Positions 1 to 64,000 of a stretch of DNA of 64,000 bases are shown here, in pieces. This stretch comes from Prochlorococcus sp. AG-402-K16. GTDB taxonomy: Bacteria; Cyanobacteriota; Cyanobacteriia; PCC-6307; Cyanobiaceae. How positions within the stretch are numbered: the first letter of the stretch is position 1; each line of letters opens with the position of its first letter. The position numbers were made by a program, and so were the translations under genes. Below the pieces are notes generated by a model. That model did no database searches, was not told the origin of the DNA, and saw only the letters and a list, made by a program, of their open reading frames with translations. Where the stretch lies: positions 62,001-126,000 of the forward strand of contig QCIH01000003.1 in the NCBI GenBank assembly GCA_003216795.1. The letters run 5' to 3'.

Positions 1-329
1 ATGATCATGTAGATGCAATTTTACTTATAGCATTTAAAGGATTAAAAGGATGTACATACTGCGTTGGTGGATGTAATGAATATTCAAATCTTCAGGTAGT
101 TAATTTAATATGTGATTATTTGAATAAAGAAGTTCCTAAAAAAAATGATTATAGAGAGCAAATATCCTTTGTTGAAGACAGGCCAGGTCATGATTTTAGA
201 TATGCTATTGATAATTCACTTATTCGTTCTGATTTAGGCTGGCAACCAAGATATTCTTTTGAGGAAGGACTAAGAACCACTATTAGTTGGTATTTAGAGA
301 ATATTAATTGGTGCAAAAAGTTTATTTAA
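1..329 (+). CDS. rfbB: dTDP-glucose 4,6-dehydratase, C-terminal part (truncated by window edge)
   Basis: The gene runs in from the left edge; reading from base 3 the frame is open and encodes about 108 residues up to the TAA. The sequence has the RfbB/RmlB C-terminal hallmarks: a GCNEYSNLQVVNLIC segment (family: GGHNE.NLEVV..IC), then FVEDRPGHDFRYAID and LGWQPRYSFEEGLRTTISWY. RfbB converts dTDP-glucose to dTDP-4-keto-6-deoxyglucose, the second step of dTDP-L-rhamnose synthesis in the cytosol. The partners rfbD, rfbC and rfbA lie together about 20 kb away at 20.5-22.9 kb on the other strand. The catalytic N-terminal half is outside the window, so its integrity cannot be judged. Confidence 0.9.
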   Translation, partial: DHVDAILLIAFKGLKGCTYCVGGCNEYSNLQVVNLICDYLNKEVPKKNDYREQISFVEDRPGHDFRYAIDNSLIRSDLGWQPRYSFEEGLRTTISWYLENINWCKKFI

Positions 330-469
330 TAGCTTTTTGTAAAAATTTTTTAATATCAAAATTTCTTTTTAGAAATTTAATTTATTTCCGTTTTTTTCGT
401 TTATTTATAATACAAAAAATAAAAAAATCCATTATGAATTAAAATTGGAAAAAATTATTTAATTAACCT

Positions 470-2572
470 TTGAAAAAAAAATTATTTTGGTCAAGTTTCC
501 TTGTTTTGTTTGGGTTTATAAATCCTATCTTATCTAGTTCTTTTTTAGAAATCAAAAACCAATTAGAAGATGCAGAAAGCAGATCTAATAAAATAAAAAA
601 TAAAAAAATAAAATATGAAAATTATCAAAACTTAGTCTTTTTAGAAAAAAAAGAAGTTAAGAATATGGAAAATAATTTTAAACTACCTTTAGAGATAAAT
701 AAATTTTTAAATGTTATATCAGAAAATTTAGCATTTGTATCTAACCCAAAAGATAAAAATTTTAGTGTTGATATTGATTCAAATACTCAATCGAGAATAG
801 GTTCAAAATTTATTGCCGAAGGTGATGTAGTTATTAAAACATCTAACGGGATAATGAGGGCTTCGAAATTAACTTATGATAAAGAGTTAGAAAAAATGAT
901 TATTGAAGGAGATATAGATTTTAAAACTGAAACGCAATTTTTAAAGGCAAAAACTATTGAATATGACTTTATTAATAAAAGAGGATTTATTTTGAGAGCA
1001 TTTGGTTCAATTGATTTTAAATCGATTAATAATGTTTTTGATTCTGAAAACATTAGTAATTTTAGCGATAATTTTGATAAAGATTTTGAAATTAGAAATG
1101 TTACCTTTGATAATTCTTCTAAAATTCAACTTAAAAAAAATAATCAAAGAATAAATGCCAAATTAAATCCTTCTAGTAGAACTAGATTTATGGCTGAAAG
1201 AATAGATATCAATAATGATGAATGGAGTGCATCAGAATTAAAATTAACAAATGATCCTTTTAATAAGCCTCAATTAGTTATTAATAATAAAGACTTCAAA
1301 TTCTTTAGAGAAAATAACGATACAAAAATAAAAACTAAATGGTCTAGTTTAACTTTTGAAGATAAGTTAACTATTCCAATTGGACCAAGGAATATTAATC
1401 TTGATAAAGAAAATTACTTTAAATGGGGTATTGCTTACGATAAGCAAAAATATGATGGAGTATCTGTCTATAGAAGTTTTGACCCTTTATTCTTTGGGAA
1501 AAACGAAAGAACTCAGTTTGATTTTCTTGGTAAGTTTAATCTACAAAGGTTTTTAAGCGGGAAAACTAAAAGCTTTTCTAGTGAAAATGAAGATATTTTA
1601 GGGGAAAAAATTGAACTAGATGCAAATATATTAGATTTTTTTGGTATAGATGCTGGACTAAATAGTTCAATAGGAGATTGGAATTTCATCTTGGAAGCTG
1701 AAACTAATTCTACTGATTTTGACAAATTAGATAAAATTTTAGAAGGTAAAAGCTTTTTTACTAAAAATATTTATTCAAAAAATGATAATAAATATTTTGC
1801 TAATGGAGATATTGCTTTTTTTGGGACCTTTCGTGAAAAGACAAATAATGGTTCACTTGGAGAAATCTTAGTTAACAATTCATATGGTGTATTATTTGAT
1901 TTGGAAATTATTAAGAATAAAAAAAATATTGATATCACTAGAAATGTTTCTTTGGGATATGGAACATATGAATCCCCTTCAAGAACAAACTCTAAAAATC
2001 TTATTTCAAAACAAAGAACAAATCTATCTTTAAAACAAAAAAATGAATATGCTTTATGGCAACCTGAATCTGAAAGATTTTTAACTGATGATTATATTTA
2101 TAGTCCCTCAGTAATTAATCGAGGGTTGTTTTGGTTAATTGAAGGTAATGCAGATTTTTTAAGATATGAAGATGGAAATAAACAGGATGTCATCTTAATC
2201 AAAACTGGCCCCAAAGTGGTCTTAGGTTCCTACAAGAAAGATTATCTTGACTATACAGAAATCCAACTATATCCCAGATTTAAATTTAATAGGGGTAATA
2301 GTCCTTTCAGTTTCGATCAGGTGGTAGATAGCAGTGTTGTTGAATTTAATATTAAACAACAATTATATAAGGCTTTAGCAGTAAATTTTTCTGGTGATTT
2401 TAATTTAGAAAATAATAATTTAGAGGATAATTTTATTAATTCTACTATTGAAATATCTTTGAATAGAAGAGCTTATAATATAGGACTATTCTATGATTTT
2501 GATAATGAAGAGGGCGGTATAAATTTTGATATATACTCTTTTAATTTCAGTGGTTTAGGTAGTAATTTTTAG
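470..2572 (+). CDS. LptD-like outer-membrane protein with OstA-like domain (DUF3769 family)
   Basis: A 700-residue protein with a TTG start. Residues 1-23 form a signal peptide (KKK then a hydrophobic stretch). Residues about 108-185 look like an OstA/LptA-type beta-jellyroll (IAEGDVVIKTSNG, then repeated short beta strands such as MIIEGDIDF). The C-terminal half is rich in alternating polar/hydrophobic strands and ends in Phe, as expected of an outer-membrane barrel. Cyanobacterial LptD homologues are of this DUF3769 type, so the inferred role is insertion of lipopolysaccharide into the outer membrane. That fits its place beside an O-antigen island. There is no canonical ATG near the start, and the 140-nt upstream spacer is AT-rich with no strong Shine-Dalgarno. 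The LptD assignment is from family knowledge, not measured similarity. Confidence 0.75.
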   Translation: MKKKLFWSSFLVLFGFINPILSSSFLEIKNQLEDAESRSNKIKNKKIKYENYQNLVFLEKKEVKNMENNFKLPLEINKFLNVISENLAFVSNPKDKNFSVDIDSNTQSRIGSKFIAEGDVVIKTSNGIMRASKLTYDKELEKMIIEGDIDFKTETQFLKAKTIEYDFINKRGFILRAFGSIDFKSINNVFDSENISNFSDNFDKDFEIRNVTFDNSSKIQLKKNNQRINAKLNPSSRTRFMAERIDINNDEWSASELKLTNDPFNKPQLVINNKDFKFFRENNDTKIKTKWSSLTFEDKLTIPIGPRNINLDKENYFKWGIAYDKQKYDGVSVYRSFDPLFFGKNERTQFDFLGKFNLQRFLSGKTKSFSSENEDILGEKIELDANILDFFGIDAGLNSSIGDWNFILEAETNSTDFDKLDKILEGKSFFTKNIYSKNDNKYFANGDIAFFGTFREKTNNGSLGEILVNNSYGVLFDLEIIKNKKNIDITRNVSLGYGTYESPSRTNSKNLISKQRTNLSLKQKNEYALWQPESERFLTDDYIYSPSVINRGLFWLIEGNADFLRYEDGNKQDVILIKTGPKVVLGSYKKDYLDYTEIQLYPRFKFNRGNSPFSFDQVVDSSVVEFNIKQQLYKALAVNFSGDFNLENNNLEDNFINSTIEISLNRRAYNIGLFYDFDNEEGGINFDIYSFNFSGLGSNF

Positions 2573-2735
2573 GAAAATTATTAATAATAATTTTATTAGG
2601 ATACTTGCTTTAATTAAAATGAATCTTATTGAAAAAATAATTTTGTGTAAATTTTTTTTAGTTGCAAGCAATAAAAATTTCTTTTTTTTTAAAATAATAT
2701 AGACTTTTATTTTATTAAAAAAGGAAATTAGAAAA

Positions 2736-3788
2736 TTGTATTCTCCATTATTTCATCTAATACATTTACCAAAATCAGCAGGAAATAGTATTTGGAGAGA
2801 TTTAATTGATAGTACTGAAAAATACTCTATCAATCCTAATCATGTAATTAAATTAGATACTAGAAATTTTGTAGATGATAAATATTGGAAAAGTTTATAT
2901 TTTCAGAAAAGTCAAGAATATAATAATAATACTAGTTTTATTCCACAAAATTCTCTCTCTATACTTGCTCATAAAGAGGTAAATAAGATACTTCAAGAAT
3001 TTAAGTTTAATCATAAAATTCTTATTCATCACCATAATTCCGGCGCTTTTAGGCTTCCATTAGAAAAAAAAATAAAAAAAAATTATGATAATAGTCAAAC
3101 TTCTAGTCATAAATGGGATCTAAAAGAAAATCCAGAAATTTATGTTTTTACTTTAAGAAATTCATTAGAGAGATCTATATCACAAGTAAAATTTGCATTT
3201 ATGGTTAATAGTATTTTTGAAACTCCTACAACGCCTAAATCAAAAAACTATAAAAATGGACCATATTGGATCGGGGGATTAGATGCTGACGCGATCCCTT
3301 TCGATCGTCGACCTGCTATAGAAATGTTAGCATTGGATTATGAACGTGATATTGAGAATAGATCTGAATATATAGAGTATGCACTGCAAATAATTCCTGA
3401 ATTTGCAACTTATCAATTAAGATATATTTTAACTCTTATAGTTTCAAAAAATCCAACTGAAACAAATGAGATTTTATGGATGAAATCTAATGAGGAAATA
3501 TTAAAACTTTGGAATATCTCTAAAGATTCCATTAAAAATACCTCTAAAATTAATAAGATTGGTGCAATTTATCTTGATGAAAATAAAAAATTTTATTTTT
3601 CTAATTCATTTGAAAAATTTATTTCTGAACATTTAGAAATCAAAAAATTTGAAATTGATCAAGTTTTTAAAGAAACTAAAACAAATTTTCAAGAGGATTT
3701 TATTGAAGTCAATGATGATTTTAGCTTTTATACGAATATGGAAAATAAACTCTTAAAAGATATTTTTGGCTTCCCAAAAAATTTTTAG
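2736..3788 (+). CDS. Sulfotransferase family protein
   Basis: A 350-residue protein starting at TTG. The N-terminus HLPKSAGNSIW (residues 10-20) matches the 5'-phosphosulfate loop of sulfotransferases (H.PKTAGTS). VFTLRNSLERSISQ (about 137-150) matches the 3'-phosphate motif, with Arg141 and Ser147 in the expected places. Such enzymes transfer sulfate from PAPS to a sugar or other acceptor. In this setting, between the LptD-like gene and the island sugar genes, sulfation of surface polysaccharide is a reasonable inference. It is followed by a PhyH-type dioxygenase on the same strand after 115 nt. No transmembrane segment is evident, so a cytosolic or peripheral enzyme is expected. The acceptor is unknown. 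Confidence 0.7.
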   Translation: MYSPLFHLIHLPKSAGNSIWRDLIDSTEKYSINPNHVIKLDTRNFVDDKYWKSLYFQKSQEYNNNTSFIPQNSLSILAHKEVNKILQEFKFNHKILIHHHNSGAFRLPLEKKIKKNYDNSQTSSHKWDLKENPEIYVFTLRNSLERSISQVKFAFMVNSIFETPTTPKSKNYKNGPYWIGGLDADAIPFDRRPAIEMLALDYERDIENRSEYIEYALQIIPEFATYQLRYILTLIVSKNPTETNEILWMKSNEEILKLWNISKDSIKNTSKINKIGAIYLDENKKFYFSNSFEKFISEHLEIKKFEIDQVFKETKTNFQEDFIEVNDDFSFYTNMENKLLKDIFGFPKNF

Positions 3789-3903
3789 ATTTTTAATTTT
3801 AATAAAAAAATTATTTTTTAAAAAATTATTTTATACGTTAATAAAGTAAATAATACTAGTAATTTTTTATTAATATTATAAGAGAAAGAATTTTCTTGAA
3901 TAA

Positions 3904-5211
3904 ATGTCAAACATTTTAGCTAATTCTTATGATTCAAATTCATATGTAGTTCTTAAGAATGTCTTTGAGCCTTGGGAAATAGATGAATTAAACAAAGAAT
4001 ATGACAATTATTATAAATTAAATGGTAGAGATAAATTAGATGAAAAAGCAGTTTCTATTCCTTTAACTGGTGTTGTAGAGTATCACAAGCCAATCGCTGA
4101 AATAATATCTAGAAAAGAAAGATTATTTGATTCTGTAAAAGCAGTTTTAGGAAAAGATAGTCAATTTATAGGTTCTGAAACTATCCAAGTTAAAAATGAT
4201 ACGCATGGTCCTCATAGGGATTATTGTTTTACTCATGACACTTTAAAAGCACTTATTTGCCTTACTGGTAGATACGCAGAAAGTGAAAAAAAATCTTTAC
4301 ATCAAGATCAATTTACTCTGCAATTAGATGGAGCATTTATGATAAATCCTGGATCTCATCATATACAAGGGAGACAATCTTTTTTAAATCAACAAAGAAC
4401 GGAATGGCCAAGTAAAAAACTTTCCCGCTATGAAAAAGTAACTAATACTGTTTTATTAGGCGATGCTAGAACTGATGGTGATTATTATTACCCTAATTTA
4501 GATGCACAAGGGAGATACGCGGGCTTTCAACATATACCTTTTGAAAAAGGTGATGTAATACTATTCTCCACAAGAGCAATTCATGCTCTTTATCCTCAAA
4601 GAAATGACTTTATGATGCATTTTATAGGTCTGCTTTTTGTTGAAGATTTTATGCAGGGCTACTTAAAAAATACAAGTTTGATTGAAAAGCTAAAAGATAT
4701 ATTTAGCCTAAATATAAGGAATGCCTTTTTGGAATATTCAGCTCAACCCGTAATAAGCTCAATAATTTATCAATCTATTCGGCCTCATTTAAAAAACCAT
4801 AAAAAAACAAAAAAACAAATTAAAGTGCAGAAAATAAAAAAAGATATTTTTATAAATGAATCTAATATTAAACTCTGGAACCCTCATCAATGTATTTTAG
4901 ATCGAGAAAATATAAGAACTAAATTTATAAGAGGTAAAGAAGATTTTTATTTTTATAAAAATATTAATCGTTTGAATATTGGATTAAAAAACTATCTCCA
5001 ATATAAAAAAGAAAAGAATTTATATAAATTTATGATTTTTCTAGCTAAAGCAAGGATATTTAATCCACTTTTATTTGTAACTTTTTATATTAAATTGCTA
5101 AGATCTTTTCTATTTTCTAATGATAAAGAAAAATTTATAAAAGTAATCTTTCGAAAAAAACCTTTAATTTTAAAAAAATTAAAAAAATTAAAAAACTTAA
5201 AAAAGTTATAA
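3904..5211 (+). CDS. Phytanoyl-CoA dioxygenase (PhyH)-like Fe(II)/2-oxoglutarate oxygenase
   Basis: A 435-residue protein. Residues 1-250 look like a PhyH fold. The iron-binding H-x-D is in GPHRDYCF (His104, Asp106), the distal His is in STRAIHALYP (His227) and a 2-oxoglutarate Arg is nearby (Arg233). Family members hydroxylate small molecules or sugars, often in polysaccharide and natural-product clusters. The last 170 residues are a Lys-rich extension that I do not recognise. The tail ends in a near-repeat of KKLKKLKNLKKL, encoded by a TTAAAAAA-type tandem repeat, so the C-terminus may vary between strains by slippage. It converges with the epimerase gene on the other strand, 27 nt away. 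The substrate is unknown. Confidence 0.7.
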   Translation: MSNILANSYDSNSYVVLKNVFEPWEIDELNKEYDNYYKLNGRDKLDEKAVSIPLTGVVEYHKPIAEIISRKERLFDSVKAVLGKDSQFIGSETIQVKNDTHGPHRDYCFTHDTLKALICLTGRYAESEKKSLHQDQFTLQLDGAFMINPGSHHIQGRQSFLNQQRTEWPSKKLSRYEKVTNTVLLGDARTDGDYYYPNLDAQGRYAGFQHIPFEKGDVILFSTRAIHALYPQRNDFMMHFIGLLFVEDFMQGYLKNTSLIEKLKDIFSLNIRNAFLEYSAQPVISSIIYQSIRPHLKNHKKTKKQIKVQKIKKDIFINESNIKLWNPHQCILDRENIRTKFIRGKEDFYFYKNINRLNIGLKNYLQYKKEKNLYKFMIFLAKARIFNPLLFVTFYIKLLRSFLFSNDKEKFIKVIFRKKPLILKKLKKLKNLKKL

Positions 5212-5238
5212 AGAATTTTAAAATCTAAATTAATAATT

Positions 5239-6180
5239 TTAGATTTTATCCAAACTACTATATGTTTGCCTGATTTGTTTCTCCATATTAGTTGGCTCAA
5301 TATTAAAAAATTTTAAAAAATTTCTGAATTCTAAATTTTCACAAACATAAATATTTTTTTTAAGGTTTTTATCAATACTATAAATTACCTCAGGTAAATC
5401 AAAAATTTTGCTTATGAATTTTGCTAAATCGATAAGATTAGTGGTATGCGTTGCGGCATTAATTAATTTTGTAGGATAGTTACTTTCTTTTAAAAGCCAA
5501 TAAATGCTTGCTCTCGCAATATCATTGCCATATCCGTAACTCCTAATAACATCGCTTTTTGATTTAATAATTATTGATTCTCTTTTTTTTGCTGATAATA
5601 AAAAATTACCAAAAGCAAAAATATTCGGATCTCTTATAAATTTTCCTGTTAATCCATAAATTCTCATTATCAAACAATTAGAAAGTCTCTGAAAAGTTTG
5701 CTCTTCTTCAAATTTCAGTACTCCATATGGATCCTTGTTTAGCTCTATATTATTTATTTCTTTTTTTTCTATAGATTCTGCCGCACCAGAAGAGATTAAT
5801 ACAGATCTTTTAGTCTCACAAACATTCAAAACATACTCAAGATTTTTGAGTATCTTTTTATTGATCTCAATATAATCATTTATCCCATAAACACAAATTT
5901 TTTCTCTGGTTAAAAAGGCGCAATGAATTACAAAAAAGTCCCTTTTTTTATTTAATAGGTTTTTGATTTCAGAAAGAGGATAAATAGGAATAATAATCTT
6001 ATTTTTATAAGCTGTACTATAAATTTGTCCGGATTTACTACCAAAGGCCATAACTTTTTCATTAAAAATATTGATTGGAATTATTTTCTGAAGTTCATGT
6101 AAAAAGTTTCTACCTACCCATCCGGTAGCACCCGTAAGGATGAAACTAGTTTTGGAATTTTCAATAATACTTTGCTCCAT
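5239..6180 (-). CDS. NAD-dependent sugar epimerase/dehydratase (extended SDR)
   Basis: A 313-residue extended short-chain dehydrogenase. The Rossmann motif TGATGWVG is at residues 16-23, a candidate catalytic Ser lies in SSGAA (130-134) and the YxxxK pair is Tyr152/Lys156 (DPYGVLKFEE). Proteins of this type epimerise, dehydrate or reduce nucleotide-linked sugars. It is the last gene of the seven-gene minus-strand operon, and its start abuts the HAD phosphatase stop. The NeuB-like and HAD genes upstream suggest that it modifies a sugar that becomes part of an ulosonic acid or another glycan residue. The exact reaction cannot be told from sequence alone. Confidence 0.75.
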   Translation of the reverse strand: MEQSIIENSKTSFILTGATGWVGRNFLHELQKIIPINIFNEKVMAFGSKSGQIYSTAYKNKIIIPIYPLSEIKNLLNKKRDFFVIHCAFLTREKICVYGINDYIEINKKILKNLEYVLNVCETKRSVLISSGAAESIEKKEINNIELNKDPYGVLKFEEEQTFQRLSNCLIMRIYGLTGKFIRDPNIFAFGNFLLSAKKRESIIIKSKSDVIRSYGYGNDIARASIYWLLKESNYPTKLINAATHTTNLIDLAKFISKIFDLPEVIYSIDKNLKKNIYVCENLEFRNFLKFFNIEPTNMEKQIRQTYSSLDKI

Positions 6181-6836
6181 TAAATATAATTTTTAAATTC
6201 ATTAAAGGATTCTAGAACTTCAGAATCTTCATTTAAGACAAAAGATTTGCCATAACCATATTTTGCATATACGAATTTAAAAGAATTTCCCAAAGTTGCT
6301 ATATAATCTGACTCAGTATCGCCAGTATAAAACTTTCTTCCTCCATAATTAGAGTCAAGGAAACTTAGGTAATTTGATTTGTTCCTAATGATATTTGTGG
6401 CCCATTTTTGACAATTATCGGTATTTCCGTTAGCAGTAAAAATATCATCAAAGAAATTATAGATTCCGAAATAGATTAGAGCTTTTTTAGATATTTTATA
6501 AGGCTTATTTGTAACGGCAAAAACTTTGTTATTAGAACAATTTCTTATCTGATAAAGTACTTTTTTAACATGTGGGTAGATTTTATAGGATTTATATCCT
6601 AAAGAATCATGATGCAATCTAAAGTCCTTTAAAATACAAAGTTTTTTTTCTTTGTCTAAATTTATTGATAATAATTTTTCTAAATAACTTTCAAGAGGGG
6701 GGCCTATCAAGGTAATTAATATTTTTTTTTTAACTTTACTAAAACTATTTTTTACTAAAGAATAGTTCAAAGATTCATATATTCCATCGAGGCTATCAAA
6801 AATTGTCCCATCAAGATCAAAGCAAAATATTGACAT
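6180..6836 (-). CDS. HAD-family hydrolase (phosphoglycolate-phosphatase-like)
   Basis: A 218-residue HAD phosphatase. Motif I FDLDGTIFDS gives nucleophile Asp7 and acid/base Asp9. Motif II is in FAVTNKPYK and motif IV is GDTESDYIA. The cap insertion between motifs I and II resembles that of Gph-type enzymes. It sits 13 nt downstream of the NeuB-like gene and overlaps the epimerase gene by one base, so all three are probably co-transcribed. In sialic and ulosonic acid pathways a HAD phosphatase removes the phosphate from the 9- or 8-phosphate product, and that is the best inference here. A general sugar-phosphate phosphatase is also possible. Confidence 0.75.
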   Translation of the reverse strand: MSIFCFDLDGTIFDSLDGIYESLNYSLVKNSFSKVKKKILITLIGPPLESYLEKLLSINLDKEKKLCILKDFRLHHDSLGYKSYKIYPHVKKVLYQIRNCSNNKVFAVTNKPYKISKKALIYFGIYNFFDDIFTANGNTDNCQKWATNIIRNKSNYLSFLDSNYGGRKFYTGDTESDYIATLGNSFKFVYAKYGYGKSFVLNEDSEVLESFNEFKNYI

Positions 6837-6849
6837 CTGCTTTTAAATA

Positions 6850-7953
6850 TTATTTGCCTCTTTCAAGAATAAATTTTCTTAAAGACTCATTTTCTCTATA
6901 TGGTCCATCAATATGGTCAATTGTTAATTGATCATCTTGAGAAATATCAACTGTTAAACTTTCTCCATTTATTATTTCTCTACAAGATAGTTGTCCTTTA
7001 TGAAGTGGAATAGCCAAATAAAAGTCTCTATCGAATGTTTTAGATGAAAATACATATCCTTTTTTCAATTCTTTCTTCGCATAAACGCCTCTTACTAATT
7101 CGTCTAGATATCTCCTTTCCTTAACAGATACATTTCTTCTTGAAGTATTAGATCCACCACACATTTCTTTCGATTTATGAAATGCCTTAAACCAAGTATC
7201 AGCCTGATGGGGTAATGAACAATATTTTGAAACTGGTACATTCTCATAATCTATGTCTATATGTCTTTCCCAAGTTCTTGCACCTTTGCCATAGCTAAGA
7301 AGCATTGAATTTTCCCAGTCAGTCATTTCATGAGTTGAGAATCCAATAATATGATTCGGGTATCTTTCTTTTAAATAATCAATTTGATTAAGTTCTAATT
7401 CCGAGTCCTCTGAAGGATATAGAGAAACGCAGTGATTTATTGCTAATGGTATATTTCTATGTTCAAAGAATTTCACACAATCATCTATTGTTTTTTCTGT
7501 TGCCCCTCCAGTAGAGATGATTACAGGTTTATTTAAATCAGCAATTTTTTCGAGTAGAGGCCAAGTAGCTATATCTGAACTTGCGATTTTAATAATTGGC
7601 AAATCAAATGTTCCACACAAACCTACAGAAGCCTCATCAAAAGGTGTTGCCATAGGTATGCATCCACAATTTACTACTTCATCAATAAGTATTTTGAACT
7701 CATCAATAGATAATTTCGTGGCTTCAGTTTTTTTAATGTATCTTGATTCAGTAAATCCTTTAAAAGATGGATGAATAAAGGAATCTACATCTCTAAATTG
7801 TAATTTTATAGCTACTCTTACCGAATTTACTCTTGCGACAGTTGCAAAGTCTCTAACTATTTTTAAACCTCTTTTTAAATTGCCCCAGTGATTATTAGCT
7901 AATTCTAATACGAATAAGTTTTCGAATATTAATCTATCATTTTGGGATACCAT
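6850..7953 (-). CDS. NeuB/SpsE-family ulosonic (sialic-type) acid synthase
   Basis: A 367-residue protein with a NeuB TIM barrel (residues about 10-280) and a C-terminal SAF/antifreeze-like domain (about 285-350). Recognisable motifs are ELANNHWGN (17-25, family E.G.NH.G), TPFDEASV (103-110) and NHCVSLYP (173-180). The two metal-ligand histidines are His208 in GFSTHE and His231 in WERHID. NeuB enzymes condense phosphoenolpyruvate with an amino- or neutral sugar to give a nonulosonic or related acid. The usual SDHT reads STHE and EKHF reads ERHI, so this is a diverged subgroup whose substrate may differ. The HAD phosphatase follows immediately. Confidence 0.75.
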   Translation of the reverse strand: MVSQNDRLIFENLFVLELANNHWGNLKRGLKIVRDFATVARVNSVRVAIKLQFRDVDSFIHPSFKGFTESRYIKKTEATKLSIDEFKILIDEVVNCGCIPMATPFDEASVGLCGTFDLPIIKIASSDIATWPLLEKIADLNKPVIISTGGATEKTIDDCVKFFEHRNIPLAINHCVSLYPSEDSELELNQIDYLKERYPNHIIGFSTHEMTDWENSMLLSYGKGARTWERHIDIDYENVPVSKYCSLPHQADTWFKAFHKSKEMCGGSNTSRRNVSVKERRYLDELVRGVYAKKELKKGYVFSSKTFDRDFYLAIPLHKGQLSCREIINGESLTVDISQDDQLTIDHIDGPYRENESLRKFILERGK

Positions 7954-8056
7954 ATTATTGTAATTTCGCTGAAAAAAATATTAACATATAACCAACTTAG
8001 ATGTCATATATTTAGGGGAAAAACAAAACTCTTACTTAAAAATGCTTATCAAATAT

Positions 8057-9328
8057 TTATAGTAAGGCACATTCTAAAAATGATTTAGCTAAATCACTAT
8101 CACTTAAATTAAAATTAAAATTATTGGGAAAAATTTCATTTAATAATTTTATTGCTGCTAGCGATATTCCTCCAAGTTGACCTGAAATTATTACTTTTAT
8201 TGGTTTAGAAATTTTACTTTGAGTGCATAATTTATCTAATATAATTCTATATTGATTCAGCCAGTGGCATAATAATTCGCTTGGATTGTAGGTACTGATG
8301 TCTTTCATTGTTATTGTAGGTACATTTGTATATTCGAACTTGTTAACATCAAATCCTGGAAAGAATAGTAAATCCTTTTTTGATTTTTCTATTATTTTGC
8401 GAAATCTTATATAGTCTAAAGCTTTAAGTTCATCAATAAGATCGCTAAAATTATAGATCGTATTAGAGCAATATTCATTTAGTAATCTCCCACATGGGAT
8501 ATGAGATATGACTGATAAGTATCCTAATTTTGGAAAATCTCTATAAAATTCAATTTTTGAAGAAAATGAATTATTAAAAATAATTTGTGATCCAGTTCCC
8601 CAATTAAAAACTATATCAGAATTATTTATGGAAGAAAATGTCGATGCTTGTAAGTCACCTAATTCAGGAAATAATTTAATTTCGTTGACATTTTTGAAAA
8701 ACTTTGATTTTTTTAAAGTAATAAATGATTCATGAAAGGGCTTAGTTTTATCAAAATTTTTATTTAAAAAACTTTCTTTAATACAGGTTGATTCCCATAG
8801 ATATTTCGAAGTTGGTAAGTTGAAACCAAAATAATAATTATATATTAATTGAAGTGGAGTCATTAAACTTTTTACTTTTATTGGTTCTTTACTTATGTTG
8901 TTTTTTATAAACTCAGAAAAAAATGATAGACATTTATTGTCTGAAGATAGTTTATTATTTGGCATTGAAATTAATGATGGAGTACCATTAATAGATTTAA
9001 CTTTAGTTTTATTATATTGATTTGGTAAGTCATTCCAAGAGGAAAAAAAAGGTTCTGAATTCGCAAAAAGTCCTGCTATTCCATGCATCTGACAACTATT
9101 AAGAATCACTAAATCTTTACCCTCTAAATCTAATTCTTTTATAAAGGTTAGAATGATTTTAAAAATATTATCTAACTCTTTTTTTGCATAAAATTCAGGC
9201 TTTTGATTAATATCTTTGATAATTAAAAAACTATCTTTTATTATCTTTCTATTTTCATCCAAAAACCATAATTTAAATCTTGTGAAGCCCCAGTCTATTA
9301 TTAAATAATTAGTTAGTCTCTTGACCAT
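8057..9328 (-). CDS. FGGY-family carbohydrate kinase (sedoheptulokinase/xylulokinase-like)
   Basis: A 423-residue sugar kinase of the FGGY family. Residues 8-21 (LIIDWGFTRFKLW) are the ATP-binding DxG-type loop. CQMHG (79-83) followed by WND (98-100) matches the QMHG...WxD substrate motif of ketose kinases. ELGDLQAS (222-229) carries the likely catalytic Asp225, and NWGTGSQI (242-249) is the second phosphate loop. The start overlaps the end of the AroB-like cyclase gene by 16 nt, which implies coupled expression. If the substrate is sedoheptulose, the product would feed a sedoheptulose-7-phosphate cyclase directly. That link is inference; xylulose or another ketose is possible. Confidence 0.65.
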   Translation of the reverse strand: MVKRLTNYLIIDWGFTRFKLWFLDENRKIIKDSFLIIKDINQKPEFYAKKELDNIFKIILTFIKELDLEGKDLVILNSCQMHGIAGLFANSEPFFSSWNDLPNQYNKTKVKSINGTPSLISMPNNKLSSDNKCLSFFSEFIKNNISKEPIKVKSLMTPLQLIYNYYFGFNLPTSKYLWESTCIKESFLNKNFDKTKPFHESFITLKKSKFFKNVNEIKLFPELGDLQASTFSSINNSDIVFNWGTGSQIIFNNSFSSKIEFYRDFPKLGYLSVISHIPCGRLLNEYCSNTIYNFSDLIDELKALDYIRFRKIIEKSKKDLLFFPGFDVNKFEYTNVPTITMKDISTYNPSELLCHWLNQYRIILDKLCTQSKISKPIKVIISGQLGGISLAAIKLLNEIFPNNFNFNLSDSDLAKSFLECALL

Positions 9329-10494
9329 TTTATAAATTCTTTTATTGATGATTCAATTGAATTTTTAATTTCATGACTTTTACTATCAAAACTATATTTA
9401 TAAAAAATCATTTCCCCAGGTTGTTTAATCAGTATTAGTGGTACACTTTTCCCATCACCTTTTTTATCGTATTTAAACTGGTCGATTATATCCAAAGGAT
9501 CTATCTTATTTAAATATAGGAAATCATTTTCAATATCCTTAAGTGTACTTCTTATTGCGTTTGAAATCTGATTATATAATTCTAAACTCATAAATTTTTT
9601 ATTAAATGAAAATGTATTTGCAATATGAATTCCTAAGAGAACTCCTAATCCATGAGGAATTTTAAAATTAACTAATTTTTCAATTGCATGCCCAAAAGTA
9701 TGCCCATAATTCATGGATCTTCTAACATCTTTTTCATACTCATCAAAATCAACAACTGATTTTTTAATGGATAATGATAATCTTAGTGCTGATGTGTATT
9801 TATCTTTGTCTAAATTTTTTGGATTTATAATGTAAGGTAGTATTTCTAAATAAGTATTTAAAGCTTTTTGAGAAGCAGTGAGACATAATCTAAGCATTTC
9901 TGATAAACCGGCTCTGTGGTCTATTGCAGGCATTGTTTCGATAGCAAAAATTGGAATTATTACCTCTTTTGGTGCTGAAAAAAGTCCCAGTATATTTTTA
10001 GCAAGTACTGTATTAACTGCACATTTTGCTCCAACGCAGGAATCTAATTGTCCTAATGTGGTTGTGGGCAAATAAATAAAAGGTTGTCCTCTTCTAAAAA
10101 GAGCGCATGCACAAGCAGATATATCCTGAACGATGCCCCCACCAATTGCAATTACTTTTGAACCTTTAGAGATATTATTTTCTATAAATAAATTAATAAG
10201 ATCAAGTACTGTGTTCATATTTTTGTTGGCTTCGATAGCCTCAAAACTGAAAATTTTATCTTTATTTTTTTCTGGAAGCTTATAAATTACTTCTACTTTT
10301 TGATCAATTATTATAAAATCTGAGGTCTCAAGAATTTCTAGATAATCACTATAGTTATTGATTGGTGAGACTGAATATTTCCTTGGAAATGAATTTATGA
10401 GTATAGGGAAGTTTTCTAGTTCAAAAGTTAAATTATTCTCATTAATTTTGAAATTCTCTTTTTCGTTTTCTTTAATTAATAAACTTTTTTTCAT
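9313..10494 (-). CDS. AroB-like sugar-phosphate cyclase (3-dehydroquinate synthase superfamily)
   Basis: A 393-residue protein with the NAD- and Zn-binding fold of 3-dehydroquinate synthase. GGGIVQD is at 118-124, LPTTTLGQLDSCVGAKCAVN at 142-161 and NYGHTFGHAIE at 262-272. The predicted zinc ligands are Glu199, His265 and His281. It is unlikely to be the housekeeping aroB: the second His motif reads PHGLG instead of the usual HGE, and the gene sits inside a sugar operon. Relatives in this superfamily make cyclitols (2-epi-5-epi-valiolone and others) from sedoheptulose 7-phosphate, or amino-DHQ. It overlaps the SDR gene upstream by 4 nt and the FGGY kinase downstream by 16 nt. Confidence 0.75.
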   Translation of the reverse strand: MKKSLLIKENEKENFKINENNLTFELENFPILINSFPRKYSVSPINNYSDYLEILETSDFIIIDQKVEVIYKLPEKNKDKIFSFEAIEANKNMNTVLDLINLFIENNISKGSKVIAIGGGIVQDISACACALFRRGQPFIYLPTTTLGQLDSCVGAKCAVNTVLAKNILGLFSAPKEVIIPIFAIETMPAIDHRAGLSEMLRLCLTASQKALNTYLEILPYIINPKNLDKDKYTSALRLSLSIKKSVVDFDEYEKDVRRSMNYGHTFGHAIEKLVNFKIPHGLGVLLGIHIANTFSFNKKFMSLELYNQISNAIRSTLKDIENDFLYLNKIDPLDIIDQFKYDKKGDGKSVPLILIKQPGEMIFYKYSFDSKSHEIKNSIESSIKEFIKWSRD

Positions 10495-11180
10495 GGTTCA
10501 AAAATACCACCACTGATCATACCACCATCTATTGTGATAAATGTACCAGTAAAATATTTATTAGGATTGCAAACATTCAAAAGTATAGAATCACTAAGTT
10601 CTGAGGGTAAGCCAAATCTTTTTTTTGCTATTCTTTGGCTTAATTTTTCTTGCATTTCGATACTTAAATTTTGATCAGAAAGTTTAGTTTTAAAAAAACC
10701 AGGCCTATATCCAATTATTTGAGTTTCTGGATATTCTAATGATAAACATTTTACAACTCCTTCAAGAGCGTGTTTTGAAACAACGTATGGTAAACGAGTA
10801 TGACGTCCGTAAATCCCGTATAAAGAAGAAATTACATGAACTCCAATAAGTGGATTTTTGAGATTTTTTTGAAGAATATCTACAATCGATAAAAAGGATA
10901 TACAGTTAACTGATATATGATTATTTAGACTTGCTAAGACATTTTGCGTAATTTCATTTTTAATTATTAAAGGCTTATTGACTCCTGCTGCGTAAAGTAT
11001 TTGGGTAGGTTGAAAATTAATTATTTTTTTTATTATTTCAGAACTAGGTAAATTACTCGCTAAATCCCATTCTTCTCTATTAACTTGAAAAATTAAAATA
11101 TTATTATCCTTGACTTTTTCTAATAATGGTTGAATTAAATCGCTTTTTGAACCAATTATTAATAGCTTTATTTCACTCAT
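10491..11180 (-). CDS. Short-chain dehydrogenase/reductase
   Basis: A 229-residue classical SDR. The catalytic Tyr132/Lys136 are in LPYVVSKHALE and the catalytic Ser is in VHVISSLYG (118-119). YAAGVNKP (63-70) corresponds to the NNAG motif. The N-terminal glycine motif is degenerate (LIIGSKSDLI), so cofactor binding may differ. The C-terminus has FITIDGGM, typical of SDRs. It lies between the TPP-dependent enzyme (26 nt upstream) and the AroB-like cyclase (4-nt overlap), so it probably oxidises or reduces an intermediate of their pathway. A role like YerF, reducing the branch ketone made by a TPP enzyme, is one possibility; a cyclitol dehydrogenase is another. Confidence 0.7.
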   Translation of the reverse strand: MSEIKLLIIGSKSDLIQPLLEKVKDNNILIFQVNREEWDLASNLPSSEIIKKIINFQPTQILYAAGVNKPLIIKNEITQNVLASLNNHISVNCISFLSIVDILQKNLKNPLIGVHVISSLYGIYGRHTRLPYVVSKHALEGVVKCLSLEYPETQIIGYRPGFFKTKLSDQNLSIEMQEKLSQRIAKKRFGLPSELSDSILLNVCNPNKYFTGTFITIDGGMISGGIFEP

Positions 11181-11206
11181 GATTTTTTAAAAATTTTGAT
11201 TATATT

Positions 11207-13063
11207 TTAATTTATTTTGAAGGCCTTATTTTTTATTTCTGTCATTCTTTCATCAGAGATAAAAGGTGCCATATCCTCTAATTCTGAAGTCGACATTGAT
11301 CCATCATCTAACTTTTTACTTGAAAGTTTAGGTTCAAAGGCTTGCTCGAGATTTAAGATTATTTCATGAATTATTGGACCTTCAATTTTTAGAGTTTCTA
11401 GAATGTCATTCTTGAGTGAATTTTCATTATCGCTTCTTTTATAACTTAATGCGAAACCTTTTGCTAAATTTTCAAAATCTGGGAATGGTAGACCTGACTC
11501 TATGCCACATCCGACTGGATTATCTGGGAAATAATTATGCTGTGTTTGTCTAATAGAGTGATAACCTTGGTTATTTAATAAAAATATTTTTATTGGAAGT
11601 TTTTTATAGCCTATTATTGCAAGTTCTTGCAAGTTCATCATTATTGATCCATCACCAGCAATACATATAATTTCCTCTTCTTCAGCATAAAAAGCTCCAA
11701 TTGCAGCGGGAATTTCATATCCCATTGATGCACATCCAGAATTATGGAAAAGTCTTTGTCCTTTTTTGATTATTGCTGCTTGAAATGTTACTACACAAGC
11801 TGTCCCATCAGCACATACGATTTTTCGGTTTTCAGGTAATTCTTTAAAAAGACAATCAATTAGAAAGTAAGGATTTATTAATTCGTTTTTTATTTTTGTG
11901 CAAGGTAAAGTGGCTGGAAATTCTTCAAGTAAATCTTTATTGAAAGCAATCCATTTCAACCAATTATCTTTTGTATTTGAACAATTTGTTATATTTATTT
12001 TATTTTTAAGTGTTAAGCTTAATCTCTTGAAAAAGTTTTTAATATCACCATTAACTTTTAAATCAGTATTTAGAGTTGGTTTTTCTAATTCATCTAAGTC
12101 TATATCTATATGACATCTCCAAGCATTTTTTGCGAATGAATTCCAATTGAAACTTACCTGTCTAATGTTTAATCTGCAGCCAATGATGATAACGCAATCT
12201 GATAATTGAACAGCAAAATTGCCTGCTCTATTACCTACTGAGCCAGGCCTGCCAGAATAACAATAGTGATCATCCCATAGAAGGTCGTTGTTGTTCCATC
12301 CAGTTACTGTTGCAATTGGCCAATCATCAATAAAATCAAGAAATTCCCCATAAGAATCACTTAGCCTAACTCCATTACCAACATATAAAACTGGTCTACT
12401 TGATGAAAGCAATTTTTCAGCAATAGTTTCTATATCTTTATCGGATATCTTTTTTTCTTCTTTTTTTGAAAAAGTTTCATTAAGATTAGTTTTATTTCTT
12501 AAAGGTACATTAACTAAATCTAGGAATTCGTTTCCTAATGGAGTCGCTTGAACGTCAATGGGGACATCTATCCATACAGGACCTTTTCTTCCTGTATTAG
12601 CGAGTAGAAATAACTCATCAATTAAATCAGCTACTGAATAAGGATCTTCTAATAGAATTGACTTCTTACAAATTTTTTCTGTCATACTTACTATATCAAC
12701 TTCTTGGTCACCAAGCTGCCTTAGATTAGGTCTGCCAGAATTTTTAACTAAAGTTTCTCTTTTAGCTTGACCTGAAACAATAATCATAGGAATTGAATCT
12801 ACGAAAGCACCAAATACCCCATTTATTGCATTTATTGATCCAGGCCCAGCAGTAACATTAACTATTGCTGGTTTTAATTTTAATCTTGAATAACTTTCAG
12901 CAGAAATCGAACAAGATTGTTCATGATGTAAAAAATAGACATTATCTCTGAAAATTGAACCAAAACTATCATTTAAGTGCATAGAAGCACCTCCAGTTAC
13001 CATAAAAACTTTTTCGCATCCAAGAAATTTCAACCTTCTAGCAATAAAATCTGATACCCTCAT
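11207..13063 (-). CDS. Thiamine-diphosphate-dependent enzyme, acetolactate-synthase-like
   Basis: A 618-residue protein with the three-domain layout of acetolactate synthase. The N-terminal Pyr domain carries the catalytic Glu48 (HHEQSCSISAE), followed by a central domain. The C-terminal PP domain has the ThDP/Mg motif GDGS (470-473), ending in LLNN about 25 residues later. It is the first gene of the minus-strand operon and diverges from rfbFGH, whose product is CDP-4-keto-3,6-dideoxyglucose. That nucleotide sugar is the substrate of YerE, an acetolactate-synthase-like enzyme that adds a two-carbon branch in yersiniose synthesis. A YerE-like role is therefore plausible, though acetolactate synthesis or action on a cyclitol is not excluded. 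Confidence 0.75.
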   Translation of the reverse strand: MRVSDFIARRLKFLGCEKVFMVTGGASMHLNDSFGSIFRDNVYFLHHEQSCSISAESYSRLKLKPAIVNVTAGPGSINAINGVFGAFVDSIPMIIVSGQAKRETLVKNSGRPNLRQLGDQEVDIVSMTEKICKKSILLEDPYSVADLIDELFLLANTGRKGPVWIDVPIDVQATPLGNEFLDLVNVPLRNKTNLNETFSKKEEKKISDKDIETIAEKLLSSSRPVLYVGNGVRLSDSYGEFLDFIDDWPIATVTGWNNNDLLWDDHYCYSGRPGSVGNRAGNFAVQLSDCVIIIGCRLNIRQVSFNWNSFAKNAWRCHIDIDLDELEKPTLNTDLKVNGDIKNFFKRLSLTLKNKINITNCSNTKDNWLKWIAFNKDLLEEFPATLPCTKIKNELINPYFLIDCLFKELPENRKIVCADGTACVVTFQAAIIKKGQRLFHNSGCASMGYEIPAAIGAFYAEEEEIICIAGDGSIMMNLQELAIIGYKKLPIKIFLLNNQGYHSIRQTQHNYFPDNPVGCGIESGLPFPDFENLAKGFALSYKRSDNENSLKNDILETLKIEGPIIHEIILNLEQAFEPKLSSKKLDDGSMSTSELEDMAPFISDERMTEIKNKAFKIN

Positions 13064-13229
13064 TCTTACAATAGGTTCTTTGTATTTTAATACTATAACT
13101 TTATTCGATTAATAAAAATTTTCTTGAATTTTAATTAATCAATAAAAATTTCAAAATTATGATTAATTTAAATAAAATAGAAATTTAGATAATTAATTAG
13201 CGATAATAAGCAAATATATACTTAAATAA
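13064..13229. promoter_or_regulatory. Divergent promoter region between the TPP-enzyme operon and rfbFGH
   Basis: This 166-nt, very AT-rich spacer separates the starts of two oppositely transcribed sugar operons and must contain both promoters. I see TATA-like -10 candidates on both strands (for example the GATAATAAG area near 13201 on the plus strand) but cannot fix a transcription start. Shared regulation of the two operons is an inference from this geometry. Confidence 0.4.
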
Positions 13230-14000
13230 ATGAAAGCTGTAATACTTGCTGGTGGTTTTGGAACGAGACTTTCTGAAGAAACATCAATCAAGCCAAAACC
13301 AATGGTAGAGATTGGAAATAAGCCCATACTTTGGCATATTTTGAAAATTTATAGTCATTACGGAATTAATGATTTTGTTATTTGTTGTGGGTACAAAGGT
13401 TACATGATTAAGGAATTCTTTTCGAATTATTTTTTATATTCCTCTGACATAACATTTAATATGAAAGATAATAAAATGGAAGTCCATTCTAGTGTTGCAG
13501 AGCCATGGAATATCACACTTGTTGACACAGGCGAAAAAACAATGACTGGCGGAAGATTAAAAAGAATTGCCAAATATATAAATAATGAAACTTTTTGTTT
13601 TACTTATGGTGATGGTGTTGCTGATGTAAATATTACAGAACTAATTAGTTTCCACAAAAAAAATAATTCAAAAGCAACTCTTACTGCAGTGCAACCTCCA
13701 GGAAGATTTGGATCTCTCGAGTTTGAAAGAGGTAAGGTACTCTCTTTCCAAGAAAAGCCAAAAGGTGATGGGAATTGGATTAACGGAGGATTTTTTGTCT
13801 TAGAGCCAGAAGTTTTTGACTATATTGAGGGAGATCAATCTGTATGGGAACAATATCCTTTAAAGAAATTAGCTGAGAATGGAGAATTAGCTGCTTACCA
13901 TCACAATGGATTTTGGCAACCAATGGATACTTTGAAAGATAAAATGTACTTAGATGAATTATGGAAAGATTCAAAATCACCCTGGAAATGCTGGAGTTGA
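13230..14000 (+). CDS. rfbF: Glucose-1-phosphate cytidylyltransferase
   Basis: A 256-residue nucleotidyltransferase. The N-terminus has the signature KAVILAGGFGTRLSEETS with the lysine-rich KPKPMVEIG, then TYGDGVADVNI (metal-binding region) and GGFFVLEPEVFDYI. Length and motifs match RfbF/DdhA, which joins glucose 1-phosphate and CTP to CDP-glucose in the cytosol. It starts the rfbF-rfbG-rfbH operon; rfbG begins 3 nt after its stop. This opens the CDP-3,6-dideoxyhexose branch and is separate from the dTDP-rhamnose enzymes elsewhere in the window. Confidence 0.92.
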   Translation: MKAVILAGGFGTRLSEETSIKPKPMVEIGNKPILWHILKIYSHYGINDFVICCGYKGYMIKEFFSNYFLYSSDITFNMKDNKMEVHSSVAEPWNITLVDTGEKTMTGGRLKRIAKYINNETFCFTYGDGVADVNITELISFHKKNNSKATLTAVQPPGRFGSLEFERGKVLSFQEKPKGDGNWINGGFFVLEPEVFDYIEGDQSVWEQYPLKKLAENGELAAYHHNGFWQPMDTLKDKMYLDELWKDSKSPWKCWS

Positions 14001-14003
14001 AAA

Positions 14004-15095
14004 ATGAATGTACAAAAAAGAAAAGTTCCAAACAAAAGATTCTGGGAAAATAAAAAAGTTCTTATAACTGGTCATACTGGATTTAAAGGCAGCTGGTTAA
14101 GTTTATGGCTTTTGCAAATGGGGTGCGATGTTATTGGAATAGCTTTAGAACCAGAAAATGAAAAAAATTTATTTGATCTTTTGAATCTAAAAGATCAAAT
14201 AAAACATTATATCTGTGATATAAGAAATAAAAAAGCTTTTGGGGAAATAATAAAAAAACATAAACCTGATATTATTTTTCATTTAGCGGCTCAACCTTTG
14301 GTAATAACTTCATATAAAAAACCTCTTGAAACATGGCAGGTAAATGTAATGGGGACTGTAAATCTTCTTGATGAAATTTCTTATTTGGATAAAAAGTGCA
14401 GTGTTGTTTTTATAACTACAGACAAGGTTTATGAAAATAATGAATGGACTTATGGATATAGAGAAATTGATAAATTAGGTGGTTTAGACCCATATAGTAG
14501 TAGCAAAGCTGCTTGTGAATTAGCCATTCATAGTTGGAGAGAAAGTTTTTATAGTTCAAATCAATACCAAAAAACAAATTTTTCAATCGCATCAGCTAGA
14601 GCTGGAAATGTTATTGGTGGTGGAGATTGGTCAGAAAATAGAATTGTGCCAGATGTAATAAGATCACTTGAAAAAAATAATGAAATCCATATAAGGAATC
14701 CATCCTCCACAAGACCATGGCAGCATGTTCTTGAACCACTTTCAGGTTATATTTTACTAGCAGAAAGATTACACTCTGATGAAAATGATATATTTTGTTC
14801 TCCATTTAACTTTGGACCTGAATTAGAAGCAAATAAATCAGTTTTAGAGTTGGTGCAAGAATGTCTTAAACATTGGGAAGGAGATTACACTATCCAAAAT
14901 AATAATGAGAAATTACATGAAGCGGGTAAGCTTAATTTAGTAATTGATAAAGCTTATAATACTCTTGATTGGAAACCAAGGTGGGATTTTTGCAAGACAA
15001 TAGATATAACTATCAATTGGTATAAAAATTTTACATTAAAAAAGAAATCTCCCCTAGAAAGTTGTCTTAATGATCTATCTTTGTATATAGATTAA
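14004..15095 (+). CDS. rfbG: CDP-glucose 4,6-dehydratase
   Basis: A 363-residue extended SDR. VLITGHTGFKGSWLSLWL is the family-specific NAD-binding motif (HTGFKGSW is typical of RfbG). FHLAAQPLV follows, then a catalytic ITTDKVY segment and YSSSKAACE with the YxxxK pair. The C-terminal ARAGNVIGGGDWSENRIVPD stretch is typical of this family. It converts CDP-glucose to CDP-4-keto-6-deoxyglucose. It lies 3 nt after rfbF and 10 nt before rfbH, so the three genes form one transcription unit making the precursor of a 3,6-dideoxy sugar. Confidence 0.92.
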   Translation: MNVQKRKVPNKRFWENKKVLITGHTGFKGSWLSLWLLQMGCDVIGIALEPENEKNLFDLLNLKDQIKHYICDIRNKKAFGEIIKKHKPDIIFHLAAQPLVITSYKKPLETWQVNVMGTVNLLDEISYLDKKCSVVFITTDKVYENNEWTYGYREIDKLGGLDPYSSSKAACELAIHSWRESFYSSNQYQKTNFSIASARAGNVIGGGDWSENRIVPDVIRSLEKNNEIHIRNPSSTRPWQHVLEPLSGYILLAERLHSDENDIFCSPFNFGPELEANKSVLELVQECLKHWEGDYTIQNNNEKLHEAGKLNLVIDKAYNTLDWKPRWDFCKTIDITINWYKNFTLKKKSPLESCLNDLSLYID

Positions 15096-15105
15096 AAATA
15101 ACTAA

Positions 15106-16605
15106 TTGGAAAATTTAAAAGAAATAAAAAGAAAAATTTTAGATCTGACTAGAGAATATTCCAGACAGGCACATTCTTCTTTTAGACCTGGTTCTGATGA
15201 ATTAAGGTCAGAATGGGAAATGGGAAATCCTATTCCATATGCTGGACGGGTTTTTACTGAAGATGAAGTAGAGGCAGCAATTTCTACTACATTAGATTTC
15301 TGGTTAACGCTTGGGAATGAAGGAAGTGCCATGGAGAAAGAACTAGGCGATTTTTTGGGGGCAAAAAAGTGCTTATTAGTTAACTCTGGATCTAGCGCAA
15401 ATTTAATAGCAATTTCTACTTTGACTTCTCATAAATTACCTTATAAAAAAAGAATAAACGTTGGGGACGAAGTAATAACTGTTGCAGCAGGATTTCCAAC
15501 TACTGTTGCTCCAATTATTCAAGTGGGAGCAGTTCCTGTTTTTATCGACGCAGATCCTACCACTGGGAATGCAAAATGTGAACAACTAGAAAGTGCCTAC
15601 AAACCTGGCAAAACAAAAGCAGTTATGATGGCACATGCTTTAGGCAATCCCTTTGAATTACTTAAAACAATCGAATTTTGTAAAAAGTATGATCTTTGGT
15701 TGATTGAAGATAATTGTGATGCCCTTGGATGTAGTTATACAATGCCTAAACATATTGCTAATAAATTTGGTTTCTTTCAAAACAGTCCTGGGCTAGATGA
15801 GGGTCCTAATAATATTGTCAGATGGACAGGCACTTGGGGAGATATTAGTACTCAAAGTTTCTACCCACCACATCATTTAACTATGGGCGAGGGCGGAGCA
15901 GTTAATATTATTAATAGTACTAAATTGGCAGTAATAGCTGAGAGTTTTAGAGATTGGGGCAGGGATTGTTGGTGCCCAAGTGGAATAGATAATACTTGTA
16001 AAAAAAGATTTGATTGGCAACTTGGAGATTTACCTAAGGGTTATGATCATAAATACACATATAGTCATCTGGGCTTTAACCTTAAACCATTAGATATTCA
16101 GGCATCTATTGGGAGAATTCAACTTAAAAGGCTTCCTGAGTTCATCGAAACTAGAAAACAAAATTGGGATTATTTACGTTCTGGACTGAAAATGAGTGAA
16201 GATTTTTTAGATTTTGCGTTACCTACACATGCAACTAGTTGGGATGAAGAGAAAGGCTTTACTTGGGATGATTCTGGATGTAGAACAGAATGCTCATGGT
16301 TTGGCTTTAAGATTTCTGTAAAGCAAAATGGCTCTTTTACTAGAACTGATTTAGCTAAAATATTAGATATAAATAAGATAGGTAATAGAATGCTTTTTGG
16401 AGGGAACTTATTAAGACAGCCAGCTTTCGTAGAACTTAAAAAGAACAGATCTGATGCATTTAGGTCAGCAGTAGATACAGAAGGTTCAGATAAAATTATG
16501 GAAGATACACTCTTCCTTGGAACTTACCCAGGCTTAACTAAAGAAATGATGGATTTTGAAATTCATACAATTAATAATTTTGTTTTTTCTGATAAAAAAT
16601 CTTAA
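15106..16605 (+). CDS. rfbH: CDP-4-dehydro-6-deoxyglucose 3-dehydratase (E1, PMP/[2Fe-2S] enzyme)
   Basis: A 499-residue aminotransferase-fold enzyme with a TTG start. In YPPHHLTMGEGG (254-264) a His replaces the usual PLP-binding Lys, the hallmark of E1. Cys288, Cys290 and Cys298 (CWCPSGIDNTC spacing C-x-C-x7-C) plus Cys204 match the E1 [2Fe-2S] ligands. E1 removes the 3-OH of CDP-4-keto-6-deoxyglucose, with a reductase partner (E3), giving CDP-4-keto-3,6-dideoxyglucose. The distance from Cys204 to Cys288 is about 26 residues longer than the spacing I recall for the family, because of an insertion near residues 214-241. No E3-type reductase is seen beside it. Confidence 0.9.
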   Translation: MENLKEIKRKILDLTREYSRQAHSSFRPGSDELRSEWEMGNPIPYAGRVFTEDEVEAAISTTLDFWLTLGNEGSAMEKELGDFLGAKKCLLVNSGSSANLIAISTLTSHKLPYKKRINVGDEVITVAAGFPTTVAPIIQVGAVPVFIDADPTTGNAKCEQLESAYKPGKTKAVMMAHALGNPFELLKTIEFCKKYDLWLIEDNCDALGCSYTMPKHIANKFGFFQNSPGLDEGPNNIVRWTGTWGDISTQSFYPPHHLTMGEGGAVNIINSTKLAVIAESFRDWGRDCWCPSGIDNTCKKRFDWQLGDLPKGYDHKYTYSHLGFNLKPLDIQASIGRIQLKRLPEFIETRKQNWDYLRSGLKMSEDFLDFALPTHATSWDEEKGFTWDDSGCRTECSWFGFKISVKQNGSFTRTDLAKILDINKIGNRMLFGGNLLRQPAFVELKKNRSDAFRSAVDTEGSDKIMEDTLFLGTYPGLTKEMMDFEIHTINNFVFSDKKS

Positions 16606-16761
16606 ATTTTTTCCTCAAGATTAATTATAAATATATAAATAAGTTATCATTTAAAGCTCAAACAATTAAGAGAATTTTATTTTATGGCACTTTCTTAATC
16701 GATTTAATCGTTATTTCTACATTCTAATTCATGATAAAATCAAAAAAATGCGAAAAATTTG

Positions 16762-18288
16762 ATGGCAAAAATATTTATTGACATGCCACCTTTTTCAAAA
16801 AAGAGTAATGGCGTTATTTGTTTTTATGAACTTTATGAATATTTGTTTGATAGAAATCTAGATTTATATTTTCTTGCAAGAAATATTTTTGAAATTAAAA
16901 ATAATTCATTATTGATTCCATATGATTTAAGTAAATATAGTTTTACTTTATCTTTAAAAGGAGCGATTAAAAATGATTGGTTAATAGCTAACGATACCAC
17001 TACAAAAAATATTATCAAAGAGGCAAGGCGAAGAGGTTTAAGAATCTTTTGGTGGCAATTAGCCCCATACAACTTTCTAGGAAGAAGAATATTCCCTAAA
17101 GTTGGTGAATTTAATCTGCCATTTTCATCATGTGTTGATCCATATGCAAAAAACTTTTTTTATTATCAACCTCCTATTGATAAATATTGGAAAAATGCAC
17201 TTAAATTATCTAATGAAGGTAATTTTAAAAAGGATTCAATAACTATCTATACAGGTAAAGGTAGAGTTAAAAAATTACCTTTAGAAATACAGAAACTTTT
17301 CAGAAAATATAATATCAATTTAATTTCTAGAACTTATCCCAAGAGAAGAAGTGGAGTGTTTAAGCTTCTTTTAGAAAGTATAGCATTTATAACTTTTGAT
17401 GAATTAACTCAACTTAATCTAGAGGCAGCCTCTTTAGGATTACCAGTATTTGTTGTAAATCAAATTTTTCCAGATATTGTATATAAAAAATTTCCCGTTA
17501 AATCGCTTGGAGAGAGGGTTACTTCAAATCCTAAACAATTTTTAGAGTTATTAGAAAAGAGTAAAAATAATAAGTTGAATAAATTTTATATTGGTGAATT
17601 AATACAAAATAATCAAAGCACCTTTAATAATATTTTTAAAATTTTAACTGAAAATGACGAGCAATTCTTATTAGGTCAAAATGATCTAAGAAGGTTAAAA
17701 ACTTGGACAAAATTTTTAAAAAATAAAAATATGATTCATCCCCATCTGGATGGCGGGCAATCTGCAGGATCTTTATTTATAAAAAAATATTGTAGTAACT
17801 TGATTACTCAAAGAAATAGTAATTTACTTCATTTAAAAATTTTTCTTCTTGAAGAAATTTGCAAATTCTTATTTGATTTAAAATTATTACAAGTAATTTT
17901 ATTTTTTTCAAAAAAAGCATCAGATTTTTTTCGTATAAATAAATTATTAAACAAATATCTTTCTTTAAAGAGATTTATTAAATATAGATTTGATAAAAAT
18001 TATGCTTATTCCATATTTCAGGAGAGTTCAAATAGATGGAGTAATAATAAACTTTCAATAGATCAAATAATTGAAAATGTAGATGAAAAACTTTCTATTT
18101 ACGATGATATGATTATTCAAAATGATTTAGAACAAATTAGCCAAATTTCTTATATTAGTTTTCCTAGAAATACCCCTAAAAAAAATAAACTAAAGTCAAT
18201 TCAAACTATTTTTGATAATTCATATTTAAGTTTCCCAAAATCTGTTTCTTTGAAGATAAAATATAAACTTTTTAAAAAAAATGATTAA
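16762..18288 (+). CDS. Glycosyltransferase-like protein (GT-B-like N-terminal domain)
   Basis: About 508 residues from the ATG at 16762; a TTG just before it is in frame. The first 300 residues look like a diverged GT-B glycosyltransferase. AKIFIDMPPFSKKSNG resembles an N-terminal acceptor-domain strand, and FDELTQLNLEAASLGLPVFV resembles the E-x7-E donor-binding motif of GT4-type enzymes. The C-terminal 200 residues are Lys/Ile/Phe-rich and unrecognised. The gene follows rfbH on the same strand after about 155 nt, so it may transfer the dideoxy or branched sugar made by the operon. It converges with wzm 4 nt away. The family assignment is moderate at best. Confidence 0.55.
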   Translation: MAKIFIDMPPFSKKSNGVICFYELYEYLFDRNLDLYFLARNIFEIKNNSLLIPYDLSKYSFTLSLKGAIKNDWLIANDTTTKNIIKEARRRGLRIFWWQLAPYNFLGRRIFPKVGEFNLPFSSCVDPYAKNFFYYQPPIDKYWKNALKLSNEGNFKKDSITIYTGKGRVKKLPLEIQKLFRKYNINLISRTYPKRRSGVFKLLLESIAFITFDELTQLNLEAASLGLPVFVVNQIFPDIVYKKFPVKSLGERVTSNPKQFLELLEKSKNNKLNKFYIGELIQNNQSTFNNIFKILTENDEQFLLGQNDLRRLKTWTKFLKNKNMIHPHLDGGQSAGSLFIKKYCSNLITQRNSNLLHLKIFLLEEICKFLFDLKLLQVILFFSKKASDFFRINKLLNKYLSLKRFIKYRFDKNYAYSIFQESSNRWSNNKLSIDQIIENVDEKLSIYDDMIIQNDLEQISQISYISFPRNTPKKNKLKSIQTIFDNSYLSFPKSVSLKIKYKLFKKND

Positions 18289-18292
18289 ATTT

Positions 18293-19081
18293 TTAAATGT
18301 AAAATGGTATTTTTTTTCTAATTTTTTTATAAACTGTTAAGGTCAAAAGAAGACCTAAAAGGTTAAACAAAAGAACAAAAATATTTTTTTTAAGCATTAT
18401 ACCTCCCCCAGATATCATTGAATCTCTAATAGTAGATAATAGTATGTAAAAGATATTATAGTCCGCGACCCAAGCAAGACTACTTAAATTTTCTTTTTTA
18501 TAAAGAATAGGAGTCAAGAGAAAAAGTAGTTGCATTATTATGGGTACTAATTGATAAATGTCTTGAAATCGAGCTCCTGCCATACAAACTAGTAGAGGAA
18601 ACCAAAAAAGAAAAATTAATAAATTAATTAAACCTGGTATTGAGTAAATTATGAAATTTGAAATTAAATTAAACTTTATAAATGAAAGAACTAATAACAC
18701 TAAACTAAAAGATTGAGCAAATGTTTGTAATTGAAAAGCCCATTCTTCCACAACATAAAAAATTGGATTTATATTTGAGTTTTTAATATTCATAGAATTA
18801 ATTTCAAAAATAGCGGCAGAGCCAAGTACTGATGAACTTATATAGTTCCAAACAACTAATCCAAGTCCTAAGTAAATCGAATAATCTTTAAAATTGGCGA
18901 CTTTAAAAACTGTTCCATAAACTCCAGCTAGAACTGCTATTGATAAAAGATTAGAAAGTCCCAACCAAAAGCTTCCTAGAAAGGTTCTTATAAATCGTGC
19001 TTTGGTTCTACAAGTAGATGTATACCACCAACTTTTTCTAGTTTGATAGATGAAAAGTAATAATTTAAATATGTAATTCAT
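18293..19081 (-). CDS. wzm: O-antigen/polysaccharide ABC exporter, permease subunit
   Basis: About 262 residues from the ATG at 19081; an upstream TTG at 19117 would add 12 residues and overlap wzt more deeply. Six hydrophobic segments follow a basic N-terminus. The KARFIRTFLGSFWLGLSNL region is the typical ABC-2 start, and the C-terminal stretch LLTPILYKK matches the conserved FLTPIxY of Wzm-type permeases. It forms the membrane channel that moves undecaprenyl-linked polysaccharide to the periplasm. It overlaps the ATPase gene upstream by about 17 nt, implying translational coupling. Confidence 0.85.
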   Translation of the reverse strand: MNYIFKLLLFIYQTRKSWWYTSTCRTKARFIRTFLGSFWLGLSNLLSIAVLAGVYGTVFKVANFKDYSIYLGLGLVVWNYISSSVLGSAAIFEINSMNIKNSNINPIFYVVEEWAFQLQTFAQSFSLVLLVLSFIKFNLISNFIIYSIPGLINLLIFLFWFPLLVCMAGARFQDIYQLVPIIMQLLFLLTPILYKKENLSSLAWVADYNIFYILLSTIRDSMISGGGIMLKKNIFVLLFNLLGLLLTLTVYKKIRKKIPFYI

Positions 19082-19829
19082 GGTATTTCTTAATTGCTTC
19101 TTGTATGTTTGAATCAAAAACTATTTCTCCATTTTTGAAGACTAAGCCACGTTTACAGAATTTTAACAACAATTCATCAGAGTGACTTGCAAGAAATAAT
19201 GAACCTGATTGATCCATAAATTCTTCAAGTCTTTTTTTTGCTTTTTCAAAGAAACTAGCATCACTTGCTCCAAACCCTTCATCAAGTGCTAAACATTCGT
19301 ATTTTGAAGACGTTAAAATCGAAAAAATAAGTCTATTTGACATTCCTTCGCTATAACCCTTCAGTGGCAGGCTTATATAATCACCTAAACCAGAAAAACT
19401 TATAACTTTTTCTAAAAATTCTTCGTATCCCCTCAAATTACCTTTTTGAAATAAATAGTGGCATCTTATTGCATGTTCTCCACTAAGTTCAGGACTGGTA
19501 ATAAAGCTTTTAATAATCATAGGGTGTACTTTTACTGTTGAAATTAATTCTCCTTCTGAAGGAAAGTAGATGCCACTTATTAATCTCAAGAAAGAACTTT
19601 TGCCTGCACCATTATGACCAAGAAGTCCAACTCTCTCTCCATTATAAAATTTGACATTAATATTCCTTAAAGCATGAATTACAGTATTATTTTTATTCTT
19701 AACTAATAATCCACCAGATGCAGTTTTCAGAATTTTCTTTTTAAGACTTTTAGATTCGGTGCTTATAACTGGAATATTTAGGGAAAGATTCTTTAATTCA
19801 ATGATTGGTTGCTTCAATTTTGAATTCAT
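19065..19829 (-). CDS. wzt: O-antigen/polysaccharide ABC exporter, ATPase subunit
   Basis: A 254-residue ABC ATPase. Walker A is GHNGAGKS (71-78), the signature region is YSEGMSNRL (about 159-167) and Walker B with catalytic Glu is CLALDEGF (179-186); an H-loop His is in LASHSDEL. The about 50-residue N-terminal lead and the motifs fit the Wzt/TagH/KpsT exporter group. At 254 residues it lacks the C-terminal carbohydrate-binding domain of long Wzt proteins, so it probably does not itself read a glycan end-cap. It is paired with wzm and has its own promoter somewhere in the 630-nt spacer upstream. Confidence 0.87.
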   Translation of the reverse strand: MNSKLKQPIIELKNLSLNIPVISTESKSLKKKILKTASGGLLVKNKNNTVIHALRNINVKFYNGERVGLLGHNGAGKSSFLRLISGIYFPSEGELISTVKVHPMIIKSFITSPELSGEHAIRCHYLFQKGNLRGYEEFLEKVISFSGLGDYISLPLKGYSEGMSNRLIFSILTSSKYECLALDEGFGASDASFFEKAKKRLEEFMDQSGSLFLASHSDELLLKFCKRGLVFKNGEIVFDSNIQEAIKKYHELHI

Positions 19830-20460
19830 TTAATCTTTTTAAGAAATTAATCATTTTTTATTATACGATAACCTTATTCTTTGAAAGATTAATAATTCAG
19901 ATGTAAATTTTGTAATTTAAGTACATCTCTTTAAAATTGCAAATGTGAATTTCTTTTATTAAATTTAGAAATTTATTATATTATTTGTTCCTTAATCAAA
20001 ACTATTGTCATACTAGTACATAAATTTTAAGAGGCGTATTTGGGGTTAAACTCTAGCTCACTTTTTTTGAGGATTTAATTAAACATAAATCGTGATGTTC
20101 TAGGTTTTCTCTCTCAAATTCAGAGAACTATTAAATAATTAAATCCAAATAATTTTTTATCCATTGATTCAAAATTTTTAAGTAAGACAAAAATTATTCA
20201 TTTCTTCATAAAGAAGAATATAAAAGTTTTATCCTTGTGAACCTAATCACAATTCTCATTAGAGCATCAATATGACCTTCTATATAAAGCTAGTTTTGCT
20301 ATTCAATTATCTCGATAAATTAGTAATTTCTTTGATTACATTAATATTTTCATGATTTTTGGAGAAAGTATGTTTTTAAATTGATTTGGCCCATAATTTT
20401 GAGTAGGAAGTGATTATGGCGGGAATTATCTTATATATTCTCCTTAAGTTATAAAAATCT
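19830..20460. other. 631-nt spacer without a recognisable gene
   Basis: This AT-rich stretch lies between the wzt start and the 3' end of rfbD, both on the minus strand. I find no convincing ORF, RNA or strong hairpin terminator. It must hold the wzt-wzm promoter and, near 20460, the end of the rfbACD message. Its unusual length in a dense genome suggests gene loss or a recombination junction, but no recognisable gene fragment remains. Confidence 0.5.
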
Positions 20461-21360
20461 TTATATATTTTTTTCTTTATTGAGTTTTTGATAGAGTGTA
20501 AATCTAAGAGCTTCTCTCCAATCGATCTGCTCTAAAGTTAAAAATTCCATTGTTGAACTGCAATTAAGAACTGAATATTTTGGTCTTTTAGCAAGGGAAT
20601 TATATTGATATGAATTAATAGCTTTTAATGGGGCTGGATTTTTTATTAAACCAATTTCAGCTGAAATTTCACCTATTGATTTAGCGAACTCATACCAACT
20701 GGTTACTCCGGAATTACACCAGTGAAAAATCTTTTCTGTGGAGTTTTTAATTTCTGCTTTTTTAATTAATTCCCAACAAATAGAAGCAAGATTATCTGTA
20801 TTAGTTGGACAACCTATTTGATCATTTACAATTTTTATCTCCTTAGAATCGCTATAGTTAAATTTATGTAGATTAAAAATCTTTAAAAAGAAATTATTAC
20901 CAAAGTTTCCATATAACCAACTAGTTCGTAATACTATAGTTCCTTTGTATTTCAGAGAAAGTTTTTCTCCCATAAGTTTTGTTTGTCCATAAACATTTAA
21001 TGGATTACATATATCTTTAGGAGAATAAGGTTTTGATTGCATGCCATCGAATACGAAATCAGTACTAATTTGGAGAAGTCTTCCCCCATAACTTGAGACG
21101 GTTTTTGCTAATAGTTCAACGGCTGTAGTATTGATTTTATATGCTGTTTTGATATCCTCCTCTGCATTTTCTACTTGGGTATAAGCTGCAGCATTTATTA
21201 TCCAATTTGGTTTTAAGTCAAGAATCTTTTCTTTACAGAAATCTAATTCATTTAGATTAAATTCATTTTTACTAAAGCTAGAAATTTCAAAAGCTGAGGG
21301 AGATTTTTTTACTAATTCTTTTCCCAGTTGTCCATTAGCTCCAAGGATAAATATTTTCAT
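20461..21360 (-). CDS. rfbD: dTDP-4-dehydrorhamnose reductase
   Basis: A 299-residue SDR of the RmlD type. FILGANGQLGKELVKK is the NADPH-binding N-terminus, INAAAYTQVENAEED (about 55-69) is an RmlD signature, STDFVFDG follows, and YGQTKLMGE provides the YxxxK pair. It reduces dTDP-4-keto-L-rhamnose to dTDP-L-rhamnose in the cytosol. Its start overlaps the rfbC stop by 4 nt, so rfbA-rfbC-rfbD are co-transcribed on the minus strand. rfbB, the remaining step, lies at the window start about 20 kb away. Confidence 0.93.
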   Translation of the reverse strand: MKIFILGANGQLGKELVKKSPSAFEISSFSKNEFNLNELDFCKEKILDLKPNWIINAAAYTQVENAEEDIKTAYKINTTAVELLAKTVSSYGGRLLQISTDFVFDGMQSKPYSPKDICNPLNVYGQTKLMGEKLSLKYKGTIVLRTSWLYGNFGNNFFLKIFNLHKFNYSDSKEIKIVNDQIGCPTNTDNLASICWELIKKAEIKNSTEKIFHWCNSGVTSWYEFAKSIGEISAEIGLIKNPAPLKAINSYQYNSLAKRPKYSVLNCSSTMEFLTLEQIDWREALRFTLYQKLNKEKNI

Positions 21361-21959
21361 AAGAATAAATCTTTATCGCTTAATTGCGAAAACTTTAATC
21401 CATTTTGATCTTTAATACTCAGATTAATATTAAAATTAATTTCCTCTAATGGCCATTCTATATTAAACATTTTTTCGTCCCATATAATAGTTTTTTCATT
21501 TTTACTGTCCCAATAATCTGTGGTTTTATAATTGACTTCTGCGTAATCTGAAACTGTTAAAAAACCATGTGCAAAGCCTTTTGGAATCCATAGTTGTTCT
21601 TTAGTTTTATTATTAAGTCTAACTCCTATATATTTGCAAAATGTCGAAGAACTTTTTCTTAGATCTATAGCGACATCAAAAATTTCTCCTTTTATACATC
21701 TAACAAGCTTACCTTGTGCTGAAGCTATTCTTTGAAAGTGTAATCCTCTTAAAGTACCTTTTGAAGATTTGGAGTGGTTGTCTTGAACAAAATTTTGTGA
21801 ACTTTGATTATCAATTTTGAGGATTTCTTCCCAATCTCTTTTATTCCAGCTTTCAAAAAAGAAGCCTCTTTTATCTTCAAAAATTTTTGGTTCAATTATC
21901 AAAGGACCTTTTATCTCTAAATTATCCTTTGTAAAACATTTTTTACTTTTTAAAGGCAT
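21357..21959 (-). CDS. rfbC: dTDP-4-dehydrorhamnose 3,5-epimerase
   Basis: A 200-residue cupin-type epimerase of the RmlC family. FEDKRGFFFESWNKRDWEE, FVQDNHSKSSKGTLRGLHFQ (catalytic His in RGLHFQ) and WIPKGFAHGFLTVSD are conserved family blocks. It inverts C3 and C5 of dTDP-4-keto-6-deoxyglucose to give the rhamnose configuration. It is slightly longer at the N-terminus than the typical 180-190 residues. It sits 3 nt after rfbA and overlaps rfbD by 4 nt. Confidence 0.93.
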   Translation of the reverse strand: MPLKSKKCFTKDNLEIKGPLIIEPKIFEDKRGFFFESWNKRDWEEILKIDNQSSQNFVQDNHSKSSKGTLRGLHFQRIASAQGKLVRCIKGEIFDVAIDLRKSSSTFCKYIGVRLNNKTKEQLWIPKGFAHGFLTVSDYAEVNYKTTDYWDSKNEKTIIWDEKMFNIEWPLEEINFNINLSIKDQNGLKFSQLSDKDLFL

Positions 21960-21962
21960 TTC

Positions 21963-22850
21963 TTATGTACTAATTAATGAAATAAGATAATTTCCATACC
22001 CACTTTTTATTAAAGGTTCCGCTAATTTCAATAAATCTTCGCTATTAATCCATCCATTTCGCCAAGCCACTTCTTCAGGGCAACAAACTTTCAAGCCTTG
22101 TCTATTTTCTATACTCTTTATAAACGAGGATGCATCATGTAAAGAATCAAAAGTTCCAGTATCTAGCCACGCCATTCCTCTTCCAAAAATCTCAACATTT
22201 AATCTATCTTCTTTTAAGTAAAGTAAATTCAAGTCAGTAATTTCTAATTCACCTCTGTTAGATGGTTTAAGACTTTTAGCTTTGTCAATAACTGAATTAT
22301 CATAAAAATAAATACCAGTTATTGCATAATTACTTTTTGGGTTTATGGGCTTTTCTACAATACTTATTACTTTCTTATTTTCATTAAACTCCACTACACC
22401 ATATCTTTGTGGATCATTTACTTGATAAGCAAAAATCGTAGGTTCTTTTTTTTGATTTGCAGATTGCATTAAACTTATGAAATTTTTTCCATAAAATAAA
22501 TTATCTCCAAGAACCAAAGCTATTTCTGATTCTTTGATAAAATCTTCTCCAAGAATGAAAGCTTGTGCAATTCCTTCAGGTTTTGATTGAATAATATATT
22601 TGAGATTTATTCCAAATTGACTGCCATCGCCCAACAATTTCTTGAATTTATTAATATCATCTGGAGTTGTTATTATTAGTATTTCTTTAATACCTGCAAG
22701 CATTAGAGTCGATAGCGGGTAGTAAATCATCGGTTTATTGTAAATTGGCAATAATTGCTTACAAATTCCAATAGTTAATGGGAACAATCTACTTCCAGTA
22801 CCTCCAGCAAGTATGATTCCTTTCCTATGGCCTTTATTTTGAATTTGCAT
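21963..22850 (-). CDS. rfbA: Glucose-1-phosphate thymidylyltransferase
   Basis: A 295-residue nucleotidyltransferase. [16 protein letters not shown] and [20 protein letters not shown] are RmlA hallmarks, followed by VLGDNLFYG (metal-binding Asp) and [14 protein letters not shown]. It makes dTDP-glucose from glucose 1-phosphate and dTTP, the first step of dTDP-rhamnose synthesis. It is first in the minus-strand rfbA-rfbC-rfbD unit, after a 39-nt gap from the GT2 glycosyltransferase gene upstream, which may be in the same operon. Confidence 0.94.
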
Positions 22851-22889
22851 TTTAAATTAAATCATAAAAAATTTATAAGATAAAACATT

Positions 22890-23831
22890 TCAAATCATAT
22901 TTAGAAACAATCCAATGGCAAACACCATGCTTTCTTTATTTGACTGCCTAAAAACTCCAGATTTTAAATAAAAATAAAGTTTTTTAAAAATATTTTTTGA
23001 ACTTCTAGCTCTAAGGTAATATTCAAGAATTTCATTATTCTCGTTTGTTAAAAGATAGCTGAAATTCGAGAGATTTTTCAAATTTACATTTGACCATGTT
23101 TTCACTTTTCCTAATAAAAATTCTAGAATTCTTGATTTTATATCTTCGAATCCATTGTTTTTACCTATCAAATTATATTTATGTTGCCTATATTTAACAG
23201 TCTTATTTTTATCAAAAATAACTTCACCTCCTGCACCAGAAATTATTTGATAACACCACCAATCGTGCGATATAAACTTTTCTGCTTTGACTGTTTTTAT
23301 TACTATTTGTCTGGCTAAGTTATTCATAATAATAGTATTTCCACCTGCAATATTTTGCAAAAGTGCATTTGCAAATGTAGGTTTCTTAGAATGTATTTTT
23401 GAAGAGCCAATTTCTTTTGTACATTCAGAATTGTAATAAGAAGTCCTTGAGCAGTAAAGTTTTGGAAAATTCAAACTGTTTGAATTTAGTGCTTTAATAC
23501 CTCTTGAAATTTTGTCTTTTTCCCAAATGTCATCTTGATCAGAAAAAGCGTAGAAATCATATTCTTTGCCAGCTTCTTTTAAACCTAAAAGAAAATTTTT
23601 TGCATATCCTAGATTTGTTTTTCTTTTAGTAATTTTTATTTTACATTTTTTATCATTGATTTTTAACTTTTTCGATTCAAGTTTTTTCTTTGAATTGTCA
23701 TCAAAAATAAAGATGTCGATATTTTTAAAGTTTTGGTTTAATATACTTTCAATTTGTGCCTCAATATAATTGTTGCCATTATAAAAACCTAGTATTACAG
23801 CAACTTTCTTATTTGCAAACTTTGCATTCAT
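22890..23831 (-). CDS. Family 2 glycosyltransferase
   Basis: A 313-residue GT-A enzyme of the GT2 family, rhamnosyltransferase-like. The N-terminus AVILGFYNGNNYIEAQIESI is typical, IFIFDDNSKKK provides the first Asp pair and FSDQDDIWEKDKI is the DxD/QDDIW motif common in rhamnosyltransferases. HDWWCYQI is the acceptor-side motif and YRQHKYNLIGK is also characteristic. The QDDIW form and rfbACD next door make transfer of rhamnose to the growing glycan a reasonable inference. It acts at the cytosolic face of the inner membrane. The start is the ATG at 23831. Confidence 0.85.
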   Translation of the reverse strand: MNAKFANKKVAVILGFYNGNNYIEAQIESILNQNFKNIDIFIFDDNSKKKLESKKLKINDKKCKIKITKRKTNLGYAKNFLLGLKEAGKEYDFYAFSDQDDIWEKDKISRGIKALNSNSLNFPKLYCSRTSYYNSECTKEIGSSKIHSKKPTFANALLQNIAGGNTIIMNNLARQIVIKTVKAEKFISHDWWCYQIISGAGGEVIFDKNKTVKYRQHKYNLIGKNNGFEDIKSRILEFLLGKVKTWSNVNLKNLSNFSYLLTNENNEILEYYLRARSSKNIFKKLYFYLKSGVFRQSNKESMVFAIGLFLNMI

Positions 23832-23957
23832 ATATTATTAACTTTTATAAAACCTTTTGATTTTACCATAATAAATTTCAAGAAAAATAAATAGGAATTA
23901 TATATTTTTTATATTTATCTTGAATTAAATAATCCTAAGTTTTTTAAAATATATAGA

Positions 23958-25331
23958 TTAATCTGGCTTGTATCCTTTCAAATTAAAAATTATTTTTATG
24001 GTTTGAAATAAAATTAATAAATCTAAGAAAAAAGAAAAATTTGTAATGTAATATATGTCATAACTAAGTTTCTTGCTTGAGTCAAATACACTTGCTCCAT
24101 AGGGATAATTAACTTGTGCCCATCCACTTAATCCTGGTTTAATAACATTTCTGTAATCATAATAAGGAATATCTTTTAATAATTCTTTTTCAATTTCTGG
24201 TCTTTCTGGTCTTGGTCCAATCAAACTCATATCTCCTTTTATTACGCAAAAAAGTTGAGGTAATTCATCTAATCTTGTAGCCCTAATCAATTTGCCAATT
24301 TTAGTTATTCTATTATCATTTTTAGTTGACCACTGAATTCCATCTTTTTCAGCATTAATTTTCATACTCCTGAATTTAATTATTTTTATGGTTCTTCCAT
24401 TTAAGCCAGTTCTTCTTTGTGTATAAAAAATTGACTTTCTATCCTCAAAAAAAATTAATAAGCTTATGGTTAGAAATATTGGAGACAGTGTAAAAAGTAA
24501 TATAAGGCTTACAATAATATCACCTATTCTTTTTATTCTTAGTTGATAATTATATTCTGAAGATTTTATCTTTTCTATTAATTGGGATTTATCATAAATT
24601 AAATTTGTGGGAATTCTATTTAATTCTTTTTCAAACCAAGTTAATGATGTAATTACTTTTATACCTCTCAATTTAAGCTTGGTAATGACTTCAAGAGTTG
24701 TTTCGCTAATATTTGAGAAACTTTCAATAACTATTCCTTCAATAGTGTTTGATTTAATTGCACTAAGATTTTCATCTTCTTTTTTTAAAATCAATTTAAG
24801 ATTATTTTTTCTTGAGGCTGTTTCTTTAAGTATTTTTTCATAATTCAAAAGAGAACCTATATAAATCCATTTTTTATCATATTTATAAATTTTATGGGTT
24901 ATTACACTTAATATATATTGAAAAAAATAACTAACTAAGCATATATATATTAAAGATTCAAAGAATGAGTAATATAATAATCTGTCAAAATTTTGATATG
25001 GTATTTTAACTAGAAAAATGTCAAATAAAATAATCAATCCATAATTAAATATTAGATAAATGAAATTGCATAGAAGAAAAAGAAAAATAATTTTTATAAA
25101 ATTTTTTATTAATCCATTGCTATTAAAATCCTTTATTTGCATATATCTACCGACTATATAACTTATTATTATCCAAAAAGATGCTATTGAAAAAGTAACT
25201 AACTTATTAGGATAAGATTGAAAATTATTAATGTGTACAAGGTTATAAAAATAAATTATTAAAAAAAAATCTACAGCTGCAGAAAATAAAATTCTACGCC
25301 TTTTTAGTATCCAATAATAATTAATAAACAT
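23958..25331 (-). CDS. Undecaprenyl-phosphate sugar-1-phosphate transferase (initiating enzyme, WcaJ/WbaP-like)
   Basis: A 457-residue membrane protein. About four or five hydrophobic segments fill the first 150 residues, a CoA-binding-like region follows, and the conserved bacterial sugar transferase domain is C-terminal (about 265-457). The family blocks are RIGDIIVS, FYTQRRTGLNGR, IIKFRSMK, RATRLDELPQLFCVIKGDMSLIGPRPERP and KPGLSGWAQVNYPYG. It starts glycan assembly by moving a sugar phosphate onto undecaprenyl phosphate. As the only such enzyme visible here it probably primes the O-antigen or exopolysaccharide made by the whole island. Confidence 0.9.
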   Translation of the reverse strand: MFINYYWILKRRRILFSAAVDFFLIIYFYNLVHINNFQSYPNKLVTFSIASFWIIISYIVGRYMQIKDFNSNGLIKNFIKIIFLFLLCNFIYLIFNYGLIILFDIFLVKIPYQNFDRLLYYSFFESLIYICLVSYFFQYILSVITHKIYKYDKKWIYIGSLLNYEKILKETASRKNNLKLILKKEDENLSAIKSNTIEGIVIESFSNISETTLEVITKLKLRGIKVITSLTWFEKELNRIPTNLIYDKSQLIEKIKSSEYNYQLRIKRIGDIIVSLILLFTLSPIFLTISLLIFFEDRKSIFYTQRRTGLNGRTIKIIKFRSMKINAEKDGIQWSTKNDNRITKIGKLIRATRLDELPQLFCVIKGDMSLIGPRPERPEIEKELLKDIPYYDYRNVIKPGLSGWAQVNYPYGASVFDSSKKLSYDIYYITNFSFFLDLLILFQTIKIIFNLKGYKPD

Positions 25332-25412
25332 AAAATTTATTAAGTATCTTTGAATTATACATTAATCGATAAAAGTTTATTTCTCTAGTATGAAAGAAGT
25401 AGGTTTCTTATC

Positions 25413-26711
25413 CTAAGTATTAAAAGTGATTTTATTTTTCAACCTTAAATCATTTCTTATTATGTTTCTTGATCCTGAAAGTAAAATCCAAAAAAACAAA
25501 CTTATCCTTCCATCAAAATACTGCACATCTACCATTTGAGATAAAAGTAATATAAGTAATGAAATAATCCATGATTTATCAAAAATTGAATTTGATATTT
25601 TAGAATCTATGAATATTTTCTTGAAAGATAAAAATGAAATTATAGCTATTGGAGTAATAATTAAAATAGATCCTGGGATGCCATAACTTACCATGAGTTC
25701 TAGAGAAAGATTGTGAGGATGGCCTTTAAATATTCCAGTCTCACTCATAAATATTTTAGGGAAAGAACCAGAACCAGAACCGAATAAAGGATTTGAGATA
25801 ATATTGTTTAATGCACTTACCCATATATCAAATCTTGTTAAATTATTTTGATCAACTGAAATCCAGCTTGAATTAGGGATAATTATTTTAAAAAAACTGT
25901 CATAAAAGTTTTTCAATAATGGTATGAATGAAGTAATCAAAATAAAAAAGAATCCAAAAAATAATTTAGGAATAATATTGATTATTTTTTTTCCAAAGGT
26001 AAAAAGGATGCCTATGCAAAGTCCAAACCATGCTGATCTTGAATTAGTTAAAACCGTTGTTAGAGCAATTCCAAATGCAAAAAAAATACTTGAAATCCTT
26101 CCTATATTTATTTTTTTGTTTATTAATATGCTTGCAAGGCAAAATGGCCATACTAGATTTAGCCATAAGCCTGCGTAATTTGGATTGTTAAATAGACCAG
26201 TTAATTCTGTAAGACTCTCAATAGGCCTTTGATACCATATTATTAAACCTCCAAGAGTTTTCAATGGACCGTGCCAATTAAAGAATGCTTGTCCTAAACC
26301 TGAAATAATGACGGGAAAGGTTCCGTATAAAAAAGTCAAACTGGCAGTTTTTCTCTCTTGCGGAGAACTTAAATAAATTTCAAAACTATGGAAACATAAA
26401 AAGAAAGGGAGCCAATTCGCCAAACCAATCCAAGATAAATTGCTGTCCCAGCTGTATTGTTGATTTAGATTTATTCTTAAAGAATGAGAAATTGCACTAA
26501 TAATTAAAAATATGCCTCCCATAAAGAATGAAAAATTATATTTATCATCGAAGAAATTTTCTTTATTCGTTAGCAAACTGTGTATTAAAGAAGATAAAAA
26601 AAATAATACAGACAAAGAGAAAGCAGATGGCAGGAGAAAAATTCCAGTTAAGAAAGAAAATTTTCCAAAATCATCAATTAAATTTAATTTTATTAGGAAT
26701 GCTTTAAACAA
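25413..26711 (-). CDS. O-antigen ligase/polymerase family protein (Wzy_C)
   Basis: A 432-residue polytopic membrane protein with about ten hydrophobic segments and a TTG start. NNPNYAGLWLNLVWP, TVLTNSRSAWFGL and GHPHNLSLELMVSYGIPG (a large periplasmic loop with the conserved His) match the Wzy_C family that includes the WaaL ligase and Wzy polymerases. With an ABC exporter present, a ligase that joins the exported O-antigen to the lipid core is the simpler reading; a polymerase is possible. It is the last island gene before tRNA-Arg. Confidence 0.85.
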   Translation of the reverse strand: MFKAFLIKLNLIDDFGKFSFLTGIFLLPSAFSLSVLFFLSSLIHSLLTNKENFFDDKYNFSFFMGGIFLIISAISHSLRINLNQQYSWDSNLSWIGLANWLPFFLCFHSFEIYLSSPQERKTASLTFLYGTFPVIISGLGQAFFNWHGPLKTLGGLIIWYQRPIESLTELTGLFNNPNYAGLWLNLVWPFCLASILINKKINIGRISSIFFAFGIALTTVLTNSRSAWFGLCIGILFTFGKKIINIIPKLFFGFFFILITSFIPLLKNFYDSFFKIIIPNSSWISVDQNNLTRFDIWVSALNNIISNPLFGSGSGSFPKIFMSETGIFKGHPHNLSLELMVSYGIPGSILIITPIAIISFLSFKKIFIDSKISNSIFDKSWIISLLILLLSQMVDVQYFDGRISLFFWILLSGSRNIIRNDLRLKNKITFNT

Positions 26712-26797
26712 AAAATTAATAAGGTTATTTACATTTTAACTTTGAAGTTAATTAAATATAAGGTGCAAGTTTTTTTGTAAATTAAAAAATTTTTTAA

Positions 26798-26871
<74 letters not shown>

Positions 26872-27113
26872 TTGATATGTTTCTGGTTTAGACCTTAAAA
26901 TAGTTTTAAAATAAATTGATCTATTTTTAAATCCCTTTTCGATCTTCCAGATATCAATATTTATATCTTATATCACCCAAGCACCTCTCACGTCATTGTA
27001 TTTAAATCTTAAAAAAATTTTTTAAATCCTTTTAAATTTGTGTGAGATAATTTCATTTCCCATAGATCTAATCCCTCAGGATTTCATATAATAAAACAAA
27101 TTAGTAATTTATT

Positions 27114-27797
27114 TTGGCTAAAAGACTTACTGAAAAAGAAAATGAAAAGTTAGTAAGAGGTTTTAAAAGTGGTAAAACCATTAAAGCTTTATCTGAAGAG
27201 TTTAATTTCACAAGTGTGACAATAATAAGGAAACTCAAAAAAAATCTTGGAGTTTCAGCATATAAAGAATTAAATAAAAAAAATAAGAAATCTGATGAAG
27301 AAAATAATTTTAAGAGGGACACTAATATTACTAGTGTTAATAATGCTACTAATTCAAAAGATTCTCAAAACAACTTTCTAGACGTTAATGAAATTGATGC
27401 CTATAAAGATGAGACTAACTTTGTTGATTCCTCAGAATTTATTGAAATTACTCCTTTAAATTATGAGATAGAAAATACCTCGCGTAAAGAATTATCTTCG
27501 ATCCCAATTTCTGAAATTAATTTTCCCGAGATGGTTTATATGATTGTTGATAAAAACATAGAGTTAGAAATTAAACTTTTAAAAGATTATCCTCAGTGGG
27601 AATTCCTACCTAATAGTGACTTAAATAGAAAAACTATTGAAATATTTAATGATATTAAAGTCGCTAAGAGATTTTGTAAGAAAGAGCAAAAAGTTATCAA
27701 AGTACCAAATACAGATGTTTTTAGAATTGCGGCCCATATTTTGATATCTAGAGGAATTTCAAGAATTGTCAGCTCTGAACAACTAATTGCATTGTAG
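27114..27797 (+). CDS. Conserved hypothetical protein with N-terminal helix-turn-helix
   Basis: A 227-residue protein starting at TTG. Residues about 3-45 (ENEKLVRGFKSGKTIKALSE through TIIRKLKKNLG) look like a resolvase/transposase-type helix-turn-helix. The middle (50-120) is acidic, Asn-rich and probably disordered. The C-terminal 100 residues form a compact domain with FPEMVYMIVDKNIEL and VFRIAAHILISRGISRIV. I do not recognise a named family. A DNA-binding or regulatory role is suggested only by the HTH. It stands alone downstream of the tRNA-Arg and converges with a small membrane-protein gene 3 nt away. Confidence 0.6.
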   Translation: MAKRLTEKENEKLVRGFKSGKTIKALSEEFNFTSVTIIRKLKKNLGVSAYKELNKKNKKSDEENNFKRDTNITSVNNATNSKDSQNNFLDVNEIDAYKDETNFVDSSEFIEITPLNYEIENTSRKELSSIPISEINFPEMVYMIVDKNIELEIKLLKDYPQWEFLPNSDLNRKTIEIFNDIKVAKRFCKKEQKVIKVPNTDVFRIAAHILISRGISRIVSSEQLIAL

Positions 27798-27800
27798 TTT

Positions 27801-28046
27801 TTATTTTTTATTATCAAAATTAAGATTAAATAAGTTCCCAATTATTGAACCAGTTATAAAACTAGTGCCTACAATAAAACCAATAGGTAATTTTACTGTT
27901 TCTTCGATTAAGAAATTTACCCTGGTTTTATTTGAATTGTTCTGTAAACCAACAACTAATAGTATAAATAAACAAGAATTATATGTTGTTATGAAGAAAA
28001 GTTTTTTTATTAGAGTGTGCATATCACTTTTTATTTTATAACTCAC
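27801..28046 (-). CDS. Small membrane protein (LapA-like/conserved cyanobacterial)
   Basis: An 81-residue protein with two hydrophobic segments (about 16-34 and 52-71), the second rich in Gly/Ile (IGFIVGTSFITGSIIGNL). The GTG start overlaps the rsmI stop as GTGA, so it may be translated by reinitiation; an internal ATG at 28022 would give 73 residues. Cyanobacteria carry similar two-TM proteins with an ETVKLPIGF motif. The function is unknown. Its position suggests co-transcription with rsmI. Confidence 0.6.
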   Translation of the reverse strand: MSYKIKSDMHTLIKKLFFITTYNSCLFILLVVGLQNNSNKTRVNFLIEETVKLPIGFIVGTSFITGSIIGNLFNLNFDNKK

Positions 28047-28903
28047 TTTAAATTATAAATTATGCTTTTAGTTAAACCATTTTTCTTTGCTAAGTATTTA
28101 GAAGCGGCGGATAAGCTTAATCCTGCATTTATTAATTCTTTAAGATCCTTTTTTAAGTCAATTTCGTTAACTATACGCATCTTTTTATTAATACCCTTAA
28201 GAACAACTGTTATTTCACCAATTACTTCCTTATCTTCAAAAAATTCAATTACTTCATCAATTTTATGTCCAATATGCTCTTCAAATTTTTTAGTTAATTC
28301 TCTGGCTACGATTATTTCTCTATCTCCTCCACAGAATCCATAAAGTTCCTTTAGTAATTTCTTAAGTCGATAAGGGGATTCATATATTATGGTTGTTTTT
28401 TCATGTTTACTAATTTCAAGAAGTATCTTGTCTCTATCAATTTTCTTTTTTGGAAGAAAACCTTCAAAAACAAAACTAGAGGAGGGCAGGCCACTTGAAA
28501 CAAGTGCTGTTAATCCAGCACATGCCCCTGGAACGCAGATTAAGTCAATCCCTTCAGATTTTGCAATCCTTGCTATATCTTCCCCTGGATCGCAAATGCC
28601 TGGCATGCCAGCATCACTTACTATTGCTATTGATTTTCCTTCTTTAAGGTCTTTTATTATTTTTGGAATTTTAGTTGAAGAATTATGTTTATTAAAACTT
28701 ATAAGTTTATTTGAGATGTTGAACTTGCGCATTATTTTTTTTGTTTGCCTTGTGTCTTCACAAGCAACTAAAGAAACATTTTTAAGAATATTTAATGCTC
28801 TTTGTGATATATCATTTAAATTACCAATTGGAGTTCCCACTAAATATAAAATACCATTTTCGGGTTCTTCTTTTCTATGGGATAATAAAGAATTATTTTT
28901 CAT
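28043..28903 (-). CDS. rsmI: 16S rRNA (cytidine-1402-2'-O)-methyltransferase
   Basis: A 286-residue tetrapyrrole-methylase-fold protein. LYLVGTPIGNLNDIS (19-33), VACEDTRQTKKI, SFNKHNSS and IVSDAGMPGICDPG are the classic RsmI (YraL) blocks, followed by VPGACAGLTALVSSGLP. It methylates the ribose of C1402 in the 16S rRNA decoding centre. Its start lies 3 nt from the cysQ start on the opposite strand, so both promoters must overlap the other gene's coding sequence. Confidence 0.95.
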   Translation of the reverse strand: MKNNSLLSHRKEEPENGILYLVGTPIGNLNDISQRALNILKNVSLVACEDTRQTKKIMRKFNISNKLISFNKHNSSTKIPKIIKDLKEGKSIAIVSDAGMPGICDPGEDIARIAKSEGIDLICVPGACAGLTALVSSGLPSSSFVFEGFLPKKKIDRDKILLEISKHEKTTIIYESPYRLKKLLKELYGFCGGDREIIVARELTKKFEEHIGHKIDEVIEFFEDKEVIGEITVVLKGINKKMRIVNEIDLKKDLKELINAGLSLSAASKYLAKKNGLTKSIIYNLK

Positions 28904-28906
28904 TTG

Positions 28907-29809
28907 ATGACTAAATTACCTCCTGGAGTAGATATTAATAATCTTATCGATGATATTAAAGTTTTAAGCTGGCAAGCAGCAGATATTTTGCTTTATTACT
29001 CCAAATTCTTAGAAGATTCAAATGATAAGAGAAATATACTTAAAAATGATAATGAAGAGGATCCTGTAACTTTGGCAGATTTAAAAGTTAATGAAGTGAT
29101 TATTAAAAGAATAAATGAAAAATATAAAAATATTAACTGGGATATTTTGAGTGAAGAAAATGTAAAAATTTCCTCACAAATTTTTGATAGTAAAACTAAT
29201 TGGATGTGGGTTCTTGATCCTCTCGATGGAACAAAGGATTTCATACAAGGGACAGGCAATTATGCAATGCATTTGGCGTTGAACTTCAAACAAAAACCTT
29301 ATATTGGTTTTGTTTTGATTCCAGAAAAAAATCAATTGTGGATTACAGACGGAGAGAAAACATGGTGTGAAAAAAGAGATGGTACCAAATATAAACAAAA
29401 GCTCTTAAATAATAAGAATCTCCAAGAGATGACTTTAGTGACAAGTAAAAATCATGGAAACGAGATTTTGAGAAATTTAATTCAAAAAATTAATTTTCGT
29501 AAAGTCGAAATAATGGGAAGCATTGGCTGCAAAATTGCATCTATAGTTAGGGGAGATAGTGATATTTATATCTGTCTTAGTTTGCCAGGGAAAAGTTCAC
29601 CAAAAGATTGGGATTTTGCTGCACCAGAATCTATTCTGAAAGCCGCTGGTGGAGCAATTACAAATTTAGATAATCAAGAATTATCCTACTGTCAAACTAG
29701 TTTCGAACAAGGAGGTATTATCGTTGCAACAAGTAATAGGAGTACTCATGAGAGTATTTGTCTTGAAATAAAGAAAATTATTGAGGAAAATCAAATTTAT
29801 CCTCTTTAG
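28907..29809 (+). CDS. cysQ: 3'(2'),5'-bisphosphate nucleotidase
   Basis: About 300 residues from the ATG at 28907; a TTG lies immediately upstream. It belongs to the inositol-monophosphatase superfamily. SEEN provides the metal-binding Glu, WVLDPLDGTKDFIQG carries the DPLDGT metal site, and DWDFAAPESILKAAGGAIT is the C-terminal WD(F)AAPE motif. CysQ dephosphorylates 3'-phosphoadenosine 5'-phosphate left over from sulfate assimilation and sulfotransferase reactions. It diverges from rsmI and converges with pnp 3 nt away. Confidence 0.88.
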   Translation: MTKLPPGVDINNLIDDIKVLSWQAADILLYYSKFLEDSNDKRNILKNDNEEDPVTLADLKVNEVIIKRINEKYKNINWDILSEENVKISSQIFDSKTNWMWVLDPLDGTKDFIQGTGNYAMHLALNFKQKPYIGFVLIPEKNQLWITDGEKTWCEKRDGTKYKQKLLNNKNLQEMTLVTSKNHGNEILRNLIQKINFRKVEIMGSIGCKIASIVRGDSDIYICLSLPGKSSPKDWDFAAPESILKAAGGAITNLDNQELSYCQTSFEQGGIIVATSNRSTHESICLEIKKIIEENQIYPL

Positions 29810-29812
29810 ATC

Positions 29813-31978
29813 TTAATTAAGCGGAGCAACTGGAGTTGGAGTTGGTTCAGGATAAGACATTCCATTATTTTGTCCTACACCTCTTAGAGTAAGATTAATC
29901 CTTCCTCTGCTGTCAATTTCTCTTACTCTCACAGTTACTTCATCCCCTTGCCTTACAACATCTTCTACTCTCTCAACCCTTGCTTCAGATAACTGAGAAA
30001 TGTGAACCATGCCTTCTTTGCCAGGCAAGATTTCCACGAAAGCACCTATGGGTATTATTCGTGTTACGACTCCAGAAAAGATCTCACCTTCATGAACCTT
30101 GCGTGTTAATCCTTCTATTATCTTTTGAGCTTCTTCTGCAGCAGCTCCATCATGAGAAGCAATAGTTACGATACCACCATCTTCTATATCTATTTTTGTA
30201 TTTGTTCTTTCAGTGATTCCTTTGATAGTTCTTCCGCCTGGTCCAATAACTGTTCCTATAAGCTCAGGATCAATTCTAAAGCTTAATAGTCGGGGAGCAT
30301 GAGGAGAAAGAGTTTCTTGAGGCTTATCTATTGCCCCTTGCATCTTTTCTAAAATATGTAATCTTGCAGGACGAGCTTTTTTAATTGCATCTGAAATAAT
30401 AGAAACTGGTAAGCCTGTAATTTTCATATCCATTTGTAAAGCAGTTATACCCTTATCAGTACCTGCAACTTTAAAGTCCATGTCTCCAAGAAAGTCTTCA
30501 ATTCCTTGAATATCTGTAAGAATTCGTACTTCTTTACCTTCCTTGATTAAGCCCATAGCAGTACCACTTACAAGAGCTTTTAAAGGAACTCCTGCATCTA
30601 GTAACGAAAGTGTGCTGCCACATACAGAACCCATTGAGGTTGATCCATTCGAACTTAAAACTTCGCTAACCACCCTTAGGACGTAGGGGAATGTCTCTTT
30701 CCCTGGTAATACTGGGATTATTGCCCTCTCGGCTAATGCTCCATGACCAATTTCCCTTCTACCAGGAGTCCTCATTGGTCTTGTTTCTCCCACTGAATAA
30801 GGAGGAAAATTGTAGTGATGTAGATAAGTTTTTTCAGTGCTTGGATTCAGGTCATCCATTTCTTGAGCATCACTAGGTGTACCTAATGTGGTAGTAGATA
30901 AAACCTGAGTCAAACCCCTTTGAAATAATGCAGAACCATGAACTCTTTTTGGAAGAATTCCTGCAGAAGCTGATATTTTTCTAACTTCGTCGAGATCTCT
31001 GCCGTCTACCCTTTTCCCATCGTTGATGATTTGCGACCTCATTAGGTTCTTAATAAGTTTTTTAAAGTCTGAGCTTAATAACTTATCATTTTCTGAAATA
31101 AGAACTTTTAATTGATTATCCTCTTTCAAGGATTCAATTTTCCCTTGAATCTCAACTTTTATTTTTTCGAGTTCAAGATCCCTCTCTTCCTTTGAAAGTT
31201 CAAATTTCTTTAAAACTAAATCAATCGGCTTTGAGCAATTTTTTTCTAAATAAGAGGGTAATGTTTTATCTTCTACAGGTTCAGATGGCTTAATTTGCTT
31301 TATTCCTAAATCTTTAAGTAAATCTTCTTGAGATTTAATAAGTTCAGTAACTGCTTCATAACCAAAATCTATAGCTTCGATAGTATCTTGCTCCGATAAC
31401 TGGTTAGCACCCGCCTCAATCATTACAATTCCTTCAGGTGAACCTGCAACAACAATGTCTAAATCTCCTCTCTCTATCTCTCTATAACTTGGATTTAGGA
31501 TGAAATCATCTCCTATAAGACCTACTCTAACTGCAGCCATTGGCCCATAAAATGGAATCTCTCCAAGTAAAGTTGCTATTGAAGCCCCAGTAACAGCTAA
31601 AACATCTGCTGGAACTCTTTCATCTAGAGAAAGACAAGAGGCAACAATTTGTATCTCGTCTCTCATCCATGATGGAAAAAGTGGCCTCATTGGCCTGTCA
31701 ATCAATCTTGCAATTAAAGTGGCTCTTTCTGGAGGGCGACCCTCTCTTCTCATAAAACCACCTGGAATTCTTCCCGCCGCATATAGTTTCTCCTCATAGT
31801 CACATATTAGAGGCAGAAAGTCTGAAGCATCTTTTTTTGTAGTTTTTGTTGCTGTAACTAATAAAGAGGTGTCACCGCACTCGATCATTACTGATCCATC
31901 TGCTTGAGGAGCATATAGTCCTGTAGTTAGTCGTATCTCTCGTCCGTCAAACGTGATCGACTTATTTTGTCCTTCCAC
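29813..31978 (-). CDS. pnp: Polyribonucleotide nucleotidyltransferase (PNPase)
   Basis: A 721-residue protein with a GTG start and full PNPase architecture: a first RNase PH domain, an alpha-helical linker, a second RNase PH domain with the catalytic [15 protein letters not shown] region, a KH domain ([15 protein letters not shown]) and an S1 domain ([20 protein letters not shown]). It degrades RNA from the 3' end using phosphate and can add 3' tails. Motifs such as RRDGRPPERA-like [14 protein letters not shown] and [12 protein letters not shown] are intact. It is transcribed from a spacer of about 180 nt that also ends the rpsN region. Confidence 0.97.
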
Positions 31979-32155
31979 TTTTTAAATTATAAATCTATAC
32001 ATAATTTATTCTTACATTTTATAGGGACATATTGAGTGAATTATTTAGATAAGCTATAAAAATTCTTAAAATTGGTCTAAAAATGAATCTTAATTTTTTT
32101 TAAATGGCAACGTAATATTAGGAAATAAAGTCTCAGAGAATGAATCTTTCTCTTA

Positions 32156-32458
32156 CTACCAACTTGATTTAACTACTCCAGGGAGCTCACCATTATGTGC
32201 TCTTTGTCTCAACTGATTCCTGCAAAGACCAAAGTCTCTGTAGACTCCTCTTGGTTTGCCAGTTGCCCAACATCTATTCCTAATTCTGTTTGGGGCAGAG
32301 TTTCTTGGCAGACCTTGTATCTTTCTATGTATTTCTAATCTTTCCATTGGGCCTTTTGCAGCATTGAATTCATCTAATAATGATTTTCTTTTTGCAGCAT
32401 ATTTCTGTACAAGCTTTTTGCGTTTGACTTCTCTCGCAATCATGGACTTTTTAGCCAT
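32156..32458 (-). CDS. rpsN: 30S ribosomal protein S14
   Basis: A 100-residue basic protein. [35 protein letters not shown] and [17 protein letters not shown] are typical S14 blocks. It is the long, zinc-free bacterial/chloroplast form, since the CxxC pairs of the short form are absent. It binds 16S rRNA in the head of the small subunit. As usual for cyanobacteria it stands outside the main ribosomal protein operon, here between pnp and rseP. Confidence 0.97.
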
Positions 32459-32519
32459 CTAGAAAATTTTTTAACTATATTTTATTTTAACAGCTTGGAT
32501 AACAATTTTAAAAATTTAT

Positions 32520-33599
32520 TTATTGGTTTAAAAATCTTTGTACTATGTAAAGTTGACTAGTATCCCTTATTATAAGTAAAACACTAAGTCCAACTAAAAG
32601 AAAGAAACTTGATTGAGTAACCACCATTTGTACCTTAACTGGGACTGGTTTTCCTCTAAAACCTTCAATCAAAGTGAAAACAAGTTGTCCCCCATCCAAT
32701 AGTGGTAAGGGTAAAGAATTGAGAACTGCTAAATTTATGGAAATTAGTGCGGCAAATAATAATATTCCAGTTCCTCCTTGTTGTGATAGTTGAGCACCAA
32801 TTTCAACGATTTTGACTGGCCCACTTAATTGTTGAGCTGTTGAGGAGAAATTTGTAATTAATCCTTTATAACCTTGTATTGTTTTTACCAAAAGTGATGA
32901 AAACTCATTATTGGTGTATTTAAGAAGTTCGAATATGTTTTTTGTCTTTTTAGTCTCTTTTTTTATATTAGGTTGTAGTTGAGCGCCTATTGTACCCTTC
33001 CCATCTATGTTTTTTGGGACCAAAGTTAAATCTTTCAGAACTCCATCTCTATCAATTGTTATCGAAATTGGGTTTTCTGATGAATTTTGAATATTTTTCA
33101 CTAAAGCAGAAACTGCTTGATCGCCAGCTCCTAAAGTATTACTTTCAATTTTTAAGATTTTATCCCCTGCTTGTAATCCAGCAAGAGAAGCAGCCTTCTC
33201 GGGCTGAGTAGCCAAAACTAAAATACCAGGCTCGGGATCAAATGGAATCCCAATAGCAGTTACATTTACAATCAAGATAGTATAAGCAAGAATTAAGTTA
33301 GCAAACACCCCAGCAGATATAACAATTACTCTTTGAAGAACTGGCCTATTTTTTAAAAGATTTGGATCTTTAGGGTCAATATTGTTTAATTCTTCATCAG
33401 GGAAGGAAACAAAGCCCCCTAATGGAAAGGCTCTAAGCGAATAGGTTATGTTTTTATATCTTTTCTGAATTATTGATGGTCCAAAACCAATTGAAAATCC
33501 ATCAACATATATACCTTGCAAAATTGCCGCAAGAAAATGCCCCATCTCATGAAAAAAAATGAGAAATCCAAGAACTGTAATTGACGTTAAAACGTTCAT
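32520..33599 (-). CDS. rseP: Site-2 intramembrane metalloprotease (RseP/M50B)
   Basis: A 359-residue membrane protease. HEMGH near residue 18-22 is the zinc-binding HExxH motif in TM1, and NSLPLPLLDGGQLVF near residue 300 supplies the third ligand LDGG in a later TM. A PDZ domain lies between them (GLQAGDKILKIES). It cleaves transmembrane anti-sigma factors or other membrane proteins after a first cut; the cyanobacterial target is unknown from this sequence. It is 9 nt from the serS stop, suggesting an operon. Confidence 0.93.
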   Translation of the reverse strand: MNVLTSITVLGFLIFFHEMGHFLAAILQGIYVDGFSIGFGPSIIQKRYKNITYSLRAFPLGGFVSFPDEELNNIDPKDPNLLKNRPVLQRVIVISAGVFANLILAYTILIVNVTAIGIPFDPEPGILVLATQPEKAASLAGLQAGDKILKIESNTLGAGDQAVSALVKNIQNSSENPISITIDRDGVLKDLTLVPKNIDGKGTIGAQLQPNIKKETKKTKNIFELLKYTNNEFSSLLVKTIQGYKGLITNFSSTAQQLSGPVKIVEIGAQLSQQGGTGILLFAALISINLAVLNSLPLPLLDGGQLVFTLIEGFRGKPVPVKVQMVVTQSSFFLLVGLSVLLIIRDTSQLYIVQRFLNQ

Positions 33600-33608
33600 T
33601 TAAATATA

Positions 33609-34886
33609 TTAAGCAGTTTTTAAAAAATTTGATCCAAAATAAGGAACTAGAGCATCTGGAATTTTTACGCTCCCATTTGTTTGTTGGCCATTTTCAAGAA
33701 TAGCAGCCATAGTTCTTCCAATCGCAAGCCCACTACCATTTAAGGTGTGAAGATATGTATTTTTTTTATCAATTTTTGCTCTTATCGATGATCTGCGGGC
33801 TTGAAAATCTAAACAGTTACTACAACTTGAGATTTCCCTATAACAATTACTACTTGGTAGCCAGACTTCAAGGTCAAAAGTTCTGCTTGAAGAAAAACCT
33901 AAGTCTCCAGTACAAATATCAACTAACCTGTAAGGAAGATTTAGCTTTTTTAAAATACTCTCTGCATCTGAAGTGATCTTTTTATGAGCTTCAATAGATT
34001 TACTTGGATCACAAAACCAATATAGTTCAACTTTATTAAATTGATGAAGTCTTATTAAACCCTTTGTATCCCTTCCATAACTCCCAGCTTCTCTCCTGAA
34101 ACATGGGCTATATGCAACATACTTAAGGGGTAATTGCTTGGAATCAATAATACTATTTCTATGAAAAGCAGTTAGTGGAACTTCAGCAGTGGGTGAAAGC
34201 CACAGGTCGTCATTAGAACACTTAAAACTTTCATTTGAAAATTTAGGTAATTGACCAGATCCTGTAAGACTTTCTGAATTCACTAAAGCTGGGGGCATTA
34301 ACTCTAAATATCCATTACTAGTGTGCATGTCGAGCATAAAATTTATTAATGCTCTCTCTAATCTGGCCCCATTCCCAATAAGTGTAATAAAACGACTTTT
34401 TGATATTTTAGTTGATTTGACAGAGTCAAAAAGGTTAAGACTTTCGCCTATTTCCCAATGAGATTTAAGATTTTCTGATAGTAACGGATCTCCCCAAGTT
34501 TTTACTTGGACATTATGACTTTCATCTTTTCCAATAGGAGCATCTTTGCTAGGTAAATTTGGTAAATTACAAATTTCATTATGTATATTTTTATCTAAGG
34601 TTCTTTTTTTCTCTTCAAATTCTGAAATTTTTGTTCTGTATTCATTTCCTTTTATTTTTAAATTATTTAATTCTGGAGAATCATTGTTTTTAGATTTGCT
34701 GATTTCTTGACCGATCAATTTACTTAACTTTTTACTCTCAGATTGGAGACTGGATATTTCTATATCAATTTCTTTTTTTTGAAGAGTTAATTCTTGTATT
34801 TGGGAAATATTAAAAAATTTTCCTCTCTGGGATAAACTTTCTTCAACTAAAGTTGGATTTTCTCTTATTAATTTTTGATCTAACAC
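33609..34886 (-). CDS. serS: Serine-tRNA ligase
   Basis: A 425-residue class II synthetase. The N-terminal 110 residues form the long antiparallel coiled-coil arm that grips the tRNA-Ser variable arm. The catalytic core follows with motif 2 [20 protein letters not shown] and motif 3 [26 protein letters not shown] is the serine-binding TxE loop. It charges tRNA-Ser, including the tRNA-Ser(CGA) present later in the window. It is upstream of rseP in the same direction. Confidence 0.97.
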
Positions 34887-35008
34887 TATTTTTTTTTATA
34901 CCTTAATTAAAATAGTTAATCTAAATTCAATATTAGGGATTTTTGACTAAAAATTAACTAAATCAATGATTCCTAACTTACGAAGCATTTATAGATAATA
35001 TTTTTTAG

Positions 35009-36475
35009 CTATGATGCGGACCGAGCGCGCCCAGTAGTTGACCATTCTTTTAGTAAATTAATTTGCTCCTTAGCTGTTCTAGATAAGGGTACTAATTCAG
35101 AAACTGCTTTTATTAAATCTTTCTCCATGAGTTCTCTATTTTCAGAGAATGAAATATGCATCCCCTCTATAACTGCTTGTTCAAGTTCTGCCCCTGAGAA
35201 TCCATCTGTTCTATCGATGATAGTGGAAAGAGGAAACTTGTAACTTGGTCTTCTTTTTTTTAAATGCAAATCTAGAATACTTAATCTTTCTTCAGAATTC
35301 GGCAAATCAAGAAAAAATATCTCATCAAATCTACCTTTTCTTAATAATTCAGCAGGAAGCTTATCTATAGCATTAGCTGTAGCTATCACAAATACGGCAG
35401 ATTCTTTTTCAGCCATCCAAGTTAGCAAACTTGCCAAAACCCTTTGACTTGTTCCTCCATCACTTCTAGCATCGCCACCAAAACCCTTGTCAATTTCATC
35501 GATCCAAAGGATACAAGGAGACATGGCCTCAGCTCTTAATATTGCTTCTCTTGTTCTTGCCTCGCTTGAACCAACAAGGCTAGAAAATAGTCTTCCAACA
35601 TCTAGCCTAAGCAGCGGCATCGACCAACTTTTAGAAATTGATTTTGCGGTTAGCGATTTCCCTGTTCCTTGAGCACCAAGGAGCAAGACTCCCTTTGGAA
35701 TAGGTAATCCATAATCTCTAGCTTCTTTAGAAAAGGCCCTATATCTTTGATTAAGCCAAACTTTTAAAACATTTAAACCCCCAATATCATCTTGACTTGA
35801 TTTGGCATCGAAAAATTCTAAAATTTCACTTCTGGCGATTACTTGTTTTTTCTCTTCAAGAATATCTTTAATATCTTCTTTACTAATCTTTCCTCTTTGA
35901 GCAAGGGCCTTTGCAGTGACTTGCTTTACTTTTATTTCGGTAAGTCCACTTGAAGCTATAGAAAGTTCGTTTAAGTCTTGTTCCTCTAGATTTGAATTGG
36001 TATTGATAGCAATTTGTTTTATTAGATTTTTCAATTCTCTTTGATCAGGTAAAGGTAAATTTACAATTGCCATTAATTCATCCAACTCTTCTGATGATGG
36101 AAATAAATGAGAACTGATAATTAAATTATGACTAGTTTTTTTAAGCGCTGAGGATAGTTCTTTAATAGTTCTATTAATAGATGGATCATCATAAAATTTA
36201 TGAAAATCTTTAACTAATAAAACTGTTGAAACTTCAGAATTTAGTTCTTTTAGCCAATTAAGCACCCCTAACGGATTGTTAGAAAATTTACCTTCTTCAT
36301 TTATTAATCCTTTTATACCGCTAACATAATCCCATGAAACGAATCTTTTTATATTTAGTCTTTCACAAGAAAAATTAACTAATTTTTCTAATCTTTCCTC
36401 TTCTTTAGTCCTGATCCAAATTAATGAGGTTCTGGATTTTATAAGTAATTCTAAATTTCTACACCAAGAATTCAT
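35009..36475 (-). CDS. AAA+ ATPase, Ycf46-like
   Basis: A 488-residue protein with one AAA+ module in its C-terminal half. Walker A is GAQGTGKS, Walker B is CILWIDEIDKGF, sensor 1 is FVIATANAI, and RKGRFDEIFFLDLPN carries the arginine finger region. The N-terminal 230 residues have the Ycf46-type lead (SRTSLIWIRTKEEERLE). Ycf46 in cyanobacteria has been linked to photosynthesis under low carbon, but the molecular role is unsettled. It lies 15 nt after yidC, probably in one transcript. Confidence 0.85.
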   Translation of the reverse strand: MNSWCRNLELLIKSRTSLIWIRTKEEERLEKLVNFSCERLNIKRFVSWDYVSGIKGLINEEGKFSNNPLGVLNWLKELNSEVSTVLLVKDFHKFYDDPSINRTIKELSSALKKTSHNLIISSHLFPSSEELDELMAIVNLPLPDQRELKNLIKQIAINTNSNLEEQDLNELSIASSGLTEIKVKQVTAKALAQRGKISKEDIKDILEEKKQVIARSEILEFFDAKSSQDDIGGLNVLKVWLNQRYRAFSKEARDYGLPIPKGVLLLGAQGTGKSLTAKSISKSWSMPLLRLDVGRLFSSLVGSSEARTREAILRAEAMSPCILWIDEIDKGFGGDARSDGGTSQRVLASLLTWMAEKESAVFVIATANAIDKLPAELLRKGRFDEIFFLDLPNSEERLSILDLHLKKRRPSYKFPLSTIIDRTDGFSGAELEQAVIEGMHISFSENRELMEKDLIKAVSELVPLSRTAKEQINLLKEWSTTGRARSAS

Positions 36476-36490
36476 TACTTAAGATTAAGA

Positions 36491-37633
36491 CTATTTTTTA
36501 CTGTTAGGTTCGAAAGGTAATCTTTTATCTGAGATAGTTGAAGCAGAAGTTGTTATTACTTCATTTTTTGCTAATAATTGTTGATCCAAAATTTTCTGTA
36601 GATTCTCAGGAAGAGCTTCTTTATTGAGCAGAAAAGTCTGAAATGCTTGGAAAATATTGGCAACAACCATGTAGAGCAAGACTCCAGCTGGTAGTGGGAA
36701 AAACAGAAACATTCCAGTTATCATGACTGGTGTAATTTTATTTGCTGTTGATTGCTGTGGATTTGCAGGCATCCCCTGGCTTGATAAAACTTGAGAGAGA
36801 AGTAAGGTTAATCCAAAGGCACCTACTAATGCAGCAATATCCCAATTAATTGCCCCATCTACATAAAAACCAACTTGACCAAGAGCTTTAATAAATAAGA
36901 AACCACTTTTAGCAGCTAGACCAGGGATTTTCGCTTCGATTGTTGCATCACCAGGTTTAATCGCTGTCACTGTACCGTCTTGGGAAACTTTAAGGTTTTC
37001 GGATCCTTTAGAAACCTTCCAAGTGGGGAGGAATTTAGAACCGTTATCGTATTTAGATAAAACTTCCGAATAGCTATTGCCATTTGTTGTTTGTAAATTT
37101 ACTTTTATGGATTCTTCTGTTCCTAATTTTGTTCCACCTGAGATTGTGGCTACAACAGGAAAATGTGATTTTTCTGTAATAAATATTGAGTGTCGTGGTG
37201 ATTTATATGGTTTTGGATCAATAGCTGCTACTTGATCCTGTGGGACGACCTTAAGGTTTATGTTGTAGGGAACATCAGCAAATGGAGAGCCTCTTAGGGT
37301 CGCAAACAATGCAAATAGCACGGGCATTTGGACAATCAAGGGGAGGCAACCAGCGAGGGGACTGCCAAATTCATTCATTAATTTACCAAGTTCTTCTTGC
37401 TGTTTCTTTGGATCACCTGAAAACTTAGATTTTATTTCTGCTTGTCTTTTTTGCATTACTGGTTGGGCAATTTTCATCCTCCTTGCGCTTCTAATGGAAC
37501 CGGCACTTAGAGGGAAAAGTGCAATTCTAATTACGACTGTCAATGCAACAATCGCTAAACCATAACTTGGGACTAAACCGTAGAAAAAATCTAGAATCGG
37601 GATAAGTAGTTTTTCAGAAATGAACCCTATCAC
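36491..37633 (-). CDS. yidC: Membrane protein insertase YidC/Alb3/Oxa1 family
   Basis: A 380-residue insertase. [19 protein letters not shown] (25-43) and the cytosolic hairpin [20 protein letters not shown] are conserved, as is [20 protein letters not shown]; further TMs lie after residue 247. It inserts proteins, including thylakoid proteins, into membranes. Residues about 145-242 form an extra loop on the far side. Its [21 protein letters not shown] pattern resembles a bacterial Ig-like (Big_2) domain, an uncommon addition. It sits in the conserved rpmH-rnpA-PH-yidC order. Confidence 0.92.
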
Positions 37634-37705
37634 GATATTAAAAAAAGTGTAAATTTACTAGACATTTTATTTTACAGGAAAAAAAGATTTTTGTAATTAA
37701 TTTAT

Positions 37706-38119
37706 TTAGGATTTAGTAGCAAATCCTTCTACCTCGTTGAGATTTGGTATTTGTGATCTTTTGTTTATATTTTCTTCAATAAATTTTTGTTTCTCCCTGA
37801 ATAAAGGTAATGATTTCATTTCAACCTTTGAGCCATCGTTGAGTATAAGGACCATGTCACCATATGAACCGAATCCCCTTGGAATAGATCTGATTTCTTC
37901 AATGTTATTTAATGAGACTTGTGTTTTGTTTCTACCAAACCAGCCGCCATCAATTGTAATTCTTTTGTTTGTAATTTTATATCTCAACCACAATGCTCTG
38001 ACTATTGCGGCGAAGGTAAATGGCAAACCAAGAATAGTTATTCCTGCTAGTAGATTTATTATTAAATCACTTTTAGCAGGACCGCCTTCATAAAAGTTTT
38101 TTTCATTCATGTTAATCAT
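37706..38119 (-). CDS. PH-domain (YdbT/DUF304-like) membrane-anchored protein
   Basis: A 137-residue protein. Residues 18-46 hold a hydrophobic hairpin, followed by a small beta domain with RYKITNKRITIDGGWFGRNKTQVSLNNIEEI, typical of bacterial PH (bPH2/DUF304) domains. The start codon overlaps the rnpA stop (ATGA), so translation is likely coupled. It sits between rnpA and yidC, where cyanobacteria commonly carry this gene. The function is unknown; a helper role in membrane protein insertion is suggested only by location. Confidence 0.75.
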   Translation of the reverse strand: MINMNEKNFYEGGPAKSDLIINLLAGITILGLPFTFAAIVRALWLRYKITNKRITIDGGWFGRNKTQVSLNNIEEIRSIPRGFGSYGDMVLILNDGSKVEMKSLPLFREKQKFIEENINKRSQIPNLNEVEGFATKS

Positions 38120-38502
38120 TTGATTAGACGAGATTTGAACATTAAGTTTTGAAATTCCTCCAAAAGTCTACTTTTATCATTGTAGAAATCTCCAAATTTA
38201 AGGTTAACAAGTAACCAATAAGGTTTGTGGTTATTAATTTTTTGAATGTTTGTCAATAACCACTCTTGCAGAATTCTTCTTAATTTATTTCTTTCTACAG
38301 CTTTTTTTGAAACTTTTTTGCTTATAGCAATTGCAACCCTAAAATTGTTTGAGGTATTTGTGAATTTATGGGTTAAGAGTATCGCTGGATTTGATCTTGC
38401 AACTTTAAATGTCATTAATTTTCCATGATATGTTATGGAATTTTTGTGAATATAATTAAAAGTCCTGTGACCTTTTAAACGCATATCTTTAGGTAAGGCC
38501 AT
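38116..38502 (-). CDS. rnpA: Ribonuclease P protein component
   Basis: A 128-residue basic protein. The family motif KKAVERNKLRRILQEWL (the RNR motif) is present around residues 69-85, and the N-terminus LPKDMRLKGHRTFNYIHK matches the usual start of RnpA. It binds the RNase P RNA and assists 5' maturation of tRNAs. It follows rpmH directly and overlaps the PH-domain gene by 4 nt. Confidence 0.93.
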   Translation of the reverse strand: MALPKDMRLKGHRTFNYIHKNSITYHGKLMTFKVARSNPAILLTHKFTNTSNNFRVAIAISKKVSKKAVERNKLRRILQEWLLTNIQKINNHKPYWLLVNLKFGDFYNDKSRLLEEFQNLMFKSRLIK

Positions 38503-38514
38503 TTAAATTTCTAG

Positions 38515-38652
38515 TTATACAGCTATTCTTTCTCTACCTTTTTCTCTCCTGCTTTTAATAACTCTTCTACCTGTATGAGAACGCATTCTTACTCTAAAAC
38601 CAGATACACGTTTTCTTTTTCTTGAAGTTCCGCCAAAAGTTCTTTTAGTCAT
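38515..38652 (-). CDS. rpmH: 50S ribosomal protein L34
   Basis: A 45-codon minus-strand ORF read directly from the DNA. It starts [20 protein letters not shown] and continues with [20 protein letters not shown], the unmistakable L34 pattern. The protein is small, very basic and part of the large ribosomal subunit. It heads the conserved rpmH-rnpA-yidC group and ends 12 nt before the rnpA start. Confidence 0.97.
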
Positions 38653-38682
38653 TTTTTTAATTATCCTTACTTAATTTATCAT

Positions 38683-39261
38683 TTAATCGATCACTATAGT
38701 CCAGCTTCCTAAATAACTTGAAAATGATTTCCCTTTAGGTTGCCCAAATGAATGAAATTGATATAAACCTGATTTTTTTGGATTAAAGATTTTAAAGACA
38801 ATTGCATAACTGTCTTTGTTAGAGGGAATTGGGCTGTATGGGTAAATATCAAGTGAACGTAAGCCTGATTCATCAGTCTTGATTTCGAAATCTGCTGGAA
38901 TGTCTTCTAAACATTTAGTTCTACCTTCAAAACCACCTATTTTTACTTTGCAAAAAGTAATTTTTTCTTTTTTTAAAGTGGATTTAAAGGTTTTAGGAAT
39001 TGCTAGATTAATTTTTAAGAGATCAGTTTTTCTATCAGATGGCCTAAAGAAAAAATAAATTGTATTTCTAAATTTCCTTCTATTTTCTTTTTGAAACCAC
39101 TTTAATCTTCTATAACTATCGTCTTGATCCCACTGGAATTCTAACCCCGCTCTAGCATCTTGGATATTATTGAAAAAAGGGGTTAAAACTAAAATTGTTG
39201 GGACAATAAAAAATCTTAAAACTTTAAGATTTAAATTATGTTTCTTTGTGATTTTTAACAT
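38683..39261 (-). CDS. DUF2808-family secreted/membrane protein
   Basis: A 192-residue protein with an N-terminal hydrophobic segment (about 15-32, RFFIVPTILVLTPFF) ending in an ARA-like cleavage site. A beta-rich domain follows, with NTIYFFFRPSDRKTDLLKINLAIP and LYQFHSFGQPKGKS, which matches the cyanobacterial DUF2808 family. The product is probably periplasmic. The function is unknown. It lies alone, 30 nt downstream of where rpmH begins and 70 nt after aroH. Confidence 0.75.
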   Translation of the reverse strand: MLKITKKHNLNLKVLRFFIVPTILVLTPFFNNIQDARAGLEFQWDQDDSYRRLKWFQKENRRKFRNTIYFFFRPSDRKTDLLKINLAIPKTFKSTLKKEKITFCKVKIGGFEGRTKCLEDIPADFEIKTDESGLRSLDIYPYSPIPSNKDSYAIVFKIFNPKKSGLYQFHSFGQPKGKSFSSYLGSWTIVID

Positions 39262-39331
39262 TAAGGGAATGGAATTTAAAGGTCGAGTTCGTGCTATTCA
39301 AATTTAAAGCAGAAAAATAATATCACTAAGG

Positions 39332-39715
39332 TTAACATCTATCTGTCCTTAATTTTGAAGCGCCTTTTAAATAAGGGTGCTTTATTGCATGATTTGATGG
39401 CAATAAAACTTGAGCCATTATTCTTATACAAAAATCAACATCATTGGATACGTGCATTTGTTGGCAGTCTAAAAAGGCAACTGAATCAAGTCCATTAAAT
39501 TTCCTTGCAATTGAAGCGGGGAAACATGCATTTAAATCTTTTGTCGCTGTGAATGTGATGGATAGTATGTCCTTCTTAATTAGATTGTTTCGTGAAATTA
39601 ATTCATCAATTAATTCCACTACGGCAGCTTCTATTTCCCTAACAGAATTCCCAGATGCTGTTGTAGCACCACGAATAAATGAAATTTTATAATCATCTTT
39701 CATTTTTTCATACAT
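39332..39715 (-). CDS. aroH: Chorismate mutase (AroH type)
   Basis: A 127-residue protein. FIRGATTASGNSVREIEAAV carries the active-site Arg and the family N-terminus. FTATKDLNACFPASIARK and LDCQQMHVSND are also conserved. It converts chorismate to prephenate for Phe/Tyr synthesis and forms a trimer in other bacteria. It begins 6 nt after the sppA stop and so is probably co-transcribed with that unrelated gene. Confidence 0.92.
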   Translation of the reverse strand: MYEKMKDDYKISFIRGATTASGNSVREIEAAVVELIDELISRNNLIKKDILSITFTATKDLNACFPASIARKFNGLDSVAFLDCQQMHVSNDVDFCIRIMAQVLLPSNHAIKHPYLKGASKLRTDRC

Positions 39716-39721
39716 ATTTAT

Positions 39722-40531
39722 TTAAGGCTTGTATAACCAAAGTACTTTATTAGTTGAGTCAAACTCAAAGAAGATATTATTCATAATTTTCTCAATCATT
39801 CTACTTCCAGGAATTAGTCCAAGTATTTTCTTCTTCTTCTTCCCAAATGTTAAGGGCTGAATTTTAGGATCAATGTTAACCATTCCTGCAGCTAGCTCCC
39901 TCGCAACAAATTCATCTCCAACCTTATCAACAAGACCAAGTTCGAGTGCTTGTGTTCCTGTGAAAATTCTTCCATCAGCAAATTTTCTTACTTCTTCAAC
40001 AGGTAAATTCCTTCCTTCAGCAACAGCTTCAGTAAATTGTTTATAACTTTCATCTATAAGTCCTTGGAGTAGACCTCTACCTTCCTCACTTAGGGGTTTA
40101 TCTGGAGAAAGTATGTCTTTAAATACACCGCTTTTAACAGTCTCAAATTTAATGCCGATTTTATCTAATAATGCAGATAAATTATTTCCTCTTATAATCA
40201 CACCAATAGAACCTGTAATTGTACCTGGATTAGCAACTATTTTGTCAGATGCTACACCAATGTAAACGCCACCTGATGCTGAGATGTTCCCAAAACTGGC
40301 AATGACTTTACATCCTTTATCTTTTAGTCTTTTAATAGCAGAATATATTTCTTGGCTATCCCCAACAGTACCCCCTGGGGAATCAATTCTCACGATTAAA
40401 GCAGGAAATTCTCTATCCTCAATTTGTTTAAGAGCTTTAAGGACTGAAACTCTTGTTGAACTTGTAATAGGCTCATCAATTACTATACGAGCTATTCTTT
40501 TTTTTGACTTTCGTCTAAAAGGCCAAATCAT
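39722..40531 (-). CDS. sppA: Signal peptide peptidase SppA (short form)
   Basis: A 269-residue member of the S49 peptidase family. Nucleophile Ser is in FGNISASGGVYIGVASD, and the general-base Lys is in SGVFKDILSPDKPLSEEG. LIVRIDSPGGTVGDSQEIYS is the conserved oxyanion region. It is the short, single-domain form like Bacillus SppA. There is no clear N-terminal signal anchor, so localisation is uncertain. It would degrade signal peptides or small membrane proteins. It diverges from an EamA transporter gene 52 nt away. Confidence 0.88.
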   Translation of the reverse strand: MIWPFRRKSKKRIARIVIDEPITSSTRVSVLKALKQIEDREFPALIVRIDSPGGTVGDSQEIYSAIKRLKDKGCKVIASFGNISASGGVYIGVASDKIVANPGTITGSIGVIIRGNNLSALLDKIGIKFETVKSGVFKDILSPDKPLSEEGRGLLQGLIDESYKQFTEAVAEGRNLPVEEVRKFADGRIFTGTQALELGLVDKVGDEFVARELAAGMVNIDPKIQPLTFGKKKKKILGLIPGSRMIEKIMNNIFFEFDSTNKVLWLYKP

Positions 40532-40583
40532 TCTTTTAAGGTAAATTCATAAAACTACTTTAAAAAGATTATCAGCAGACCTA

Positions 40584-41525
40584 ATGAATTCAATCCTAAA
40601 TTGGTTTTTAATGATACTCCCTTTTGCACTTTGGGGTACTTCAATGGCGGCAATGACTCCTTTAGTATCAAGTGCTGGGCCAGAGTTTGTAGCTTCTTTA
40701 AGATTACTTCCTGCAGGAATTCTTGTTCTAATAACAACATATTTGTTTAAAAGAGATTTAAAAATTTATAGGTGCGATTTGAAGTGGTTTTTTGTTTTTA
40801 CGATTATTGATGCTACTTTTTTTCAGTTGTTTTTAACTTATGGTATTGAAAAAACTGGAGCAGGCTTAGGTTCTGTCTTAATTGATTCTCAACCGCTTTT
40901 AGTAGCTATTTTGGCGAGGGCAATTTTTGGGAATTTAATTAATCCAATAGGATGGTTGGGACTACTTTTTGGCTTGGGAGGAATAGTATTTTTAGGAGTT
41001 CCGCAAGAATTATTAGGAAATTGGTGGTTGATGTCTGATAAGTCTATAAATGATATTGCTTTTAACTTTGGAGAACTTTGGATGCTTGCAGCTTCACTCG
41101 CTATGGCATTAGGAACTATTTTAATTAGATTCACTTGTACTAAAAGTGATCCAGTTGCAGTTACAGGTTGGCATATGGTTTTAGGGAGTTTGCCCTTAAT
41201 TATTAAGCACTGCTTACAATCAAATTTCACAATAATTCCAGATTGGTCAATATTTGATTGGGGACTTATGTCATTTGCGAGTATTTTTGGAGGAGCAATA
41301 GCTTATGGATTGTTTTTCTACTTTGCTAATAATAAAGAAATAACTGGATTTAGCACTCTTGCATTTTTAACACCTGTATTTGCTCTTCTCAGTGGAGGTG
41401 TTTGGTTAGATGAAAGACTCACTATTGTGCAGTGGATAGGAGTGGTGTTTGTTCTTATCTCAGTATTTTTTGTTAGCCAGAGAAAGAGTTTATGGGAAAA
41501 TAAATTTTCTGATACTACTATTTAA
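40584..41525 (+). CDS. EamA/DMT-family transporter
   Basis: A 313-residue protein with about ten hydrophobic segments in two EamA halves. PFALWGTSMAAMTPLVSSAGPEF is the typical first-repeat start, and STLAFLTPVFALLSGGVWLDERL closes the second repeat. Members of this family export metabolites or exchange small molecules. The substrate cannot be read from sequence. It leads a plus-strand group with a GT4 glycosyltransferase (28 nt later) and an ArnT-like enzyme (6 nt later). Confidence 0.85.
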   Translation: MNSILNWFLMILPFALWGTSMAAMTPLVSSAGPEFVASLRLLPAGILVLITTYLFKRDLKIYRCDLKWFFVFTIIDATFFQLFLTYGIEKTGAGLGSVLIDSQPLLVAILARAIFGNLINPIGWLGLLFGLGGIVFLGVPQELLGNWWLMSDKSINDIAFNFGELWMLAASLAMALGTILIRFTCTKSDPVAVTGWHMVLGSLPLIIKHCLQSNFTIIPDWSIFDWGLMSFASIFGGAIAYGLFFYFANNKEITGFSTLAFLTPVFALLSGGVWLDERLTIVQWIGVVFVLISVFFVSQRKSLWENKFSDTTI

Positions 41526-41553
41526 TTAGTTTCTTTTTGTAAAAAGTCTAATA

Positions 41554-42630
41554 ATGCGAATAGTTTTGATTAGTACTCCAATAGGGTTCTTAGGGAGTGG
41601 TAAAGGTGGTGGAGTTGAATTAACTTTAAATTCTTTAGTTTCAGGTTTAATTTCTTTAGGTCATTCTGTTGATGTTGTAGCTCCAAAAAACTCTAAGTTA
41701 AATGAAAGTAATTTAAATGCAAAATTACATTTTGTGGAAGGTGAAGATCAAATTAGTTGGCAGCATCTAAATTATAATTCTCCCGTCAGTATGCCTGACA
41801 ATTCTCTTTTGGCAGGAATGCTTGAAAAGGGTTTAGATATCGCTAAACATGCAGATGTATTATTGAACATGTCCTATGATTGGCTTCCTATCTGGATGAC
41901 TCTAAATTTAGAGATACCCATTGCACATATTATTAGTATGGGTTCAGAAAGTTCAGTAATTAGTAATTTAATATCTAAGGTATATGCTAAATATCCAAAT
42001 AATTTTGCTTTTCATTCGAAAATGCAAGCTAATGATTATCCATTTATAAAAAAACCAACAATTATTGGGAATGGGTTTAATTTAGATAATTATATTTTTC
42101 AAGATTCAGTTAAGGGACCCTTGGCATGGGTTGGAAGAGTGGCTCCGGAGAAAGGTTTGGAGGATGCAGTTTATGTAGCAAATCAACTTGGCGAAAAATT
42201 AAAAGTTTGGGGATTTATAGAAGATGAGATGTACGCCTCAAAGATAGAAAAATCATTTCCTCAAGGAGCTATAGATTGGATGGGGTTTTTATCAACCGAT
42301 GAATTACAAAAACAGCTTGGTAAATGCAGAGGGTTGCTAAATACTCCGAAATGGAATGAGGCATATGGGAACGTTATTGTTGAAGCTTTAGCCTGTGGGG
42401 TGCCTGTTGTAGCTTATAAAAGGGGAGGACCTAGTGAAATTATTCAGCATGGCCAAACAGGTTATCTCGCTGAGCCTGATGATAAAAAAAATATGCTTTC
42501 TTATGTAGAGATTATTGAAAAAATAAAGCGTCAGAAATGTAGAGAATGGGTAGAAAAAAATGCCTCCGCAGATATATTTGCTAACAAGGTTGTGAACTGG
42601 CTTAATAAGGTAATGCATGAATATAAATAA
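41554..42630 (+). CDS. Family 4 glycosyltransferase
   Basis: A 358-residue GT-B enzyme. GFLGSGKGGGVELTLNSL is the N-terminal acceptor-side loop, AWVGRVAPEKGLEDAVYVA is the linker strand and NEAYGNVIVEALACGVPVVA is the EX7E donor-binding motif. It transfers a sugar from an activated donor. It is 6 nt from the ArnT-like gene, so the two probably act on the same lipid or glycan, but neither lies in the main polysaccharide island. Confidence 0.85.
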   Translation: MRIVLISTPIGFLGSGKGGGVELTLNSLVSGLISLGHSVDVVAPKNSKLNESNLNAKLHFVEGEDQISWQHLNYNSPVSMPDNSLLAGMLEKGLDIAKHADVLLNMSYDWLPIWMTLNLEIPIAHIISMGSESSVISNLISKVYAKYPNNFAFHSKMQANDYPFIKKPTIIGNGFNLDNYIFQDSVKGPLAWVGRVAPEKGLEDAVYVANQLGEKLKVWGFIEDEMYASKIEKSFPQGAIDWMGFLSTDELQKQLGKCRGLLNTPKWNEAYGNVIVEALACGVPVVAYKRGGPSEIIQHGQTGYLAEPDDKKNMLSYVEIIEKIKRQKCREWVEKNASADIFANKVVNWLNKVMHEYK

Positions 42631-42636
42631 TATTAA

Positions 42637-44442
42637 ATGATTGTTCTTAACTCAAAAAAAAGGCTTATAAACTTATTGATAGTTTTAGTTTGTGGGATCA
42701 TTATATTTATTCTAGATTTAGGCTCTACAGGATTGGTGGATGAAACTCCCCCTTTGTTTGCTGCTGCAGCACGGGCAATGAGTGAATCTGGTGATTGGTT
42801 AACTCCAAAAGTCAATGGAATATTCCGTTTTGATAAGCCTCCACTGATATATTGGTTAATGGGTTTTTTTTACTCATTACCGAACAACGAAATTTGGGAT
42901 ATTTTCGGGACTCTCTCAGCAAGACTTCCTTCAGCTTTGGCATCATTATTTTTAACGTTGATGATTGGAGATACGTTGTTTTGTTGGCCACAGAAAAGTG
43001 ACAGGCAAATCCTCACACCAATAGTTGCATCATTAGGCTTTGCTCTTTCTCCATTAATAATTATTTGGAGTAGAACTGCGGTGAGTGATGCTCTTTTAAC
43101 TGGAACCCTAGGTATTAGCTTGCTTTTGTTTTGGAGAAGAATGGCAAGTGATAATAATGATCAATGCATTTCGGCTTGGGTATTTTTAGGTTTTGCAATT
43201 TTAGTTAAAGGACCTGTTGCATTTGTTTTGGTATTATTGACTATTACGTCTTTCTTGTTTTGTCAGAAGAATTGGAAAATTTTGCTCAGTAAGATAAATC
43301 CTAAGAAAGGTTTTTTAATAACAACACTAATAAGCATCCCATGGTACATATTAGAACTTTTAAAAGAGGGAAAGCCTTTTTGGGATAATTTTTTTGGTTA
43401 CCATAATTTTCAAAGATATACCTCAGTTGTTAATAATCATGCAGAACCATTTTGGTTTTTTATTTACATAATGATATTGGCTTCATTGCCATTTACTCCT
43501 TTTTTGTATCATGGGATATTTAAAACTTTTAAGGATTTCTTTAAAAGTTCAAAAGAAAATTGCAATGTCACTGAAACCCTTTATACATATTCTCTATGTT
43601 GGTTAACGTCAGTTTTAATCTTCTTTAGCCTTTCTGCCACTAAACTACCTAGCTATTGGTTGCCAGCAATTCCAGCGGCGGCTTTATTAATGAGTAATAG
43701 CTTCATAAGTTTGAAAAATATAAATAAAAGTTATTTATATTTCTGGATTTTTAATATTTTAATTTTGTTTGGCCTCTCAATAGCATTCTTTTTCTCGAAT
43801 ATTTGGTTGAGTTCGATTAATGATCCCGAAATGCCTAATCTTGCATCCGAGCTTATAAGCTCTGGGATTATTTTCAAGGCAAAATTATTCTTCTCTTCAT
43901 TTACCCTTATTGCAATAATCTTATTTTCTTTAAAATCTAAAAATATCCTTCTTTATCTCCAAATTTTGCTTTTAATTGGACAATCTTATTTGATGTCGCC
44001 AATTAGAAAATTAGCAGATACTTCAAGGCAATTACCTTTAAGGAATATCTCAAAATTAATTTTAGATATTCGCGAGGGAAGGGAAACTTTAGCCATGATC
44101 GGGATAAGAAAACCTTCATTACATTATTATTCGAGACAAATAGTTTTTTATGAACCAAACACTGAAGAGGGATTAATTAATCTATCAGAAAGGCTAAATA
44201 CTGATAGGAGAGAGAATTATGAGGACCAACCTGATTATGAATACAAATCTCTATTGCTCGTGATAGATGAATACTCTACCCGCCGAAAGCTATGGTCAAA
44301 AATTAATCATCATAAATTGGGCAAATTTGGGATTTATAATTTATGGCGAATTCAAAAAAGTGATTTAAAAAAGTATTCGAGATTTTTAGTTAAAAGTGGT
44401 TATAAGTCTGACTGGGAAAATAGAAAAGTTGAAAAATTTTAA
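42637..44442 (+). CDS. ArnT/PMT-like polyprenyl-phosphate-sugar glycosyltransferase (GT83)
   Basis: A 601-residue polytopic protein with about twelve membrane segments in the first 450 residues. The first periplasmic loop has GLVDETPPLFAAAARAMSES with the DE pair, and FRFDKPPLIYWLMGF, both hallmarks of ArnT/PMT enzymes. These take a lipid-linked sugar on the periplasmic side and add it to lipid A or another acceptor. The C-terminal domain (450-601) is soluble. It is downstream of the GT4 gene, which might make the lipid-linked sugar. Its end overlaps a small gene on the other strand. Confidence 0.85.
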   Translation: MIVLNSKKRLINLLIVLVCGIIIFILDLGSTGLVDETPPLFAAAARAMSESGDWLTPKVNGIFRFDKPPLIYWLMGFFYSLPNNEIWDIFGTLSARLPSALASLFLTLMIGDTLFCWPQKSDRQILTPIVASLGFALSPLIIIWSRTAVSDALLTGTLGISLLLFWRRMASDNNDQCISAWVFLGFAILVKGPVAFVLVLLTITSFLFCQKNWKILLSKINPKKGFLITTLISIPWYILELLKEGKPFWDNFFGYHNFQRYTSVVNNHAEPFWFFIYIMILASLPFTPFLYHGIFKTFKDFFKSSKENCNVTETLYTYSLCWLTSVLIFFSLSATKLPSYWLPAIPAAALLMSNSFISLKNINKSYLYFWIFNILILFGLSIAFFFSNIWLSSINDPEMPNLASELISSGIIFKAKLFFSSFTLIAIILFSLKSKNILLYLQILLLIGQSYLMSPIRKLADTSRQLPLRNISKLILDIREGRETLAMIGIRKPSLHYYSRQIVFYEPNTEEGLINLSERLNTDRRENYEDQPDYEYKSLLLVIDEYSTRRKLWSKINHHKLGKFGIYNLWRIQKSDLKKYSRFLVKSGYKSDWENRKVEKF

Positions 44443-44690
44443 CAAAGTCTCTTTTTAAGAAGAGCATTTTTTAAATCATCAATGCTGCACTTGCTTGGAA
44501 TATCAATTTTATTTAAATCTTCCATTAATTCCAGATCGATGACAGAATCTTCGGCCAAAAAACTAAAAACTTCATTAATGCTTATTCCCATATCTTGAGC
44601 CATCTCTGAGATAAGCCTTAGAGTATCTCTCCTCACAGAAATCCTTAGATCTAAAGGAATATATTCATTTTCAGGGTTTGCTGACTTCAT
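44439..44690 (-). CDS. Small hypothetical protein (ribbon-helix-helix-like)
   Basis: An 83-residue acidic protein. Residues 11-45 (YIPLDLRISVRRDTLRLISE then MGISINEVFSFLAED) have the strand-helix-helix pattern of a CopG/Arc-type ribbon-helix-helix, with the helix start GISINEV. DNA binding is possible but unproven. It is monocistronic and overlaps the end of the ArnT-like gene by 4 nt. Its promoter would lie in the 88-nt spacer before the AEC transporter. Confidence 0.6.
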   Translation of the reverse strand: MKSANPENEYIPLDLRISVRRDTLRLISEMAQDMGISINEVFSFLAEDSVIDLELMEDLNKIDIPSKCSIDDLKNALLKKRLC

Positions 44691-44778
44691 ACACTAAATC
44701 TTAAGACATTATTTAGTTATCAGGATATAATCTTTACAATATTCATTAATCATGCATAAAAGTGACTTTTTAAGTTGT

Positions 44779-45564
44779 TTAAATAAATAAATTCATAAAC
44801 ATTTTTAATAGAGGAATTGTAATTATTGAAATTACAGTTGTAGTAAAAAGAATTTTTGAAGCTATTTTTTGCTTCACACCATAAGCTTCTGCCATTAATA
44901 TTGTGGATATTGCCGTTGGGGTGGCTGCTTGAAGAATTACTGCAGATGATTGATAGAAGTCTAAATTTAAGAATATGCATATTAAAAAAATTATAAAGGG
45001 AAGAATAAATAACTTTAATAAAATTGAAAATTTTATTTCTTCATTTAGATCCAAAATCCTCTCATTTTGATTTGTAATTATTCCAAGTCTTGTTCCAACA
45101 ATTATTATTGCCAAAGCAATAACTATTCTTGCAGGAATCCAAAGATAATTGCCCAAAATTTCATCTATTTGAAAAAGATATGCAAGAAGTACACCAATAA
45201 TCCCTCTTGATGCAGGGCCATTTATCAATGCATTTAATAGTCCTTTGATGTTTGGGATGTTATTGCTATTGGATTTTTCTTGAAGATAAAAAGGTCCAAA
45301 TATCCAAGCGAAAAGCGTTGTTCCTAAATCAAATCCAATAGTGAAATTTATAGTTGTTGAAGGTAGAAGAGCTAGCGCAATTGGTATTCCAAGAAATGAT
45401 GTATTACCTATTAGGCCAGCTAGCTGCAATGTGTAATTTGGAAGTCTCTTCTTAAATATTGGGATTATATTTATTAGAGTTATTAAAAATCCAATTACAG
45501 AGAATGCTAAAAATGAACTTTTAATTAGGTTTATATCTATACCTTCCTTTAATAGAAGACCCAT
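44779..45564 (-). CDS. AEC-family (auxin efflux carrier-like) transporter, start uncertain
   Basis: From the first ATG the protein has 261 residues and about eight hydrophobic segments, with GLIGNTSFLGIPIALALLP and QAATPTAISTILMAEAYG as AEC motifs. However, the frame stays open upstream to a TAA at 45721-45723. That stretch encodes a good first membrane segment (TLFINIIPFLIFGFLLGKK) and a typical AEC linker, with no ATG, GTG or TTG. A non-standard ATT (for example at 45699, giving 306 residues), ATC or CTG start is therefore likely, or the true start was lost. AEC transporters normally have ten segments and about 300 residues, so the short form would be truncated. The substrate is unknown. 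Confidence 0.7.
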   Translation of the reverse strand: MGLLLKEGIDINLIKSSFLAFSVIGFLITLINIIPIFKKRLPNYTLQLAGLIGNTSFLGIPIALALLPSTTINFTIGFDLGTTLFAWIFGPFYLQEKSNSNNIPNIKGLLNALINGPASRGIIGVLLAYLFQIDEILGNYLWIPARIVIALAIIIVGTRLGIITNQNERILDLNEEIKFSILLKLFILPFIIFLICIFLNLDFYQSSAVILQAATPTAISTILMAEAYGVKQKIASKILFTTTVISIITIPLLKMFMNLFI

Positions 45565-45769
45565 TACACTTAAGGGAATGCCAAATCTTATTAGAGGTCT
45601 TGCTATATATTTTGAAATCTTTGGATTCTTTTTCCCCAGAAGAAAACCAAAGATTAAAAAAGGGATAATATTTATAAAAAGAGTGTAGATGGAATTAATT
45701 AAATATTTATTAAAGCAATATTAACTCGACGTAGTGCAGTCAAAAAGTTTTTTTGTGTTAATTGAGAAT

Positions 45770-45994
45770 TTAAATTATTTTCCAGACTGCTTTGTCAGGA
45801 ATTAGAGGAGATTTATATAAATTTTCTGGTTCTTTAGTCAAAACTCTCCATGTAGGAACCCGACAAGTTACGTAAGCAGGACTTTCTATTAAAACTCCTG
45901 GGTTCTCATCAAAAGTACATGTAAAACCTTCTTTCCAATATCCACCATTGTTAAGGCTCCCTTTAAACCAAACCCAGCATTTTGAAGTTTTCAA
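45770..45994 (-). CDS. Small hypothetical protein
   Basis: A 74-residue protein rich in Trp and aromatic residues, with three Cys (KCWVWFKG, CTFDENP, VTCRVPTW). The composition looks like a folded domain and not chance translation. I do not recognise the family, but similar small Trp-rich proteins occur in picocyanobacteria. It stands between the AEC transporter and the SemiSWEET gene on the minus strand. No signal peptide or membrane segment is visible. Confidence 0.5.
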   Translation of the reverse strand: MKTSKCWVWFKGSLNNGGYWKEGFTCTFDENPGVLIESPAYVTCRVPTWRVLTKEPENLYKSPLIPDKAVWKII

Positions 45995-46082
45995 GACAAG
46001 TAAATTTTTTGTTTTATTTTAATCAAGATTTAAGTAATAAATCTAAAGTTTATTACTTTTAAAAAAAATTTTTTTACTTATT

Positions 46083-46340
46083 TTAGTTTTTAGAAAAATA
46101 TATTTTAGAGATCAATATCAATAAATTTAAGATCAGGGTAATTAAATTTGCTATCAATATTGGTGTAGAAGAGATTTTATAACCGTAAATAATCCAAGAT
46201 AAAACACCTATAATAAACATTATTAATGTTGTTAAAGAAACATCATCTGCCTTTTTTGTTTTTAAAGTTTTTATCAATTGAGGTAGAAATGCTGCTGTTG
46301 TTAAAATCGCTGCAAAATATCCAAATATATCTACATTCAT
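46083..46340 (-). CDS. SemiSWEET/PQ-loop sugar transporter
   Basis: An 85-residue protein with three hydrophobic helices. FLPQLIKTLKTKKADDVSL holds the PQ motif in TM1 and the following loop, and GVLSWIIYGYKISSTPI is the TM2 region. This is the three-helix bundle of bacterial SemiSWEETs, which work as dimers to move sugars by facilitated diffusion. The substrate is probably a mono- or disaccharide. It starts 16 nt after the peroxiredoxin-like gene ends and may be co-transcribed with it. Confidence 0.85.
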   Translation of the reverse strand: MNVDIFGYFAAILTTAAFLPQLIKTLKTKKADDVSLTTLIMFIIGVLSWIIYGYKISSTPILIANLITLILNLLILISKIYFSKN

Positions 46341-46356
46341 AAAAATATTTTAAAAA

Positions 46357-47079
46357 CTATTCTTTAATTAAATTAGTCAAAAATCCCAAGGGATCCCTCA
46401 TATTTGATGAATATCCAAGCACATCGTTTGAATAAAATTTATAAACAATTTGATTTTTATTATTCAAGAGAAAAGAAGCTCCTCTTTGAGGAAGATATTC
46501 TTCATTAAGAATATAATCACCCCAATTTTGAATTATTTCATTCATATTATTTAATCTAAATGTTGCCAATTCAAATGGTCTCAAATAACCATCCCCGAAA
46601 ACCTTTTTAAATGAATTACCTGAAAATTTTAAAAATTTTAAAACATCAATTTTGTCAAATTCTGAATAAATTTGCTTTGCTTTTCGGTCGCCGGTATAAC
46701 CTCTAATAACTTCTTGAATTGTTTTAAAAGAATTTATCCCTGATAACATCAAAAGCATATTGATCCAACCTCCTAAACCAATATCTAATCCTCTTGAGAC
46801 TTCTAAATTATTATGGATTTGATTATCAGAAACAACAATTAAATTCTCTTTGTGAAAGCCTGTGAATTTACAGAATTTTTCCTTCCCATCTTGGTTCCCA
46901 ATGGCAATTGCAAAAATATCTAAATCTTTATCGATAAAACTTTTCAAATTTAGTGCATATTCAAAGCTATCAAAATCGCCTAATAAACCAAATAAAACAA
47001 TTAATTTGAATTTTTTATGGCCATTAAAGTTGAATTCTTCAATAAGATTTTTAATTTCATTTTGAAGTTTGTCAGTCAC
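46357..47079 (-). CDS. AhpC/TSA (peroxiredoxin-like) family protein
   Basis: A 240-residue protein of thioredoxin-like fold. KLIVLFGLLGDFDSFEYALNL takes the place of the usual strand and helix with the peroxidatic Cys, and a later segment has FYSNDVLGYSSNMRDPLGFL. The single Cys (KEKFCKFTGF) does not sit in the standard PxxxTxxC motif, so peroxidase activity is doubtful. Cyanobacteria often carry such a peroxiredoxin-like homologue. The gene diverges from flavodoxin, sharing a 141-nt spacer with it. Confidence 0.6.
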   Translation of the reverse strand: MTDKLQNEIKNLIEEFNFNGHKKFKLIVLFGLLGDFDSFEYALNLKSFIDKDLDIFAIAIGNQDGKEKFCKFTGFHKENLIVVSDNQIHNNLEVSRGLDIGLGGWINMLLMLSGINSFKTIQEVIRGYTGDRKAKQIYSEFDKIDVLKFLKFSGNSFKKVFGDGYLRPFELATFRLNNMNEIIQNWGDYILNEEYLPQRGASFLLNNKNQIVYKFYSNDVLGYSSNMRDPLGFLTNLIKE

Positions 47080-47134
47080 GATGGTTTGAATTTTTTATAA
47101 ATTTTTTTTCAAAAAATTTTTCTTACCTTGATTA

Positions 47135-47150
47135 GTATAAAATTTTACAT
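47135..47150 (+). promoter_or_regulatory. Palindromic -10/operator candidate upstream of flavodoxin
   Basis: The sequence GTATAAAATTTTACAT contains the perfect palindrome TAAAATTTTA overlapping a TATAAA-type -10 box, about 70 nt before the flavodoxin start. A dyad at a -10 box is what one expects of a repressor site. A Fur-type site is possible because flavodoxin is classically iron-repressed, but AT-rich palindromes also arise by chance here. Confidence 0.35.
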
Positions 47151-47220
47151 GAAAAAGTTTTTAAAGAAATTAATTTAACGTTTTAAGATTTTATTATCTT
47201 AATGTAAACATTTTGAAGTT

Positions 47221-47745
47221 ATGACTGTAGGAATTTATTACGCAACTACAACTGGAAAAACTGAGGACGTAGCTGATCGTCTTCACAACTTTATCTCTTC
47301 AGCAGAAGCACCTAAAGATGTATCTGATGTGGATGATCTTTCCGAATTTGAAGGTCTTGATGGAATTATCTGCGGGATACCGACTTGGAATACTGGTGCC
47401 GATGAAGAAAGATCGGGAACTGCATGGGATTCAATCTTAGAGGATATCGGCGAACTAAGTTTATCAGGAAAAAAAGTTGCAATTTTTGGTTTAGGAGATT
47501 CTTCTACATATACAGAAAACTATTGTGATGCAATGGAAGAACTTCATAGCTACTTCACAAAAGCAGGCGCTGAAATGGTCGGTTACGTAGATAAATCTTC
47601 TTATACATTTGATGAGTCTAAAAGTGTTATAGGAGAAAGCTTTTGTGGATTACCTCTTGATGAGGATAGTGAATCTGATTTGACCGATTCCCGTCTTGAA
47701 ACATGGGCATCTCAGCTTAAGGGTGAAATCCCTTCATTGGCATAA
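47221..47745 (+). CDS. isiB: Flavodoxin
   Basis: A 174-residue long-chain flavodoxin. YYATTTGKTEDVADRL (6-21) is the FMN phosphate loop, IPTWNTGADEE (57-67) carries the Trp that stacks on FMN, and FGLGDSSTYTENYCDAM (around 89-105) supplies the second loop. It replaces ferredoxin as electron carrier at photosystem I when iron is scarce. A Pcb/IsiA-like antenna gene follows on the same strand, like the isiAB pair of other cyanobacteria but in reverse order. Confidence 0.95.
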   Translation: MTVGIYYATTTGKTEDVADRLHNFISSAEAPKDVSDVDDLSEFEGLDGIICGIPTWNTGADEERSGTAWDSILEDIGELSLSGKKVAIFGLGDSSTYTENYCDAMEELHSYFTKAGAEMVGYVDKSSYTFDESKSVIGESFCGLPLDEDSESDLTDSRLETWASQLKGEIPSLA

Positions 47746-47888
47746 GCTTTCTCAGATATTACTTCCCTAGTTTGTAACATTTGTTCTTTCTCAATATGTT
47801 TTTTTTACATAAGTAATTAAATCTGTAAAGAACATGTAAAAACAATAGCGATAAGCAATATGCTCAATTTGCTGTTTACTTAAATCAA

Positions 47889-48947
47889 GTGTTACAAACT
47901 TACGGAAAATCTGATGTCACCTATGACTGGTACGCAGGGAATTCGGGTGTTGTTGGCCGTTCAGGTAAATTCATAGCTGCTCATGCTGCCCATGCAGGTC
48001 TAATGATGTTCTGGGCAGGAGCTTTTGGATTATTTGAATTAGCCCGTTACGACGCCAGTATTCCAATGGGTGCACAGAAAGCAATTGTTTTGCCTCACCT
48101 CGCAGGTATTGGAATTGGTGGCGTTGAAAATGGTGTTATTACAGAACCATATGGAATTGTTGTAATTTGCACATTACATCTAATTTTCTCAGCAGTATTA
48201 GGTGCTGGGGGATTATTACATTCCAACAAATTTGCAGGAAATCTTGGAGACTACCCAGAAAATAGTAAGCCACAAAAATTTGATTTCGAATGGGATGACC
48301 CAGATAAATTAACTTTTATTCTTGGTCATCATCTAATCTTTCTTGGGCTTGGAGCAATTATGTTCGTTGAATGGGCTCGTATTCATGGAATTTACGACCC
48401 AGCAATAGGATCTACAAGACAAGTTATTTACAATTTAGATATTGCCGCTATCTGGAATCATCAATTTGATTTTTTAAAAATAGATAGTCTAGAAGACGTT
48501 ATGGGAGGACATGCTTTCTTAGCTTTCCTAGAAATAATTGGAGGTGTTTTCCATATTTGTACTAAACAATTTGGAGAATATACAGAATTTAAAGGTAAAG
48601 GATTACTTGGAGCTGAGGCAATTTTGTCATACTCAGTTGTTGGTGTTTCATATATGGCTTTTGTTGCTGCTTTTTGGTGTGCTTCAAATACGACCATATA
48701 TCCAGTTGATCTATATGGAGAACCCTTGAAGCTTCAATTTGAATTTGCTCCTTATTTTACAGATACAGTAGATTTAGGTTCAGGAGCATATAGCTCAAGA
48801 GCCTGGCTTGCTAATACTCATTTTTATTTGGGTTTCTTTTTCTTACAAGGTCATCTTTGGCACGCACTAAGAGCAATGGGATTTGACTTTAAGAAAATTG
48901 GTCAAGCTTTTGACAATATTGAAAATACAAAAATTACTCAAAACTAA
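47889..48947 (+). CDS. Chlorophyll-binding antenna protein of the Pcb/IsiA (CP43-like) family
   Basis: A 352-residue polytopic protein with six membrane spans. The N-terminus YDWYAGNSGVVGRSGKFIAA is the Pcb/IsiA signature. HAAHAGLMMFWAGAFGLFEL, HHLIFLGLGAIMFVEWAR and FFFLQGHLWHALRAMGFDF place the chlorophyll-ligand His residues, and the large lumenal loop of CP43 is missing. Prochlorococcus Pcb proteins bind divinyl chlorophyll a/b around the photosystems. Its place just after flavodoxin suggests the iron-stress-induced type that serves photosystem I, which is inference from neighbours. A strong terminator follows. Confidence 0.92.
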   Translation: MLQTYGKSDVTYDWYAGNSGVVGRSGKFIAAHAAHAGLMMFWAGAFGLFELARYDASIPMGAQKAIVLPHLAGIGIGGVENGVITEPYGIVVICTLHLIFSAVLGAGGLLHSNKFAGNLGDYPENSKPQKFDFEWDDPDKLTFILGHHLIFLGLGAIMFVEWARIHGIYDPAIGSTRQVIYNLDIAAIWNHQFDFLKIDSLEDVMGGHAFLAFLEIIGGVFHICTKQFGEYTEFKGKGLLGAEAILSYSVVGVSYMAFVAAFWCASNTTIYPVDLYGEPLKLQFEFAPYFTDTVDLGSGAYSSRAWLANTHFYLGFFFLQGHLWHALRAMGFDFKKIGQAFDNIENTKITQN

Positions 48948-48960
48948 TTTAATCAAATAA

Positions 48961-48995
48961 AAAACCTCTCCTCTAACAGGGAGGTTTTTTTTTTG
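48961..48995 (+). terminator. Rho-independent terminator after the pcb gene
   Basis: An AACCTC/GAGGTT stem around a short internal bulge and loop is followed by a run of ten T. The hairpin lies 14 nt after the pcb stop and is the clearest terminator in the window, ending the flavodoxin-pcb region. Confidence 0.85.
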
Positions 48996-49024
48996 TAGAA
49001 TTATTTCACGTTTTCAAAAAATTA

Positions 49025-49678
49025 ATGGATAATCTAAAAGAAATTAATTGTAAGGAAATTTTCAAAAAGGCTTATGAAAATCGTTACACTTGGAAGAATG
49101 ATTTTCGCGGTTACCAAGGTAAATGTATTCTTTTGAATAATAATAATATTCATAAAGGCGACTTCGTTTTAGGTGATGACTTTAAACCAAATATTCAAAA
49201 TATAGAAGATAAAAAAGTTGTTAAAAGTATTGCCTCACAGTTATTTGAAGTATGTATCCATAGGGTAAAGAGAGAATTTGAATCAGTTCACTCAGAAAAT
49301 AATTTTAATTTACTTAAAACTTCTGAAAGTGGTATTGAAATGAGCGTTTCAGGAAAAAATCAAGGTGATAAATATAGAGTTAAAAATAACTGTATTAATA
49401 TGGTCTACAGAAAAATTCATGGAACTATAATAGAAATTTTTGTTGAAGAATTTTTAGATACAGGAATGGGTTCCCTTAGTAAAAAATATAGTAGTCAACA
49501 AATTGATCCAGATACATTTGAGACAAATTCTCAAAAATTGGAATATGAGGATGAATTTCTAAATATGGGTAAAGACGATTATTGGATATTAAATTCTAGG
49601 ACAATAAAATACTTAAACCAAAATCAAGAAGAAGAAACACAAAAGTTTGTCTTCGAGGATCTATGCTTATTAAACTAG
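49025..49678 (+). CDS. DUF3386-family protein
   Basis: A 217-residue soluble protein. FKKAYENRYTWKNDFRGYQG at residues 13-32 matches the DUF3386 N-terminal block (AYENRYTW...F.GY.G), and the C-terminal half with YRKIHGTIIEIFVEEFLDTG also fits. The family is widespread in cyanobacteria and plants, and its function is unknown. It follows the pcb terminator, so it has its own promoter in a 78-nt spacer. No signal peptide is evident. Confidence 0.75.
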   Translation: MDNLKEINCKEIFKKAYENRYTWKNDFRGYQGKCILLNNNNIHKGDFVLGDDFKPNIQNIEDKKVVKSIASQLFEVCIHRVKREFESVHSENNFNLLKTSESGIEMSVSGKNQGDKYRVKNNCINMVYRKIHGTIIEIFVEEFLDTGMGSLSKKYSSQQIDPDTFETNSQKLEYEDEFLNMGKDDYWILNSRTIKYLNQNQEEETQKFVFEDLCLLN

Positions 49679-49684
49679 GTTTTT

Positions 49685-49930
49685 TTATTCAACTAATCTA
49701 AACCCTTTATCAAGTAGTTTTTGATACAAGAGTCTTGCTCTAAAAGCTAGAATTTGCTCTTCATTTTCATTACTAATTACATGAAAATAATTATTGTCTA
49801 ATTTATTTTTGCTAAAGCATACATTTGCTTCTCCTAATCTTAAAGTCCAGTTCTCTTCTTTTGCTAAATGTTGATTAGGGCCAAGATCCCAAGGACATTT
49901 TTCAGGATATTTTTCTCTTTTAGAACCCAT
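49685..49930 (-). CDS. Conserved small hypothetical protein
   Basis: An 81-residue charged protein. KYPEKCPWDLGPNQHLAKEE and NWTLRLGEANVCFSKNKLDN look like conserved, folded sequence and not chance translation. I cannot name a family. It converges with the DUF3386 gene 6 nt away. There are no membrane segments or signal peptide. Confidence 0.55.
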   Translation of the reverse strand: MGSKREKYPEKCPWDLGPNQHLAKEENWTLRLGEANVCFSKNKLDNNYFHVISNENEEQILAFRARLLYQKLLDKGFRLVE

Positions 49931-50038
49931 ATGATTAATTTGTACTACCCAATATTAGTAAAAATTTAAAAGTATGGCTATGAAAAAAGTTGATAACTTT
50001 TCCCTAGAGTTGTCGTTTAAAGCAATGTAATTAAAAAA

Positions 50039-50698
50039 TTACTCTCTGGTTGCGATTAAACAATAAAATGGGTCTTTTTTGAAAAAATTAAAGATATTGA
50101 GTGATGGTTCAGTAAACTTTTTGATAATTTTTGGCTCATTAAACCTGTTTGAGATTAATACTTTTCTTACATATTTGACCCTCTCTTCTTCAGTAGATGA
50201 AGTCCATATGTTAGGCGCTTTATGCCAAAATGCTCTGTTTGAAAATGCAATAATAATCTTGCCATTTCTACTCAATATTCTTGCAATTTCTTTGGTTAAA
50301 TTCTCTGGATATTGTAAATATTGCCAAGCAGCTACAATCAAGCAATAATCAACGCTTTCTTTCTCTAGGGGAATTTGTTGACTTAAATTAAAATTTTGTA
50401 TCCAAAAAGAATCAAAAATTTTGTTTTTTTCAAGTTCTTGTTTGTTTAAACCATGTCCAATAACTTTTTTATATTTTTTCCTTTTAGGTAAATAACTATC
50501 CCAACTGGACATTAAATCAAGAACGGTTGAATAATTATCAATTTCTCTATCATATAAATCTGATAGATTTTGCCTGAAGTTTGCATCTAAATGATAAACA
50601 AATTTTGGATGAGAATAAAATTCTTCATCATTACTCTCATCGAGTTTTTTCCTTTGATAATTATTTAATACTTCCAAAGTAAATAATTCTGAATCCAC
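50039..50698 (-). CDS. SAM-dependent methyltransferase-like protein
   Basis: A 219-residue protein of class I methyltransferase type. VLDLMSSWDSYLPK is a variant motif I, DYCLIVAAWQYLQYPENL corresponds to the post-motif strand and helix, and EIARILSRNGKIIIAFSNRAFW is motif III. The glycine-rich GxGxG loop is replaced by SSWDSY, a form seen in a group of cyanobacterial methyltransferases. The substrate is unknown. The gene stands alone on the minus strand. Confidence 0.7.
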   Translation of the reverse strand: MDSELFTLEVLNNYQRKKLDESNDEEFYSHPKFVYHLDANFRQNLSDLYDREIDNYSTVLDLMSSWDSYLPKRKKYKKVIGHGLNKQELEKNKIFDSFWIQNFNLSQQIPLEKESVDYCLIVAAWQYLQYPENLTKEIARILSRNGKIIIAFSNRAFWHKAPNIWTSSTEEERVKYVRKVLISNRFNEPKIIKKFTEPSLNIFNFFKKDPFYCLIATRE

Positions 50699-50826
50699 AT
50701 TGAAAATCTAGTAAAAAGAAATTCTAATTGTGTATTAGGAATTTTTTGCCTTGGATAAATTAAAAATTCTCAAAAAAACTAGACATCTATTCAAAAAAAG
50801 TTAAATTATTAATTAATGATTTAATA

Positions 50827-51000
50827 ATGATGATTGAATTTAAGAGGAACAAAAAAAACAGGTCTAAAAATGCTCTTTTCAATCCTTATAAAAACGGAAT
50901 AAGTTACTACGATATGGCATATCTTTCATCAAAAAGAAATTTAAAAAGTAAAACTGTTTATCTAGAAAATGATTCTAAGAAAGATTATCTTGCTGCATAG
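50827..51000 (+). CDS. Small basic hypothetical protein
   Basis: A 57-codon ORF read directly from the DNA, from ATG at 50827 to TAG. The product is basic and polar, with FKRNKKNRSKNALFNPYKNG near the N-terminus and KKDYLAA at the end. It ends 2 nt before the tautomerase gene and its codon use fits the neighbours, which supports a real gene. No family is recognised. Confidence 0.5.
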   Translation: MMIEFKRNKKNRSKNALFNPYKNGISYYDMAYLSSKRNLKSKTVYLENDSKKDYLAA

Positions 51001-51002
51001 AG

Positions 51003-51335
51003 ATGCCTTATATTAATGTTTCGACTTCAGTAAAAGTAAATGATAAAGGTAAATTACTTGAAGAAATTTCAAGTCTAATTTCATCTTTAACTAACAAATC
51101 AAGAAGATTTGTTATGGCGAAAATAGATGATAATTGCCAAATGCATTTTGATGATGAGACACCTTCTTGCTTTTTAGAAATCAAATCAATAGGTTCTCTA
51201 AATCCTTCAGAAATGGCAAAGCCAATATCAGATTTTGTATATAAGAAATTGGGGATCCCAATTGATAGGATTTATATCTCTTTTGAGGATGTGCCAGCTT
51301 CATTGTGGGCTTGGAATGGAAGAACATTTGGTTAA
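51003..51335 (+). CDS. MIF-like phenylpyruvate tautomerase
   Basis: A 110-residue protein of the macrophage migration inhibitory factor (MIF) family. Pro2 (MPYINVST), the catalytic base of tautomerases, is present. SFEDVPASLWAWNGRTFG at the C-terminus matches the family end (F.D...A..GWNG.TF). The fold forms trimers. Marine cyanobacterial members have been studied as MIF orthologues; the natural substrate is unclear. The gene overlaps the DUF1824 gene by 20 nt. Confidence 0.85.
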   Translation: MPYINVSTSVKVNDKGKLLEEISSLISSLTNKSRRFVMAKIDDNCQMHFDDETPSCFLEIKSIGSLNPSEMAKPISDFVYKKLGIPIDRIYISFEDVPASLWAWNGRTFG

Positions 51336-51744
51336 GAATTTTTTGGATATAAAGCTATTGGAAATAAATAAATTAGTCGATTTAAATAATCTTAGAACTG
51401 CACCTCAGTTAACTAATAGGCAAGAAAAAAAACTTTTAGAAGAACTAGAAGCAAATATTTTTAATGCAGATTGGATAACAATAGGCATAATGGCACCTAG
51501 TGATAGTAAGGCTATTGAAGCATTGCGATCAATTTCTAAGAAATATTCCTCAATTAAATTTGGGAATCTAGGCTCCCTTCATGCTAATGGAGGCGTTTTT
51601 TTAAAAGCTAATCAAAAGACTAGTAATGTTTTTGTAAGATCTGAAAATGGTCTTGGAGAAGGAATTTTAATAACATGTCAGTATGACGAAGGTGCCAAAG
51701 AATCTAATACTTTTGGACCATTGCCATTAGATTTCTTTACATAA
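51316..51744 (+). CDS. DUF1824-family protein
   Basis: About 142 residues from the ATG at 51316; the frame is open further upstream inside the tautomerase gene but conserved-looking sequence begins here. LVDLNNLRTAPQLTNRQEKK, WITIGIMAPSDSKAIEALRS and GEGILITCQYDEGAKESNTFGP are family-like blocks of cyanobacterial DUF1824. The function is unknown. The 20-nt overlap with the tautomerase gene suggests translational coupling. Confidence 0.7.
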   Translation: MEEHLVKNFLDIKLLEINKLVDLNNLRTAPQLTNRQEKKLLEELEANIFNADWITIGIMAPSDSKAIEALRSISKKYSSIKFGNLGSLHANGGVFLKANQKTSNVFVRSENGLGEGILITCQYDEGAKESNTFGPLPLDFFT

Positions 51745-51900
51745 TTAATTCCATATTTATTTTTATCAAGGATCTAATTTTATGACAGCTTTTTTTCGGA
51801 TGATATTCTTCAGAACTTGGATTTAAAAATTTTCTTTACTTTAAAGCTTTGTTATTATGACTAATGGCATTGATCTAAATTTTTTCACTATTTTAATTTA

Positions 51901-52770
51901 ATGTTTTTTCAGGATATAATTCAAAATTTAAATAATTTCTGGTCAAAAGAAGGTTGTTTGATTATGCAGCCATATGACATCGAAAAAGGTGCTGGAACAA
52001 TGAATCCGCATACTTTTTTAAGGTCTATAGGACCAGAACCTTGGAGCGTAGCATATGCGGAGCCATGTAGAAGACCCACAGATGGACGTTTTGGCGATAA
52101 TCCAAATAGGGCGCAACATTACTTTCAATATCAAGTAATAATTAAACCTTCACCGGAAGGAATACAGGAAAAATATTTGACATCTTTAGAATCTCTTGGA
52201 ATAAACCCTAGAAATCATGACATAAGATTTGTGGAAGATAATTGGGAGTCTCCAACACTTGGAGCTTGGGGCGTAGGTTGGGAAGTTTGGTTGGACGGAA
52301 TGGAAGTTACTCAATTTACTTATTTCCAACAATGCGGAGGTATAGATTGTAATCCAATCCCAATCGAAATCACTTATGGATTAGAGAGGATTGCAATGTT
52401 TTTGCAGGATAAAGAAAGTATCTGGGACTTAAATTGGAACAAAGATTTGAAATATAGCGATATTTGGCTTCAATTTGAAAAAAGTCAATGCTCCTATAAT
52501 TTTACTGAATCTAGTGCTGATAATCTCAGGAAACTGTTTGAAATTTACCAAGCTGAGGCAAATAATTTAATCGAAAAGAAATTAACTTATCCAGCCCTCG
52601 ATTTTGTTCTGAAATGTAGTCATACATTTAATCTTCTTGATGCTAGAGGAGTGATTTCAGTTACAGATCGTGCACAATATATCGAAAAGATTCGAAAATT
52701 AGCTAGAGAAGTTGCATCATCATGGGTAGAAGAAAGAGAATCCCTTGATTTTCCATTGATAAAAAATTAG
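51901..52770 (+). CDS. glyQ: Glycyl-tRNA synthetase alpha subunit
   Basis: A 289-residue class II synthetase subunit. [40 protein letters not shown] and [19 protein letters not shown] are nearly invariant in GlyQ, and [19 protein letters not shown] is the glycine-binding region. It works with a beta subunit (glyS), not present in this window. It sits alone upstream of the porin gene. Confidence 0.97.
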
Positions 52771-52875
52771 TAAATTCAATCAATTAGACAAGAAAAAACT
52801 AATAGTATCAAAAGCTACATCGAGATGAAACTTATATTTCTTTCCTTTTTTGTTACGCTCGATACAGTATAGATA

Positions 52876-52891
52876 CCCAAAATTTTTTGGG
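52876..52891 (+). promoter_or_regulatory. Hairpin in the porin 5' leader
   Basis: CCCAAAA and TTTTGGG flank a 2-nt centre 21 nt before the porin start, just after a TATAGA-like -10 box. A near-consensus GTGAGGT ribosome-binding site follows. The hairpin may stabilise the abundant porin mRNA or act as an operator. Confidence 0.4.
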
Positions 52892-52911
52892 CTACTTTAG
52901 TGTGAGGTAAA

Positions 52912-54195
52912 ATGAAACTCTTCCAACAAATGTTGGTGGCAGGAGCATCTTTGAGCTTATTAGCTCCAGTTGCTTCGCAAGCTTCTGACATTGTCAATAT
53001 AGAAGAAATGAACAGCTACGCACGTAGTCAAACAAAATCTTCGAAACTTGACAGCAACACATTCATTAACGAAGTTAGTGAAGATATCGCAACCCTTAAA
53101 AGTCGTTTAGATGGCCTTGAGGTTAAACAAAGTGAATTTGAAGCCGGTGGTTTCTCAGATACAACTACATTAGACGGTAAAGTTAATTTCACAGTTGGTG
53201 CACTTTCTTATGATGGGACCGGCACTGATACAGTTTCCAATGAGGCTGCTCTTTTCCAGTACATGTGGCAAGGAAACTTAAATACAAGTTTTACTGGAGA
53301 TGACAATCTTTATGTAAGACTTAAAACAGGTAACGCAAGTTCATGGACTAAGGATAAAGACCATGGCACTTATCTAAGTTCTTCAAAAGGAAATTCAAAC
53401 GTTTTAAAGGTAGACAAAATTTGGTATGAATTCCCAGTAGGCGAACAGAATACAGTTTTTGTTGGTCCTTTGATCGAAAACTATTACATGCATGGAACTA
53501 CTCCATCAATCTATAAACCAGTACTAAAAGCTTTTACTCTTGGTGGTAATGCTGCTGCTTATGGTGCAAGTACAGATACTGGTGCAGGTTGGGTTTATAA
53601 GGCAGATAACGGATTGGCAATAAGCTCAAATATAGGGACAAAATCCAAGACTACAGTAAAAGGTTCAGAAACAGGACTTTTAACAGATGAATCCAAGACA
53701 AGTTGGGCTAATCAAATAGGAATAACTAAAGATCAGTGGTCTGTTTCTGCAATGGTTAACCTGAAGTACAATGACTGGGGCGATAGCTACTTCAGTACAG
53801 CTACTGGTGATGACCGCAATGAAAATAGTACTAACTATGGCTTAAGAGCCTGGTGGAGACCAGCAGATTCTGGTACTGCTACTCCTGAGGTATCTGTTGG
53901 TTATGATTATTCAGTATTGGATGGTTATGATACAAACGATACTACTGATGCTTTCTTCGTAGGTTTAACATGGCTTGATATTTTTAACCCAGATGATCGT
54001 ATTGGTGTTGCCTTAGGTCAACCTCAAATGAGAGAAAATACTGGCGCAGAACCATTTATGTATGAATTATATTATGGTTTCAAGGTCAATGATTCAGTAA
54101 CAGTTACCCCAGCAATTTTCGGAGCAACAAATGCTAACGGAACTGATGGAGAGGACTACACTGGTGCTGTAATAGAAACACAATTTAAGTTCTAA
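52912..54195 (+). CDS. Outer-membrane porin (cyanobacterial SomA/OprB-like)
   Basis: A 427-residue protein. Residues 1-24 are a signal peptide (MKLFQQMLVAGASLSLLAPVASQA). A short coiled-coil stretch (45-80, EDIATLKSRLDGLEVKQSEF) precedes a 16-strand-like beta domain with aromatic-rich strands, ending in TQFKF with terminal Phe. Cyanobacterial SomA porins normally have an SLH domain before the coiled coil; here that part is very short. It probably admits small nutrients. A GTGAGGT ribosome site, a leader hairpin and two tandem terminators suggest high expression. Confidence 0.85.
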   Translation: MKLFQQMLVAGASLSLLAPVASQASDIVNIEEMNSYARSQTKSSKLDSNTFINEVSEDIATLKSRLDGLEVKQSEFEAGGFSDTTTLDGKVNFTVGALSYDGTGTDTVSNEAALFQYMWQGNLNTSFTGDDNLYVRLKTGNASSWTKDKDHGTYLSSSKGNSNVLKVDKIWYEFPVGEQNTVFVGPLIENYYMHGTTPSIYKPVLKAFTLGGNAAAYGASTDTGAGWVYKADNGLAISSNIGTKSKTTVKGSETGLLTDESKTSWANQIGITKDQWSVSAMVNLKYNDWGDSYFSTATGDDRNENSTNYGLRAWWRPADSGTATPEVSVGYDYSVLDGYDTNDTTDAFFVGLTWLDIFNPDDRIGVALGQPQMRENTGAEPFMYELYYGFKVNDSVTVTPAIFGATNANGTDGEDYTGAVIETQFKF

Positions 54196-54210
54196 ACAAT
54201 CTTAAATTAA

Positions 54211-54239
54211 AAAAAACACCCATTCGGGTGTTTTTTTTT
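54211..54239 (+). terminator. Rho-independent terminator after the porin gene
   Basis: ACACCC and GGGTGT pair around the loop ATTC, flanked by A-run and T-run, 15 nt after the porin stop. Confidence 0.85.
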
Positions 54240-54262
54240 GCTTTATTAATCTTAAATTGCAT

Positions 54263-54291
54263 TAAAAAACACCTAAATGGGTGTTTTTTTT
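54263..54291. terminator. Second, bidirectional terminator
   Basis: AAAAAACACC pairs with GGTGTTTTTT around TAAATG. Being symmetrical it can stop both the porin transcript and the small secreted-protein gene arriving from the other strand, whose stop codon is 3 nt away. Its stem repeats that of the first terminator. Confidence 0.75.
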
Positions 54292-54294
54292 CCT

Positions 54295-54534
54295 TTACCA
54301 GCAGTTTTCTCCCTCGCCAATAGGAATACAAGCGGATGACTTGGCTGCTTCATCCGCTATTCTTTGGGCTTCAGAATCTAATTTGAAATCTGCATCTAAA
54401 GGCATATCAGTATTCCATTCTTTTAATCCACCTAAATCATTTTCACCTGATTTAACTGAATTACTATCTGCCGTTGAAATAGCTAGTGCGCTTGTGGCCG
54501 CGATGAAAATTGCAATTGAACTTCTTTTTGGCAT
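54295..54534 (-). CDS. Small secreted hypothetical protein
   Basis: A 79-residue protein with an N-terminal signal peptide (RSSIAIFIAATSALAIS, cleavage near ADS). The mature part is acidic, with a helix rich in Asp/Glu/Ala and a C-terminal CIPIGEGENCW with two Cys that could form a disulfide. The family is not recognised. It is monocistronic, converging on the porin gene, and ends at a bidirectional terminator. Confidence 0.6.
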   Translation of the reverse strand: MPKRSSIAIFIAATSALAISTADSNSVKSGENDLGGLKEWNTDMPLDADFKLDSEAQRIADEAAKSSACIPIGEGENCW

Positions 54535-54607
54535 TCGATAAATTGGTTTTCTAATATATTAATCAATTTCAAATTTATATTCTTTTTGTTGTATAAAATG
54601 ATTCTTT

Positions 54608-55273
54608 TTAATCCCCCATTACTCTTAAGAGATTTGAATAAGATTTAAAAATAAGATCAAGTTCATCTGATCTGCCATGCTTTGCCAGTAAACTTCTTGC
54701 ACCTGCGTCTAAATCAAATAAATATTCTCTTTTTTCAGTAGATTTAACATAACTTTCTATCCAACCTACGCATACTATTCTTTCTCCATAAAGAACTTCT
54801 TGAACTGAATGTAAATAGGTACTTGGATAAATTAAAATTTCTCCACTTTTAAGTTTAAATTTGTTTTCTGAAGTAAGATTTTCAATTAAAAGTTCACCCC
54901 CCTCGTATAGATTTTTTTTAGTAAGAAAAATTGTGAAAGACAAGTCAGCCCTGCCTGATGACATATATGGATTATCGATATGACGTCCATATTTCATTCC
55001 TTTAGAGGATTTAGTAAACATGATTCCATGAATATTTTTTGGTAAAGTAAAGCTTTTTATTAAATCATTATTTAAAATTTTTTGTTTTATTAACAAGGAT
55101 AATTTTTTCGAAATATCTGATGTTCGTTTTAGTTGCAAATTATTTTTTACGATTGAGGCGTGACTGCCAGCAGTTTTTTTCCCATCTTCCCAACCTTGAT
55201 TTTCTTGTCCTAATTCTTTTTCTATAAAATTTAGTTCTTCCGCATTTAATAACTGATGAGTTAAATAATTCAT
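54608..55273 (-). CDS. PKHD-type Fe(II)/2-oxoglutarate hydroxylase (PiuC/YbiX-like)
   Basis: A 221-residue dioxygenase. The iron ligands are His98 and Asp100 (YGRHIDNP) and His155 (YLHSVQEV), and Arg165 (GERIVCVGW) would bind 2-oxoglutarate. The N-terminal GWEDGKKTAGSHA is the typical family lead. PiuC-type proteins are often iron-regulated and sit beside iron-uptake genes. Here it diverges from the iron-binding protein gene and shares with it a spacer holding a perfect inverted repeat. The substrate is unknown. Confidence 0.85.
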   Translation of the reverse strand: MNYLTHQLLNAEELNFIEKELGQENQGWEDGKKTAGSHASIVKNNLQLKRTSDISKKLSLLIKQKILNNDLIKSFTLPKNIHGIMFTKSSKGMKYGRHIDNPYMSSGRADLSFTIFLTKKNLYEGGELLIENLTSENKFKLKSGEILIYPSTYLHSVQEVLYGERIVCVGWIESYVKSTEKREYLFDLDAGARSLLAKHGRSDELDLIFKSYSNLLRVMGD

Positions 55274-55289
55274 ACGATATATAAAAAAT

Positions 55290-55307
55290 GATACATTTTG
55301 ATGTATC
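55290..55307. promoter_or_regulatory. Inverted repeat between piuC-like gene and futA (iron-operator candidate)
   Basis: GATACAT TTTG ATGTATC is a perfect 7-bp inverted repeat with a 4-nt centre, in the 102-nt spacer between two divergent genes with iron functions. A TATAAA-type -10 for futA lies at about 55339. The size and symmetry fit a dimeric repressor such as Fur; binding is inferred, not shown. Confidence 0.5.
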
Positions 55308-55375
55308 CAAGATGGCTTTTAGAGTTTGAAATCTTTTGATGGGTATAAAGTAACCATAGATACTAATTTGAAAAA

Positions 55376-56398
55376 GTGCAAAATCTTAAAAAACTATTTT
55401 ATACAGCACTAACATGTACATTTTTATTTAATTTAAATATACCTGTCAATTCAACAGAAAAAGAAGTCAAAGTTTATTCAGGTAGACATTACAACACTGA
55501 TAGGAGCGTCTATAAAAAATTTGCAGAAGAAACAGGTATTAAAGTAAGACTTATAGAGGCGGCAGGAATTTCTTTAATCGAAAGATTGAAACGCGAAGGG
55601 GAGAATTCTCAAGCAGATTTAATCTTGCTAGTAGATGCCGCAAGAATTACTAACGCAGCCAAAGCTGGATTACTGAGACCAATAGAATCTTCTAATTTAG
55701 AAAATGATGTTCCTGTTGGATTAAAAGATCCTAATAAGGAATGGTATGCATTAACAAGAAGAGTAAGAGTCATGATAGCCAATCCAAAAGTAGTAGATGT
55801 TAGCAAGATTAATGATTACACTGATTTGGCTGATCCCTCTTTAAAAGGGAAAGTATGTTTAAGAAATAGAAAAAGTCCATACAATCAATCTTTAGTTGCC
55901 AATCAAATAATTAACAAAGGTGAATTAGAAACTAAAGCTTGGTTAAGCGGAATGATTTCAAACGTTTCAAAACCGTTTTTCCCAGGTGATATTGCAATAA
56001 TTAGGGCGGTTTCTAAGAAAAAATGTGGAGTAGGAATTGTTAATCATTATTATGTCGCAAGAATGTTAGCAGGTGTTAATGGAAGGAGAGATGCTTTGTA
56101 TGCAAAAAAAACAAAGGTCCTTACTCCTAATCCAGCTCACGTAAATATTAGTGCCGGTGGAGTTGCAAAATATGCAACAAATAAAAATGAAGCTATTCAG
56201 TTGCTTGAATTCTTAGCATCTCCTGAAGGCAGTAAAGGTTTAGCTGCTCCTACCTTTGAACATCCTTTGAAGGAAGTTAATCAAAATGAAATAGTAAAGA
56301 ACTTTGGAGAGTTTACGCCTGATCTTGTAACCGTAGAAGACCTTGGAGAAAAAAATTCTCTAGCTATTAAATTGATGAAAGATGCAGGTTGGAATTAA
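55376..56398 (+). CDS. futA: Iron(III) ABC transporter substrate-binding protein
   Basis: A 340-residue periplasmic binding protein with a GTG start. Residues 1-27 are a signal peptide. VYSGRHYNTDRSVYKKF at the start of the mature domain and GIVNHYYVARML further on carry the Tyr and His typical of the FutA/IdiA iron-binding site. GGVAKYATNKNEAIQLLEFL is also conserved. It captures ferric iron in the periplasm for an ABC transporter whose other parts are not in this window. It diverges from the PiuC-like gene. Confidence 0.92.
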   Translation: MQNLKKLFYTALTCTFLFNLNIPVNSTEKEVKVYSGRHYNTDRSVYKKFAEETGIKVRLIEAAGISLIERLKREGENSQADLILLVDAARITNAAKAGLLRPIESSNLENDVPVGLKDPNKEWYALTRRVRVMIANPKVVDVSKINDYTDLADPSLKGKVCLRNRKSPYNQSLVANQIINKGELETKAWLSGMISNVSKPFFPGDIAIIRAVSKKKCGVGIVNHYYVARMLAGVNGRRDALYAKKTKVLTPNPAHVNISAGGVAKYATNKNEAIQLLEFLASPEGSKGLAAPTFEHPLKEVNQNEIVKNFGEFTPDLVTVEDLGEKNSLAIKLMKDAGWN

Positions 56399-56460
56399 AA
56401 ATTAAGATAATTATATAGTTCAAAATTTTTTCTTTTTTATGTGCATACTTATAAAAAGCA

Positions 56461-56546
56461 GGAGAGGTGGCTGAGTGGTCGAAAGCGAACGACTCGAAAT
56501 CGTTTAATAGGGTAACTATTCGTGGGTTCGAATCCCACCTTCTCCG
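56461..56546 (+). tRNA. tRNA-Ser (anticodon CGA)
   Basis: An 86-nt class II tRNA. GGAGAGG pairs with CTTCTCC (one GU) with discriminator G. The anticodon stem AACGA/TCGTT frames CTCGAAA with anticodon CGA, then comes a long variable arm (TTAATAGGGTAACTATT region), and the T arm is GTGGGTTCGAATCCCAC. It reads UCG codons. Accessory DNA begins directly after it. Confidence 0.97.
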
Positions 56547-56565
56547 TTTTTTAGAGTCCCCTTGT

Positions 56566-56586
56566 AGACCCGTATGGGTCTTTTTT
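56566..56586 (+). terminator. Rho-independent terminator after tRNA-Ser
   Basis: AGACCC GTAT GGGTCT followed by T5 forms a compact hairpin 20 nt after the tRNA end. Confidence 0.75.
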
Positions 56587-56659
56587 ACGGGATTTATAGG
56601 CAATAACAGGTGCTTAAAGTTTCATATAAACCCTAAATTTCTACTTTATGTCAAAAATT

Positions 56660-56735
56660 GTGGTGGTGGATGTGGTGGAGGATAAAAAGTGTGTGGTGGT
56701 GGATATTTGATAGACAAAGTTTCGTGGTGGTGGAT
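56660..56735. repeat. G-rich 12-bp repeats, first cluster
   Basis: The unit GTGGTGGTGGAT occurs exactly at 56660, 56693 and 56724, with a one-mismatch copy (GTGGTGGAGGAT) at 56672. The surroundings are otherwise AT-rich, so the G-runs stand out. The same unit returns twice in tandem at 58994. No protein-coding explanation fits both clusters. Confidence 0.85.
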
Positions 56736-56829
56736 TCCTCAAGATCCATTGTCAATAAAGGTATTTTTAAAGGTTAACTTGGCACGGTATTAGAAATTTA
56801 ATACTTTTTAAAAGATAACATTTTAATAA

Positions 56830-58344
56830 TTAACAATTACCCCAAGGACCAGGATACCAATCTGATGCTTTAAGTTTTTTAGACTTATTTATATACCTAC
56901 AACCTGACGGGTAAGAATACTCATTTTTATAAATACCTTTCCAATAATACAAATTACCCTCATAGGGATTTTCTTTGATTGCTTTATCTAATATCTGAAC
57001 TGCTTTTTTATTCTTATTATTTTTTGAATAAAATGTTGCTAAATCTATCTTCAGGTCAATATTATCAGGGTTCATAATTATTAGTTTTTCCATATCTTCT
57101 ATTGCCCCTGTATGATTTTTTCTATTTTTAATTTTTAACCACGCCCTATAAAAAAGTGCATTTTCATAATGATAATCCCTTTCGGATATCTTTATCTGGG
57201 CAATCAAATCATAGTCCGCAATCGCTTCTTTATATCTCCCTAATCTTTCATTATCCAAAGCACGATTAAAATAAAAATTTATCTCTTCAGAACCACTTAT
57301 TGATGATTTTAAATATTTTCTATCTTTCCTTTTAAATTTTTCAGAAAAACTGTTTATACTCAAATTTTTTTGAACTTTTTCTTCTGATAGATTAATTCTT
57401 TTTAATTTATTATTTTCGTCATCCATATTTTTCGGTTCAATTTGAATCATTTTGCTATTAGATTTTTTCGACTCTGGTACTTTTTTAACCACTTTATAAA
57501 ATGGGTAAGATTTTTTTATTTCGTTGCCAAGAACTAAGGATAAAATTACAGAAAAAATTATAAAAAAATTATTAATAGTTTTTTTGGATTTAGAAAAAAA
57601 TCTATTTTTGATTGGCGGATTATTTTTAAATTTATTTGTCTCTTCATTTTTATTACCACTTTCCTCTATCAAAATATTGAGAGACCTTTTTTGTAATAAA
57701 GGTTTTAATTTTCCGTAAAAATCTTTAGAAAATAAATTTATTCTTGTTATGGTCCAAGAAACTTTCTTGGACAACATCATTCCTAGTTTTTCCCAATTTC
57801 CTAAATTGAATAAAGTTTTTCTAAGAAAATAATATATGGAACGGATTATTCTTTTTACTCTTTCTTGATTTGTTTCATTTGAAACAACTTTATAAATAAA
57901 TTTAGATACTTCAAGAGTGATATTGTAAATAAATTTAGAGACTAAAAAAGAGACATTCCAACTAATTTTTAGAATGAAATAAGAAATATTTAAAGAGAGT
58001 TTTAGTAAAAAAAATGATATTTTTAATAAGTAAAAAGTAATTTCAAGCAATCTAGTAATTAACCTAATGTGCTGAGTACCAATATCTTCATTGTCGCCAG
58101 TATGTAATTGAAATCCTGGACCTGATGGAAATGAAGGGATTAAAGAATCTTCGTACCTTTTTTGGGCAAATCTTTCAAACTCTAAGTCCTTTACTTCATT
58201 GACAAAAACATGTCCATCTGTTGAATATTGAGACTTAATTAAATCAGTTATAGAACCAGTATCTGAATAATCAGTAGTAACTTTGAAATTTCTAAGTCTA
58301 CCCTTAAAATCTCTATATTTACCTCTAACCTGATATTCTGGCAT
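56830..58344 (-). CDS. Unrecognised membrane-associated protein with 11-residue repeats and C-terminal TPRs
   Basis: About 504 residues from ATG 58344; a TTG two codons upstream is also in frame. The N-terminal 55 residues form a small beta/alpha domain (YQVRGKYRDFKGRLRNFKVT). Residues 99-153 are five consecutive 11-residue repeats (such as SFFLLKLSLNI, SYFILKISWNV, SFLVSKFIYNI), giving an amphipathic helix of 11/3 type. A single membrane span follows near 260-280, then a basic/acidic linker and about four TPR-like repeats (about 350-475) with ALDNERLGRYKEAIADYDL and NPDNIDLKIDLATFYSKN. The C-terminus is Cys- and Trp-rich. I know no family with this layout. Confidence 0.65.
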   Translation of the reverse strand: MPEYQVRGKYRDFKGRLRNFKVTTDYSDTGSITDLIKSQYSTDGHVFVNEVKDLEFERFAQKRYEDSLIPSFPSGPGFQLHTGDNEDIGTQHIRLITRLLEITFYLLKISFFLLKLSLNISYFILKISWNVSFLVSKFIYNITLEVSKFIYKVVSNETNQERVKRIIRSIYYFLRKTLFNLGNWEKLGMMLSKKVSWTITRINLFSKDFYGKLKPLLQKRSLNILIEESGNKNEETNKFKNNPPIKNRFFSKSKKTINNFFIIFSVILSLVLGNEIKKSYPFYKVVKKVPESKKSNSKMIQIEPKNMDDENNKLKRINLSEEKVQKNLSINSFSEKFKRKDRKYLKSSISGSEEINFYFNRALDNERLGRYKEAIADYDLIAQIKISERDYHYENALFYRAWLKIKNRKNHTGAIEDMEKLIIMNPDNIDLKIDLATFYSKNNKNKKAVQILDKAIKENPYEGNLYYWKGIYKNEYSYPSGCRYINKSKKLKASDWYPGPWGNC

Positions 58345-58618
58345 TTTCAAAAATATTTAATTGACCCTAAAAATTTTTTTTTAATTATTTGTTTCCTCTT
58401 CACATTTATTAATTAACTTTTTTGTTATTGTCCTAATTCAAAGATAATTCCAAAAATTTGAGGGAATTATAAAAAAAATGTTTGTTGTTTTAATTAGTTG
58501 GTTTATATATATTGATTGTGCATTTTTTGAATTAGTAAAAACAAAATTTTACCTATATGCATTAGAAATTTTTTAATTATATAAAAGCGTAATTTTATTT
58601 TAATTATCCAATCAAATC

Positions 58619-58843
58619 TCAATCTTGGTTTTTTCTCTCAAATTCCTTAAATGATGATTGAAGTTGACCTTTATTTTCAATATCTGTATCTTCATATCCT
58701 TTCAACTTTTTCCAACGAACATAGAGTGCTTGCAACCACCAACTATCAGTCAAAGATTTTGCTCCATTTTTTAATAAATTACTTTCTTTTTGATTAAAAA
58801 TTTGTGAATCAATCATTTCTTTTTTCCAATTATTTGAATCCAT
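58619..58843 (-). CDS. Small hypothetical protein
   Basis: A 74-residue polar protein with SWWLQALYVRWKKLKGYED near the middle, suggesting one amphipathic helix; the rest is rich in Lys, Glu, Asn and Ser. No signal peptide or membrane span is visible. It lies in accessory DNA with the 11-residue-repeat protein gene 268 nt downstream on the same strand. The family is not recognised, and it could be island-specific. Confidence 0.45.
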   Translation of the reverse strand: MDSNNWKKEMIDSQIFNQKESNLLKNGAKSLTDSWWLQALYVRWKKLKGYEDTDIENKGQLQSSFKEFERKNQD

Positions 58844-58942
58844 AAACTAAAAAATTAAAATCCTATATTAACTTTATTAGAAATTTTTAATTTTTCTAAT
58901 AATATACATACCGATTTAAAGATTTTTCTTAAACTCGCTACT

Positions 58943-58996
58943 TTTATTGACCTTCCTATATTGTTCCAAGTGGTCCCTATATATCCCAAAAATGTG
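58943..58996. repeat. 54-bp diverged direct repeat, copy 1
   Basis: Aligns without gaps to 60981-61034 with 42 of 54 identical bases by my count, ending in the shared CAAAAATGTG. The mismatches do not favour third codon positions in the open reverse-strand frame, so this looks like a DNA or RNA element and not a gene remnant under coding selection. Confidence 0.75.
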
Positions 58997-59017
58997 GTGG
59001 TGGATGTGGTGGTGGAT
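58994..59017. repeat. G-rich 12-bp repeat, second cluster (two tandem copies)
   Basis: Two perfect head-to-tail copies of GTGGTGGTGGAT, directly following the AAAAAT that ends the 54-bp repeat. The first cluster, at 56660, also follows a TCAAAAATT stretch. Confidence 0.85.
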
Positions 59018-59086
59018 ATTCACATAATCACTCAAAAATAAGTCCCATATAGTCCAGTGTCTGCCTATGTTGCTTGAGATGTAATT

Positions 59087-59100
59087 TCACCCTCTCCGTT
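59087..59100 (+). other. Partial tRNA-Ser 3'-end copy (attachment-site remnant candidate)
   Basis: TCACCCTCTCCGTT matches 12 of 14 bases of CCACCTTCTCCGTT at the 3' end of tRNA-Ser (56535-56548), in the same orientation. Elements that insert in tRNA genes leave such a copy at their far end. The match is short, so chance is possible. Confidence 0.4.
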
Positions 59101-59343
59101 AATTAATAGTTTCTAGAAATCCTAAAAATAAAATAAGAGGGGATTTATTTGCACTCTTCGAGTTGTCAGCACCTCACTGTCCACAAAGGCGTTGAAAAAT
59201 TTTCACTCCTGAATTTTTTCTAATCCTACTGAATGGGAAAAGATAGTCGCGACAAACACAAAGCACTAATACTCGGGTATTAATACTCTATTAATTTCAA
59301 TTGAATAGGAGGATAATTAAGGAGTAGAGATATAGGAGGTTTT

Positions 59344-59502
59344 ATGAGACTCACCACTCCATTCACTGCCCTTAGAAATGCAACTTCAGACATATGGAAA
59401 ATGCATGATTTTAATTATCAACTACCAAAAAATCAAAGACAAGATTATTGGGAAAAAGAATGCATGGACCACCCAACAAATTCTCATTGCAAAGTATACT
59501 AA
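59344..59502 (+). CDS. Small soluble protein with a strong ribosome-binding site
   Basis: A 52-codon ORF read directly from the DNA: MRLTTPFTALRNATSDIWK at the N-terminus, QDYWEKECMDHPTNSHCKVY at the C-terminus, with two Cys. AGGAGG lies 5 nt before the ATG, a perfect Shine-Dalgarno that most genes in this window lack. A hairpin terminator follows 25 nt after the stop, so the gene is a complete small transcription unit. The function is unknown. Confidence 0.65.
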   Translation: MRLTTPFTALRNATSDIWKMHDFNYQLPKNQRQDYWEKECMDHPTNSHCKVY

Positions 59503-59525
59503 AGGTAATATAAATTCAAGCCATT

Positions 59526-59552
59526 AAAAAGACTCTTTTGAGGGTCTCTTCT
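59526..59552 (+). terminator. Terminator after the 52-residue gene
   Basis: AGACTC and GGGTCT pair (one GU) around TTTTGA, followed by a mixed CTTCTTCT tract in place of a pure T run, 25 nt after the stop codon. Confidence 0.6.
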
Positions 59553-59595
59553 TCTAAGTAAGTAGATATTCTTTTAGTATAAAACTAATGAAAAT

Positions 59596-60198
59596 ATGGC
59601 TATTAATAATTCAATATCTAAATATGATTGGCAGTATCTTGTAACAGGAATTTTTTTAATTTCAATTTTTATTTTTACAGATTTAATTGGGGTTCTTGAT
59701 AAAGAGTATTTTTACTTTGTACCAAGATTTATTAGTGATCAACCCTATAGGATTTTCACATCAATCCTAATCCATGCAGATTTAAATCACTTATTAAGTA
59801 ATCTTGGTGGGATAATTATTGCAAGATATTTTTTGATGAGACTTGGAATCGAAAGCAGATTTTTTTATCTGAAATTTATTTTAATTTGTTCTCTTTTAAA
59901 TTTTTTAATTATCTGGTTTTACGAAAAGATCTTATGGTATTTTAATATCTTTCCGAATTATGCCGCTTTAGGATTTAGCGGAATAATTTATGCTTTATTT
60001 GGATTTTTACTATTAACTTCTTTTTATGGAAAGAAATATTTTTTAGGTAAAGAAATTGGTTTTAAGTCCAATTATGAAGTGCAAAAAATGTTAAAGACAA
60101 TATGTCTTATAGGTTTGATATTCTCTTTTTTGCCAAGTGTTAGTTTATTAGGGCATTTAAGTGGATTTATTGCAGGGTGTTTTTTATTCTTGATTTAA
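59596..60198 (+). CDS. Rhomboid-family intramembrane serine protease
   Basis: A 200-residue polytopic protein with six hydrophobic segments. The nucleophile Ser128 is in ALGFSGIIYALFG (rhomboid GxSG), His187 is in LLGHLSGFIAG, and LIHADLNHLLSNLGG (58-72) carries the conserved H...H...N of TM2. All catalytic residues are therefore present. Rhomboids cut single-span membrane proteins; the target is unknown. It lies in accessory DNA beyond tRNA-Ser and is monocistronic. Confidence 0.85.
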   Translation: MAINNSISKYDWQYLVTGIFLISIFIFTDLIGVLDKEYFYFVPRFISDQPYRIFTSILIHADLNHLLSNLGGIIIARYFLMRLGIESRFFYLKFILICSLLNFLIIWFYEKILWYFNIFPNYAALGFSGIIYALFGFLLLTSFYGKKYFLGKEIGFKSNYEVQKMLKTICLIGLIFSFLPSVSLLGHLSGFIAGCFLFLI

Positions 60199-60263
60199 AT
60201 AAGATAATTCTTTATTAATCAAATTAATATAGATATTTACCCAAATATCCAACTTTTTTTGAA

Positions 60264-60386
60264 TTATTTAATTTTAAACTGATCAATTTTGATATCGAAA
60301 GTAACTACTATTCCAATACTTATAAGCATTAGTCCAATCGCAATTTGGGGTGAAGGCAATACCATATAAGACTTATTTACAGCCAC
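60264..60386 (-). CDS. Possible small single-span membrane protein
   Basis: A 40-codon minus-strand ORF from GTG at 60386 (MAVNKSYMVLPSPQIAIGLM...) with one hydrophobic helix and a basic tail. The frame continues upstream through NWERFDR before a stop, so the start is uncertain. It has coding-like composition but no recognised family and no clear ribosome site. Confidence 0.3.
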   Translation of the reverse strand: MAVNKSYMVLPSPQIAIGLMLISIGIVVTFDIKIDQFKIK

Positions 60387-60457
60387 TCTATCGAATCTTT
60401 CCCAGTTACTAAGAAAGATTGAGTAATATTAATCCTGAAAAAGTATCTCCTTAAAAA

Positions 60458-60769
60458 ATGGCAAAATTAGAAAATGATCTAGATATTTATTACGCAGTTG
60501 GAAATACAAATACTCAAAGACAAGAAAACTGACTTGCAGCAATTATGAAAAAACGTAATTTTGCAGGATGGCAGTTGATTTCAACAAGTACCTCAATATT
60601 AGATGCTAAAAAAACAGTTTTCAAATTTATCCATTCTGGGAAGACAATTATTAATTTAAACTTTAAATATTTGATATTTTTTGCCATTAGGTTAAAAGGA
60701 TCAAATACTCCTCATACACTAATTTCTGAAAGCGAAACATCTTTATATCTAAGTAAGGGAGTTTTTTAA
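60458..60769 (+). pseudogene. Small gene interrupted by an in-frame TGA
   Basis: ATG at 60458 opens MAKLENDLDIYYAVGNTNTQ then RQEN, and a TGA stop follows. The same frame continues at once as LAAIMKKRNFAGWQLISTST, KKTVFKFIHSGK and on to 60769. A single TGG to TGA change (Trp) would explain the break. The downstream part could still be made from the ATG at 60545 as a 74-residue protein. The sequence after KFIHSGK loses the compact character and may be a run-on beyond an original stop. The family is not recognised. Confidence 0.5.
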
Positions 60770-60874
60770 TGATAAATTTAGTGCAATAGAAAACTGACAC
60801 ATATGACAGTTAAGTAATATTCCATTCACCCCTTCCACGGAAAATAACTTAAGAGCATATTCTATAACTGTGTG

Positions 60875-60965
60875 AAGGAGTGGTTTTACTAAACTAGTGG
60901 AAACAAGGGAACACTTGATCCGGTAAAACTTAGAGATGACCTCTAGAAATAGGGGTCATTTTTAA
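60875..60965 (+). ncRNA. Yfr2-family-like small RNA
   Basis: The segment contains AGTGGAAACAAGGGAACACT, with the TGGAAACA motif that marks Yfr2-5 cyanobacterial RNAs. It ends in a terminator-type hairpin (TGACCTCT/AGGGGTCA, then T run). A TATAAC -10 box at 60863-60868 would start transcription near 60875, giving an RNA of about 90 nt, the usual Yfr2 length. Yfr2 RNAs occur in several copies in picocyanobacteria and their function is only partly known. Confidence 0.6.
60933..60965 (+). terminator. Terminator hairpin of the Yfr2-like RNA
   Basis: ATGACCTCT and AGGGGTCAT pair around AGAAAT, followed by five T. It probably forms the 3' stem-loop of the small RNA. Confidence 0.7.
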
Positions 60966-60980
60966 TTCAAAATCAATAAT

Positions 60981-61034
60981 TTTACTGACTTTCCGATATC
61001 GTTAAAAGTGTCCCCTTTAAATGTCAAAAATGTG
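60981..61034. repeat. 54-bp diverged direct repeat, copy 2
   Basis: Ungapped partner of 58943-58996 (42 of 54 bases). Here the end AAAAATGTG is followed by TTGATTGAA, so the G-rich 12-mer is absent. Confidence 0.75.
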
Positions 61035-61126
61035 TTGATTGAATTTTGAGATTGTTGGAAGGATCGGTTCTAATACTATTGTTAGTTGGGTTGCTTTAAT
61101 ACATAATTTTAATCTTATGAAAATAA

Positions 61127-61837
61127 TTAAAAGAAGCATTTATTTATCATAAAAGCTTCAGCAAAATAATATCCACTTTCTGAACCCCTCACTTTTGCAA
61201 GAGCTTTTAAAACTTCAGGAGACCTAGGATGTGGATCAGGTCTAGACTCACCTTTATAAGCAAGGATTGATTTAACTTTTGAATCTAAATCTTCTGGGGA
61301 AATCTCAATAAATAGATTTGGTTCCCAACTTGTAGGTTTTAAATAGCCTGTACTTGAAGGTACTTCGCCGCAAAAAATATCAATATGAGATGATATATTT
61401 GGTCTGCATGCAACCACACTAGCTTGATGACAATATTGATGATCAATATTTGTGCAATATCGATGATGAGTAAAAATGATATCTGGCTTAACTTTTGCAA
61501 TTATTTTTTCAAGCCATTGAATTAGATCTAATAAACAATGTTTATCGATTGCGTTATCAGAAAACTCACCAAAAAATATGTTTTGTTTTTCTATTCCTAA
61601 TAAAGACAATGCGTTTTGTGTATCAATTCTTAGGTCCTCCAACATCTGCAACCTTTTCTCATCGCTTATGTGATTTCTCGAATTTATACCAGTATTAGGA
61701 ATTGCGACATATATTTCACAATTTAAGGAGTTAAGTTTTTTGAAAGTTCCTCCAGCTGCTAGAGTTTCGTCATCAGGATGAGCAAAGAATGAAAGAATTG
61801 TTTTATCTTTAAAGTAACTATTGAATTTTTTTTTCAT
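61127..61837 (-). CDS. PIG-L/LmbE-family deacetylase
   Basis: A 236-residue zinc hydrolase. FFAHPDDETLAAGGT (17-31) carries the AHPDDE motif with His20, Asp22 and Asp23, and THHRYCTNIDHQYCHQA supplies the distal HxxH-type ligand. It removes acetyl groups from N-acetyl amino sugars or similar N-acyl compounds. Its start overlaps the stop of the formyltransferase-like gene by 4 nt, so the two are probably made together. Possible joint role: deacetylate an amino sugar, then formylate it. Confidence 0.88.
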   Translation of the reverse strand: MKKKFNSYFKDKTILSFFAHPDDETLAAGGTFKKLNSLNCEIYVAIPNTGINSRNHISDEKRLQMLEDLRIDTQNALSLLGIEKQNIFFGEFSDNAIDKHCLLDLIQWLEKIIAKVKPDIIFTHHRYCTNIDHQYCHQASVVACRPNISSHIDIFCGEVPSSTGYLKPTSWEPNLFIEISPEDLDSKVKSILAYKGESRPDPHPRSPEVLKALAKVRGSESGYYFAEAFMINKCFF

Positions 61838-62529
61838 TTCTTTGATATCAATTGTTTAATAACAACATTAGCCTCGATTCTATCAGCTCTAAAAGCAGGC
61901 CTAGTAAATTCGAATGTAAATTTCTCATAATTAATTTTTGCCGATGGATAACCTTCTGCATCAAGCATCCTAATGAAATCAAATAATTCTTTTAAATTGC
62001 TAATTTCTTTAGGAATTAAACTTTGACTAGGTTTTCTCCTTTTAAAAAAAGTAGTTTCCCCTTCTTGACTAATTGGGTGTAAATTACCCTTAATAATTGT
62101 TTCTATCATTTCAAAAACTATTTTTGCTGAACGAATATAAATTTCTTCGGCCAACCCATCAAGAGATAATGTTTTTTTTAAATAAATCGGGCCTGAATCA
62201 ATCTCTTTAGTCATTTTTAATGCGGAAATCTTTGTTTTATCAAAACCCCTTTCTATAAGATTTTGTATAGGGCTGCCACCCCTCCCAAAAGGAAGATCGG
62301 TCTCGTGAAAACATATACATTCATAATTGTTGATAATTTCTTCTGATACTATTTCGCTCCAATGTGGAAAGAAAATATATTTCGGATTTATTTTATTTAA
62401 ATATTCAATAGTTAAATCTGAGGCTTGATTTAGAAGGAACCAATTACCAGGAATTCTATTCTTGATTTTTTCAAATTCAGATATGTGCCATTTTTTTATG
62501 GAAGCAACTATGTAAGAAATATTTTCCAA
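61834..62529 (-). CDS. Formyltransferase-like protein
   Basis: A 231-residue protein with the formyltransferase core. FFPHWSEIVSEEI (53-65) is the family strand and helix, CFHETDLPFGRGGSPIQNLI (73-92) holds the catalytic His75, and KEIDSGPIYLKKTL (108-121) holds Asp111. The Asn normally two residues before the His (NxH) is Cys73, so activity may be altered or of another type. Relatives N-formylate amino sugars on nucleotide carriers. It forms a two-gene operon with the PIG-L deacetylase. Confidence 0.75.
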   Translation of the reverse strand: MENISYIVASIKKWHISEFEKIKNRIPGNWFLLNQASDLTIEYLNKINPKYIFFPHWSEIVSEEIINNYECICFHETDLPFGRGGSPIQNLIERGFDKTKISALKMTKEIDSGPIYLKKTLSLDGLAEEIYIRSAKIVFEMIETIIKGNLHPISQEGETTFFKRRKPSQSLIPKEISNLKELFDFIRMLDAEGYPSAKINYEKFTFEFTRPAFRADRIEANVVIKQLISKK

Positions 62530-62992
62530 ATTAATTTAATAAATATAAATCAAGCTTATGAAGAAAAAAGCTTTTTTGCATCAATTTATTTTGTTTAAAA
62601 ATTATTTTGTTAGTTTTTTACTCATAAATGACTATTATCTTAAAATTTTACTATTGAACCAAGATATTAATTAGTCTTCATATTTTAATAAAAATAAAGG
62701 GATTTTAATCAACATAAAATGTTTTGAGATTTTTGTTAGTTTAAAAATTATAAATTAATTTATAATTATCATCTTCACATATTAACCTCTAAGGAATTGG
62801 CAATTTATAGATTCTCCCTTTTTTGATAAAAATGGATGTTGGACAGGAGAAGGATACTAAGTACCAAATTCTTAGAGTGGTACTTTTAAATAAAAAAATG
62901 CTATCTTATATTTTATATTTTTATTATTGTCCCTCTTAAGTGGGATTATTGAAATCACATTTTATTGACGATATTTGAATTGATTTATTTTT
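62530..62992. other. 463-nt spacer without a recognisable gene
   Basis: The stretch lies between the start of the formyltransferase-like gene (minus) and the VTT-protein gene (plus). It must carry both promoters. I see only very short ORFs, including one of 35 codons near 62832, with no convincing coding character, and no clear RNA structure. Confidence 0.5.
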
Positions 62993-63535
62993 ATGTTTAG
63001 AAAAAAAATGAATTACAAAGAAGTAATTTTCAAAGTATTTTTTACTTATTTATTGATTTATTTTTTGGCACTTATATTTAAATATACTTATGATATTGAA
63101 TCTTTGCTTAATAATATTCAATACAAATATTTGATAGCTTTGAATATTATTTCTATATTCTTGGGTCTTCCTTTATCAATTATTTTTGACTTTATTTTAA
63201 TAAAGGTTTTTGGGTTAGATTATGTTTTATTTTTCTCTCCCGCTTTAACTATCTTAAGTTTATTACAAGTTCTTATTTTGAGAAAAATTAAGTTTAAATT
63301 TTCCGAAGGCATATTGTTTCTGAAAAACCCAAAGAAGAATTATCTCTATAAATTTTTTGAAAAAGTTACTTTTAGATCTTTTTATATTTTAATAATAAGA
63401 TCTTTCCCAATCTTACCTCATGTTTTAGGAAGTTATATTATCGCCTCTTCAAAAATAAAAAGAAGATTTATTTTATTAAATACCTTTTTGGGCTCAATTT
63501 TTTATTATTTCCTTTTGTTTCTAATAATTCAGTAA
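62993..63535 (+). CDS. VTT/TVP38-like (DedA-superfamily) membrane protein
   Basis: A 180-residue protein with four or five hydrophobic segments. IIRSFPILPHVLGSYIIASSKI (about 134-155) fits the VTT signature (R..P..P....NY..G) around a re-entrant loop. GLPLSIIFDFILIKVFGLDY corresponds to the first re-entrant loop. Members move lipids or small solutes across membranes. An ATG five codons downstream is an alternative start. It is monocistronic; the neighbouring ferredoxin gene is on the other strand. Confidence 0.7.
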   Translation: MFRKKMNYKEVIFKVFFTYLLIYFLALIFKYTYDIESLLNNIQYKYLIALNIISIFLGLPLSIIFDFILIKVFGLDYVLFFSPALTILSLLQVLILRKIKFKFSEGILFLKNPKKNYLYKFFEKVTFRSFYILIIRSFPILPHVLGSYIIASSKIKRRFILLNTFLGSIFYYFLLFLIIQ

Positions 63536-63774
63536 CGCAACAAATAACTTATATCATCTAGAGTCTTTCTGCAAATTTCTTCAGTTTAAGCTTTAGTGGA
63601 TATAAAACTTTAATTAAAATAATTATTTTGTAAATCTAATTTCTTATTAAGTAATTCTTACATTTTAAGGATTATTAAATTTAATACTAGAATTTCAGAA
63701 TTAAAGAAAATTAGCAAAAATATGCAGAATAAATTATGTAGATTTTAAAGAAATTTATATAAAAGCCATAAATT

Positions 63775-64000
63775 CTAGTTTCCCCAGAAGGGGTCTGTAA
63801 CTAAATCAACCTTTAATATACCTTGCTTATTACTTTTGATGTTACTTATGCAAGCCCTAACCGTCTCGCCATTAACATCTATTTCACAAGCCCCACAACT
63901 TCCGGTCAAACAGCCTGTCGGGATCTCTAAACCTGCTTTTTTAGCACATAAGAACCAATCATCTCCTTCTGAAGCAAATGTCTCTATCTTGTTGGGCCAT
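63775..64000 (-). CDS. [2Fe-2S] ferredoxin-domain protein, C-terminal part (truncated by window edge)
   Basis: The frame is open from the right edge to the TAG at 63775. It includes the plant-type [2Fe-2S] ligand motif in CLTGSCGACEIDVNGETVRAC (three of the Cys plus the distal one) and ends DPFWGN. About 74 codons are visible. Such domains carry electrons as small ferredoxins or as part of larger enzymes; which applies cannot be told because the start is outside the window. Confidence 0.8.
   Translation of the reverse strand, partial: WPNKIETFASEGDDWFLCAKKAGLEIPTGCLTGSCGACEIDVNGETVRACISNIKSNKQGILKVDLVTDPFWGN

Follow-up and report, generated by a model that had tools for sequence, protein, structure and literature searches.

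A candidate pathway to a branched surface sugar, with predicted kinase and AroB-like steps, in a picocyanobacterial genome and in uncultured phages

The overlap of a gene for a relative of 3-dehydroquinate synthase (AroB) with a gene for a sugar kinase, in a region devoted to surface polysaccharide, raises the question of what such a pair of enzymes could be making together. The locus lies in a window of 64,000 nucleotides taken from contig C3 of the draft assembly (1.67 Mb, 92.5% complete) of a marine picocyanobacterium, of which Prochlorococcus sp. AG-355-A09 (genome G191) is the nearest named relative. The first-pass annotation had proposed that a kinase-cyclase-SDR-TPP operon could convert sedoheptulose 7-phosphate to a cyclitol. 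Gene content and sequence comparisons point to another product, and we consider it reasonably probable (about 0.6) that a 4-C-branched 3,6-dideoxyhexose, activated as its CDP derivative, is made here for surface polysaccharide by way of kinase and AroB-like steps. The kinase would probably add a phosphate group that the AroB relative then removes by elimination, in the formation of an unusual branched surface sugar.

The FGGY, AroB-like, SDR and TPP genes all start with ATG, have intact reading frames and are tightly packed on the minus strand, and the overlaps described earlier, of 4 nt between the SDR and AroB-like genes and of 16 nt between the AroB-like and FGGY genes, are indeed present (Table 1). 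The NeuB-like, HAD and epimerase genes continue from the FGGY end without a large gap, and rfbF-rfbG-rfbH adjoin the TPP gene on the opposite strand. The functional unit extends beyond the four genes first noted and comprises rfbFGH and the genes for the TPP enzyme, SDR, AroB-like protein, FGGY kinase, NeuB-like synthase, HAD phosphatase and epimerase. The coupling within the proposed operon stands, whereas the NeuB-like partner and the connection between rfbFGH and the TPP gene had been left out of it. The surface-glycan setting is also supported: the rfb genes score above the cut-offs of their models, and rml-like and ABC-transporter-like open reading frames were found by eye in the window.

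Table 1 Features of the locus (window coordinates)
Feature	Coordinates	Strand	Supporting match
NAD-dependent epimerase/dehydratase-like	5239..6180	-	Pfam Epimerase E=3.7e-9
HAD-superfamily phosphatase	6180..6836	-	Pfam HAD_2 E=3.4e-19
NeuB/SpsE-like synthase	6850..7953	-	Pfam NeuB E=3.2e-36
FGGY-type sugar kinase	8057..9328	-	QMHG/WND motifs; Pfam FGGY_N E=0.0026
AroB-like predicted phospholyase	9313..10494	-	Pfam DHQ_synthase E=1.3e-27
SDR (short-chain dehydrogenase)	10491..11180	-	Pfam adh_short_C2 E=4.9e-12
ThDP (TPP) carboligase, YerE/JanthE-like	11207..13063	-	nearest solved structure 8rph; phrog_11199
rfbF, glucose-1-phosphate cytidylyltransferase	13230..14000	+	TIGR02623 467 bits, above cut-off
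rfbG, CDP-glucose 4,6-dehydratase	14004..15095	+	TIGR02622 502 bits, above cut-off
rfbH, CDP-4-keto-6-deoxyglucose 3-dehydrase	15106..16605	+	PRK15407 619 bits, above cut-off

Other cyanobacteria carry the module too, as do uncultured phages. The gene arrangement is not due to chance, since the order TPP-SDR-AroB-like-FGGY-NeuB-HAD-epimerase is repeated in G191 (loci L072 and L073; 43-89% identity) and in locus L081, where all ten genes from rfbF to the epimerase gene stand in a single row. The position of the HAD gene is identical in both, and the epimerase-like gene has a counterpart of 51% identity at the equivalent position in G191, with further homologues in the G578 and G1264 loci. Twenty genome loci belong to the AroB-like clade, and the SDR gene is present in all of them, the TPP gene in 19 and rfbF/rfbH nearby in 15, several loci without TPP or rfbF/rfbH genes being contig ends. 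Six of the 20 carry NeuB and FGGY without HpcH, and the other 14 an HpcH/HpaI aldolase without NeuB or FGGY.

The same two variants are found in viruses. A first viral scan with the single window protein found nothing, but a scan of IMG/VR with a 10-row AroB-like alignment retrieved 43 viral contigs with both TPP and AroB-like genes, six viral contigs with TPP matches of only 15-25 bits having been discarded as spurious. NeuB and FGGY were present on 20 of the 43, HpcH on 18, NeuB without a recognisable kinase on four and all three on one; L163 holds both variants. On many viral contigs the TPP gene is placed between NeuB and SDR, and some of the contigs carry phage replication genes (a DnaB-like helicase in L142, UvsX-like and SbcC-like genes in L137). 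The module was not found in plasmid collections or cultured-phage records. A truncated contig beyond the 43 (L211) holds only TPP and AroB-like genes, and a match in Novosphingobium consists of rfbF-rfbG-HpcH only. When the 20 genome loci and 43 viral contigs are pooled, the HpcH variant accounts for 32 of the 63 loci and one has both variants, while FGGY always occurs with NeuB (27 of 27; Fisher p=6e-14, calculated ignoring relatedness, so that, the loci being related, the p-value is inflated and independence overstated).

The QMHG and WND motifs noted earlier in the kinase are present. Taken alone, the FGGY assignment of the window kinase is weak (17.8 bits against Pfam FGGY_N, under the cut-off of 28.8), and kinase homologues located beside AroB-like genes elsewhere reach 45-67 bits versus the same cut-off (Pfam FGGY); the assignment is firm in G639 (E=1.7e-18) and also in L122, L124, L134, L137 and L148. 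Residues G224-D225 and G244-T-G-S-Q248 are invariant in six kinases, and we assume catalytic roles for both segments, with the GD pair as the catalytic base region. The nearest curated model for the homologues is XylB, far under its cut-off. Profile searches with the kinase gave two matches in 400 genomes of the family, G768 and the window's own genome, and in the species collection L080 and L081. L080 has the same proteins as G191, and L081 appears to be the same genome as G768.

For the NeuB-like protein the nearest solved structure is 3g8r (SpsE-like, 203 bits), and identities are 89% in G191 and 57-77% in L081, L091 and L124. H208 and H231, presumably the conserved metal-binding histidine pair, are invariant in five homologues; the score of 112 against the N-acetylneuraminate synthase equivalog TIGR03569 does not pass the cut-off of 400. 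The TPP enzyme matches structure 8rph best (269 bits), followed by acetolactate synthase (AHAS, 197) and 5ahk (192), which we take to be PpYerE; it is thus closer to 8rph than to acetolactate synthase, which does not hold for 5ahk. An NCDGG segment is seen in 8rph in this alignment and a C-terminal tail is common to both proteins, on which grounds the TPP enzyme was taken as JanthE-like. A CDG motif is carried by JanthE (PMC12247030), and we infer from it that 8rph is this enzyme. By these comparisons the TPP enzyme is a YerE/JanthE-like carboligase, with predicted use of a ketone acceptor.

The trees indicate which genes move together. For the genome loci, the AroB-like proteins of the kinase type form one clade (97/92) and so do the SDRs (99/99), whereas a single clade of kinase-type TPP enzymes is rejected (AU p=1.8e-12). 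With viral loci included, for which quick trees with SH-aLRT support only were calculated, the label NeuB+FGGY or HpcH changes once on the AroB-like tree of 50 loci and at least four times on the TPP tree. Because AroB-like protein and SDR follow the swap and the TPP enzyme does not, the swapping cassette consists of the keto-acid source, the AroB-like gene and the SDR gene, with the TPP gene reassorting. The swap may be a single event on the AroB-like tree, and linkage could be partly behind the co-segregation.

The AroB-like protein itself scores 265.5 bits on TIGR04425 (cut-off 400) and 213 on aroB (cut-off 305), short of both. In a 55-row maximum-likelihood tree it joins the TIGR04425-type proteins (support 100/99) and lies outside both the DHQ synthase clade (99/95) and the EEVS/DDGS clade (100/99), separate from EEVS 4p53, DDGS 5tpr and cyanobacterial DDGS-like proteins. 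The zinc ligands E199, H265 and H281 are present, as had been stated, and invariant across the 10-member AroB-like alignment, and the DHQS catalytic positions E199, K244, R258, N262, H265, H269, H281 and K345 are all retained. N262 and H269 are of the DHQS type (NYGHTFGHAIE), whereas EEVS and DDGS have A/D and P there. The C7-cyclitol fingerprint A/D-x-GH-x-x-S-P is missing (MNYGHTFGH versus AYGHTWSP or DFGHSFSP), and K244 is kept at the column of DHQS Lys250, a lysine that C7-cyclitol synthases lose. We assume that the columns separating the two groups are those that contact the substrate carboxylate and phosphate in DHQS structures. At the column taken as DHQS Lys197, the three picocyanobacterial AroB-like sequences have R202 and most other members Lys. 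The replacement of HGE by HGLG is real (H281-G282-L283) but not diagnostic, and was dropped as a marker of new function, since many phage homologues retain the Glu (HGEAV). Judged from its sequence, the protein is a predicted phospholyase that belongs neither with DHQS nor with the C7-cyclitol synthases.

Three other explanations have to be weighed against this background. That the gene is simply the genome's DHQ synthase, captured in the island, might be suggested by the fact that it is the only PF01761 match in the window's assembly, in which no canonical aroB was found. However, the canonical aroB neighbourhood of G191 (L092) matches contig C40 with 97% identity up to position 4294, within the aroB gene (4250-5341), where C40 stops; its first bases encode YDDVEDSLFLKFFS followed by a stop, which are the last 14 codons of the gene and match the C-terminal end of G191 aroB in every residue. 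The housekeeping aroB therefore sits in an assembly gap, and the idea that the AroB-like gene is the only aroB is ruled out. G191 carries both genes, and among 266 genomes of the genus only G191 and the window's genome have an AroB-like match far above ordinary aroB. The gene is a second, divergent paralogue, and together with the tree position and the aroB score this disposes of the captured DHQ synthase, which is already refuted by the remnant on C40 and by G191. The C7-cyclitol pathway, in which the kinase makes sedoheptulose 7-phosphate for an EEVS-, EVS- or DDGS-type cyclase, draws on the tight coupling of the FGGY gene to an AroB homologue in a surface-polysaccharide locus, a coupling that the first-pass annotation had seen correctly and that is strongly conserved, and on the QMHG/WND motifs. 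The separate clade and the lack of the C7 fingerprint make sedoheptulose 7-phosphate an unlikely substrate, the kinase tracks NeuB, and we regard this route as very improbable. A cyclitol moiety may yet be present as a branch on the deoxysugar.

It is less improbable, but still unlikely, that the product is a free cyclitol acid, with the AroB-like enzyme cyclising a DAHP-like acid and the SDR giving a quinate-like compound, while the TPP enzyme separately makes a yersiniose-like branch from pyruvate and the products meet later or are unrelated. The retained DHQS catalytic positions agree with this, as does the co-segregation of AroB-like protein, SDR and keto-acid source apart from the TPP enzyme; it leaves unexplained why a TPP gene is present in 19 of 20 genome loci and why it stands between NeuB and SDR on so many viral contigs.

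The preferred reading, a CDP-linked branched deoxysugar, starts from the presence of a TPP enzyme of this type next to rfbFGH, a combination indicative of a deoxysugar branched at C4. The chemistry of the RfbF, RfbG and RfbH families up to CDP-3,6-dideoxy-4-keto-glucose is established, and the three proteins would supply this compound here. HpcH aldolases, using pyruvate, and NeuB synthases, using PEP, both yield 3-deoxy-2-keto acids. By condensing an aldose with PEP, the NeuB-like protein would make a 3-deoxy-2-ulosonic acid that carries no phosphate, and the FGGY kinase would phosphorylate the terminal hydroxyl of this acid to give a DAHP-like substrate; in the other variant a single aldolase, acting on pyruvate and an already phosphorylated aldehyde, would cover both roles. 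Because a phosphorylated product comes directly only from an aldolase that has a sugar phosphate as substrate, and a NeuB product would need the kinase for this, the swap is most simply read as two supplies of phosphorylated acid. The AroB-like enzyme would then oxidise, eliminate phosphate and reduce in the manner of DHQ synthase, with the SDR reducing the ketone that is left. By family and context, the TPP enzyme is expected to decarboxylate the 2-keto acid and transfer its acyl unit onto the ketone at C4 of the CDP-sugar. The epimerase/dehydratase-like protein is a candidate reductase of the branch ketone, in a YerF-like role. Against this reading stand the R202 of the window type at the Lys197 column, the four viral contigs that have NeuB but no recognisable kinase, the presence of both variants in L163, and the FGGY match of the window kinase under the Pfam cut-off.

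The steps can be arranged in two ways, which we consider about equally likely and which both fit the trees, since in either case the TPP enzyme would encounter nothing but the keto-acid end, which is constant. If the TPP enzyme acts first, the AroB-like enzyme would close a ring on the CDP-sugar-linked chain to a polyhydroxycyclohexyl branch, the outcome that AroB chemistry predicts; this agrees poorly with the retention of DHQS-type residues that are carboxylate ligands. Alternatively, the AroB-like enzyme may take the free keto acid and leave its chain open; reduction by the SDR would then yield a 3,7-dideoxy-2-keto acid, and the branch would be open and caryophyllose-like. This order fits the conserved DHQS-like substrate residues, but it needs a member of the AroB family that forms no ring, for which there is to our knowledge no precedent. 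Caryophyllose bears a 1,3,4,5-tetrahydroxyhexyl branch (PMC5706390), which by our own retro-synthesis requires a 3,7-dideoxy-2-keto acid donor, exactly the product of the open-chain order. Only tentatively can it be proposed that a widespread, phage-borne route to carbocyclic-branch surface sugars exists, in which a YerE-like enzyme adds the 3-deoxy-2-keto-acid chain in phosphorylated form to CDP-3,6-dideoxy-4-ketohexose, the AroB-like enzyme closes the ring on the nucleotide sugar, and FGGY+NeuB and HpcH are interchangeable. Bradyrhizose, the product of an 11-gene cluster, was rejected as a candidate, its ring pattern not following from AroB chemistry.

The known pathways to yersiniose, erwiniose, caryophyllose and gastriose share with this locus the rfbFGH-type CDP-3,6-dideoxy-4-ketohexose and a YerE-like ThDP carboligase. 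YerE transfers an acyl unit onto CDP-3,6-dideoxy-4-keto-glucose, and ErwE prefers longer, hydroxylated 2-keto acids (PMC12247030); the C6 branch of caryophyllose has the expected length (PMC5706390). The locus differs in adding NeuB and FGGY (HpcH in the sister variant), the AroB-like protein and the SDR for processing of the acyl unit. A dehydroquinate-synthase homologue or a carbocycle is not mentioned in the review PMC12247030, and an in-silico survey of >200 YerE-like clusters cited there may already list the module. TIGR04425, annotated as an AroB-related putative sugar phosphate phospholyase (cyclizing), shares the clade and the TPP/SDR/rfb neighbourhood, whereas the window protein stays under its cut-off and has NeuB and kinase as partners instead of the HpcH aldolase. 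With AroB the window protein shares the fold family, zinc ligands and DHQS-type fingerprint residues, and it differs in its separate clade, its score under the aroB cut-off, the Arg aligned with an active-site Lys of DHQS, and its location beside a kinase gene in a surface island; EEVS and DDGS (2-epi-5-epi-valiolone and desmethyl-4-deoxygadusol synthases) share the sugar phosphate cyclase superfamily and differ in fingerprint and clade. The ebo operon is another gene cluster with a non-housekeeping AroB homologue, presumably covered by NF004852. Identity with the ebo protein (PMC5133447) was ruled out, since the AroB subfamily is different (122 on NF004852, cut-off 333) and so are the neighbours.

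If the proposed pathway is correct, it would provide a function for the uncharacterised AroB family TIGR04425 and a phosphorylate-then-eliminate route within YerE-type branched-sugar pathways, and would hint at the assembly route of a sugar of the caryophyllose type or of a new carbocyclic one. The interchange of kinase plus NeuB with HpcH makes the pathway testable in vitro with few enzymes, and the presence of the module on contigs of uncultivated phages leads to the question why phages encode an unusual branched sugar.

The two variants of the AroB-like module, with NeuB and FGGY kinase or with HpcH aldolase, occur together on one viral contig (L163), where all three genes accompany those for the TPP and AroB-like enzymes. 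Four further viral contigs (L156, L165, L171 and L173) carry NeuB, TPP, SDR and AroB-like genes; no recognisable kinase was found within the fetched stretches, and it is possible that the kinase is undetected or distant. The cassette kinases of many phages have only about 305–330 residues, and both short ones tested (2/2) lack a Pfam match; these are compact FGGY-like kinases.

An LptD-like gene, named by eye, lies at the edge of the window's surface-sugar island, and homologues lie at the edge of islands of different content in two relatives, which suggests a recurrent insertion site. The two proteins encoded next to the operon are possible surface-glycan modifiers.

Locations of the features discussed (L-numbers, fetched loci)
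Feature	Location	Remark
LptD-like gene	window 470-2572	named by eye
LptD-like homologue	L072:6634-8724	borders island
LptD-like homologue	L076:1-1857	borders island
Protein without Pfam match	window 2736-3788	adjoins operon
PhyH-type dioxygenase	window 3904-5211	adjoins operon
Short FGGY-like kinase	L133:9013-9963	phage
Short FGGY-like kinase	L142:5936-6883	phage
Both variants	L163:3416-9885	viral contig
AroB-like, SDR	L074:8121-10617	G539
rfbF-rfbG-HpcH	L130:10034-12804	Novosphingobium humi plasmid
AroB-like, SDR, CTP_transf_3	L076:6170-8769	
AroB-like, SDR, CTP_transf_3	L077:9362-12014	
AroB-like, SDR, CTP_transf_3	L157:4416-8996	

Since rfbF, rfbG and HpcH are consecutive on the Novosphingobium plasmid, with no TPP or AroB-like gene found nearby, this HpcH family may also be active in a different CDP-sugar setting. 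A long-branch member of the AroB-like clade in genome G539 is accompanied by an SDR gene, and TPP, HpcH, NeuB and kinase genes were not found near it. A different set, lacking the TPP enzyme, combines AroB-like, SDR and cytidylyltransferase (CTP_transf_3) genes. The two cyanobacterial AroB-like copies from this arrangement have DHQS as tree neighbours, and the set may represent a separate pathway to a CMP-activated product.

Follow-up and report, generated by a model that had tools for sequence, protein, structure and literature searches.

The 64,000-nt window analysed here, a stretch of contig QCIH01000003.1 of Prochlorococcus sp. AG-402-K16, contains a small cassette integrated at a tRNA-Ser(CGA) gene and carrying the gene for a 504-residue protein, P0001 (Table 1). 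P0001 joins a short N-terminal domain, also present in cyanophages, to five 11-residue repeats within a long predicted helix, a predicted transmembrane helix and a C-terminal TPR tail that recurs in other Prochlorococcus proteins. On balance, and by a modest degree of preference only, we interpret P0001 as a chimeric, mobile, membrane-tethered extracytoplasmic TPR adaptor; it looks recently assembled, and more like an adaptor than a bacterial perilipin or synuclein. This interpretation and the rival ones weighed below are not mutually exclusive.

Table 1. Features of the P0001 gene and of the insert that carries it (positions in the window).
Feature	Position	Strand	Basis
tRNA-Ser(CGA), integration target	56461..56546	+	ARAGORN; 3′ end CACCTTCTCCGTT (56536-56548) = attL
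2.55-kb insert holding the gene	56549..59100	.	missing from at least seven relatives
GTGGTGGTGGAT repeats on the left side of the insert	56659..56735	+	repeat searches
Gene for 504-aa protein P0001	56830..58344	-	ATG 58344, stop 56830; ORF and translation
Common tail from codon 319: TPR domain and conserved Cys482, Cys504	56830..57389	-	DNA homology to sister insert stops at 57389
TPR helices, residues 351-468	56941..57294	-	Pfam TPR_19 1e-7, TPR_2 2.4e-7; AlphaFold2
Predicted transmembrane helix, residues 256-274	57523..57579	-	hydropathy, insertion energy near 0 kcal/mol (approximate); predicted helix 248-279
Second long predicted helix, basic amphipathic, residues 160-230	57655..57867	-	AlphaFold2 pLDDT 64-78, lower in full-length model
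Single predicted helix, residues 88-155	57880..58083	-	AlphaFold2 pLDDT 83-89 in repeat; 88-154 in full-length model
Five 11-residue repeats, residues 99-153	57886..58050	-	shuffle tests on protein and DNA; 33-nt direct repeat 57890-57955
N-terminal domain, residues 1-54, beta-beta-alpha-beta	58183..58344	-	alignment, genome and phage searches, AlphaFold2 pLDDT 91-95
74-aa ORF in insert, function unassigned	58619..58843	-	ORF list
Recurrent ~113-bp end module: GTG-rich direct repeats, conserved core, tRNA 3′-end copy	58988..59100	+	genome comparison
attR, displaced tRNA 3′-end copy CACCCTCTCCGTT	59088..59100	+	comparison with empty-site relatives

The P0001 gene is cargo of an insert at tRNA-Ser(CGA); upstream of it, together with the tRNA, lies an idiA-like gene (iron-binding-protein type). 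The site is empty in relatives L073, L074, L077, L079, L081, L095 and L103, where the tRNA 3′ end CACCCTCTCCGTT continues into a homologue of positions 59088-59600 (84-91% identical). In the window, 2.55 kb separate this 13-mer from the tRNA, and the 3′ end of the tRNA itself is CACCTTCTCCGTT. A regenerated tRNA together with a displaced fragment marks site-specific integration (the Islander principle, PMC4383910), and a regenerated tRNA and a displaced 3′-end fragment are both found at this locus, with the empty site in relatives. A sister insert of the same layout, with a protease-TPR gene, is present in Prochlorococcus sp. AG-347-G20; DNA homology between the two ends at position 57389 (codon 319) and resumes exactly at 59088. 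Within 56549-59100 there is no integrase, and no integrase-sized ORF besides P0001, and three integrase-family genes lie elsewhere in the source genome. For the 74-aa ORF, neither Pfam (E ≤ 0.001) nor PADLOC (E ≤ 0.01) yielded a match. Insertion into a tRNA gene and a displaced copy of its 3′ end are features in common with tRNA-targeted genomic islands and tycheposons, from which the insert differs in its size of only 2.55 kb, its lack of an integrase and its recurrent end module. Tycheposons, in the definition cited in PMC10872708, measure 4-200 kb, encode a tyrosine recombinase and occupy one of seven tRNA genes; the insert departs from this definition in its length and in the lack of a recombinase inside it.

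Matches to the end module of the insert, partial ones included, occur in 57 of 265 Prochlorococcus genomes, and wherever the tRNA is within reach the module lies downstream of tRNA-Ser(CGA) in the same direction. One locus (L120) contains two modules, and at L138/L113 tRNA and module almost adjoin. Copies of the module (L109-L119; L120-L139) terminate inserts with very different cargo in front of them. Cassettes of this kind may use an integrase supplied in trans. In other strains the site is either empty or occupied by a type III-like DNA methyltransferase, by sugar-metabolism-type genes or by other TPR proteins. The methyltransferase, recognised by PADLOC, is found at L107, and L075 holds a similar-looking pair of large ORFs; these large genes indicate that the slot can hold defence genes. 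Another cargo of the site (L090, 2653-3594) encodes an exported pilin-like protein with a type IV pilin-like N-terminus and a long tract of EEARKA repeats. P0001 itself gave zero PADLOC matches. The protease of the sister insert matches the PADLOC RT-Protease models through its trypsin-like domain only, which does not make it a defence gene.

The P0001 reading frame is real: codon usage is in-frame across every segment, the repeat included. Searches with the whole protein yielded a single relative among genome contigs, which matches the tail, and none among viral contigs or phages; against the PDB, sequence search gave weak general matches for the TPR region only. Residues 1-289, compared with 266 Prochlorococcus genomes, returned matches to the N-terminal domain and one spurious match interrupted by stops (L035), and these congeneric genomes hold no credible relative of residues 60-318. 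The middle region is thus represented by one sequence only, and no conservation stands behind the structure or function of the repeat. Such a single occurrence, the chimeric breakpoint, the hydrophobic and AT-rich character of the middle and the already degenerate first repeat unit would also be expected of a fusion ORF in decay and without function, in which an insertion had by accident brought a phage-type small gene and AT-rich DNA in front of a TPR gene fragment, with the repeat as a product of slippage in low-complexity DNA. This is the main sceptical rival to a functional protein. It is weakened, though not removed, by 504 open codons with coding-type usage in each segment, by a helical phase kept across 55 residues and by the intact fold of the N-terminal domain, and we consider a transient fusion ORF rather unlikely.

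The family to which the N-terminal domain belongs consists of stand-alone proteins about 54 residues long, encoded by Prochlorococcus, Synechococcus and cyanophages. Members were found in 9 of 266 Prochlorococcus genomes (source genome counted), in some other picocyanobacteria and in cyanophages P-TIM68, S-B05, S-B43, RN05-S and RB11-B. The 54-aa hypothetical proteins of P-TIM68, S-B43, S-B05 and picocyanobacteria have the same beta-beta-alpha-beta domain, 24-46% identical to residues 1-54, but unlike P0001 they stand free, without a membrane part. The closest structural match to the domain in BFVD is the P-TIM68 protein (E 3e-5, TM 0.93 to target). As judged from sequence comparison, the family, which has no match in Pfam or NCBIfam, is uncatalogued. 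Its consensus (L038-L048, L058-L060, L062-L065) reads GRYTDxxGRSHNFxxxSDxxDRRxIEDLVKAxYPA, with a predicted LX/eL20-like fold. The solved structures closest to the N-terminal domain are ribosomal LX/eL20 domains, a weak resemblance (Z 5.8; Foldseek E 0.02, TM 0.69 to target); one family member likewise matches Ribosomal_L18A weakly (E 0.15), and PDB sequence search with the domain gave no significant match. The likeness to LX/eL20, drawn from predicted structure, is too weak for a call of homology. At L066-L068, L070 and L072, the first ~22 residues of the family are fused to another ORF, followed by a tandem coding-like repeat (KEAYQKELNNKGVGSQIGKSLFNKFSINEILLSS).

Residues 99-153 divide without indels into the five 11-mers that the earlier note had delimited. 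Its description of these repeats as exact holds for unit length and spacing and fails for sequence, in which units have only 1-6 of 11 residues identical; unit 1 is weak, degenerate and low-scoring among the five. Summed over all pairs of units, the BLOSUM62 score is 135, whereas shuffles of the same 55 residues gave -46 ± 23 with a maximum of 69, and none of 20,000 shuffles attained the observed score. Among periods of 6-18, the best is 11, and per residue pair the repeat scores 1.24 against 0.32 for the next best among the window's 74 ORFs of 80 aa or more. The periodicity ends abruptly at 98/99 and 153/154. Similarity peaks at lags 4, 7, 11, 15, 18, 22, 26 and 29, which is the signature of an alpha-helix with 11 residues per three turns. 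At the DNA level, adjacent 33-mers have 19.5 of 33 bases in common, compared with 12.0 ± 1.3 after codon shuffling (0 of 5,000 shuffles as high); the last two units agree at 24 of 33 bases, and the best direct repeat pair is 57890-57922/57923-57955 (79%). Since neighbouring 33-bp units are alike in their DNA, local tandem duplication is the most likely way in which the array expanded.

In the AlphaFold2 model of residues 1-300, the N-terminal domain is followed by a linker, the helix of residues 88-155, a break at 156-159 and the helices 160-230 and 248-279. The alignment behind this model comprises 13 sequences, all of which except the query cover the N-terminal domain alone (two phage rows were left out). 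AlphaFold2 alignments were thus shallow, and the pLDDT of the helical middle, modelled from its own sequence, should be read with caution. The full-length model repeats the same layout at lower confidence and adds the TPR helices at 351-468. The 11/3 helix proposed at the outset is therefore borne out by the lag pattern together with a single continuous predicted helix, and the small N-terminal domain, the membrane span and the TPRs (about 351-468) are likewise recovered by hydropathy, Pfam and AlphaFold2.

How such a helix might sit in a membrane was assessed from its chemistry. Plotted on an 11/3 wheel, the residues at position 6 (FKKKK) fall with those at position 10 (KNNNK) into a single stripe at 131-164 degrees; at positions 2, 4, 7, 9 and 11 every unit is hydrophobic. 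The polar stripe is narrow (K at 6, K/N at 10) and the hydrophobic moment low (0.26); 64% of the residues are hydrophobic, 22% aromatic and 15% charged. Summed on the interfacial scale, windows of 19 residues mostly come to -4 to -7 kcal/mol, which is strongly favourable. On a translocon-type scale, which is an approximation coded for this analysis and not a published predictor, insertion of the repeat costs about +3 to +5 kcal/mol as against about 0 for residues 256-274, the poor insertion being due to the Lys or Asn that every unit brings. These properties of the repeat fit a helix lying in the membrane plane better than a soluble one with reversible lipid binding. Alternatively, the repeat could form a pair of transmembrane helices (a hairpin) or a re-entrant segment; Lys and Asn would then lie within the bilayer, and P0001 would be polytopic. 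The hydrophobic content and Kyte-Doolittle 19-mer means of 1.5-1.6 in parts of residues 95-127, with 1.60 reached inside the repeat itself (109-127), are compatible with this arrangement, but no 19-residue window escapes the Lys plus Asn/Lys that recur every 11 residues, the approximate insertion energy is adverse, and the predicted helix, more than double the length of a bilayer-spanning one, runs unbroken and without a turn. Prediction as ordinary transmembrane helices is what the earlier note had named as telling against its reading; the one-sequence model has an unbroken helix and no hairpin. We regard the polytopic arrangement as improbable, although worth retaining, and take the repeat to be a deeply seated in-plane helix, with a hairpin less likely. 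Of the roles suggested in the earlier note, among them that P0001 may shape membranes, only anchoring can be reasonably inferred.

A further alternative is that the helix forms a hendecad (11-residue) coiled coil, oligomerising in or on the membrane instead of binding lipid lengthwise. A period of 11 is that of hendecads, a second long helix comes after the first, and in whole-model comparison the helical part is structurally closest to Vipp1/PspA and coiled-coil chains. The Vipp1/PspA/ESCRT-III group of membrane remodellers is marked by a long helical hairpin fold. The matches to the Vipp1/PspA structures 6zvr and 9hzm (Z 9.1-9.2), however, fall below about 13, the value that the tool's own note gives for chance matches of long helices, and five of 11 strongly hydrophobic positions, covering more than half of the helix, are excessive for a soluble dimer. 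A coiled coil of this kind is unlikely.

The comparison with perilipins, apolipoproteins and synuclein, made in the earlier note, finds no support in the composition. The indel-free 11-residue period and the 11/3 helix are indeed common to the P0001 repeat and to Plin4, apolipoprotein A-I and alpha-synuclein. The 11-mers of apolipoprotein A-I, alpha-synuclein, Plin3 and Plin4 are 35-47% hydrophobic and 0-7% aromatic (PMC5889406, Table 1), and by this standard of moderate hydrophobicity with few aromatics the P0001 repeat falls outside the group, being far more hydrophobic and aromatic, with a narrow polar stripe and a low moment. None of these families appears among the Pfam and NCBIfam matches of P0001. 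P0001 and the 11-mer lipid helices have their period in common, not their chemistry. Unlike its counterparts, the P0001 repeat also precedes a transmembrane helix, which makes reversible binding to, or coating of, lipid bodies unlikely. Accordingly, a surface helix of the perilipin or synuclein kind, coating or bending membranes or lipid bodies, is the least credible of the readings, and very improbable, although the 11/3 periodicity and the single long helix would still conform to it. PARCEL amphipathic repeats (PMC2996958) were also considered and excluded, their unit being 25 residues.

The TPR tail has clear relatives. Both TPR_19 and TPR_2 exceed the Pfam cut-off, with helix pairs at residues 351-468. 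The tail is 83-84% identical to proteins of two other Prochlorococcus genomes (L036/L002; L050), where it stands behind a signal peptide and a trypsin-like protease; in L050, at a contig end, the protease is present only in part. The AG-347-G20 insert (L036/L104) shares its tRNA-Ser site and orientation with that of P0001, and its protease-TPR protein is 83% identical to P0001 over the C-terminal 186 residues; the N-terminus of this protein is a signal peptide and trypsin-like (Trypsin_2) protease, without the N-terminal domain, the 11-mers or the internal membrane span of P0001. That the insertion site also carries this TPR tail with a protease domain in front of it (L036, 5188-6561; L050, 1498-2439) amounts to swapping of N-terminal modules. 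More distant tails (32-38% identical) follow a signal peptide in L003, and a zinc-ribbon-like domain and membrane span in L053 and L054. Like P0001, the latter two proteins consist of a small N-terminal domain, a single span, a linker and a related TPR tail with a GC...C end; they differ in their zinc-ribbon-type N-terminal domain (by eye, CxxC pairs), in a tail only 32-34% identical and in the lack of an 11-mer helix. The genes at L053 (1474-2532) and L054 (928-1971) adjoin one for an exported protein with a HEYAHH metallopeptidase-like motif. The earlier statement that no protein of this type had been described thus stands for the architecture as a whole, and not for two of its four parts, the TPR tail and the N-terminal domain.

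All relatives of the tail keep a GC... motif and a Cys at or beside the C-terminus. This pair of cysteines, together with the signal peptides of relatives, suggests an exported, disulphide-capped TPR domain. Export is inferred here because relatives carry signal peptides or spans; with 7 Lys/Arg in the 20 residues on either side of the span of P0001, the positive-inside rule is indecisive on topology.

In the preferred reading as an adaptor, P0001 would have been built by joining a 54-aa domain of cyanophage or host type, an orphan helical anchor region and the tail of an older exported TPR protein. The N-terminal domain would face the cytoplasm, and the 11-mer helix, about 100 angstroms long, would lie flat within the inner leaflet, its Lys/Asn stripe turned to the headgroups. 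Together with the basic second helix and the transmembrane span, it would fix P0001 firmly in the membrane. The disulphide-capped TPR domain, in the periplasm or thylakoid lumen, would bind a partner there, and P0001, being fixed in the membrane, is thus proposed to act as a membrane-tethered adaptor.

Given that the cargo of other strains at this site comprises restriction-modification, sugar-metabolism-type and exported proteins, any benefit conferred by P0001 is, by analogy, most likely strain-specific, in envelope or phage interaction. It is tempting to speculate, although we hold this to be doubtful at present, that P0001 represents a Prochlorococcus family of cassette genes that swap N-terminal modules on a common exported TPR receptor, here with a new in-plane anchor, the very hydrophobic 11/3 helix, and a phage-type cytoplasmic domain, as a fast-evolving system of envelope or phage interaction. 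A 55-residue 11/3 helix of such hydrophobicity would provide a useful test of the boundary between in-plane anchoring and transmembrane insertion. The tRNA-Ser(CGA) gene is a recurrent cassette site, and its recognisable end module offers a handle for systematic gene finding. P0001 combines a domain of cyanophage type, a 33-bp repeat of recent duplication and a reused TPR tail, and so points to a small mobile cassette as a place where new membrane-protein architectures are assembled, in a marine phototroph that is very abundant.
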